From IMG/VR virus record IMGVR_UViG_3300020463_000055, positions 1 to 35,336 of that record: DNA of 35,336 nucleotides, one strand, 5' to 3'. Source of the stretch: a virus. Position 1 is the first letter of the stretch. Each line of letters begins with the position of its first letter. Positions 1-35,336 of this stretch are shown here, in pieces. Position numbers and translations under genes: made by a program. The notes beneath the pieces were generated by a model that ran no database searches, was not told where the DNA came from, and saw only the letters and a program-made list of their open reading frames with translations.

Positions 1-1443
1 AAAAGCGCTCCAGACCGAGATTGGTCAACGCTTATCAGAAGCAGAAGGCTAGAGTTAGAATCCCTTACGAGTGAAAGAGAAGAAGTAGAACAACAAATAC
101 AATCGATAAGAGAAGAAGTACACAGTACCAGTTTGTTGTTAGCAACACACGAAAATTCTGAATCTTTTACTGAAGAAGAAATAAATTATCAAAAAGAAAA
201 AATTGATTCTTTAAAAGAGACCAGTCTAGCTTGCAAAGGTTCAATAAAAGACTATTCTAAAAAAGTGTCAGAAATAGAAACAAGATTAAATAAAATATCT
301 CAGATAAAGAATCAGTTTCCAATAGAAGAACTAAAAGAAAAAATATCTCACCAAAGAGAAATTGAAAGTAGCATGCAATCGATTGAGCATGACTTAGAGA
401 GAGAAAAGACTTTACTAAAAAGCCAAAAGAAATGTGCCAGTACTTTAGAAGTGGTTCCTTGCGGAGATCAGTTTCCAAAGTGTAAGTTCATAAAAGACAG
501 TCATTCTGCTAAGAAAAATATACCTAATCAAGAAATTCAAGTTAGCGAGATAAAAAAGAAATTCAGTTTAATAAAGAAAAATCTTAGAAGTATTTTAAAC
601 GAATCTCTAGAAGAAAAAATAGAAAAATATGAAAATGTCTTAAAGAAAGAATCAGAATCTAGATTAGAGAGAAGCAGCGCTATAGTTCAGTTAAGAGAAT
701 TTGAAACTCAAGATACTAAAATTTCTCAAAATATTTCTGAGGAGTTTAAGAAACTTTCTAAAATGAAGTTGAATGCTTCTCAAACTACAGAATCTGTAGA
801 AGTAGCTAGGTTGAGAAATCACCTCAAAAATATTCAAGAAAAAGCAAGATTTTTAGATGCTGAGAAATTAAGTGCAAGTGAAAAAATTGGATTAATTCAG
901 CAACAATTAAGCGATTTTGAAAAAGAGAAATTAAAATATTCAGAGCTAAAAAAGAAGTGGAATGCTTATAATGCTTTTTTGCAAGCTGTTGATAAAAAAG
1001 GTATACCTTTGAAGATTATGAGCATAAAGCTTCCTCAAATTAATCAAGAGATTGAAAAGATACTTCAAGGAGTTGTAGAATTTACTGTTGAGATTCAAGC
1101 AGAATCCGGATCTAACTCTTTAGATGTTTTTATAAATTATGGAGATTCTAAGAGAATAATAGAATGTGCCTCTGGTATGGAAAAGATGTTAGCTTCATTA
1201 GCAATTAGGGTAGCGTTAATAAATGTTTCTAATCTTCCAAAATCTGATATGATTATAATTGACGAAGGTTTTGGGACTTTAGATGCTGTTAATGTAGAAG
1301 CATGTAACAGACTGCTGGTTTCCTTGAAGAAATGGTTCAGACACATATTTGTCATATCTCATATTGATGCTGTAAAAGATACAGTTGATAATGTTTTAGA
1401 TATAAGAAAGAAAGGAAAAAATTCTTTAATTGTTTATGAGTGA
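1..1443 (+). CDS. 46: gp46-like recombination nuclease ATPase subunit (SbcC/Rad50 family), 5' truncated
   Basis: The frame is open from base 1, so the start codon and the N-terminal Walker A half lie outside the window; 480 codons remain. What is visible is a long, charged coiled coil rich in K, E, S and I, interrupted near bases 460-483 by two cysteines, then a C-terminal ABC-type ATPase half. That half has a signature-like SGMEKMLASLAIR stretch (about 1165-1215) and a Walker B/D-loop IIIDEGFGTLD (about 1252-1284), followed by a switch-like VISHID. This layout is that of Rad50/SbcC and T4 gp46, which pairs with the gp47 nuclease to resect DNA ends for recombination-dependent replication. No gp47 is in the window. 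The apex cysteines are spaced C-X6-C rather than the usual CxxC zinc hook. The TTG at 133 is internal and is not the true start. Confidence 0.88.
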   Translation, partial: KSAPDRDWSTLIRSRRLELESLTSEREEVEQQIQSIREEVHSTSLLLATHENSESFTEEEINYQKEKIDSLKETSLACKGSIKDYSKKVSEIETRLNKISQIKNQFPIEELKEKISHQREIESSMQSIEHDLEREKTLLKSQKKCASTLEVVPCGDQFPKCKFIKDSHSAKKNIPNQEIQVSEIKKKFSLIKKNLRSILNESLEEKIEKYENVLKKESESRLERSSAIVQLREFETQDTKISQNISEEFKKLSKMKLNASQTTESVEVARLRNHLKNIQEKARFLDAEKLSASEKIGLIQQQLSDFEKEKLKYSELKKKWNAYNAFLQAVDKKGIPLKIMSIKLPQINQEIEKILQGVVEFTVEIQAESGSNSLDVFINYGDSKRIIECASGMEKMLASLAIRVALINVSNLPKSDMIIIDEGFGTLDAVNVEACNRLLVSLKKWFRHIFVISHIDAVKDTVDNVLDIRKKGKNSLIVYE

Positions 1444-1717
1444 TTTCATTGATATTTATATAGACGAAAGAAAAAAATCAGTTCCCCACGCCTGCAATGT
1501 ATGTGGTGGAATTTTGCAATCTTTGGAAGATACAATTTCTGCTTATAATAACGGAAGTTGCACAGATTGCTATGTTAGTTTTTTAGAACCGGGTATTGGA
1601 ATAAATGGCAAAGATTGGAAGCCATCTGAGAAAGAAATAGAATCCTGGTTGAAGAAGAAAGAATTATGTTTTAAGCCAAGATATCGCTTTTTAGGAGGAA
1701 AAAATGTTAAAAGATGA
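1436..1717 (+). CDS. Small zinc-ribbon protein, function unknown (93 aa)
   Basis: I choose the ATG at 1436, which overlaps the gp46-like stop by 8 bases, over an in-frame TTG two codons upstream. The protein has two Cys pairs, CNVC (about residues 20-23) and CTDC (about 42-45), spaced as in a small zinc ribbon, then a Gly/Trp-containing stretch and a basic C-terminus. It overlaps the next gene by 14 bases, so gp46-like, this gene, the 122-aa gene and terminase form one translationally coupled string. I do not recognise the family. Metal binding is inferred from the cysteine pattern only. Confidence 0.7.
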   Translation: MSDFIDIYIDERKKSVPHACNVCGGILQSLEDTISAYNNGSCTDCYVSFLEPGIGINGKDWKPSEKEIESWLKKKELCFKPRYRFLGGKNVKR

Positions 1718-2072
1718 AGATATTAGAGCACTAGGTCAAATTTTTAACCACACTTTTGGTTATTCAAGCGATTCTATTAAAGTGACTTCTAGTTTGCATG
1801 GGGATTCTTTAATTCTAAAGTATGTAACAATACTGCAGTTTGGAAGCGAATCTTCCATGCAAGAACAAATGCCAAGCCACGAAAAAGATGCTAGCAAAGT
1901 TATAGATGATGCCCTAACTAAGATGAAAAAAGAATTTAAGGATATTAGAGAAAAATCTATTTCTGTAAAAGAAGAAGATAGAGATACTAGTGTTGAACTT
2001 ATAAGCACTTCTCCTTATTCTCCTAGAAAACTAGCTTATTTTAGAATGAACGCTCACTTCAAGGTAAGCTAA
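1704..2072 (+). CDS. Hypothetical protein upstream of terminase (122 aa)
   Basis: The gene starts at an ATG inside the end of the zinc-ribbon gene, preceded by AGGAGG at about 1693-1698, and its stop overlaps the terminase start as TAATG. The protein has a mixed beta-rich N-terminal half (IKVTSSLHGDSLILKY) and a Lys/Glu-rich helix in the middle (about residues 70-90). In T4 the gene just before gp17 is the small terminase gp16, so position makes this a candidate. However, the sequence shows neither a clear helix-turn-helix nor the long central coiled coil of small terminases, so I leave the function open. Confidence 0.7.
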   Translation: MLKDEDIRALGQIFNHTFGYSSDSIKVTSSLHGDSLILKYVTILQFGSESSMQEQMPSHEKDASKVIDDALTKMKKEFKDIREKSISVKEEDRDTSVELISTSPYSPRKLAYFRMNAHFKVS

Positions 2073-3676
2073 TGCCTCCATCTACCAAGCAACGGCAAGT
2101 TAAAGAAATAATAAAATGCGGAAAAGAACCGGCATATTTCTTTAACAAATACTGTAAAATACAACACGCTACTCGAGGGACTTTGCCTTTTAAAACTTAT
2201 CCTTTTCAAGATGATTGTGTTGAGCAGTTTAACGACCATAGATTCAATGTTATTGTCAAAAGCCGCCAACTTGGTTTGTCTACCTTAGTAGCAGCCTACG
2301 CAGTTTGGTTAGCAATATTTTACAAAGACAAAAATGTTTTGGTAATAGCCACGAAACTAGCAGTAGCTCAAAATTTTATTAGAAAAGTTAAGTTCGCTAT
2401 AAGGTCTTTGCCACCTTGGCTTTTGATGCCTGAAATCGTCTCTAACAATAAGCAATCGCTAGAATTTTCTAATGGTTCTATTATAAAAGCGGTTCCAACA
2501 TCTGAAGATGCTGGACGTTCAGAAGCTCTATCGCTATTGATTGTAGACGAAGCTGCTTTCGTTAGGAATTTTGATGATCTTTGGATGGGGTTATATCCTA
2601 CTTTGTCTACCGGTGGTCGCGCAATAGTTCTTTCTACTCCAAACGGCGTTGGTGGTCAATATTACGATATATATACCCAAGCAGAAAGTGGAGACAACGA
2701 CTTTAATGCTATAAAGTTACCATGGGACGTTCACCCTGAGAGAGATAACGATTGGTTTGATAAAGAAACTAAAAACATGACAAAAAGGCAAATTGCCCAA
2801 GAGTTGTTGTGTGACTTTCAAGCTTCAGGAGAAACTTTCTTAGCCCAAAGAGAACTAGAAAAACTGATGATGTCTATTAGAAATCCTATTGAAAGATGGG
2901 GCCCGGGAAATAATGTCTGGGTATGGAAATATTCTCAGCCTGGTAATCGTTATGTGATAAGTGCTGATGTATCCCGAGGAGATAGCAGCGACTTCTCTAC
3001 TTTTCACGTAATTGACACTAACGAATCTGAGGTAGTGTGTGAGTTCAAAGGAAAGGTTCCTCCTGATCAGTTCGCCATTGTTTTAATGGAAGCTTCTAAA
3101 AGATACAATAAAGCAGTTATATGCCCGGAAAGTAACACTTATGGTTATGCTGTTCTTATGAAATTAAAAGAGTTAAAGTGTCAAGAAATCTATTTTGAAA
3201 AAGAGAAAGATAGGATATCTGCTTTATATGGAGATGGCTCTATAGGCAAAGCTGGATTTTCAACTCAAGGACCCTCAAGATCTAAAATATTGACTAAATT
3301 AGAAGAAGTTGTAAGAAACAATCAAATTAGTGTATATTCTTCTAGGTTTTATGAAGAGATGAAGACTTTTGTTTGGAAAGGATCTAAACCACAAGCAATG
3401 AGAGGAAAGCATGATGATTTAGTGATGTCTTTAGCTATAGGTTTATGGTTATATGATACTTCTAATTTTCATTCTAAATCATCTTCAGACTTAAACAAAG
3501 CCATGTTGGCTGGTTTTGGAACTAGTTCTAATTCTTTTCAAGGATCTGTAGGATCTTCTTTTGGCGCAGCTGATTATTTGAAAAGAGTGATAGACTCTAA
3601 TAGAATTATTCCTTATGACGCTGTGGCTAATCATTTTTCTGGAAGTATTGATTCAGAATTTAAGTGGTTAATTTGA
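2072..3676 (+). CDS. 17: Terminase large subunit (gp17-like DNA packaging ATPase/nuclease)
   Basis: This 534-aa protein carries both terminase domains in order. The ATPase domain has a variant Walker A SRQLGLST (residues 64-71), Walker B LLIVDEA (155-161) and the coupling motif STPNG (188-192). The RNase H-fold nuclease has acidic residues at D299 (ISADVSRGD), E353 (CPESN) and D448/D449 (KHDDL). T4 gp17 is 610 aa, so this is a slightly short but complete version. It docks on the portal and pumps and cuts DNA during head filling. The start overlaps the upstream stop (TAATG), implying translational coupling. A 45-base AT-rich gap separates it from the portal gene. Confidence 0.96.
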   Translation: MPPSTKQRQVKEIIKCGKEPAYFFNKYCKIQHATRGTLPFKTYPFQDDCVEQFNDHRFNVIVKSRQLGLSTLVAAYAVWLAIFYKDKNVLVIATKLAVAQNFIRKVKFAIRSLPPWLLMPEIVSNNKQSLEFSNGSIIKAVPTSEDAGRSEALSLLIVDEAAFVRNFDDLWMGLYPTLSTGGRAIVLSTPNGVGGQYYDIYTQAESGDNDFNAIKLPWDVHPERDNDWFDKETKNMTKRQIAQELLCDFQASGETFLAQRELEKLMMSIRNPIERWGPGNNVWVWKYSQPGNRYVISADVSRGDSSDFSTFHVIDTNESEVVCEFKGKVPPDQFAIVLMEASKRYNKAVICPESNTYGYAVLMKLKELKCQEIYFEKEKDRISALYGDGSIGKAGFSTQGPSRSKILTKLEEVVRNNQISVYSSRFYEEMKTFVWKGSKPQAMRGKHDDLVMSLAIGLWLYDTSNFHSKSSSDLNKAMLAGFGTSSNSFQGSVGSSFGAADYLKRVIDSNRIIPYDAVANHFSGSIDSEFKWLI

Positions 3677-3721
3677 TTTTAATATATAGTATAATGCGAT
3701 ATTATATTATGAGTAGGAAAA

Positions 3722-5671
3722 ATGGCAGATAAAGATAAAAATTTATTCAAAAGATTAACTAGGCTTTTTAGAACTGGCCCTGTTGTTAAGAGAAAAGTTA
3801 CTAATAGCAAAGGCGTTCATAAGAAGTCAACCGCTGCAGAGCTTTTTAAGACAGCTCATAGCGATATCTATAATTCTACATTAAGTGCCTATGGTGCTTT
3901 TGACAGGATGGCTAGATATAGCGATTTTAGCGAAATGGAAGCAACTCCGGAGTTAGCGTCAGCTTTAGACATCTATGCAGAAGAAACAGTATCACCAGAC
4001 GAACACGGAAGAGTTTTGCATATATATTCTGACGATTCGCAAAAACAAGAGCTTCTCAACAATCTATTTCATGACGTTTTAAACGTAGAATTTAATTTAG
4101 TTATGTGGGTAAGAAACCTTGTCAAGTATGGAGATTTCTTTTTATTCAATGATATTCATCCAGACTATGGAATTATAAACGCATATCCAATACCCATCAC
4201 TGAAATAGAAAGAGAAGAAGGTTTTGATCCAGATAATCCATCAGCTATTAGGTTTAGGTGGATAACTAAGGGGAATACAATATTAGAAAATTGGCAAATT
4301 TCTCATTTTAGGCTTCTTGGAAATGATGCTTTTCTGCCATACGGAACTTCTGTTTTAGAGTCAGCTCGTAGAATTTGGAGACAGTTAATCCTCATTGAAG
4401 ATGCAATGTTAGTTTATAGGATTATCCGGGCTCCAGAAAGAAGGGTCTTCTATATTGATGTAGGTAACGTTCCTCCAGAAGATGTCTCCAATTATGTTGA
4501 ACAAGCAAAGTCTTCTTTGAAGAAAAGCATTGTTACAAGCGAAAAAACAGGTCGTCAAGACTTGAGATATAATCCAATGGCTGTCGATGAAGACTATTAC
4601 ATTCCAGTCCGCGGAGGAGATAGTGGCACAAGGATTGATACGTTAGCTGGCGGGACAAATGCGACAGCTATAGAAGACGTTGAATATATACAGAAAAAGC
4701 TTTTTGCTGCTCTTAAGATACCTAAAGCTTATTTAGGGTACGATGAAGACATCGGTTCTAAAGCAACCCTAGCACAGGAAGACATAAGGTTTTCTAGAAC
4801 TATTCAGAGAATACAGAAGACAGTAATATCTGAGCTTAACAAACTAGCTATGATTCACCTTTACTCTCATGGTTATGATGTTGAAGATTTAGTAGATTTC
4901 GACCTAAGGTTATCAAACCCATCATCAGTCGCTCAATTACAAAAGCTAGAATTGATCAGCACTCGTTTCGATATTGCAGGGAAAGTTCCAGAAGGAATGC
5001 TTGATAAAACATGGGTCAGAAAAAATGTTTTAGGTTTAACAGAGTCTGAAATTGAAGGAGTTTTAGAAGGTCTTAAGAAAGATAAATCTGACGATGCCGA
5101 ACTTGAAGCCTCTGGCGGCGAAGGTGGAGAAGGTGGAGGAGATGATGCTGGAGGGGATGATGAAGGCGGAGGATTGTTTGATGCAGACTTATCTGATACT
5201 CCTCTAATGATAGATACTCCAATTTCTCCAGTTTCTGGTTTTAATGAATCAGACGTCGATGAAGATAATTTTGAAGAAGATGAGTTAATTTTATCTTTAG
5301 ATGATGAAGATGCCCCTATAAAAGCCCAATCCAAAATGAAAAGTATCTGGGGAAATGAAATATCTGCAAGAAAAAACAAAAAGACTGCAGCTTCTTCAGG
5401 TATGCCTAATTTTGGTGATATGACTATGAATAAGAGAAACCAAGATTCTATGAGAAAACCTTATGGTTCTCAAAAGATGAATTCTTTTGAAGCATTTGAA
5501 AAAGCTATAGATAAAAAAATTAGTTCTTATGAGAATAAACCAGCTATGACTGGTGATATTTTAAACGTTTTAAGAAATATCGATAAGTCTGGACTACTTA
5601 ATAATAAAAAGTCTATATTGAGCGAGTTAAGAGACTCAAGTGAACTGAACGAAGAAGACAGTTCGAGTTAA
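3722..5671 (+). CDS. 20: Portal vertex protein (gp20-like)
   Basis: This 649-aa protein matches the T4-type portal pattern: SEMEATPELASALDIYAEE near residue 75, VKYGDFFLF (about 135-143), RIIRAPERRVFYIDVGN (about 238-254) and DYYIPVRGGDSGTRIDTLAGG (about 293-313). It forms the dodecameric ring through which DNA enters and to which terminase and neck bind. It is longer than T4 gp20 (524 aa). The extra length is C-terminal: a Gly/Asp/Glu-rich linker (about residues 455-490), a further acidic stretch and a polar, Lys/Ser-rich tail. AGGAAAA lies just before the ATG. Confidence 0.95.
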   Translation: MADKDKNLFKRLTRLFRTGPVVKRKVTNSKGVHKKSTAAELFKTAHSDIYNSTLSAYGAFDRMARYSDFSEMEATPELASALDIYAEETVSPDEHGRVLHIYSDDSQKQELLNNLFHDVLNVEFNLVMWVRNLVKYGDFFLFNDIHPDYGIINAYPIPITEIEREEGFDPDNPSAIRFRWITKGNTILENWQISHFRLLGNDAFLPYGTSVLESARRIWRQLILIEDAMLVYRIIRAPERRVFYIDVGNVPPEDVSNYVEQAKSSLKKSIVTSEKTGRQDLRYNPMAVDEDYYIPVRGGDSGTRIDTLAGGTNATAIEDVEYIQKKLFAALKIPKAYLGYDEDIGSKATLAQEDIRFSRTIQRIQKTVISELNKLAMIHLYSHGYDVEDLVDFDLRLSNPSSVAQLQKLELISTRFDIAGKVPEGMLDKTWVRKNVLGLTESEIEGVLEGLKKDKSDDAELEASGGEGGEGGGDDAGGDDEGGGLFDADLSDTPLMIDTPISPVSGFNESDVDEDNFEEDELILSLDDEDAPIKAQSKMKSIWGNEISARKNKKTAASSGMPNFGDMTMNKRNQDSMRKPYGSQKMNSFEAFEKAIDKKISSYENKPAMTGDILNVLRNIDKSGLLNNKKSILSELRDSSELNEEDSSS

Positions 5672-5690
5672 ATTTGACGAAGGAAGATAA

Positions 5691-6524
5691 ATGAATAAAA
5701 GCCACAATAAAAAGAGAAATGTTGGAATAATCTTTGAGCAACTAGTAAGATACGCTAGCAAAGCTATTGTAGAAAATAATGAAAAAACTGCAAACAAAGT
5801 CCTTAAGATAACTAGCAAGTTTTTTAACGAAGGAACAGAGTTGTATAAAGAGTACCGGTTGTTCAACGCTCTCTATAGTACTACTTTACCTTCAGAAAGC
5901 TTGGCTACTAGAATAATTTCAGAGGCTAAGAACGCCGCTTGTAGATTTGATCAAAATAAACTTTACAAAGAAAAATCTTCCTTGATACATGAAATTAATT
6001 ACTCTTTCGATGATCCGAGTTTTTATAACCAGAGGGTGACTAGCTACAAAACTTTAGCTACTATCCAGAGGTTATTAAATAGCTGGAGATCCGATGGGGT
6101 AGATGTAGATAGCCAAGCTATCTACGAGTCTAAATTACACAATTGGCTGATGTCTGAAAAGAAAGCAGCTGACTTAAATGAAATGAAAACTCAAGATGTT
6201 GACAATCTCGCAGTCAGCATCATGACTAGAAAATTTAATGAATATTTTGGAGATAACCTGCTGCCTGAACAATCTACTCTTTTGAAGGAGTATATTTTTT
6301 CCATGGGTAAAGAAGAACAAATTACAGAGATTTTTGCAAAGAGGAAGAAAGATTGCTTAAGCGAACTTTCGGATTATAATATGTCTTGTGAAAGCGATGT
6401 AGTCAAAGAAAAGATTGCTTTGGTAGAAGAAAAAGTCAGAAACTTGCCAACTTCTGATATAGGGGATGAAGTTGTTTCTAGATATTTAACTTTAATGAAG
6501 CTAAGCAGCGAGCTAAGGAGTTAA
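5691..6524 (+). CDS. Unknown head-module protein between portal and protease (277 aa)
   Basis: An AAGGAAG ribosome site lies about 5 bases before the ATG. The protein is mostly predicted helix, with no transmembrane segment or signal peptide. It begins with a short basic stretch followed by VGIIFEQLVRYASKAIVENN and ends in a charged helical region. T4 carries small prohead-core genes (67, 68) between portal and protease, so a core or scaffold-associated role is the natural guess, but I cannot show homology. It ends one base before the protease gene, whose AAGGAG site lies inside this gene's last codons, so the two are probably co-translated. Confidence 0.8.
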   Translation: MNKSHNKKRNVGIIFEQLVRYASKAIVENNEKTANKVLKITSKFFNEGTELYKEYRLFNALYSTTLPSESLATRIISEAKNAACRFDQNKLYKEKSSLIHEINYSFDDPSFYNQRVTSYKTLATIQRLLNSWRSDGVDVDSQAIYESKLHNWLMSEKKAADLNEMKTQDVDNLAVSIMTRKFNEYFGDNLLPEQSTLLKEYIFSMGKEEQITEIFAKRKKDCLSELSDYNMSCESDVVKEKIALVEEKVRNLPTSDIGDEVVSRYLTLMKLSSELRS

Positions 6525-6525
6525 A

Positions 6526-7134
6526 ATGAGCAGGAAATTACTGACAAATTGGTCACAGTTTGAATATTCAAAGGAAATGGTAAACGAGTCTCGCTTAGAG
6601 AACGACGGAAAGATAGTTTTAAAGGGAATACTCCAAAAAGCTGGTACTTTGAACCAGAATGGGAGAATCTATCCCAAACCTATTTTGGATAGAGAGATTC
6701 GTAACTATCAAAAGTTTATTCAAGAAAACCGGGCTCTTGGAGAATGTGATCACCCGGATAGTTCCGTTGTTGAACTTAAAAATGCTTCTCATATTATTAG
6801 GGAAGCTCACATGGAAGGAGATGTTTGTTATGGAACAGTCGAACTTCTTGATACTCCTGCTGGTAAAATACTCCAAAGCTTAGTTGAATCAGGGGTAACT
6901 TTAGGAATATCAAGCCGCGGAGTTGGTTCTACGAAAAAGCAAGGTGAACATCAAATTGTTCAAGATGATTTTCAACTAATCTGCTGGGATTTCGTTTCAG
7001 AACCTTCTACTCCGGGTGCTTTTATGATGAGCGAAGGTAAAGTTATAAAAGAATCAGAAATTAATTCATTCTTTAACAAGTCTGATAGGATTGATAGAGT
7101 TTTTAACGATATCTTGTCCTGGGAGGAAGAATAA
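6526..7134 (+). CDS. 21: Prohead maturation protease (gp21-like)
   Basis: This 202-aa protein has the hallmarks of the T4 gp21/herpesvirus-type prohead serine protease: a LNQNGRIYP start to the core (about residues 42-50), the catalytic His in GECDHPDSS (His76), and the nucleophile motif GISSRG (Ser129 or Ser130), then WDFVSEPSTPGAF. In T4 this enzyme is incorporated in the prohead core and, on activation, cleaves scaffold, internal proteins and the capsid protein after (I/L)xE. It lies between portal and scaffold as in T4. Its stop overlaps the next ATG as TAATG. Confidence 0.95.
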   Translation: MSRKLLTNWSQFEYSKEMVNESRLENDGKIVLKGILQKAGTLNQNGRIYPKPILDREIRNYQKFIQENRALGECDHPDSSVVELKNASHIIREAHMEGDVCYGTVELLDTPAGKILQSLVESGVTLGISSRGVGSTKKQGEHQIVQDDFQLICWDFVSEPSTPGAFMMSEGKVIKESEINSFFNKSDRIDRVFNDILSWEEE

Positions 7135-7571
7135 TGCCTTTGAACAATCCAAAACCAGGTGGCCCTAATCACGTCGCTGAATACCAGCTAAGCTCTATAC
7201 CGTATGCATTAAATGGTGCAGTTAGTGCAATTGATAACGGCACAACCCTGACGGTAGCCAACGATGCCGAGCAGAATCAAACAATTTATGTTGTAGAATT
7301 TCCAAGAGTTACTAGATGGATATACATCAGGGCAGGAGGCGCTGCAAAAATTTATTTTTCTTCTAAGACTGCAGCGAATAAAACTCGTGGACTTTCTTTA
7401 GCAGCAAACGAAACTACTCCGCGCCTTGAGATGAGAGTAAAAAAACTTTACATTCATACCGATGATAATGCGGTTGTCCTTAATATCATGGCTGGTTTAA
7501 CGACGGTTGATGCTGTTGAGTTTGAGGGTCATATTGAACATTTTATCGATAATAATAATAAGATTGGATAA
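7134..7571 (+). CDS. Probable virion surface or structural protein (145 aa)
   Basis: The start overlaps the protease stop (TAATG). The protein is beta-rich and nearly cysteine-free, with alternating hydrophobic strands (TIYVVEFPRVTRWIYIRAGG, then KIYFSS, LEMRVKKLYIHTDD, VVLNIMAGLTTV). It opens with a PGGPNHVAEYQLSS stretch. This composition resembles small phage decoration or structural proteins, and the setting inside the head operon supports that. No specific family is recognised, so the role is inferred. Confidence 0.75.
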   Translation: MPLNNPKPGGPNHVAEYQLSSIPYALNGAVSAIDNGTTLTVANDAEQNQTIYVVEFPRVTRWIYIRAGGAAKIYFSSKTAANKTRGLSLAANETTPRLEMRVKKLYIHTDDNAVVLNIMAGLTTVDAVEFEGHIEHFIDNNNKIG

Positions 7572-7576
7572 CGCCA

Positions 7577-7981
7577 ATGGCTAAAGTGAGTAGGGCAATT
7601 TTAAAAAGTCTAGTCAAAGAATGTCTCGTTGAGATCCTTAGCGAAGGACTTGTTGGGGCTAGCGAGCAGATTCAAGAATCAAAAAGAGTGGCTGCTAAAA
7701 AGAAGCCACCGCAAAGAAAAAGAAAGGCAGTTAAGAAAGATATTATACCTGAAACTGTTAGAGGAGTCACCGATGATCCTTTAATGCAGAGTATTTTTGC
7801 TGATACTGCAAGAACAACTTTACAAGAACAAACCCAAGCTGATCGAAGAAATGTAGCTCCAATGGATGCTCAAGCTCGAATGGCTGATGCTGTTGATCCT
7901 AGCGATGCTTTTGGAGAAGCCGCGCAAAATTGGGCAGCTTTAGCATTTTCTGAAAAGAATCTGCCCGGGCAGCATAAATAA
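7577..7981 (+). CDS. Small basic head-module protein, possible prohead core/internal protein (134 aa)
   Basis: The N-terminus (SRAILKSLVKECLVEILSEG, residues 5-24) is an amphipathic helix containing (I/L)xE sequences (LVE, LSE) of the type cut by T4-like prohead proteases. It is followed by a strongly basic Lys/Arg block (about residues 36-54) and a longer polar, Ala/Asp-rich region ending NWAALAF near residue 119. A leader plus a basic body is how T4 internal proteins are built, so a core or DNA-associated internal protein is a reasonable inference. The ribosome site is weak. Confidence 0.7.
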   Translation: MAKVSRAILKSLVKECLVEILSEGLVGASEQIQESKRVAAKKKPPQRKRKAVKKDIIPETVRGVTDDPLMQSIFADTARTTLQEQTQADRRNVAPMDAQARMADAVDPSDAFGEAAQNWAALAFSEKNLPGQHK

Positions 7982-8010
7982 TAATATAAGCTATTTTATG
8001 GAGTCAAGTC

Positions 8011-8286
8011 ATGAGAAAGTCGCGTAAATCAATTAAGTTAACACCAGGAATTATCCGAAAGATCATTGCTGAAGAGAAAGCTAGGCTTAAAGAAACTTTA
8101 GAACAAGGAAAAGAAGATTCAGAAAAAGTTGATGCTGAAGAGGTAGATGCCGGCGAATATGCTGGTTCTTTAGAGAAAGATTTAGATCATCTAAAAGCCT
8201 TGAAAATATCTGAAGCTAAGATGATGAAAACTCTTTTAAAGATTCGTGGTAAGAAGAAGAACTTAATTAATAAACTTTCAAAGTAA
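8011..8286 (+). CDS. Small Lys/Glu-rich helical protein, possible prohead core component (91 aa)
   Basis: A TGGAG site precedes the ATG by several bases. The N-terminal segment LTPGIIRKIIAEEKARLKE (about residues 10-28) is an amphipathic helix containing IAE, identical to the tripeptide cut in T4 gp23. The rest is acidic (about residues 33-50) and then basic at the end (LLKIRGKKKNLINKL). Small, highly charged helical proteins of this sort fill the prohead core in T4 (gp67, gp68, IPs). The family is not recognised; the core role is inferred from charge, leader and position. Confidence 0.7.
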   Translation: MRKSRKSIKLTPGIIRKIIAEEKARLKETLEQGKEDSEKVDAEEVDAGEYAGSLEKDLDHLKALKISEAKMMKTLLKIRGKKKNLINKLSK

Positions 8287-8305
8287 TATATTAAGGAGTA
8301 ATTAG

Positions 8306-8779
8306 ATGCCTACTCATAAACAAGGCGTAGTCCAAATTATTGGAGAGCCAAGCGCTCGTTCTCTTGGAAAAAGAGACGATGGAACTTTAAGATCAGCTTT
8401 TTCCGGAAATCCTTTGCTTGAACTTTCCGATGACGATATTAGAGCACAGTTCGAAGAGCTTTGTCTAAATGGAGCTGTCAATGATGCAGGTCACACATTT
8501 GGAACTTTTGATAGAGACTACCCAGATGCACCCGACCTAAACGAAGTTCAAACAGGCGCAGCTGGTCTTCCAGCTAGCCCGTATGTTCCTAATCCTGTTT
8601 CTCCAGGAGAAGGCTCAGTTGATCCAAGCGATTTAGGAGAACCACCAGAGAATTTTGGTAAGACTCCATCTTCTACTCCCTTCGTTGGTGTTGGTGCTCT
8701 AGAGAATCCAAAAGCTAATTCTGAGCGGCAAGCTCGACATACTTTAGGTGACTACAAACTCGGCCAATCCAATAGTTGA
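8306..8779 (+). CDS. Hypothetical head-module protein, Pro/Gly-rich (157 aa)
   Basis: It has a clear AAGGAG site before the ATG. The N-terminal third contains LLELSDDDIRAQFEELCLNG, a probable helix. From about residue 70 on, the chain is rich in Pro, Gly, Ser and Asp and looks extended or disordered. There are no membrane segments. It lies in the run of small genes between protease and scaffold, so a head-assembly or minor virion role is likely, but nothing specific can be assigned. Confidence 0.7.
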   Translation: MPTHKQGVVQIIGEPSARSLGKRDDGTLRSAFSGNPLLELSDDDIRAQFEELCLNGAVNDAGHTFGTFDRDYPDAPDLNEVQTGAAGLPASPYVPNPVSPGEGSVDPSDLGEPPENFGKTPSSTPFVGVGALENPKANSERQARHTLGDYKLGQSNS

Positions 8780-8785
8780 TAATAA

Positions 8786-9334
8786 ATGACCGGTCCAGTA
8801 TCTATAAAGCAGCAGCCTCCAGGCGCGGTACCAAATTCTAGAGCTGGACTCGGTTATGGTCAACTTGAACCAAGACATCACCTCTCACGTCAAAGTCAAG
8901 GATCTTACCCATATGATGACGAAGATGAGCATGATGACATTGATATATCAGATATCGACATAGAAACCCAAAAAAAATTAAGAAAAGTTATCAATGGATA
9001 TCTAGCGAATGATTTTCTAGATGTTAAAGGTACTGATCCATTTTATTATGCTGCTGGAAACACCAAGCTCGGAGAAGCGGTTGGCACATCTATAAGTCCA
9101 ATGCCAGGGATGTATAAAAAAAGGATTCAAGTTGGCGGAGGAGCAAATACTCCAAAAGCAATTACACCTGGCAGTTTACAGCAGACAGGCAGTACGATAG
9201 GATATAGCCATCCGCATAAAGATATCAATCAGGATATAAATGTGCTCCAGTTGGATTCGGAAAATGAACTCGATGAACTTCCGATTCAAAAGGTAAGGAT
9301 GATGATAAGAAAGATTTTAGAAAAAGAAAGTTAA
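8786..9334 (+). CDS. Hypothetical head-module protein (182 aa)
   Basis: The gene starts 6 bases after the previous stop with no evident Shine-Dalgarno sequence, so translation probably depends on coupling. The N-terminus is Pro/Gly/Gln-rich, followed by an acidic patch (DDEDEHDDIDISDIDIE, about residues 44-60), then DPFYYAAGNTKLG near residue 84 and a Gly/Thr/Pro-rich region. The C-terminus is a short basic helix VRMMIRKILEKES, similar in style to the helices of the two small proteins at 7577 and 8011. The function is unknown; a head or core component is inferred from location. Confidence 0.7.
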   Translation: MTGPVSIKQQPPGAVPNSRAGLGYGQLEPRHHLSRQSQGSYPYDDEDEHDDIDISDIDIETQKKLRKVINGYLANDFLDVKGTDPFYYAAGNTKLGEAVGTSISPMPGMYKKRIQVGGGANTPKAITPGSLQQTGSTIGYSHPHKDINQDINVLQLDSENELDELPIQKVRMMIRKILEKES

Positions 9335-9338
9335 TTTT

Positions 9339-9346
9339 TTTAAATA
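9339..9346 (+). promoter_or_regulatory. Candidate T4-type late promoter before the scaffold gene
   Basis: TTTAAATA matches the T4 late promoter element TATAAATA at 7 of 8 positions and lies in the 83-base gap upstream of the scaffold/capsid pair. The region is so AT-rich that a chance match is quite possible, and late-factor genes are not in the window. Confidence 0.3.
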
Positions 9347-9357
9347 AAATAATTGAG

Positions 9358-9397
9358 AAATGGTAAGTTTTGTTTTTTTAGATGATATTTACCATTT
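9358..9397 (+). promoter_or_regulatory. Inverted repeat in the scaffold gene leader
   Basis: Perfect 9-bp arms AAATGGTAA (9358-9366) and TTACCATTT (9389-9397) are separated by a 22-base T-rich loop and lie about 20 bases before the scaffold start. There is no T-run after the hairpin, so it does not look like a terminator. It could be a leader hairpin or a protein-binding site. Confidence 0.45.
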
Positions 9398-9417
9398 AGT
9401 AGAACATAGGTGGTATT

Positions 9418-11034
9418 ATGTCAAATAATTTATATGCCGAAGCTATTGCCGAAGCTAAACAGCTAAGAGAAATGGCAGAGCAAAACGCAAAAAACAAAAT
9501 AATAGAGGCAGTTACCCCAAGAATTAAGGCTCTTATAGAGGCTCAAATCATGGGCGAACAGGATGAACCTTCGGATGATGACGTCACAGGTGTTGACATC
9601 GCGATGATGTCTGATGAGATGGAACCTGAAGAAGATTCTCTTGAGTTGCCTACCGATGAACTTATACAACCTGATGAACTCAAAAGCGAGACGGAATCTG
9701 AAAATACGTCCGTAGTAGTTAATGCATCAGGCGATGTTAACATATCCGTTGCTGAAGGTCGCGGCAGAAACCGCGGATTGAGCAAAAATACTCGTTCAAC
9801 CACGCTGTCTGGCAAAGTAAATCTTGCAGAAAATATAAATTCGGTAAGACGTCGGGCGAAAAGGATGGATGCTATGCTTCAAGGCCTCCAGTTCAATAAG
9901 CTAAACGAAACGCAACGGAAACTGATAAAGAAAGCTTATCAGGAATTGCTTTCTGAGGCTTTGTTGATGAAGAGGCTGCTCCTAAAGGAGGGAGCAGAAG
10001 ACCAATTGACTACTTCTTATAAACAAATGATAAAGGAGATTAAGAACATGACAAGAAGAAGCAGTACCATCTTCCGCCGACTATTTGAAATTGATGAGAT
10101 GGCAGATGAGATGGACAAAGACGAAATGGACATGGCTGATGAAGCTATGCATGAAGAAGATGAAGAGGGTGGAGAAGGCGGAGGCGACGTCGATGTTGAT
10201 GCTGCCAGCTCTGCTCTTGAAGACCTAGGTTCAGCATTAGGGCTTGACGTTGAAATCGAAGAAGGTGGAGACGATGAGGGCGATGATGATGAAGAAGAAA
10301 TCGACCTAGGTGAATATGACGAAATGGACATGGCCGACGAAGAAGACGAAATGCGTGAGGCTGATGAAGAAGACGAAGAGGACGAGATGCGCGAAGGCGA
10401 TGAAGAAGACGAAGATGAGATGAAAGAGACTCAGGTCTACGAAATCGATGAGGGTATCCTCCGACGCGAAATTAAGAGGCTTCGACGTCTTCGTGAAGCT
10501 GAGGGTGTAGACGCTTCCGTACTTGATGATTTTGGCGGTGGTGATGATGAGGGTGATATGTTCGTCGATGTTGACGAAGATGATCTTCTCAATGCACTTT
10601 CTGACGAGCTTGGAACAGTTCCTTCGATTGCCCGTGAATCAAGAGACCGAAGAGCTACTCGTCGATCAAGCGTCCAGAACATAAAATTACAAAACGAGAA
10701 TAGAAAGTTGAAGAAGCAGCTTTCTGAGATGAACCTTTTTAACGCAAAGCTTTTATATGTGAATAAGTTGATGCAGAATCGTAATGTGACACAAAAGCAG
10801 CAGCGTGCCATTGTCGAGGCTCTTGATAATGCCAAGACTATTAGAGAAGCTAAGTTCCTCTACCAAGGACTTGCTAAGTCTCTAGTTAAGCGTACTACTC
10901 GTACTATGAACGAGTCAGCAAACAGTCGTAAATTGCTTTCTTCAGCAAGCAAGTCTACTCGAAGTGGTTCTGCCGCTATCAATGAGGATACAGTAGCTGC
11001 AAGATGGGCAACATTGGCTGGCATTAGAAAATAA
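9418..11034 (+). CDS. 22: Prohead core scaffolding protein (gp22-like, enlarged and very acidic)
   Basis: This 538-aa protein lies immediately before the capsid gene, as gp22 does in T4 (269 aa). The N-terminus is helical, with (I/L)xE sites (IIE at 28-30, LIE at 39-41). Two Asp/Glu/Met/Gly-rich stretches follow (about residues 225-340), including repeated DEMDMADE-like units. The C-terminal third has a coiled coil and the stretch LSEMNLFNAKLLYVNKLMQN (about residues 436-455), typical of T4-like scaffolds. It ends in RWATLAGIRK. Such proteins form the temporary core around which gp23 polymerises and are then degraded by the gp21 protease. TAGGTGG precedes the ATG. Confidence 0.88.
   Translation: MSNNLYAEAIAEAKQLREMAEQNAKNKIIEAVTPRIKALIEAQIMGEQDEPSDDDVTGVDIAMMSDEMEPEEDSLELPTDELIQPDELKSETESENTSVVVNASGDVNISVAEGRGRNRGLSKNTRSTTLSGKVNLAENINSVRRRAKRMDAMLQGLQFNKLNETQRKLIKKAYQELLSEALLMKRLLLKEGAEDQLTTSYKQMIKEIKNMTRRSSTIFRRLFEIDEMADEMDKDEMDMADEAMHEEDEEGGEGGGDVDVDAASSALEDLGSALGLDVEIEEGGDDEGDDDEEEIDLGEYDEMDMADEEDEMREADEEDEEDEMREGDEEDEDEMKETQVYEIDEGILRREIKRLRRLREAEGVDASVLDDFGGGDDEGDMFVDVDEDDLLNALSDELGTVPSIARESRDRRATRRSSVQNIKLQNENRKLKKQLSEMNLFNAKLLYVNKLMQNRNVTQKQQRAIVEALDNAKTIREAKFLYQGLAKSLVKRTTRTMNESANSRKLLSSASKSTRSGSAAINEDTVAARWATLAGIRK
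10090..10430 (+). repeat. Degenerate acidic repeats inside the scaffold gene
   Basis: The DNA repeats units of the form GACGAAATGGACATGGC followed by GA(T/C)GAAG (near 10117 and 10318) and shorter GATGAAGAAGACGA units between 10360 and 10425. These encode DEMDMADE and DEEDE runs. This is a low-complexity tract likely to change length by slippage. Confidence 0.7.
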
Positions 11035-11063
11035 TCAACTAATTTATATTAAGGAGAAAACAA

Positions 11064-13034
11064 ATGAGTTTTTCATTAAATCAGTTGACGGAAGGTATCA
11101 AGGCACGTAATGTTGGCCAGGGTAACCGTCGACTGTTAGAAAAGTGGGGCCGAACAGGTCTCCTTCGTGGCCTTGATGGTGTTGGTCGCGAAAACATGGC
11201 CACCCTCCTGGAAAACCAGGCTGGGCAGGTTCTTCGAGAGGCTTCAACTCTCGGTGGTGATGGTGGCGGATCTGATATCCGTGGTTTCACCAATATTGCA
11301 TTCCCAATCGTTCGTCGTGTATTCGGCGGATTGATTGCTAACGAGCTTGTGTCAATCCAGCCGATGAGCCTTCCTTCTGGACTGCTCTTCTACCTCGATT
11401 ACACATACGGTACCAACGTCGGTGGTGACATTGGAACAACCGAAGCTGCATACAAGAAGGGCGACTCTATCTATGGTCAGCCTGTTAACCCAGGTAAGAA
11501 CGGTGGCGCTGACGCTGTTGGCGGTCCTTACGACTTGGTTGGTGCTGGTTACACAAAGAGCCGTGTTGAGAAAGAAGCAGTTCAGCTTCCAGAAACAGCC
11601 CTTAATGCTGGGGACAATACTCAAACTGCAGCTGCATTACTTAAGCTTGGCGCTTTTGGTTCTGACAATGCTTGGGCAGGTAAGGCTACCGGTGGTAACA
11701 AGCCAGCTCTTTTGACTGCAGCTGGCCAGGACTTACGTCTTCTCGACTTTGATCCACAGCTTGTTGCTGAGATTGAAGCCGGCGAAGAGTATGCTGCTCT
11801 TTTTATCCCATGGTCAACAGAGAACTTTCCTAGTTTTGACGCACGACAGGTTAAAGAGATTACCATTAACTCAACCCAAATCACGGGTCTAGGTCCTGTA
11901 CCGTCAAAGGTCCAGGCTGGAGATGCTGTTGCTAACGTCAAGCGCTTAAACAGGATTGTCAAGTCAGAAGCTAACGCAGCTCCTTTTAGCGCTAAGACAA
12001 GGGCACCTGAAGTTGATGGTACTGCTGGTCCTATCAGCATGGCAACCACTGCAGCTACTCACTTCCTGCTTATGATCGTTAAGGTCAACGGAACTGTTGC
12101 CGATAACCAGCTCTCTGATGCTGATACAAAAGCATCTAAATCTGTTATTGACGTCAGCGGCGTTAAGCCAGCAGGAACAAGTGCTGAGGACCTTTCAACA
12201 GTTGTTTCACCAGCTTTTGAGTCAGACTTCGCAGTTGATGAGGGCGATATTCCAGAGATTGACATCAAGATTGAGTCAGTATCTGTTGTTGCTCAGACCC
12301 GTAAACTGCGCGCTAAGTGGTCACCAGAACTCGCACAGGACTTGAATGCATATCACAGCCTTGACGCTGAGGTAGAGCTTACTCAGATTCTTTCTGAGCA
12401 GGTTGCACTCGAGATTGACCGTGAGATTCTTGGAGACCTTCTTGGAGAAGCTGGTGCTGCTAACTTCTTCTGGTCACGCTCACCAGGGAACTTTGTTAAC
12501 AAGCGCACAGGCATTGCAGTTTCACGAGCTACTTCACTCCGCCCAGGACCAGCTTTCACTGGTACAGTTCGCGAGTGGTATGAGACTCTTGTTGAGACCA
12601 TCATCGATGTTTCCAATGAGATTCACAGAAAGACACTTCGTGGCTCTGGTAACTTTATGGTTGTTAGCCCTGAGGTTGCTACCATTCTTGAAGCTAGCGT
12701 TCTTTACAAGCCAGCTCTCACCCTTGATGGTGACGGCCAGGTTGGAATGCCAATGGCTCTTGGAGCTGAGAAGGTTGGTACCCTTTCAAGCCGTTTCACG
12801 GTTTACAAGGACCCATACTTCCCACGTAACAAGATCCTTGTTGGATTCAAGGGCAGCAGCTACTTAGAGACCGGATATGTTTACGCTCCGTACGTACCAT
12901 TGATCGTCACACCAACAATCTTCGCGCCAGAGGACTTCACCCCACGTAAGGGTGTCATGACTCGATACGGTAAGAAGATGGTTCGTTCTGACTTCTACGG
13001 TACTGTTACATGCTTGGACATGGACATTATCTAA
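11064..13034 (+). CDS. 23: Major capsid protein (gp23-like)
   Basis: This 656-aa protein has an excellent AAGGAG site. The N-terminal part is the T4-type cleavable region: LLENQAGQVLREAS holds L57-R58-E59, a good gp21 cut site placed like the IAE site at residue 65 of T4 gp23. The core follows (IRGFTNIAFPIVRRVFGGLIANELVSIQPM), and the C-terminal half has FMVVSPEVATILEAS and LETGYVYAPYVPLIVTPT. T4 gp23 is 521 aa. The surplus is mostly in the middle (about residues 150-390), where T4 has its surface insertion domain. Codons are markedly more GC-ending than in neighbouring minor genes, fitting very high expression. No separate gp24 vertex paralogue is seen in the window. A strong terminator follows. 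Confidence 0.96.
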   Translation: MSFSLNQLTEGIKARNVGQGNRRLLEKWGRTGLLRGLDGVGRENMATLLENQAGQVLREASTLGGDGGGSDIRGFTNIAFPIVRRVFGGLIANELVSIQPMSLPSGLLFYLDYTYGTNVGGDIGTTEAAYKKGDSIYGQPVNPGKNGGADAVGGPYDLVGAGYTKSRVEKEAVQLPETALNAGDNTQTAAALLKLGAFGSDNAWAGKATGGNKPALLTAAGQDLRLLDFDPQLVAEIEAGEEYAALFIPWSTENFPSFDARQVKEITINSTQITGLGPVPSKVQAGDAVANVKRLNRIVKSEANAAPFSAKTRAPEVDGTAGPISMATTAATHFLLMIVKVNGTVADNQLSDADTKASKSVIDVSGVKPAGTSAEDLSTVVSPAFESDFAVDEGDIPEIDIKIESVSVVAQTRKLRAKWSPELAQDLNAYHSLDAEVELTQILSEQVALEIDREILGDLLGEAGAANFFWSRSPGNFVNKRTGIAVSRATSLRPGPAFTGTVREWYETLVETIIDVSNEIHRKTLRGSGNFMVVSPEVATILEASVLYKPALTLDGDGQVGMPMALGAEKVGTLSSRFTVYKDPYFPRNKILVGFKGSSYLETGYVYAPYVPLIVTPTIFAPEDFTPRKGVMTRYGKKMVRSDFYGTVTCLDMDII

Positions 13035-13057
13035 TAGAGTTATAACACTCTAAGATT

Positions 13058-13088
13058 AAAGGGAGGCTTCTGGCCTCCCTTTTTTTTT
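13058..13088 (+). terminator. Rho-independent terminator after the capsid gene
   Basis: The perfect GC-rich stem GGGAGGC (13061-13067) / GCCTCCC (13073-13079) has a 5-base loop TTCTG. It is extended by A-T pairs at the base and followed by nine consecutive Ts (13080-13088). It would separate the scaffold/capsid transcript from the kinase-like gene. Confidence 0.93.
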
Positions 13089-13146
13089 ACTTTATTGGTT
13101 TTCTAATATATTTATTAAACGATCTAGTCAATTTTGTGGAGGACAA

Positions 13147-14709
13147 ATGAAACTCACTGAACTTTACGGTTATAAACCAAGAAAGAAGAAATTAAAAGAA
13201 AACAAAAAGCGACCTAGCTTAGTTAACTTGCTGTTCGAGGACGAAGCTTTAACAAAACAAGTCAAAGCTGTTGATGCTAAGCCGATTACGCTTGTTGTTC
13301 TTTATGGTCCTCCTGCTGCTGGTAAAGGAGCTGCTAAGAAAGCTATTGGTGACTTTATTGGAGCCAATGATGAACAAAATTTCAAAGATTATCTTAAAGG
13401 TTTAGAAGACAAAGGTGCATCACAGTTTCAAGAAGAAGATGAAGCAATGACTAGCGTTACTAGTAAGGCTTTAGCTCCGGCTGTCTTTAATGAGATCGAA
13501 GCAAGAGTTGATAAAGGGGAGTCTTTCGAAGATATTATCGATGATTATTTTCATGTCAACGAAAAGGGAGTTAAGTTTGAACTTAGCTCTATTCTCTCTA
13601 AGTCAGCTTTTGAGAAGATTAAAGATGGCGGAGGCTCAGATGAATTTGCTAAGTTCCCAAACACAAAAGCTTTCTTCACGCAAGCTCGTGGATTCTCAAA
13701 GACTATTAAAGGTTTAAGCGATGATATTAATAAGATGCTTGGGCCAGGTGATGGCAACCCAACCTTAGGTTTAAGGGCTGGTGCTGCTGCTCGTTACCTT
13801 GGAGATATCAAGAAAGAAATGAAGTCGTTAATGTCTGATGTTAAAGAAGTTGGATCAACTGCTTACGCTAGCGTATATCTAGCAGACCAAGCTGGAGAAT
13901 CCACAGCGAATACTGACAGAATATCTCAACTAGGACAACTGAAAGGCGATGAAGAATTTGCCGGCTTAAAGATTATCGGTATTTATATCCATCAGCCAGC
14001 TGACAGAACTCGTATAGCAAATCTTCACAGAGCTTCAACAGGCGGTCGTCGAGTAGCACAGTCAGAAGTTGATAGAATTTTTGCTGCTAGCCCAGAGGTT
14101 GATGAGGACGGTAATATTACCAAAAAAGGTCCGGCGATTGAAGCTATGGAATCAGCTGGTTTTGATCAAATCCACTTATACTATCCACCTAATCCGTTTG
14201 ATCCTGAGGGCGTTGAGATTGATGGACAAAAAATCGGTAACGCAATCTGTGAACCTTTAGGAACCGGTAAGGGCCACTTAGATATTGAAGGTTGCGAAGA
14301 AGAAGGCGAAGGCCCAAAGACAGGAGCACGTTCTTTGAAAGGTATGGAAAAATATGCTGCAAAGAGTGCAAAACTAGACTCTGAAAAAGTAGAAGATGCT
14401 GGCGGTGGATTACCTAAGGATTTAAGCAATGAAGAAAAAGAAAAAGTCATTGCAGCTTTTGAAAAGATGAAATTCACTGGAGTAACTGTTGCCGATTTAG
14501 ATAAATACCTTTCTAATGTTCACCCTCCCCAAGTGCGTGATGGTGGTGAGCATGGCAAAGTTCCTTGGGCCGGCGATTTATTTCTTACGAAAGGTAGAGA
14601 TCCTACTGAAAAAGTTACCATTAAAGATGAGTCTGTCAGGACTCGCAAGACAAAGGGTGATCTACTCCGTGAACGTTGGTTGAAGAACGCTGGTCTATTA
14701 AACGATTAA
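13147..14709 (+). CDS. P-loop kinase-like protein (zeta-toxin/PNK-like fold?) with prohead-type leader and scaffold-like tail (520 aa)
   Basis: A strong GTGGAGGA site precedes the ATG. Residues 49-61 (LVVLYGPPAAGKG) are a clear Walker A with Lys60. The stretch YIHQPADRTRIANLHRASTGGRRVAQSEVDRIF (in two pieces, about 280-294 and 295-312) resembles the arginine-rich lid of zeta-toxin/polynucleotide-kinase-like enzymes, where GRxVP-type motifs contact phosphate. The substrate cannot be told. The first 45 residues are basic, then SLVNLLFEDEA, with LFE (29-31) as a gp21-type cleavage site. The last residues (RERWLKNAGLLND, R510-W511) resemble the scaffold C-terminus. A long linker with a Glu/Gly-rich patch (about 380-390) separates the kinase-like part from the tail. 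Standing between capsid and neck genes, it is probably a virion-associated enzyme, possibly packaged; this is inference. Confidence 0.75.
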   Translation: MKLTELYGYKPRKKKLKENKKRPSLVNLLFEDEALTKQVKAVDAKPITLVVLYGPPAAGKGAAKKAIGDFIGANDEQNFKDYLKGLEDKGASQFQEEDEAMTSVTSKALAPAVFNEIEARVDKGESFEDIIDDYFHVNEKGVKFELSSILSKSAFEKIKDGGGSDEFAKFPNTKAFFTQARGFSKTIKGLSDDINKMLGPGDGNPTLGLRAGAAARYLGDIKKEMKSLMSDVKEVGSTAYASVYLADQAGESTANTDRISQLGQLKGDEEFAGLKIIGIYIHQPADRTRIANLHRASTGGRRVAQSEVDRIFAASPEVDEDGNITKKGPAIEAMESAGFDQIHLYYPPNPFDPEGVEIDGQKIGNAICEPLGTGKGHLDIEGCEEEGEGPKTGARSLKGMEKYAAKSAKLDSEKVEDAGGGLPKDLSNEEKEKVIAAFEKMKFTGVTVADLDKYLSNVHPPQVRDGGEHGKVPWAGDLFLTKGRDPTEKVTIKDESVRTRKTKGDLLRERWLKNAGLLND

Positions 14710-14767
14710 CACATATTTGATTACTATTATACTTCTAATCATAACGTCATAAGAGGAGTGTTTTAAT

Positions 14768-15058
14768 ATGACTACTACAAAGACAAAGAAGACAGCGGGG
14801 GCATCAAAGCCGGCTGCGCCAAAACCAGCTGCTAAACCAGCTCCAGCAAAGAACGCTGAATTAGATAAGTTGACAAAGAGGGTAGCTCAGCTTGAAAAGC
14901 AGGTTGCATCTCTAGAATCAGCCCCAGCACCAGCAGATACAGGTTTAAGAGCAGAGTTAACTAGCTTACGTGAACAATTCCACAAATTTGCTACAATCTT
15001 GCATGAGCAATCTGACCAAAGAGTGATTTCTAAATTAATCGGCCGTCTTTTCGGATAG
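14768..15058 (+). CDS. Small Ala/Pro/Lys-rich coiled-coil protein (96 aa)
   Basis: An AGAGGAG site lies about 10 bases before the ATG. Residues 1-30 are a Lys/Ala/Pro-rich flexible arm with repeated KPA units. Residues 31-52 (LDKLTKRVAQLEKQVASLE) form a heptad coiled coil, followed by an APAPAD linker and a second helix to the end. This is the architecture of small oligomeric linker or head-fibre proteins, but no family is recognised. It lies between the kinase-like and the beta-rich virion genes. Confidence 0.7.
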   Translation: MTTTKTKKTAGASKPAAPKPAAKPAPAKNAELDKLTKRVAQLEKQVASLESAPAPADTGLRAELTSLREQFHKFATILHEQSDQRVISKLIGRLFG

Positions 15059-15083
15059 TTTTTTTGTAAATTCAATCTTTCTC

Positions 15084-15139
15084 TATAATTATTATTAGGC
15101 CCGTACCATTTTGATCAGTCGACCCTGCCGGCGGTGCGG
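15084..15139 (+). promoter_or_regulatory. Candidate late promoter and GC-rich structured leader
   Basis: TATAATTATTATT (15084-15096) matches the extended T4 late promoter consensus TATAAATACTATT at 11 of 13 positions. Just downstream is an island of high GC in an AT-rich genome. CCGTACC (15101-15107) can pair with GGTGCGG (15133-15139) with one G-U pair. The leader ends before an AAGGAG site and the ATG at 15168. The pairing and the promoter are both proposals from inspection. Confidence 0.38.
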
Positions 15140-15167
15140 AATCTTGCAGACAAAAAGGAGAAAGATC

Positions 15168-15548
15168 ATGCCAAACGTAACTTATAGCGGTACCCAGGGT
15201 ATCGTTCAATCTACAGGTACTGGCGGTTTTACCGTTCAGGGAGTCGGAATCGCACTTGATTCTGAAGATGTGTCCTCAACAGCAGGCGGTGCAATATCAT
15301 CCGTAGGAGTAACTAGGTTGGTTTCGACCGGTGCTCATACCATGACAGTTGCTAATCCAGTTAACGTCGCTGGTGCTGCAGGCCAGATGAAGCTTATCGT
15401 TCGAGGAGCTGGGGGTCACGAGATAACGATCAGGTCAGCTTTAACGGCCGATTTGATTGGAGACAACCTCAAGGCAGCAAATGATTATGCTTTGTTGATG
15501 TGGACAGGTAGCGACTGGATTTGCGTTGCAGAATTAACATCGGCTTAA
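15168..15548 (+). CDS. Beta-rich virion protein, probable decoration protein (126 aa)
   Basis: I choose the ATG at 15168, which has AAGGAG about 9 bases upstream. The open frame continues upstream to a TTG at 15111, but those extra residues are Arg/Cys-rich and unlike the rest. The protein is Gly/Ala/Val/Thr-rich and beta-predicted, ending in the pattern ALLMWTGSDWICVAEL. The same end pattern (LTLLWLGTQWADLI) closes the next gene, so the two share a C-terminal module. The likely strong upstream region and GC-ending codons point to an abundant structural protein, perhaps a capsid decoration protein. The assignment is by composition and context. Confidence 0.72.
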   Translation: MPNVTYSGTQGIVQSTGTGGFTVQGVGIALDSEDVSSTAGGAISSVGVTRLVSTGAHTMTVANPVNVAGAAGQMKLIVRGAGGHEITIRSALTADLIGDNLKAANDYALLMWTGSDWICVAELTSA

Positions 15549-15565
15549 TAGGAGGTAAAGATTAA

Positions 15566-16729
15566 ATGGCTATTCAAGCAAAATATACTCCTACAGCTGG
15601 TTTGCAGCAAAACCTTGCATCAGGATTTCAGACTGGTACTCTGGATTTGACTGCTGATGTTACTTTGACTAACACCGAGCGTGGTGATGACGCAAAGACC
15701 TTTACATTACAAGTTCTTGCAGATGCTGCTAACCCGGGTGCTACAGTGTTAGCAGCCTTCACCGGTACTCCGTCCGCTGTTGTTTTGACTATCACTCCAA
15801 ACAATGGCGATAACAACGCGGCTACTGATGTTGATCTTACTACAGTACAGATTGCTGAACTTATCAACAAGGGAACAGTTGCTGGGGTTGATGTAACATT
15901 GACAGATGCTTCTGGTTTGAGAACTTTGCAAACTGCCAGCGGTGGTGGAGCTCAACCAGTTGTAGATGCCGGCGAAGGTGATGGTAAGGTTGCAACATTC
16001 TCTGGTTCTCACTTGCCAGAGTTCCACGTTTCAGGAGCTGGAATATCATCAGACCTTGAGACAGTAACCGCGCAGCAGGTAACAATCCAAGCAGTTGCTT
16101 CAAACAGCAATGTTGTTGGAACTACTTTTGTTCTTTTTAACGGGGATGGAGTTCCGACTACGTTTTTTATCCAGACGGGTGGCGCACCTGCACTTCCATC
16201 TGGTCATGTAGCTTTAAATGCCGTTGCTGGTAGAACAGCAGCTCAGACCGGCAGCGACTTTGCCACTCTCATTGCAGCAGTAGCAGGATTCGCAGCTACA
16301 GCTGATGGTGGTGGATTGATCACTGTTATAAATGATAAAACTGGAGCTTCTTCAGCCCCTATTCAGGGAACATCAACCCTGGATATAACCGTGACAAAAG
16401 CTGGATCTGGAACCAATGGTGGAGCACTTAACACAACTGGCGTAACCGTTATTGACACTGGAGCAAACTGCGCATTGACTTTAGGCGATTTAACCCTGGC
16501 ACAGGCCGGCACTTTCAAAGTTATCAAGCGATTAGCTGCTGGTCAAGCAGGAAACAATGTTGATTTAACAATTGGAAAGCATGACGGTGGCGCTGCTGAA
16601 GTAAAGCGTTTTGGAGCCGGCCAGCAATTGACCCTGCTTTGGCTAGGTACTCAATGGGCTGATTTGATCAGCAACGGTCCAACAAACGGCAATGCTGGAG
16701 TTAACATGAACTCAGCTACCGAACCTTAA
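15566..16729 (+). CDS. Beta-rich modular virion protein, probable capsid or tail surface protein (387 aa)
   Basis: TAGGAGGTAAAG precedes the ATG. The protein is almost wholly Ala/Gly/Thr/Val-rich beta sequence with no cysteines until late, arranged as at least two similar internal domains (about residues 25-130 and 165-285) and a C-terminal module (about 290-375) like that of the preceding 126-aa protein. The second domain (TTFVLFNGDGVPTTFFIQTGG, then FATLIAAVAGFAATADGGG) resembles the domains inserted in the second sheath protein. These features suggest an abundant surface protein built from exchangeable beta domains. No exact family is recognised. Confidence 0.75.
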   Translation: MAIQAKYTPTAGLQQNLASGFQTGTLDLTADVTLTNTERGDDAKTFTLQVLADAANPGATVLAAFTGTPSAVVLTITPNNGDNNAATDVDLTTVQIAELINKGTVAGVDVTLTDASGLRTLQTASGGGAQPVVDAGEGDGKVATFSGSHLPEFHVSGAGISSDLETVTAQQVTIQAVASNSNVVGTTFVLFNGDGVPTTFFIQTGGAPALPSGHVALNAVAGRTAAQTGSDFATLIAAVAGFAATADGGGLITVINDKTGASSAPIQGTSTLDITVTKAGSGTNGGALNTTGVTVIDTGANCALTLGDLTLAQAGTFKVIKRLAAGQAGNNVDLTIGKHDGGAAEVKRFGAGQQLTLLWLGTQWADLISNGPTNGNAGVNMNSATEP

Positions 16730-16746
16730 TTAGAAATTTTCTAATT
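16728..16746 (+). repeat. AT-rich near-perfect palindrome after the 387-aa gene
   Basis: AATTAGAAA (16728-16736), one T, then TTTCTAATT (16738-16746) form a 9-bp palindrome spanning the stop codon. It might be a weak terminator or protein site. There is no following T-run, so I do not call it a terminator. Confidence 0.4.
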
Positions 16747-16762
16747 TAATATCTTAAGACAT

Positions 16763-16798
16763 TCTCACTCCTATTCCATATTTAGTTTAGGAGTGAGA
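16763..16798 (+). promoter_or_regulatory. Hairpin sequestering the ribosome binding site of the gp13-like gene
   Basis: TCTCACTCCTA (16763-16773) and TAGGAGTGAGA (16788-16798) are perfect 11-base complements with a 14-base loop. The right arm contains the Shine-Dalgarno AGGAG (16789-16793), and the start codon ATG begins 2 bases after the stem, at 16800. As drawn, the folded RNA would hide the ribosome site. That suggests translational control by a protein, temperature or coupling, though none of these is shown. Confidence 0.7.
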
Positions 16799-16799
16799 C

Positions 16800-17963
16800 A
16801 TGTCTTCATTTAAAGAAACCCTCAGACCAACGCCGTTTGGATTTTTTGATGCAGATCCGATTTTTTCATCGGAAGCAGATTCAATGGTGACTTTTGTCAA
16901 GCGTAAGCTTGGCGACGATATTTTATCAGTAGAATTAACAAAAAAACAAATTTGGTCATGTTTTGAAGAATCTTTTTTAGAGTATGGCAGAATTGTTCTA
17001 GAAGCTCACGGAAAGTCTCAACTGACCAACTTATTAGGTATACCAACTGGGTCGCTTTCTGGTGCTGAAGCGCTTCACCCAAGGCAGAATTTAGAGTTTG
17101 CTTTGAGGGCGGCTGAACCTTATGCAGGAGAAGCTGGCGTTGGAGGTTCTTATTCGGTTTTTTCTGGTTCAATTGATATGAAAGCTGAAGTTCAAGATTA
17201 TGATATCTACGAAACTCTTAAAGACGGAAACGGGGATTTGGTCGTAAGCAGTAGTTTAAATTCTCCAAGAACTAAATTGAAAGTATTAGAAGTTTGTCAT
17301 TTCTCTCCGCAAAACGCATACAGATTCTTTGATACAACATCAGCTATCAACTATTTGAATAACGAATTCAGCTTTGAATCTTTTACTCCAGAAACTGTCT
17401 TTTATGTTTTACCGGTTTTTGAAGATATATTGCGCGCAGGGCAAATGGATATATCTAATAGGATCAGGAGATCGAACTATTCATATAAGTTAATGGGTGG
17501 AAAACTGAGAATATATCCTATTCCCCAAAAGGACAAAAAGCTTTGGATAAAATTTTCTTATGCTCCAGATCCAATAAACCCGCAAGTTAAAGACGATACT
17601 ATTTACGGAGTTTCAAATCTTTCTAATGTTCCTTTCGGAAACTTAAACTACTCTAAAATAAACGAGATTGGAAGACAGTGGGTAAGACAATACGCTTTAG
17701 CTCTTTCAAAAGAACTTTTAGGATTAGTTCGTTCAAAGTTTTCTTCTGTTCCTTTACCCGATGGTGATTTAAGCCTTAATGGTACTGAATTGATATCTCA
17801 AGGTAGAGAAGATCAAAGCAGTTTAAGAGATAAAATGACTGAATTACTAGATACTCTATCATACGGTAATTTGCTTAAGTCTGAAGCAGAGTCTGCAGAA
17901 GCTATACAAACAGTTCTAAAATCCGTTCCTATACCGCTTGGCAAAGCGATAACATTAGGATAA
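16800..17963 (+). CDS. 13: Neck/head-completion protein (gp13-like)
   Basis: The ATG directly follows the hairpin described at 16763-16798. The 387-aa protein has a conserved-looking N-terminus (FGFFDADPIFSSEADSMV, then VKRKLGDDILSVELTKKQIW and CFEESFLEYG) and a middle SYKLMGGKLRIYPIP, features I associate with T4-like neck proteins. T4 gp13 is 309 aa. In T4, gp13 and gp14 seal the filled head and provide the tail attachment site. The next two genes fit gp14 and gp15, so this order (13-14-15) supports the call more than sequence alone does. Confidence 0.65.
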   Translation: MSSFKETLRPTPFGFFDADPIFSSEADSMVTFVKRKLGDDILSVELTKKQIWSCFEESFLEYGRIVLEAHGKSQLTNLLGIPTGSLSGAEALHPRQNLEFALRAAEPYAGEAGVGGSYSVFSGSIDMKAEVQDYDIYETLKDGNGDLVVSSSLNSPRTKLKVLEVCHFSPQNAYRFFDTTSAINYLNNEFSFESFTPETVFYVLPVFEDILRAGQMDISNRIRRSNYSYKLMGGKLRIYPIPQKDKKLWIKFSYAPDPINPQVKDDTIYGVSNLSNVPFGNLNYSKINEIGRQWVRQYALALSKELLGLVRSKFSSVPLPDGDLSLNGTELISQGREDQSSLRDKMTELLDTLSYGNLLKSEAESAEAIQTVLKSVPIPLGKAITLG

Positions 17964-17966
17964 AAA

Positions 17967-18632
17967 ATGGCAAGACTTTTTATAACACCAAGAGAGATTG
18001 ATTTCATATCAGATCTAACGAAAGAGATCAACAAAGACGTAATTGGCCAAAAAGTTTTTTACTACAAAATAAGGTCAGACCTTACAAACATACACGAAGT
18101 CTACGAAGAAGCAGTCACCAAAGTTTTTGATCCGCCTGTAGAAGTAGAAGCTAGGGTGAGCTGGGATCCTGCTGAGGTTAGAACAAATAAATTCGGTACA
18201 GAAACATTTCGTTCTGTAGAGGTTTACATTCATTATAGGGATCTTTTAGACAGAGACCTTGAAATCAAAGAAGGAGATTACCTGAGCTATGGAGATATTT
18301 TCTTCGAAGTGACGTCTGCCACGTTTTCTAACCTGATTTTTGGTCAAATAGAATATAAGACAGGTATAAAACTAGTTTGCAAGCAGGCTAGAAAGGGGCA
18401 AATAGACGTTTTACCAAATGGTCCTACTGATGAATCTCTTAAAGGTTTAGACGATAAAGCTGTACAAAAAACTTTCGTCCAACAACGTGGAAAGAGTGAA
18501 AATAAACTAGGAGAAACTGGAGATGTCCGGGCTCTTCAAGAGCAAGGTAAAGTCGAAATAATAGCTGATAAGCCTGCAGAAGTTTCTGAAGATGATGCAG
18601 GGATAAGCTCTTCTTTTTATGGAGATGATTAA
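17967..18632 (+). CDS. 14: Neck protein (gp14-like)
   Basis: The gene starts 3 bases after the previous stop, with AGGATAA as a weak ribosome site in the upstream gene. The 221-aa protein (T4 gp14 is 256 aa) has INKDVIGQKVFYYKI near residue 21-35, EEAVTKVFDPPVEVEARVSW (about 47-66) and EVYIHYRDLLDRDLEIKEGDYLSYGDIFFEV in the middle, which match the gp14 neck pattern of a VFxPPxxVxAxV stretch followed by a strand-rich core. The C-terminal 70 residues are polar and acidic. gp14 acts with gp13 in the neck between portal and tail. Its stop overlaps the next ATG (TAATG). Confidence 0.7.
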   Translation: MARLFITPREIDFISDLTKEINKDVIGQKVFYYKIRSDLTNIHEVYEEAVTKVFDPPVEVEARVSWDPAEVRTNKFGTETFRSVEVYIHYRDLLDRDLEIKEGDYLSYGDIFFEVTSATFSNLIFGQIEYKTGIKLVCKQARKGQIDVLPNGPTDESLKGLDDKAVQKTFVQQRGKSENKLGETGDVRALQEQGKVEIIADKPAEVSEDDAGISSSFYGDD

Positions 18633-19888
18633 TGTCAAGCAGATATAACGCTAAAGAGGGAGCTGGAGGCAAAGCTAACTTAGGATATCAAGAGGGAGAA
18701 GAAGTATCAGGCTTAAGCATACCTTCTTGCACAATTGAAGATGTTGATAGATCAGTTTTTAATTTATTTGAAAAAGATTTAGATTTTACTGTAAAAGGAA
18801 ACAAGAAGCCAATAAAGATACCAGTTATATTTGCTACCGGTGAACGCTTTGCTATACTCGCAAGAAAGAAACCTTTAAGAGACTCCACAGACACTTTGAT
18901 ATTGCCTCTTATATCAATAATGAGAACGGGAGTTCAGCATCAACCAGGCGTTGCAGAAAATGTACCTATTGTAATTAAAAAAAGGTTAGCCCCAGAAGAC
19001 GCGGTCTTCCAGCAATATATTAATAAACAAGGTATATTGAATGATGAGAATTTAGCAAAAGGAAAAAGACTCGACACAGAGGATGGAGCTTCCGAAAGCG
19101 GAGTAAAAAAACTTAAGTCTGGTATTTCTTCTGCAGGCTTAAATAACCCTTTGATCGAAAATTCAATTGGTACAAACGTTTTTGAAGTTTTTGAGATTCC
19201 TCCTATTAAACATTACATAGCTAATTACGAAATAACCTTTTGGTGTCAGTATACTCAGCAGATGAACCAAGTAATGACAATATTAATGGGAGGATATACG
19301 AACAACAACAGGGCTTCTTTTAAACTTGAGACTGATAAAGGATATTATTTTAGTGCATTCGTAGAAGACGGATTAACCCCGGACGTAAATTTTGATGACT
19401 TTACCGAGAATGAGAGAATAGTCAAATGTACGATTAGTATGAAAGTAAACGCTTATTTAGTAGCCCCTAGGTCTATCGGACAACCAACCCCGGTAAGAAG
19501 ATACGTCTCAGCTCCTCATATTAGTTTTACGATGCACACAACTGTTGATCCAGTTGCTAGCGAATTGAATCCAAGAGTTAACTCTGGGAATGCTAACGAT
19601 TATGTTTTAGATAATTTAGAAAGTGACAGTGACAAAAATCCAAAACAGGGAGTTGGAGGTACTGTAAAAGGAAAAAATTTACAGAATAAGGATTCTTTGG
19701 GTACAACGACACTAAATAATAATATAGGGAGTTCTGGTGATTTGGTCGAAATTAAAAAAGTTGATCCAACTACCGGACAAATAAGGACAATACAAGTCAG
19801 AGTTATTGATCAGAATAGGAAATCTGGAGAGACAGTGATAAAAGCTAAAGGTTTCGTGATGAAGCTCGATGATTTGATTAGGAAATAA
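18632..19888 (+). CDS. 15: Tail completion / sheath terminator protein (gp15-like)
   Basis: This 418-aa protein has a core resembling T4 gp15 (272 aa): IPPIKHYIANYEITFWCQYTQ (about residues 188-208), MNQVMTILMGGYT, then YYFSAFVEDGLTPDVNFDDF and IVKCTISMKVNAYLVAP (to about residue 276). gp15 forms the hexameric ring that caps tube and sheath and joins them to the neck. The extra length is a Lys/Gly-rich stretch before the core (about 140-170) and a C-terminal polar tail of about 130 residues. It follows the gp14-like gene with a TAATG overlap and precedes the sheath genes, as expected for a tail-completion role. Confidence 0.7.
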   Translation: MSSRYNAKEGAGGKANLGYQEGEEVSGLSIPSCTIEDVDRSVFNLFEKDLDFTVKGNKKPIKIPVIFATGERFAILARKKPLRDSTDTLILPLISIMRTGVQHQPGVAENVPIVIKKRLAPEDAVFQQYINKQGILNDENLAKGKRLDTEDGASESGVKKLKSGISSAGLNNPLIENSIGTNVFEVFEIPPIKHYIANYEITFWCQYTQQMNQVMTILMGGYTNNNRASFKLETDKGYYFSAFVEDGLTPDVNFDDFTENERIVKCTISMKVNAYLVAPRSIGQPTPVRRYVSAPHISFTMHTTVDPVASELNPRVNSGNANDYVLDNLESDSDKNPKQGVGGTVKGKNLQNKDSLGTTTLNNNIGSSGDLVEIKKVDPTTGQIRTIQVRVIDQNRKSGETVIKAKGFVMKLDDLIRK

Positions 19889-19917
19889 ATTAAGTATTCA
19901 CAAGCAACTAGCATTTT

Positions 19918-19925
19918 TATAAAAT
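19918..19925 (+). promoter_or_regulatory. Weak candidate late promoter before the sheath genes
   Basis: TATAAAAT lies in the 82-base gap between the gp15-like and first sheath genes and agrees with TATAAATA at 6 of 8 positions. It is offered only because the gap is otherwise unexplained and the downstream genes must be highly expressed. Confidence 0.2.
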
Positions 19926-19970
19926 AATTATAATGTGGTTGCACAGTAAAATTACAGGAGAATCCACAAT

Positions 19971-22900
19971 ATGGCAGAACAGACATTCAGATCACCAGGA
20001 TTTTTTGAAAGAGAAATAGACCTAGCATCAAGGCGACAGGCGGTCTCAGGGGTACCTGGCGGACTAATCGGTACTTCACTTAAAGGGCCGGCATTTGTGC
20101 CTGTTACGATTGGGGATTTTACGGATTTCGTAAATCGGTTTGGTAGTTTAGATTCATCTCGTCCAGCGACATACGCTGCTTTTGAATTTTTAAAGAAGAA
20201 AAGAGCCCTGACTTTCATGAGAGTTTTAGGCGCCGGAGCAAATGAGACGGCAGCCGATAGATCAGCTACACTTTCACAAGGAATTGTAAAAGGCGCTGGT
20301 TTTAGAGTTCATGGTAAGCAAACAACAATTAACAGAAAGAATATTGCTCACTCAGATGATTCAGAAACTTTCACATCTATCTCAGTTTTAGACGGAGCAC
20401 CTTTCTTAATTTCAGCACAGCACAAACAGGACATTTTCGCAAAGTCGCTTTGGGCTCAGCAAACTCACCCAGTCTTGAATGACAACGCGAGTTTTAATGC
20501 TGATGGTTATGCTTCAATGTTACGTGGTGTTGTTTATACTACAGCTGGATATCGGCTCACGGCAATGGGAGTTGATGATACATACACATACGGCTCTTTA
20601 GATCCAGCTGGTGACGATGTTAAAGCAGCAACTCAAACTCCAGTTGCAGCTGACGCTAATGGCGGTTTAGTTTTTAACAATAACCTCACTAACGTTGGTG
20701 CTGGTATCTCAATGGGGCTCAACTATACTGCCGCTGACGTTACTGTTTATACAGCAACGATATTCATGCCAGCTGCAGTTTCAGGCCAATCCGGTGGTGA
20801 TACAACATACACAATAAATTTTCAAATCGGATCAGCCGCCGGCGACGAGGCACCAGCCGTTGCGGGAAATACAACGACAATAAACTTCGCCATGAACAAT
20901 GGCGCAACAGCTGATCCTTTTGCAAAGACCATCCAAACCGGCGATTTAGCGGATAAATTTATCTCAATAATCAATGGTACTTGGAATGGTGGTAGATTCG
21001 CAGTTGGTGGTGGTTCACTAATTACCGCCGGTGGAGATACAACTGTTAACGGTATTAAGAATTTAGTAGCTACAAAGACTAACGATACTGGCGTAAAGCT
21101 GGAGGTTCAAGTCAAAGGAACACCCGGTAATTCAGCAACCATAACGTTCACCAAGCCAGCTGGCGCTTTTAATGCCACCGCTCCGGCTTTGACAACTTTC
21201 TTTGGTGCCGGTGCACCAGCTATGGCTTTTACTGGCGGTGCCGGCGACGCGGCTGATATGCTTCAAACTGACGGTTTAGTTAACTTGATGGATGCAGCGA
21301 ACACAATTACCAGCCAGACTTTTAAGCTACTTCTTATCGGTAAAGATTCTCAGACTAGCGTCCACAGAACGATTACAGCTAGTTTGGATCCTGAACATCC
21401 TGCTTACATCTCAAAGGTTCTTAACACAGATCCCAATCAGTTCATGGCTCAAAAGCACCTCCTTTATCTAGATCTTCCAGTTGAAGATGAGGTCGCTCCA
21501 GCTGCTAAGGTTTTGGTTGCTCCACCTTCGAACCAAACAATTGGTGATTCACCTTTTGCCGGGAATTATGCAAAAGCATGGTCTTTGTTAGGAAGGTTAG
21601 ATACTAGATATAAGACAGCTAAAACTCCAGCGATTATAAGCCAGCCCTTTGGCTCTAAAGAATTCGATCTTTTTAACTTTGAAGCGCTTTCAGACGGCGA
21701 GTCAGGAAATCAAGAAGTCAAAGTTTCAATTGCTAACATCAAGGCTAGCTTAGATCCAAAGAATGAATTCGGAACATTCGATGTTTTGGTTAGAAAGTTT
21801 AGAGATCTAGACTTAGAACCAGAAATTTTAGAATCTTACCCAGCATGTACGCTTGATCCAAATAGCGAGCAATTTATCGCTAGGGCAATTGGGGATTATA
21901 AAGCTGAGTATAATTTCGATGCAGATTTGGAAGAAGAGAGAAGAGTAGTAGTTAGCGGTAAATACCCTAACCGCTCTCTTTATGTAAGAGTAAGAATGAG
22001 TGGTATGTATGAAAGCGGAGAAGTTCCTGATTCTGCACTACCATTTGGGTTTAGAGGAATTCCGGTCCTCAAGACATCTGAATCTCTTACTGACTCTGCT
22101 TTGGTCGCTTTGAAAGATGGATCTGAGATCATCGGTAATGCTTTTGGTTCAGCCGCAGACTTAATAAGCGGTGACAAAACAAGGATCGATACCAGCATCT
22201 TAATCGATGAAACAAACAGAAGAGACGCTTCTTTAGCTTCTCCAGTTTTTCCTCCGCTTCCTTATAGATATAAGGTCACTCGCGGACAAATGATGTCAGG
22301 TTCTCAAATTCCTTCCGGCCACCCAGCCCTTACAGAAAAAGTTGATTCTAAGCTTTACTGGGGCCTTAAGTCAGAAAGAGTTCCGCTGACTGGATCAACA
22401 TCTTTTTCAATTTTGAACCCTAATGCTGGTGGAGTTTTCAATGAGCTTATTCATGGTTACACCAAGTATCAAGGAATAGTTGAATCTGGGGCATTACTCA
22501 CAGGTTCTGCAGTTGATGCTTTCAATTCAAATAAGTTTACCCTTGCAAGGGTTGCACTCAACGTGACAGGATCAGATCCATTAAACATTGCAAGCAACAT
22601 CACTGGTTCAGCAAGAGAGCACATGCTAGAAGCTGTTTATTTGAGAGACGGAAAAGTTGAAGGAAGCAGCTATGTTGTTAATGATCCGGCCGGTCCGGTT
22701 GGTCGAGTAACGATGGCTACTTTGGTGTCTTCTTCTTCGATCAAGTTTAACAGATTCTCTGTGTTTAACAAGTTTACTGTACCTCTTTTTGGAGGCTTTG
22801 ACGGAGTCAATATACTCGATTCAGATTTAAGAAGATTAAATGACAGATCTGCTTCAGCCGATGCACCTCCAGGTTTCTTCGGAAAAGCATCAACTGAATT

Positions 22901-23879
22901 TGATAATGATTTCACAACGCTTACTGGACTCTATGAAGGTAAACCAGGAATTGGCCAGAGAAACAGTTCAGTTATAACTTATAGAGAAGCCGGCAATATT
23001 ATGACGAACCCGATGACGGTAAGTCATAACATCTTAGCAATCCCAGGAATTAAGGATTCTTTCGTAACTGATCACGTTGCTGATTTGACGAAAGCATATT
23101 CTTTAGCAATATACCTCATGGATGTTCCTTCTTTCTCAGAAGGAAATACACGATTGTTTGGAACTGAAGACAGAACAGCGTTTGTTTCTGGATCGGTTTC
23201 TGCTCCGGACGTAAGAGAAACAGCAGAGCAATTCTCTGCTCGAGCGGTAGATAACAACTATACAGCAGCTTACTTTCCAGATGTAGTTATAAATGATGAA
23301 GTTAACTCAACTCGAGTCAAAGTCCCAGCTTCTGTAGCTGCGATGAAAGCTTTAGCTTTTAATGATTCTGTATCGTTCCCTTGGTTTGCCCCTGCTGGGT
23401 TTAACCGAGGTGCTCTGGACAATGTAACTAACGTTGATGTAAGGTTAACAGCTGGAGATAGAGACGAACTTTATGATGCTCGAATCAACCCAATTGCTAA
23501 CTTCCCAGACGGAGGTATCGTAATCTTCGGCCAGAAGACATTGCAATTAGCTAAATCAGCTCTTGATAGAGTTAATGTAAGAAGAATGCTTTTAGAAGTC
23601 AAGAGATTGATTACAAGAGTTTCACAAAGGTTACTATTTGAACCAAACAATGCGGAGACTAGAGCAAGATTTATTAACTTAGTAACTCCGCTATTGACAA
23701 CGGTACAAGCACAAGCAGGTATCGACAGTTTTAAGATAGTCATGGATGATACAAACAACTCAGCAGAAGATGTTGAAAATAACCGCCTGAATGGTAGAAT
23801 AGTTGTTGTACCAACTAGGGCAATTGAGTTTATCGCGATTGATTTTATAATCACAAATAGCGGCATCTCGTTTGAATAA
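19971..23879 (+). CDS. 18: Tail sheath protein, first copy (gp18-like, 1302 aa)
   Basis: An AGGAG site lies about 10 bases before the ATG. The N-terminus (FRSPGFFEREIDLASRR) and C-terminus (VRRMLLEVKRLITRVSQRLLFEPNN, then GRIVVVPTRAIEFIAIDFIITNSG) are the standard sheath ends that strap neighbouring subunits together. Conserved middle stretches include SFPWFAPAGFNRGALDNV. T4 gp18 is 659 aa, so this is about twice the size. Much of the surplus is an Ala/Gly/Thr-rich beta region (about residues 255-425) inserted before DGLVNLMD. The protein contracts to drive the tube into the host. A second, paralogous sheath gene follows 25 bases later. Confidence 0.93.
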   Translation: MAEQTFRSPGFFEREIDLASRRQAVSGVPGGLIGTSLKGPAFVPVTIGDFTDFVNRFGSLDSSRPATYAAFEFLKKKRALTFMRVLGAGANETAADRSATLSQGIVKGAGFRVHGKQTTINRKNIAHSDDSETFTSISVLDGAPFLISAQHKQDIFAKSLWAQQTHPVLNDNASFNADGYASMLRGVVYTTAGYRLTAMGVDDTYTYGSLDPAGDDVKAATQTPVAADANGGLVFNNNLTNVGAGISMGLNYTAADVTVYTATIFMPAAVSGQSGGDTTYTINFQIGSAAGDEAPAVAGNTTTINFAMNNGATADPFAKTIQTGDLADKFISIINGTWNGGRFAVGGGSLITAGGDTTVNGIKNLVATKTNDTGVKLEVQVKGTPGNSATITFTKPAGAFNATAPALTTFFGAGAPAMAFTGGAGDAADMLQTDGLVNLMDAANTITSQTFKLLLIGKDSQTSVHRTITASLDPEHPAYISKVLNTDPNQFMAQKHLLYLDLPVEDEVAPAAKVLVAPPSNQTIGDSPFAGNYAKAWSLLGRLDTRYKTAKTPAIISQPFGSKEFDLFNFEALSDGESGNQEVKVSIANIKASLDPKNEFGTFDVLVRKFRDLDLEPEILESYPACTLDPNSEQFIARAIGDYKAEYNFDADLEEERRVVVSGKYPNRSLYVRVRMSGMYESGEVPDSALPFGFRGIPVLKTSESLTDSALVALKDGSEIIGNAFGSAADLISGDKTRIDTSILIDETNRRDASLASPVFPPLPYRYKVTRGQMMSGSQIPSGHPALTEKVDSKLYWGLKSERVPLTGSTSFSILNPNAGGVFNELIHGYTKYQGIVESGALLTGSAVDAFNSNKFTLARVALNVTGSDPLNIASNITGSAREHMLEAVYLRDGKVEGSSYVVNDPAGPVGRVTMATLVSSSSIKFNRFSVFNKFTVPLFGGFDGVNILDSDLRRLNDRSASADAPPGFFGKASTEFDNDFTTLTGLYEGKPGIGQRNSSVITYREAGNIMTNPMTVSHNILAIPGIKDSFVTDHVADLTKAYSLAIYLMDVPSFSEGNTRLFGTEDRTAFVSGSVSAPDVRETAEQFSARAVDNNYTAAYFPDVVINDEVNSTRVKVPASVAAMKALAFNDSVSFPWFAPAGFNRGALDNVTNVDVRLTAGDRDELYDARINPIANFPDGGIVIFGQKTLQLAKSALDRVNVRRMLLEVKRLITRVSQRLLFEPNNAETRARFINLVTPLLTTVQAQAGIDSFKIVMDDTNNSAEDVENNRLNGRIVVVPTRAIEFIAIDFIITNSGISFE

Positions 23880-23904
23880 GGTAAATAACAGGAGAAATTG
23901 ACAG

Positions 23905-26900
23905 ATGGCAGAATTGACATTTAAAAGTCCAGGGGTAAGCACTCGAGAAATCGACCTTTCCGGACCATCAAGAACCGGTCCAGTGGGGACACCAGCTGGA
24001 GTAATTGGTACTGCAACGAAAGGCAGGGCATTTGTACCTTTGGTTTTTGCTAACCTTGCAGAATTCGTTGCTGAGTTTGGAGCTATAGGTTCTGACAAAT
24101 TCGGCCCGATGGCTTTAAGAGAATGGTTTTCTAACGCAAGAGCAGGTCTCTATTTAAGAGTCTTAGGTGCCGGAGATGGTAAAGCTAGGCTGGATTCTTT
24201 TACTGCAGCAAATGCTAAAGGTGAAAGGCAACAAGCTGGTTCAGTTCTTAACGCTGGGTTCATTGTTGGGGAAAAGCAAGTTGATCCCTCAACTGGCCGC
24301 TTAGCTCATAACCCAAATGCTGGTAGTAATGTCGCTCCTGTACAAGCTGCCGGCAGAATCACAATCGGTGGTCAGGGAACAGCCGGTCAAATGATTACTT
24401 TAGTCTCGAAGGGCGGAGTTGCTAAGACTTACCAGTTCGTCGCTGAAGCCAATGCCGCAACCGGTGCTGAAGTTAGTCCCGGAATTGTAAAAGTTTCAAA
24501 CCAAGATTCTGGTGGTCTTGCCGCAGACGCGAACGAGCAGGTAGCATCACTAATAGCAGCTATTAACAACACAACTAACGGGCACGGTTCTGAAGCTGCG
24601 GCTACTCGTTTGGTAGCTGAAGCAGTTGATGGTTCCGCTGCTGCCGACATCAAGAACGCAGCCGGTCAAGCTGGAAACATTCAAATACTATCTCACCAAG
24701 CTATCGATAATAATGCAGCTGCGGTGAACGTTACAATCACGGCCAACATGACTGGCGGCAAAGACGGCCAAGGAATCCCAGGTCAAACACACGTTCTTGG
24801 CTGCTTAATGAAAGAAGTTGCACACGCAAAAGCAAAAACAACAATTACAGTTGCAACCCACGGATCAGCACTCGCGCCGGCTGGTGGAGACTTTGCGAAG
24901 ATTGTTGGTAAGGGAATTACTTTAACGTCTACTGACGGAACAACTAAGCAGTATGTCATTGTAGACCAGAATACAGACAGCCCAGCCAAGAACACAGGCG
25001 ATTTAATTGCGTCAGGTGATCAACTAGGAACAGGCATTACAGTTTCGGCAACTGATTCGCGAATCGGTGCAGTCGCGGTTGCTATTCCAAACGTCACATC
25101 ATCTACTCAACAGACGTTGTTGGCTCAACTAAAGCTAGCAATAGATAACGCTAATGGTCATAATGCCGGCACGGCAGACGCAGCTTCTACTAGAATAAAA
25201 GTTACAGCGATCAACGGAAAGCTTACTCTAGACCAAGTCAAGTTTGGGCGTCCAGGAAACACTGACGTAGTTACCGATATCACATTATTAGCAGTCACAG
25301 TTGGAAACGCATTCTCTGGTGGTCTTGGAGAACTTGTATTCCATGAAGCCGGCGTCGGTTTAGATGCTGCTACCCCGGCGACAGGAGTTAAGTTTGCTCC
25401 AGTGGCACGAGGAATTATAATGTTTGCCTCAGGTGTTGTCCCATCAATGTCAGCATCTCGAGCTGCAGTTACTAATAACACTGCAATCGGTCAAAGAGCT
25501 TCTGAAGAACCTAAGAAAGCTACCGCAACATTGACCGTTAACGGAGTCATTACTGCAAATGGTAAGTTTACCTTGGTTTCTGGAGCGACTCGACTTGTGT
25601 ATGAAGCTAGGGCCGCCGAATCCCCCGGCGATGGCCATTTTGATCAAGACGATGGCGCCAACGCCACAGCAACTTCGATCGCGGCATGTATTAATCATAC
25701 TGCTGGTGGCCGAGCAATCGGTATTACCGCAGTTGCCGATGCCAATGTAGTTACTCTTACACAAGACACTGCTGGAATAGCTGGAAACACGATAATTTTA
25801 AATGATTGTGATGAACTTACTGTTTCAAACTCTTCAGCTAAAGCTAAACTTGGTTTCTTTTCCGGCGGAACAACTACAGTCGGAAGAGTTTCAGCAAACT
25901 CTTCAGGGGTTTTTGGAAATCTCGAAGGTTTAGATAACGGCGGATCAGCTTTAGGCGCAGTAAACATAAAAGATAGCAAACAAGAATTCGTTATGTTGCT
26001 TAATGGACACAAGCCAACAAGCGCTTACCCGAATGCATTAACTGCTTCTTTCGATCCTCAAGCAACCAATTATTTTGCTAACATATTCAATACCAATCCA
26101 GAAGCTCTTCAAGAGGCTGGACACGTACTTTACACTCACTATGATGTTTTTAATTCCTACGCTGTTCCGGACGGCACAGACAACCCATATCTTACTTCAG
26201 CGGGTAGGTCAGGAATCAGCAATAGCACGCAGGAACTTAGGGAAGTTGGATTTTTAATGAAATCACAATGGACTCGAAATCACTCCGCAGTTGCTTATCC
26301 AAGCTTGGAAGATTTTTCTGACCGGTTTAGAACAGCTGTTTCCCCAACCATTAGATCTCAAAAGTTTGGTGGAGTTGCTCAAGACCTCTTCAAGGTTCAC
26401 TCCTTGGATGATGGTGCAGGAGGAAACGCTATCTATAAGATCACAATAGAGAATATTAGACGTTCTCAAAGTGAAAAGGATCGTTACGGTCAGTTTGATC
26501 TAGTTGTCAGAGATTTTAATGATAACGACCGTGAGCCAGTAGCGTTGGAAAGGTTTTCCGCTCTTTCGTTAAACCCTCAATCTGATAGATACATTTGTAG
26601 AATAATTGGAGACTACAGGCTTTTCTACGATTTTGACAAACGACCTGGTTCTCAAAAGGTTGCTCTAACTGGTAAACATCCGAATGTTTCAAACTTCATC
26701 AGGATAGAGGCTGCAATAGCTGTTGAGGAAAGAACGATCGATCCTACAGCATTACCTTTTGGTTTTAGAGGAGTTCCTAGATTATCTATTAATGGAGAAG
26801 TTAGTGGTAATTCCCTCTTTGCAGACCCGGATACAGCTTCGGCAGTTTCAATTATTGATTCTTCTGCCAAACCTCATGTTAATTTCCGTCTTCCTCCAGT

Positions 26901-28341
26901 TCCTTTGAGAAGGCACGTAGGAGTTGGGGTTATTCCAAAGAGAAGATCTAACTCTTCTTTTTGCTGGGGTATTCAATTCGAAGCTGACGACATTTACACA
27001 GAACCTAATAAAAATTCTAAGCATAACAAGATGATGCCTTCTCTTACAAAGTATCTTCCTGATTATGTAACTAATGCTATGAAGTTGTTAGTTAGAAACG
27101 ATGCAACTGCAGATAGCAACAATAACAACGAGTTTAGCTTAGAAAACATTCAGGTTATTACAAACGCATCTGATAAGCCAGAATCTAAAGAATGGGCAGC
27201 GGCTCTCTATAGAAGAGAAGCAACTCTTTCAAAAGCTATAGTTGATGTTGATGGTAACCCAGCTTCTACTACTAGGTTCCTCAACTCGGGTACTGATTTA
27301 GATTTAGGTTCAGTAAGAAGATTTTTGAAATTCACCACATACGTGCAAGGCGGTTTTGATGGAGTCAATATTTTCGATAAAGAAAAGTCAGCTCTCAGTG
27401 ACGTTGCTGTTAAGAGAGAGCTTGATTTTCCCGAGGATCAGGGAGGCAAGGCCGGATCAACTACAGCTACATATTTGAAATCACTAGATGTCTTAGCTGA
27501 AAAGAGTGATGTTGATATTCAGCTTTTGGCAATTCCTGGAATTAGGCAATCTTTGATTACTGATAGAGCTATTGAAGCAGTTGAAGACAGGTTCGATGCA
27601 ATGTACCTAATGGATACTATCGTTTTCGACTCTGAAAACTTACCAGTTACAGGTTCTTCACAGAAAGTAAGCGTAACAAACACAGTTAATAGATTCAGTA
27701 ACAGGGTCTTAGATACCAGTTTCGCTGCAGCTTACTTTCCTGATGTAATATTACAGGATCCATCTACAGGGGTAAATGTTCAAGCTCCTCCTTCGGTAGC
27801 TGTTCTTGGAGCTTTTGGGCTAAACGACCAGTTAGCACACCCATGGTTTGCTCCTGCTGGTTTCACTAGAGGCGCTATGGAAAATGTTTTAGAAACCCAA
27901 GTGAAACTAAATAGAGATAACTTAGATGCTCTATACGACGCTGACATAAACCCAATCACCTCATTTCCTCACACTGAAGGAGTGGTTGTTTTCGGTCAAA
28001 AGACGCTGCTAAGAACGCAGAGTTCTCTTGACAGAGTAAATGTAAGAAGGCTTCTTATCGAAATAAGAAGAAGAGTAAGAAGCGTTGCAAATAGTTTCAT
28101 ATTTGAACCAAACAGAGAAGAGACTTTAGCGAGGTTCTCGGCGCAAGTAAATCCAATCTTACGTCAGATTCAACAGCAACAGGGTGTTGATAGATTCCTC
28201 GTTAGAATTGATACTTCTACAACGACTCAGACGGATGTAGAAAACAATACATTAAGAGGCAAGATATTCTTGCAACCAACACGTTCAGTTGAATTTATAT
28301 CACTTGACTTTGTTATCACAAATGCAGGTGCAGAAATCTAA
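23905..28341 (+). CDS. 18: Tail sheath protein, second copy (gp18-like, 1478 aa)
   Basis: An AGGAG site precedes the ATG. It has the same sheath ends as the first copy: LTFKSPGVSTREIDLSGPSR, then HPWFAPAGFTRGAMENVLE, VRRLLIEIRRRVRSVANSFIF and the final PTRSVEFISLDFVITNAG. Between residues about 150 and 660 it carries three tandem beta domains (about 150-285, 308-475, 538-657), each with a G-x-T-x-x-Y/L strand, a helix ending IN or IDN, then an H-x-x-x-A stretch and a GN(T/I) strand. These give the largest sheath-type protein in the window. Whether both copies enter one sheath or form alternative sheaths cannot be told from sequence. Confidence 0.93.
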   Translation: MAELTFKSPGVSTREIDLSGPSRTGPVGTPAGVIGTATKGRAFVPLVFANLAEFVAEFGAIGSDKFGPMALREWFSNARAGLYLRVLGAGDGKARLDSFTAANAKGERQQAGSVLNAGFIVGEKQVDPSTGRLAHNPNAGSNVAPVQAAGRITIGGQGTAGQMITLVSKGGVAKTYQFVAEANAATGAEVSPGIVKVSNQDSGGLAADANEQVASLIAAINNTTNGHGSEAAATRLVAEAVDGSAAADIKNAAGQAGNIQILSHQAIDNNAAAVNVTITANMTGGKDGQGIPGQTHVLGCLMKEVAHAKAKTTITVATHGSALAPAGGDFAKIVGKGITLTSTDGTTKQYVIVDQNTDSPAKNTGDLIASGDQLGTGITVSATDSRIGAVAVAIPNVTSSTQQTLLAQLKLAIDNANGHNAGTADAASTRIKVTAINGKLTLDQVKFGRPGNTDVVTDITLLAVTVGNAFSGGLGELVFHEAGVGLDAATPATGVKFAPVARGIIMFASGVVPSMSASRAAVTNNTAIGQRASEEPKKATATLTVNGVITANGKFTLVSGATRLVYEARAAESPGDGHFDQDDGANATATSIAACINHTAGGRAIGITAVADANVVTLTQDTAGIAGNTIILNDCDELTVSNSSAKAKLGFFSGGTTTVGRVSANSSGVFGNLEGLDNGGSALGAVNIKDSKQEFVMLLNGHKPTSAYPNALTASFDPQATNYFANIFNTNPEALQEAGHVLYTHYDVFNSYAVPDGTDNPYLTSAGRSGISNSTQELREVGFLMKSQWTRNHSAVAYPSLEDFSDRFRTAVSPTIRSQKFGGVAQDLFKVHSLDDGAGGNAIYKITIENIRRSQSEKDRYGQFDLVVRDFNDNDREPVALERFSALSLNPQSDRYICRIIGDYRLFYDFDKRPGSQKVALTGKHPNVSNFIRIEAAIAVEERTIDPTALPFGFRGVPRLSINGEVSGNSLFADPDTASAVSIIDSSAKPHVNFRLPPVPLRRHVGVGVIPKRRSNSSFCWGIQFEADDIYTEPNKNSKHNKMMPSLTKYLPDYVTNAMKLLVRNDATADSNNNNEFSLENIQVITNASDKPESKEWAAALYRREATLSKAIVDVDGNPASTTRFLNSGTDLDLGSVRRFLKFTTYVQGGFDGVNIFDKEKSALSDVAVKRELDFPEDQGGKAGSTTATYLKSLDVLAEKSDVDIQLLAIPGIRQSLITDRAIEAVEDRFDAMYLMDTIVFDSENLPVTGSSQKVSVTNTVNRFSNRVLDTSFAAAYFPDVILQDPSTGVNVQAPPSVAVLGAFGLNDQLAHPWFAPAGFTRGAMENVLETQVKLNRDNLDALYDADINPITSFPHTEGVVVFGQKTLLRTQSSLDRVNVRRLLIEIRRRVRSVANSFIFEPNREETLARFSAQVNPILRQIQQQQGVDRFLVRIDTSTTTQTDVENNTLRGKIFLQPTRSVEFISLDFVITNAGAEI
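24352..25875 (+). repeat. Three similar beta domains inserted in the second sheath protein
   Basis: Three segments (about 24352-24759, 24826-25329, 25516-25875) share a pattern: a GxxTLVSxGG or TLTSxDGT strand pair followed by a Tyr-containing strand, an acidic/Ala linker, a helix ending in IN or IDN, an HxxxA patch, and a final strand with GNxxI. Identity is low, so these are divergent domain repeats rather than DNA repeats. The boundaries are approximate. Confidence 0.55.
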
Positions 28342-28377
28342 TATAGAGTATATTTAAAAGGAGATTAGGAGAAAAAA

Positions 28378-28866
28378 ATGGCCGAAACACTAAATGTCTC
28401 AAGCATGTTACCGAATAAGTTCGAACCCAAAAGAAAGTTTAGATGGGTCTTTGCAATTGAAGGGGTAGATGCTTACTTAATCAAAACTGCCGCAAGGCCG
28501 ACAATGAACACGACAGGTATTGAAATACCTTTTATGAACTCGCATCGGTACATTGCTGGTAAGACGAAGTTTGATCCAATTGCTGTGACACTTCACGACC
28601 CTATTGCACCGTCAGGTGCTCAGCAAGTTATGGAATGGGTAAGAACTCATTTCGAATCAGTATCTGGTCGCGCGGGTTACGCTGATTTTTACAAGAGAGA
28701 TTGCCAACTTAAGCTTCTTGATCCAGTTGGAACTGTTGTAGAGCTTTGGGATATTAAAGGCTGTTTCCTTGAATCAGCTGGATTCGGTGATCTAGATTAC
28801 GGAACCGAAGATCCTGCTGAAATTTCACTGTCGATCAGATTCGACAATTGCGTACTTCAGTACTAA
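28378..28866 (+). CDS. 19: Tail tube protein (gp19-like)
   Basis: Two tandem ribosome sites (AAGGAG and AGGAG) precede the ATG. The 162-aa protein (T4 gp19: 163 aa) shows the tube pattern PNKFEPKRKFRWVFAIEG, ARPTMNTTGIEIPFMNSHRYIAGKTKF, PIAVTLHDPIAP, KLLDPVGTVVELWDIKGCFLESAGFG and EISLSIRFDNCVLQY. It polymerises on the baseplate inside the sheath into the DNA conduit. It follows the sheath genes directly, as in T4, and a strong terminator ends the unit. Confidence 0.95.
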   Translation: MAETLNVSSMLPNKFEPKRKFRWVFAIEGVDAYLIKTAARPTMNTTGIEIPFMNSHRYIAGKTKFDPIAVTLHDPIAPSGAQQVMEWVRTHFESVSGRAGYADFYKRDCQLKLLDPVGTVVELWDIKGCFLESAGFGDLDYGTEDPAEISLSIRFDNCVLQY

Positions 28867-28896
28867 TCTAATTAAGATAATCTTCTTTTTTGCATA

Positions 28897-28931
28897 AAAT
28901 CAAGAAGTCTTTTAGACTTCTTGATTTTTTT
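28897..28931 (+). terminator. Rho-independent terminator after the tail tube gene
   Basis: AAATCAAGAAGTCT (28897-28910) and AGACTTCTTGATTT (28914-28927) are perfect 14-base complements with a 3-base TTT loop; the downstream arm runs into seven Ts (28925-28931). It ends the sheath/tube unit. Confidence 0.93.
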
Positions 28932-28994
28932 GTTTACTCTTCTAAATTCTCAAATACATTTTATTCTTAAGGCCATTTAATTAAGAGGTAATAT

Positions 28995-29852
28995 ATGAGC
29001 GATAACGAAAACACCCGCGGAGAGCTTTTTGGTCATGGAGCATCTCATGCGAAATCTCAGGGCATTGCAACTAGTAATGTTATGAAGGAAGATTTTGGAT
29101 TTGAAGTTCCGATTGAATCTGTCCCACTTCCTTCTAAAGGTTTAGTGTATGATGCTGACAGCCCACTTCACGGAAAAGAGACACTTGAAATAAAAGCAAT
29201 GACTGCAAAGGACGAAGATATTCTAACGTCAAGAGCTCTTATCAAAAAAGGGACGGTCATAACTCACCTTCTTAAGTCTTGTTTGATGGACAAGCAGATA
29301 AACCCAGAAGAAATGCTTTCGGGTGATAGAAACGCGATTATGACGGCTTTAAGGGTGACTGGTTATGGTCCGGATTATAACATAGAGGTAGACTGTCCTG
29401 CATGCGGAGAAAGAAGCAAGCAAGCTTTTGATCTAACAGACATGCCTATTAATTCTCTCACTATCGACCCGGTTTCTCCGGGCGCCAATGTTTTTGAGTT
29501 TAAGCTTCCAGCAACAGGTTTACCAGTAAGGTTTAAGTTTCTAACTGGGGAAGACGAACAAGAGATTATGACGTTAGCTGAAAGAAGGAAGAAAAAAGGC
29601 TTTACAGCTGATAACGTAGTTACTCAAAGACTAAGTTATTCAATACAATCTATAAACGGGATAAAAGACAAAAATAAAATCTCTATGTTTATTAGAAACA
29701 TGCCTGCTCGTGACTCTTTAGAATTAAGAAGATTTATTGATAAGCACGAGCCAGGAATAGATTTATCTGGCTGGTTAGATTGTCCGCACTGCCAAGAAAC
29801 ATCGGAGGTTAAGTTGCCCATTGGGGCATCGTTTTTTTGGCCTGACACCTGA
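28995..29852 (+). CDS. 26: Baseplate/tail-assembly protein of the T4 gp26-like family
   Basis: AGAGG precedes the ATG. The 285-aa protein carries the pattern I associate with the T4 baseplate family: VPLPSKGLVYDADSPL (about residues 43-58), LEIKAMTAKDEDILTSRALIKKGT, LLKSCL (92-97), SGDRNAIMTALRVTGYGPDY and a zinc-ribbon-like pair CPAC (134-137) plus CPHC (263-266), ending FFWPDT. In T4, gp26 belongs to the baseplate hub. In other contractile phages, genes lying between tube and tape measure are tail-assembly chaperones, and this gene occupies exactly that position. The last codons contain a T7 tract shared with the next ORF. Confidence 0.8.
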   Translation: MSDNENTRGELFGHGASHAKSQGIATSNVMKEDFGFEVPIESVPLPSKGLVYDADSPLHGKETLEIKAMTAKDEDILTSRALIKKGTVITHLLKSCLMDKQINPEEMLSGDRNAIMTALRVTGYGPDYNIEVDCPACGERSKQAFDLTDMPINSLTIDPVSPGANVFEFKLPATGLPVRFKFLTGEDEQEIMTLAERRKKKGFTADNVVTQRLSYSIQSINGIKDKNKISMFIRNMPARDSLELRRFIDKHEPGIDLSGWLDCPHCQETSEVKLPIGASFFWPDT

Positions 29853-30108
29853 TTATAAAGAAATATTTTTAGATCAAATATTTCTGCTAATGTACTATAT
29901 GGGTTTTGGATATAGAGAGTGTTATCTTTTGCCTGTTTGGCAAAGGATATGGTTTATTAAGAGAATAAACAAAGAGATAAGTCGAACAGCAGATGCTAAC
30001 GACGGAAATGCCGTAACCAAGGGAGCTCACCATAACGATCCTTCTACTAGGGCTATGATGGGACGGCAACGTGCACATGTTCCAGCAAAATTGAGAAGAT
30101 TTACATAA
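29821..30108 (+). CDS. Small ORF overlapping the gp26-like gene, possible frameshift product (95 aa)
   Basis: The frame is +1 relative to the gp26-like gene. The only starts are a TTG at 29821 (GGAGG at 29804-29808, 12 bases upstream) or an ATG at 29890 that would cut into what looks like the conserved part, FFGLTPDYKEIFLDQIFLLMYY then YLLPVWQRIWFIKRINKEIS. The rest is polar and basic. Small proteins with a PVWxRxWF-type stretch in this place are, as I recall, common in T4-like phages, but I assign no function. Because ribosomes could enter at the T7 tract, the start given here is uncertain. Confidence 0.65.
   Translation: MGHRFFGLTPDYKEIFLDQIFLLMYYMGFGYRECYLLPVWQRIWFIKRINKEISRTADANDGNAVTKGAHHNDPSTRAMMGRQRAHVPAKLRRFT
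29831..29840 (+). promoter_or_regulatory. T7 tract, possible +1 frameshift site
   Basis: GTTTTTTTGG spans the end of the gp26-like frame. The zero frame reads TTT TTT TGG and stops 12 bases later at TGA (29850-29852). A +1 slip on TTT would read TTT TTT GGC into the 95-aa frame. This is inferred from sequence alone; a single-base homopolymer sequencing error would have the same appearance. Confidence 0.35.
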
Positions 30109-30116
30109 TTAATATC

Positions 30117-30374
30117 ATGCTTAATGAAATAAAATGGAAAGATTTTTTTGCCGACTGCGCTTTGTACATCATGAGCGAGCAGAACACATTTAAGTTAAAT
30201 GGCGAAAAAAAGATAGTTGGAATCATCGCAGAAAACATTTCAACTTCTAGAAAGCTTTATAACTCTCTGTGTTCTGAGACAACGAATATAGAAGAAATTA
30301 AAACTATTATTGTTAAAAAGAAAAAAGCATCAAAATTATTCTTTGAGTCCACAGGCATTCAATGGCCTTTTTAA
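30117..30374 (+). CDS. Hypothetical protein before the tape measure gene (85 aa)
   Basis: The ATG follows the previous stop by 8 bases with no strong ribosome site. The protein is Lys/Ile/Glu-rich and likely mostly helical, ending FFESTGIQWPF. No motif is recognised. Its position between the tube/baseplate genes and the tape measure is where tail-assembly chaperone genes usually sit, which is the only functional hint. Confidence 0.65.
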   Translation: MLNEIKWKDFFADCALYIMSEQNTFKLNGEKKIVGIIAENISTSRKLYNSLCSETTNIEEIKTIIVKKKKASKLFFESTGIQWPF

Positions 30375-30383
30375 GCTGTTGAG

Positions 30384-30425
30384 AAATCAACCGGCGTAAT
30401 AATTATTGCTGATGGCTGATTTTTT
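30384..30425 (+). terminator. Weak hairpin with T-run ahead of the tape measure gene
   Basis: AAATCAACC (30384-30392) can pair with GGCTGATTT (30414-30422) with one mismatch, and six Ts run from 30420 to 30425. The 21-base loop is long and itself partly self-complementary (AATAATTATT). It could be a partial terminator or attenuator just before the tape measure ribosome site (GAGGG, 30426-30430). Confidence 0.35.
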
Positions 30426-30436
30426 GAGGGTTGGTA

Positions 30437-33400
30437 ATGGCTGATACATCTGATTTAGGGCAACAAGCAGAATTACTAGCACAAATAAATAGTCTCCTCG
30501 CAAAGAGGTGTGACCTCGAAGCTAAGATAGCTAGCTCTTGTGGCCAGCAAGGAGCTATGGCCGGCGAAATGGCAGCCGCTACAGGTCAGCAAGCTCAAGG
30601 CCTCAAACAGCTTGGCGGAGGTTGGTCTGAAGTTAATGATGCTTTAGACGAAGGCTCTAAGAAACAAAAAAACATCACCAAAGATTCTAAATCATTTCTT
30701 AAAACTATGCTTGACAAAAGCAAAGGCATTGGCGGTGCAGCTATAGGGTTAGGGGTTTTCACCAAAGGTTTAAAATTCGCTGCACAAGGGCTAAAAGGCG
30801 CTGCGATGGCTGGGAAGTCTTTTGTCAAAGGTGTCTTTAATATTGGCAAATCTATACTAAAAATACCATTTAAAGTATTCGGTGGCCTTATCAGCATGGC
30901 AAATAAGAACGCTAGTGCTGGGACTGCCCTAAGGCAAGCCTACGAAGACGTGCGTAAAGAGTTTGGTTCCTTTTCTGAAGGTCCTGCTAAGAATGTAATA
31001 GCCGGCTTTAACGACATGACTAGTTCAGCTGGCAACTTAGCTGGTACAGGGTTGTCTGCTTCTAGGGTTTTTGGTTACGGTCCTGATGGTATGGCTAAGA
31101 TGATGGGAGCCGTTGCAGACATTGCAAAAGGTCTTGGCCCAGCTATAAACTTACTTGGCGATGAGTTTGGCAAAGTTGCTGAACAAGCTGTCATGTTCTC
31201 CAAAGGGTTAGGTTTGTCCGGAGAGCAAATGGGTAAGCTTATGAAAGATGCGAAACTTTCAGGTAAGTCCCAAACTGATATGATGACTGAAGTTGGAAGC
31301 ATGTCGCTTCAAATGGCTGACAAATTTGGACTAAGTTCTAAAGACATCGGCCGTGACATAGCTGACATGAAATCCGATTTCGTGTCTTTTGGTAATGTAT
31401 CTACGACAGAAATGGCAGCAGCTTCTGCTTATGCAAGATCTCTTGGGATGGATATGAAAGATCTCAAAGGCGTTGTTGATAAGTTCGATGATTTTGAAGG
31501 AGCGGCAGAGAGTGTCGGTCAATTAAACCAAGCTTTTGGGATTCAGCTAGATACTATGAAGATGATGAACGCTGAAAACCCTGCTGAACGAATTGATATG
31601 ATGAGAAAAGCTTTCTTTCAAGCTGGAAAATCAGTCGAAAATATGACACGTCAAGAGAAAAAGCTTTTAATGCAGCAGACAGGTTTGACAGAATCTGCCT
31701 TAAAAAATGCATTTGCGGCTGAGAACCAGGGAGTAGCTTATGAAGACTTTGCAGATGCAGCAGCTGATGCTGAAGAAGATCAGTTGTCGCAAGAAGAAGT
31801 TATGCTTAAATTGGCGGATGCGATAGAGAAAGTTGCAGCTGCTGGACCAGGTTTTACTGGAATGTTTGATGCTTTTAGCAAGGGTTTCATGAAGGCTGTC
31901 ATGTATGACAAAGACATGAAGGAACTATTCAGAACTATCAGGTCTATGTTAAGAGCGGTTTTTAGGTTAGGAAAAGAATTCGGAAAGTTTTTTGTGGCGC
32001 TGCTTAAGGGTTCTGGCGTGATCAAAGCCCTTAAAGATTTTTTTAATCCAAAGATCATTACAGAATTCACCGGCGTAGTAACGCCTGTACTAAAAGACTT
32101 AGCAAAATTTCTCACAACTGGTGAGGGTGATCCTAACAAGATATTTGACAAATTTTTTGGTGCTCTTGACGATATGTTTACTGCAAGGGGCAAAGCTGGA
32201 AAAGCAGTTTTAGGGTCGGTCGGCCGGCTTGCAAAAATGTTTGTAACTCTTTTTGACAGAGTCGTTGCTTGGGCTACTCCGAAAATAATGCCTTATCTAC
32301 AAGGGATGTTCAAAAGAATATCTAAGTTCTTTGGAAAAGGTGGCGCTGGTTCTGGAATGACAAAAGCCCTAGGCGGTCTTTTATTAAAGGTGTTTGTCGG
32401 TGCAATAAAGGGCGCCCTTAGTGCTACCGGTGGCGCAATAAAAGCTTTAGGTAAATCTTTCAAGCAATGGTTTGATAAAGACGCACCTAATGCTGTCCGC
32501 GCTGCAGCCACTGGCGCTAACATGCTTGGTGTAGGCGCTAAGATCATGGGCAAATTCGGCGTAGCTCTTAACCCAGTAGCAGCCATGGCAATGGCATCAG
32601 CTTCTTTTTCTAAAGGCTTTGAAAATATGGAAAAGTCTGTAGACAAAGGGATAACTGGGGTAAATAGGCAGCTTTCAGTCGGCGCTGCTTCTTACGTAGA
32701 GTTGCTTACTTTTGGTTTGATGCCTGATTCTGTTTCTACTGAAGTCGGTAACTTCATGGGCAAACTGCTTGGAACCATCGATGGTTTTGCTAAACAGATT
32801 GGTGCTGAATCGATTTGGGGCGCTATGAAAGAGCGCATCGGCGGCACAATCGAAATGTTCAGAGGCCTTGGTGATATGGTCCGCGGACTTTTTTCAGGCG
32901 ATAGTGATAAAGTTCAAGAAGGTTTAGAACGTATAACTAAAGGTTTTATACAAAAAATTAAAGGTACATTTAAGCTAATTGGCATTATAGTAAAAGCAAT
33001 TTTTACAAAACTAGTACCTTTCGTGTTTAAAGCTTTAATGAACGTCGCAAAGACTATTTTAAAATGGACAGTTACTCACTTGCCAATGACCATTTATAAA
33101 GGCCTTAAAGCAATTGTCGTAGGCGTAGGTAAAGCGATAATGGGCTTGTTCAGTTTTTTCTTCGATCCTAAATATCGAAGTGAAATGCTTACCAAAGCGA
33201 TAAACTTTGCTGGTGGAATTTATGAAGGTCTCGTGGAAGGCTTAAGTCGATTTATTGGATACATGGCTGAGTGGTTAGGCGATATATGGACAACATTTAC
33301 AGAGTTCTGGGGAATTAACTCGCCTTCGACTAAAATGGCTGAGGCCGGAGACAACTTAATTGACGGAATTATTAGTACTTTAATGTACCTCCCTAATAAA

Positions 33401-34984
33401 TTTGTTGAGATCGCTAGTAAAGCATGGAAAGGAATAACGAGCGCATTTAGCGCTGCTGCGAGCTGGGCAGGAGGCCTTATTGAAACGATTGCTGGTGGAT
33501 TATCTTCCTTTGGCAAGAGAGCTGCAGGGATAGCTTCAAAAGCTTGGGAAAGCATTACAGGAGTTTTTAGTGGGATATGGGAGTGGGCTTCAGGTATTGG
33601 TGGCAATGTTGTTGATGGGATCTTGGACGGTTTATCTAACTTAGCACAAAGAGCTAAAGATAAACTTAGCGAGATGAAAGATGCAGCTCTCGATATTTTT
33701 AGTATCGGCTCTCCTTCTAAGTGGTTTCAAAATGAAGTCGGTAAGAACATCGGCGAAGGTATGATCATCGGCTTAGACCAAACTGCTGGTCCTGGAATGG
33801 AAAAATCAATGAGTTCCTTAAAAGATAAAGCTGAATCTGGCATTAAGGGAGGAAATTTTCAAACAGGCATGGGAGATTCTATTGTAAAAGAAGTAAAGGC
33901 TATGGGGCCTCTTTTGGTTGCCGCAACAACTGCAGCTATGATGCAAATGGGAGAAGCTTTTAAAGAAGGAGGAAATTTTATAGGTAAATTGTTTAATTCA
34001 TCTATAGCTGGTACGATCAATGATGTTTTAGGAGCTATTTTTGGAGAAATTCCTAAAAAAATAATATCTTCGCTATCTGGAGTATTCCCTGTTTTGAAAG
34101 ATGCTTTTTTCAAAATGGCAAAGTTGGTTAAGATAGGCATGAAATTATTTAGTAGTACTTTTAAAACTAGCAATATTGGTGATATGTTCAAGAGTGTTAT
34201 GAACACTGTCGGAAGCGTAGCAAAAAGAGTTCTTAACTTAGTCACGAAGCAAATGATAAAGCTATCTACCGTGATTGGGATAATGGGCAAAAGAAGTATG
34301 GGAATGTCCAAACTTAGTATTTTCTCGAGACAAAACAAGAATATATTCTTATCCCTTTCGTACATGTTTAAAGACATGGTAAGAGTTTTAAGAAAAATTA
34401 AATTCCAAGTAGTACATGCAACTCTTCAAAATGTCTTACATTCAGTTCAAATGCTAGATGAAACTTTTAGCTTGCTCGGAAAGATGAAACCAACCGATAT
34501 CGGTGGTAAAGGCCTGTTTAGTCAAAGTTTTAGTGATAAAATTCTTGATTCTTTCGATCAAATCGGTATAATGCTGTCTGAAATTGGCTACATAACAGAA
34601 ATGCATCTAGGCAGTTATGATAATAGGCCAACCCAAGCTATGTACAAAGCTATTGTAGAAACAGCCAAGATATCTAAAATGATTAAAAGATCATTTGCCG
34701 GCGAAGCGGGTACTGTGGTACAAGTTGTTAGTGCGATGGTTCAAGCATACAATGATACCTATAGCGCCTTGACCGATGCGTCTCAACAAGAAATTCCTCT
34801 TAAAGTCGCGTTAGATAATTTTGCTAATAAAGTGGGAGTAGGTAACGAAACTTTTACAGTAAAGAATGAAAAACTTAATTTTACAGTTAATGTAGCTGTT
34901 GTTTTAGATGCTGAAAAAATGACCGATACGCTAACGAATAGAAGAATTATGGGTCAAAGGACTCTAAAGAAAGCGTTAGAATAA
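30437..34984 (+). CDS. Tail tape measure protein (1515 aa)
   Basis: I start at the ATG at 30437, six bases after GAGGG, rather than the in-frame TTG at 30431. The protein is long, helical and Ala/Gly/Lys/Met-rich, with many hydrophobic segments and two copies of the tape-measure signature GxxSPSxxxxxxGxxxxxG near residues 960 (GINSPSTKMAEAGDNLIDGI) and 1090 (SIGSPSKWFQNEVGKNIGEG). Such proteins set tail length and occupy the tube lumen. It is far longer than T4 gp29 (590 aa); by the usual 1.5 Å per residue this would imply a tail of about 220 nm, if the rule holds here. Three genes separate it from the tube gene, as is typical. Confidence 0.92.
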   Translation: MADTSDLGQQAELLAQINSLLAKRCDLEAKIASSCGQQGAMAGEMAAATGQQAQGLKQLGGGWSEVNDALDEGSKKQKNITKDSKSFLKTMLDKSKGIGGAAIGLGVFTKGLKFAAQGLKGAAMAGKSFVKGVFNIGKSILKIPFKVFGGLISMANKNASAGTALRQAYEDVRKEFGSFSEGPAKNVIAGFNDMTSSAGNLAGTGLSASRVFGYGPDGMAKMMGAVADIAKGLGPAINLLGDEFGKVAEQAVMFSKGLGLSGEQMGKLMKDAKLSGKSQTDMMTEVGSMSLQMADKFGLSSKDIGRDIADMKSDFVSFGNVSTTEMAAASAYARSLGMDMKDLKGVVDKFDDFEGAAESVGQLNQAFGIQLDTMKMMNAENPAERIDMMRKAFFQAGKSVENMTRQEKKLLMQQTGLTESALKNAFAAENQGVAYEDFADAAADAEEDQLSQEEVMLKLADAIEKVAAAGPGFTGMFDAFSKGFMKAVMYDKDMKELFRTIRSMLRAVFRLGKEFGKFFVALLKGSGVIKALKDFFNPKIITEFTGVVTPVLKDLAKFLTTGEGDPNKIFDKFFGALDDMFTARGKAGKAVLGSVGRLAKMFVTLFDRVVAWATPKIMPYLQGMFKRISKFFGKGGAGSGMTKALGGLLLKVFVGAIKGALSATGGAIKALGKSFKQWFDKDAPNAVRAAATGANMLGVGAKIMGKFGVALNPVAAMAMASASFSKGFENMEKSVDKGITGVNRQLSVGAASYVELLTFGLMPDSVSTEVGNFMGKLLGTIDGFAKQIGAESIWGAMKERIGGTIEMFRGLGDMVRGLFSGDSDKVQEGLERITKGFIQKIKGTFKLIGIIVKAIFTKLVPFVFKALMNVAKTILKWTVTHLPMTIYKGLKAIVVGVGKAIMGLFSFFFDPKYRSEMLTKAINFAGGIYEGLVEGLSRFIGYMAEWLGDIWTTFTEFWGINSPSTKMAEAGDNLIDGIISTLMYLPNKFVEIASKAWKGITSAFSAAASWAGGLIETIAGGLSSFGKRAAGIASKAWESITGVFSGIWEWASGIGGNVVDGILDGLSNLAQRAKDKLSEMKDAALDIFSIGSPSKWFQNEVGKNIGEGMIIGLDQTAGPGMEKSMSSLKDKAESGIKGGNFQTGMGDSIVKEVKAMGPLLVAATTAAMMQMGEAFKEGGNFIGKLFNSSIAGTINDVLGAIFGEIPKKIISSLSGVFPVLKDAFFKMAKLVKIGMKLFSSTFKTSNIGDMFKSVMNTVGSVAKRVLNLVTKQMIKLSTVIGIMGKRSMGMSKLSIFSRQNKNIFLSLSYMFKDMVRVLRKIKFQVVHATLQNVLHSVQMLDETFSLLGKMKPTDIGGKGLFSQSFSDKILDSFDQIGIMLSEIGYITEMHLGSYDNRPTQAMYKAIVETAKISKMIKRSFAGEAGTVVQVVSAMVQAYNDTYSALTDASQQEIPLKVALDNFANKVGVGNETFTVKNEKLNFTVNVAVVLDAEKMTDTLTNRRIMGQRTLKKALE

Positions 34985-34986
34985 TT

Positions 34987-35166
34987 ATGAATAAAGTCAA
35001 TAAAGAAGATTTGGATAAAGACAAAGTAAAAGAAGTATTTAAAAAAATAACCGATAACTTCCCGTTTGACAAGTACGAAAAACTAGTAGAAGCTTTAGAG
35101 AAAGTTATGACTGATCCGGCGATGAAGAAAGAAATTAAGCTATACTTAGAGGAGCTAAATAACTAA
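34987..35166 (+). CDS. Small acidic/basic helical protein after the tape measure (59 aa)
   Basis: The ATG lies 2 bases after the tape measure stop, and its TAA overlaps the next ATG as TAATG, so it is embedded in a coupled string. The protein is Lys/Glu/Asp-rich and probably a pair of helices (VKEVFKKITDNFPFDKYEKL and a second helix to the end). No family is recognised. It was recovered by reading the sequence directly. Confidence 0.65.
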   Translation: MNKVNKEDLDKDKVKEVFKKITDNFPFDKYEKLVEALEKVMTDPAMKKEIKLYLEELNN

Positions 35167-35336
35167 TGTCAGATGAGAAGAAAATATACCCTGAAGGAAC
35201 TGGAGAATCTCCTCACTCTGGAGTTACTCCTGGATCACATCAGGTAGCTGTTCCAGGCACAGACGACATACCAAATAGTACCAAAGCTACTCTAAAGAAA
35301 TATCTAAGCGAAAATTCAAAAAAAAATGTCTACTCA
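35166..35336 (+). CDS. Unknown protein, truncated by the right edge (57 codons seen)
   Basis: It starts at the ATG overlapping the previous stop (TAATG) and stays open to the last base. The visible N-terminus is polar, rich in Pro, Gly, Ser and Lys (IYPEGTGESPHSG, then HQVAVPGTDDIPN), with no signal peptide or membrane segment. Tail baseplate genes would be expected next, but these residues are too few to assign. Confidence 0.55.
   Translation, partial: MSDEKKIYPEGTGESPHSGVTPGSHQVAVPGTDDIPNSTKATLKKYLSENSKKNVYS

What the first reader, a model, noticed from the sequence alone, without database searches (positions are those of the whole stretch)
13147..14709. Kinase-like protein with prohead-type leader and scaffold-like tail: possible packaged enzyme
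A P-loop enzyme (GPPAAGKG, with an arginine-rich RASTGGRRV stretch like a kinase lid) lies between the capsid and neck genes. Its N-terminus carries LFE at residues 29-31, a (I/L)xE site of the kind cut by gp21-type proteases. Its last residues (RWLKNAGLLND) match the scaffold's last residues (RWATLAGIRK) at R, W, A, G and an aliphatic residue, at almost the same distance from the end. T4 packages and injects an enzyme (Alt) as well as internal proteins. By analogy this could be a kinase held in the prohead by scaffold-type contacts and delivered to the host. The match is short and could be chance.
Basis: partly seen in the sequence, partly recalled or inferred. Interest (0 to 1): 0.75.

Follow-up and report, generated by a model that had tools for sequence, protein, structure and literature searches.

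The report
Phage kinase wearing the scaffold's tail
In a group of T4-like phages, several unrelated enzymes, among them this kinase-like protein, end in the same short tail as the protein that scaffolds the phage head, which looks like a built-in label for loading enzymes into the virus particle so that they can be injected into the next host cell.

Summary
ORF 13147-14709 (520 aa) is a conserved gene next to a T4-type capsid gene. Its end, RWxxxAGLL, is kept in all nine homologous loci found by sequence, down to 46% identity, and also where the gene lies about 65 kb from the scaffold. In viral contigs the RWxxLAG signature sits almost only at C-termini (60 C-terminal, 0 internal in the first set; 60 stretches against 2 for the reversed pattern in the whole collection). 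It ends gp22-type scaffolds and several unrelated proteins: this kinase, a ParB/Srx-fold (DGHHRW) enzyme in the same gene slot, a HAD-like protein, and large head-locus proteins. The leader is shared too: SLxxxLFE-like in 16 of 36 kinases and DGHHRW proteins against 2 of 1298 other ORFs. The kinase model is nearest to zeta toxin and polynucleotide kinase, but no family model matches. Best reading: a scaffold-mimicking docking tail plus a T4-type cleavable leader load enzymes into the prohead for ejection, a natural form of the P22 scaffold-fusion trick. Packaging, cleavage and injection are inferred; no proteomics exists. No description of such a tail was found in the open-access papers searched.

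The parts
13147..14709 (+). P-loop kinase-like protein, 520 aa, putative packaged enzyme
   Evidence: ORF with GGAGG ribosome site; homologues; fold nearest zeta toxin and Pnk
13147..13239 (+). predicted N-terminal leader (residues 1-31) ending in the LFE gp21-type cleavage motif (residues 29-31 = 13231-13239)
   Evidence: SLxxxLFE-like leader shared with unrelated DGHHRW proteins; E31 invariant and L29 near-invariant in ten homologues; gp21 cuts after (L/I)xE (PMC9026906)
13306..13329 (+). P-loop GPPAAGKG, residues 54-61
   Evidence: invariant in ten homologues
14029..14055 (+). arginine-rich lid-like segment RASTGGRRV, residues 295-303
   Evidence: R295 and G299-V303 invariant in ten homologues
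14674..14706 (+). scaffold-type C-terminal tail RWLKNAGLLND, residues 510-520
   Evidence: R, W, A, G invariant in ten homologues; shared with scaffolds and unrelated proteins
9418..11034 (+). gp22-type prohead scaffold, 538 aa
   Evidence: position between protease and capsid genes; 52 related loci; its C-terminal part matches the immuto phage protein in the gp22 position
11002..11031 (+). scaffold tail RWATLAGIRK
   Evidence: conserved in scaffold alignment and across scaffold relatives
6526..7134 (+). prohead protease (gp21-type, Peptidase_S77), the expected cutter of leader and scaffold
   Evidence: PF03420 E 1.8e-25, phrog_207 E 2.7e-51
11064..13034 (+). major capsid protein (gp23-type)
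   Evidence: PF07068 E 9.7e-77
13061..13088 (+). terminator-like hairpin GGGAGGCTTCTGGCCTCCC plus T run between the capsid and kinase genes
   Evidence: read directly from the sequence printed; no terminator scan was run
16800..17963 (+). head-tail adaptor (neck) protein
   Evidence: phrog_211 E 1.6e-8

Best explanation
The protein is a zeta-toxin/polynucleotide-kinase-type P-loop enzyme carried as cargo in the phage head. Its last 11 residues form a short helix (RWxxxAGLL) that copies the C-terminal helix of the gp22-type scaffold and so docks on whatever the scaffold tail docks on, most likely the inner face of the capsid protein, during prohead assembly. The N-terminal leader ending in L-F-E is removed by the gp21-type protease during maturation, as in T4 internal proteins. 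The freed enzyme stays in the head and is ejected with the DNA. Shown here: the tail and leader are conserved, are shared with scaffolds (tail) and with unrelated enzymes (both), and are confined to protein ends in far-T4-type phages; the core resembles zeta/Pnk kinases. Inferred: docking on capsid, packaging, cleavage, ejection and catalytic activity. The substrate is unknown.
For: Tail kept in all nine kinase loci found by sequence, in two different genomic settings; in G003 the kinase is about 65 kb from the scaffold. In contigs G001 and G002 only scaffold and kinase have it; in the 242 kb G003 exactly three proteins do. Pattern scans: 33 matches in 20 whole records against 2 for the reversed control, all 27 inspected matches outside LR756511 being C-terminal; 60 stretches against 2 across viral contigs. 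Same slot, different core: L060 and L065 carry a DGHHRW protein with no detectable similarity to the kinase core but MKLTDLYGF or MKLSDVFGF at the start and KGDVLLERW..xAG at the end; the kinase of L001 has KGDVLLERW too. Residues 2-20 of the window kinase share 10 identities with L060, the highest among 1851 other ORFs being 7. Other occupants of the slot (sulfotransferase-like, endonuclease-like) lack the tail. Leader motif 16/36 against 2/1298. The DGHHRW model (pLDDT 86) has an ordered core with terminal helices 7-26 and 298-309 set off by low-confidence linkers and a ParB/Srx-type fold. Kinase model: zeta toxin Z 10.6, Pnk 9.8, PezT 9.7. Precedents: T4 leader targeting and gp21 (L/I)xE cleavage, P1 DarB leader, herpesvirus scaffold C-termini binding the capsid protein, enzymes fused to the P22 scaffold C-terminal part being encapsulated.
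Against: No virion proteomics for any carrier. The docking partner is not identified. T4 gp22 itself does not have this tail. Most DGHHRW relatives chosen by their core lack the tail (73 of 78). Kinase model confidence is modest (pLDDT 56.5, pTM 0.47), no Pfam, NCBIfam or PHROG family matches, and the P-loop has Gly where zeta toxins have Ser/Thr. Tail conservation among pattern-found DGHHRW members is partly by construction.
Confidence: 0.7

Rival explanations
1. The tailed proteins are assembly factors of the prohead core, not delivered cargo: the tail lets them join scaffold assembly, and they are degraded or expelled at maturation like gp67 and gp68 of T4.
For: The tail is a scaffold feature; the large low-complexity tailed proteins (664 aa in L003, 751 aa in L046) have many LxE sites and look like core proteins.
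Against: The kinase and DGHHRW cores have strongly conserved active-site-like residues, and the slot after the capsid gene holds interchangeable enzymes, which is odd for a core part.
Confidence: 0.17
2. The tail is a recognition element for another partner (the prohead protease, the portal, or a host protease acting on a C-terminal degron), with no role in packaging.
For: C-terminal position; an (L/I/M)xE motif directly precedes or closely precedes the tail in 8 of 11 kinases, as if the tail were presented to the protease.
Against: Sharing with the scaffold, restriction to head loci, and a related motif RMQ[KF]LAGI or R[FL]Q[KE]LAGI near the N-terminus of two immuto phage proteins and three DGHHRW proteins, followed by an LxE-type site, fit docking better than degradation.
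Confidence: 0.1
3. The tail was copied between neighbouring genes by recombination and has no function.
For: Scaffold and kinase genes are about 2 kb apart in the window.
Against: Kinase and scaffold are about 65 kb apart in G003 and both keep it; R, W, A, G are invariant while flanking residues vary; unrelated cores carry it.
Confidence: 0.02
4. The short match is chance.
For: Only five identical or similar positions in the window itself.
Confidence: 0.01

Closest known systems
T4 capsid targeting sequence of internal proteins IPI-III and Alt (PMC9026906)
   Same: Short signal on an otherwise independent protein, cleavable by a gp21-type protease at (L/I)xE, in a T4-type head assembly system; Alt is a packaged enzyme.
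   Different: T4's signal is an N-terminal leader of about 10-19 residues; here there is in addition a C-terminal tail of the same kind as the scaffold's own end. T4 gp22 lacks this tail.
P22 scaffold-fusion cargo loading (PMC9962691)
   Same: An enzyme attached ahead of a scaffold C-terminal part rides into the capsid.
   Different: P22 examples are engineered and use 60 or more scaffold residues; here the arrangement is natural and the shared part is about 10-12 residues.
Herpesvirus UL26/UL26.5 (PMC12474303)
   Same: An enzyme and the scaffold share a C-terminal end; scaffold C-termini bind the major capsid protein and are cut off by the maturation protease.
   Different: There the two are overlapping genes; here the tail is on unrelated genes.
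Zeta toxin, PezT and polynucleotide kinases
   Same: Predicted fold of the core; arginine-rich lid-like segment.
   Different: No family model match, Gly after the P-loop Lys, a large helical insertion and long C-terminal extension; an antitoxin partner was not looked for in detail.
P1 DarB antirestriction protein (PMC9024508)
   Same: Packaged enzyme with a short N-terminal packaging signal, believed to be injected; the DGHHRW core found in the same slot is weakly similar to part of a DarB-like protein of phage JC1 (E 3e-3).
   Different: No C-terminal signal is described for DarB, it is much larger, and P1 appears to have no separate scaffold.

Membership tests
zeta toxin / PezT kinases | zeta-type P-loop kinase fold | tested here: inconclusive
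   Best structural match, VIA Z 10.6 over 146 residues at 3.0 A, but model pLDDT 56.5 and Foldseek E 0.03
zeta toxin / PezT kinases | match to curated family models (Pfam, NCBIfam) | tested here: not met
   No zeta-toxin hit for the window protein or homologues
zeta toxin / PezT kinases | Walker A GxxxxGK[ST] | tested here: not met
   GPPAAGKGA in all ten homologues; the Ser/Thr is Gly
zeta toxin / PezT kinases | cognate antitoxin encoded alongside | not tested
   Neighbours listed but not examined as antitoxins
polynucleotide kinase | Pnk fold and 5'-OH kinase activity | tested here: inconclusive
   Z 9.8 to bacterial Pnk 4mde, 9.1 to mammalian PNKP; activity not testable here
T4-type ejected internal protein | N-terminal leader ending in (L/I)xE | tested here: met
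   LFE 29-31, E31 invariant in ten homologues; leader motif enriched
T4-type ejected internal protein | encoded in a T4-type head assembly system with a gp21-type protease | tested here: met
   Peptidase_S77 and gp23 genes in the window
T4-type ejected internal protein | present in the mature virion, leader removed, ejected with DNA | not testable with these tools
   No proteomics for these uncultivated phages
proteins with the gp22-type C-terminal tail | R-W/M/L-x-x-L-A-G-I/L (here RWxxxAGLL) at the C-terminus | tested here: met
   RWLKNAGLLND; of a slightly stricter pattern 121 C-terminal, 4 N-terminal, 5 internal occurrences in 5290 ORFs

The most novel reading that the evidence does not exclude
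Far-T4 phages use one short docking helix, R-W-x-x-L-A-G, both as the end of the scaffold and as a portable loading tag on a changing set of enzymes (zeta/Pnk-type kinase, ParB/Srx-type enzyme, HAD-like protein), placed at the C-terminus or in some lineages at the N-terminus, so that the head carries an exchangeable enzyme payload into the host.
Probability: 0.6. Interest if true: 0.85.

Novelty: new variant of a known kind. Interest (0 to 1): 0.78.

Why it matters
It would give a sequence rule for finding packaged and injected phage enzymes directly from metagenomes, where virion proteomics is not possible, and it predicts an exchangeable payload slot beside the capsid gene. It also makes a definite prediction about how a T4-type scaffold end works, and offers a natural tag of about 11 residues for loading proteins into capsids.

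Tried and rejected
phmmer and hmmsearch against the Protein Data Bank gave only weak P-loop matches (NSF, RFC). tblastn of the kinase against annotated phages: none; scan of bacterial and archaeal genomes: none. PADLOC: none. The first structure job failed and was repeated. A cleavage site directly before the tail was considered: (L/I/M)xE lies in the 28 residues before RW, mostly directly before it, in 8 of 11 kinases against 1.4 expected, but three homologues have Ala or Asp there, so tail removal is left open; for scaffolds there was no excess (24 against 32.9). Chance and gene conversion between neighbours were rejected (see rivals). A search of 78 core-selected DGHHRW proteins showed that the tail is not a general property of that family. 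Literature searches found no description of this tail, but the library is open-access only.

Full report
Observation. The ORF at 13147-14709 is real: 520 aa, strong ribosome site, homologues in several viral contigs. The gene stands between a gp23-type capsid gene and a head-tail adaptor gene, in a cluster with a gp21-type protease. The capsid protein is most like those of T4 relatives such as Microcystis phage Mel-JY01, Flavobacterium phage immuto and Rhodothermus phage RM378, which I refer to as far-T4 phages.

Is the tail real? Nine homologous kinase loci were found by sequence, not by the tail. All keep R, W, A, G and an aliphatic residue at the end, although the kinase gene occurs in two settings: beside the capsid gene, as here, and in a separate accessory locus, about 65 kb from the scaffold in the 242 kb contig G003. 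In scans of contigs G001 and G002 only the scaffold and the kinase carry the motif at their ends; in G003 exactly three proteins do, the third being a 664-aa low-complexity protein upstream of the kinase. Over 1784 distinct ORFs the motif was C-terminal 60 times and internal never; that set was chosen through scaffold and kinase, so two less biased tests were made. In 20 whole records the DNA pattern for RWxx[hydrophobic]AG had 33 matches against 2 for the reversed pattern, and all 27 inspected matches outside one 595 kb record (LR756511) were C-terminal (the one remaining lies in no ORF of 100 aa or more). In the whole viral collection a longer pattern had 60 matching stretches against 2 for the reversed pattern; 53 of the 69 in-frame occurrences in these lie within 8 residues of a stop codon.

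What else carries it? Clustering by core gave scaffolds (57), DGHHRW proteins (24), kinases (12), the 664-aa family (6), two HAD-like proteins (PF11019, E 1.4e-6, above its cut-off) and several small groups. Many of those with readable context lie in head gene clusters related to that of the window. In L168 and L173 three tagged genes, two DGHHRW and one HAD-like, stand in a row. In L060 and L065 the slot after the capsid gene, which holds the kinase here, holds a DGHHRW protein whose core has no detectable similarity to the kinase but whose two ends resemble it. Other genes found in that slot, sulfotransferase-like or endonuclease-like by eye, have no tail. The DGHHRW protein models well (pLDDT 86): a ParB/Srx-type core with short terminal helices set off by low-confidence linkers. 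Among 22 divergent members the invariant columns are the DGHHRW site, a Gln, a Leu, E39 of the leader, and E-R-W and A-G of the tail; the tail part of that statement is biased because many were found by the tail, the leader part is not. When DGHHRW relatives were instead collected by core alone, only 5 of 78 had the tail, so the tail marks certain phage lineages and not that enzyme family. Three of these have R[FL]Q[KE]LAGI near the N-terminus instead, and two proteins of the cultured phage immuto have RMQ[KF]LAGIITES there, while its scaffold ends RWQKLAGIIK.

The leader. In T4, gp21 cuts after (L/I)xE and the leaders of internal proteins direct them into the core (PMC9026906). In the kinase alignment E31 is invariant and L29 nearly so in an otherwise variable N-terminus. 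The form S[LM]xx.[LIMF]FE occurs in 16 of 36 kinases and DGHHRW proteins and in 2 of 1298 other ORFs. An LxE motif also precedes the tail in 8 of 11 kinases, but three homologues lack it.

The enzyme. No family model matches. The model is of modest quality (pLDDT 56.5, pTM 0.47), yet both structural comparisons put zeta toxins first (Foldseek E 0.03; VIA Z 10.6 over 146 residues), then bacterial Pnk (9.8), PezT (9.7), mammalian PNKP (9.1) and AvrRxo1 (8.9) in the VIA list. The P-loop is GPPAAGKG with Gly where zeta toxins have Ser/Thr. A P-loop kinase is likely; membership of the zeta family is not established and the substrate is unknown.

Mechanism. Scaffold proteins of herpesviruses bind the capsid protein by their C-termini, and an enzyme shares that end (PMC12474303). 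Enzymes fused ahead of the P22 scaffold C-terminal part are encapsulated (PMC9962691). By analogy the shared tail would dock the enzyme inside the prohead; the protease would free its N-terminus; the enzyme would be ejected with the DNA like Alt or, as believed, P1 DarB. Docking partner, packaging, cleavage and delivery are inferences.

Novelty. Packaged enzymes and N-terminal capsid targeting leaders are known. A short scaffold-type C-terminal tail shared by scaffold and unrelated enzymes was not found described in the papers searched, a library limited to open-access work. Hence a new variant of a known kind.

Noticed in passing
window 14768-15058: Small lysine/threonine-rich coiled-coil-like protein after the kinase; positional relatives in other contigs end in LRKAGL, LRRAGITRS or LRNAGLIK, faintly like the scaffold tail.
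   Followed up: no
window 13061-13088: Strong hairpin plus T run between the capsid and kinase genes, so the kinase may be transcribed apart from the capsid gene.
   Followed up: no
L168:6641-9966 and L173: Three tagged genes in tandem: DGHHRW, HAD-like (DUF2608), DGHHRW.
   Followed up: partly
L143, L153, L150, L159, L165, L172: Internal copies of the tag (PILERWHKLAGLEPLNE; DVLLERWTRLAGIVHPQPINE) followed by an LNE or INE motif, as if two cargo parts were joined with the tag and a cut site between them.
   Followed up: no
L193, minus strand segment starting 11809: A segment of about 92 aa that is little more than a leader and the tail.
   Followed up: no
L061, L087, L088, L089: Two tandem capsid genes of about 630 aa each, an arrangement that could give hexamer and vertex subunits.
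   Followed up: no
MW353176.1 25470-25865 and 111631-112095: Two immuto phage proteins start MKKQILSEQF[KR]RMQ[FK]LAGIITES, the scaffold-tail motif in N-terminal position.
   Followed up: partly
window 11064-13034, N-terminus: The capsid protein N-terminal arm has LLEKWGRTGLLRGL, conserved in relatives as KWxxTGLLEG, a W-G-L pattern a little like the tail.
   Followed up: no
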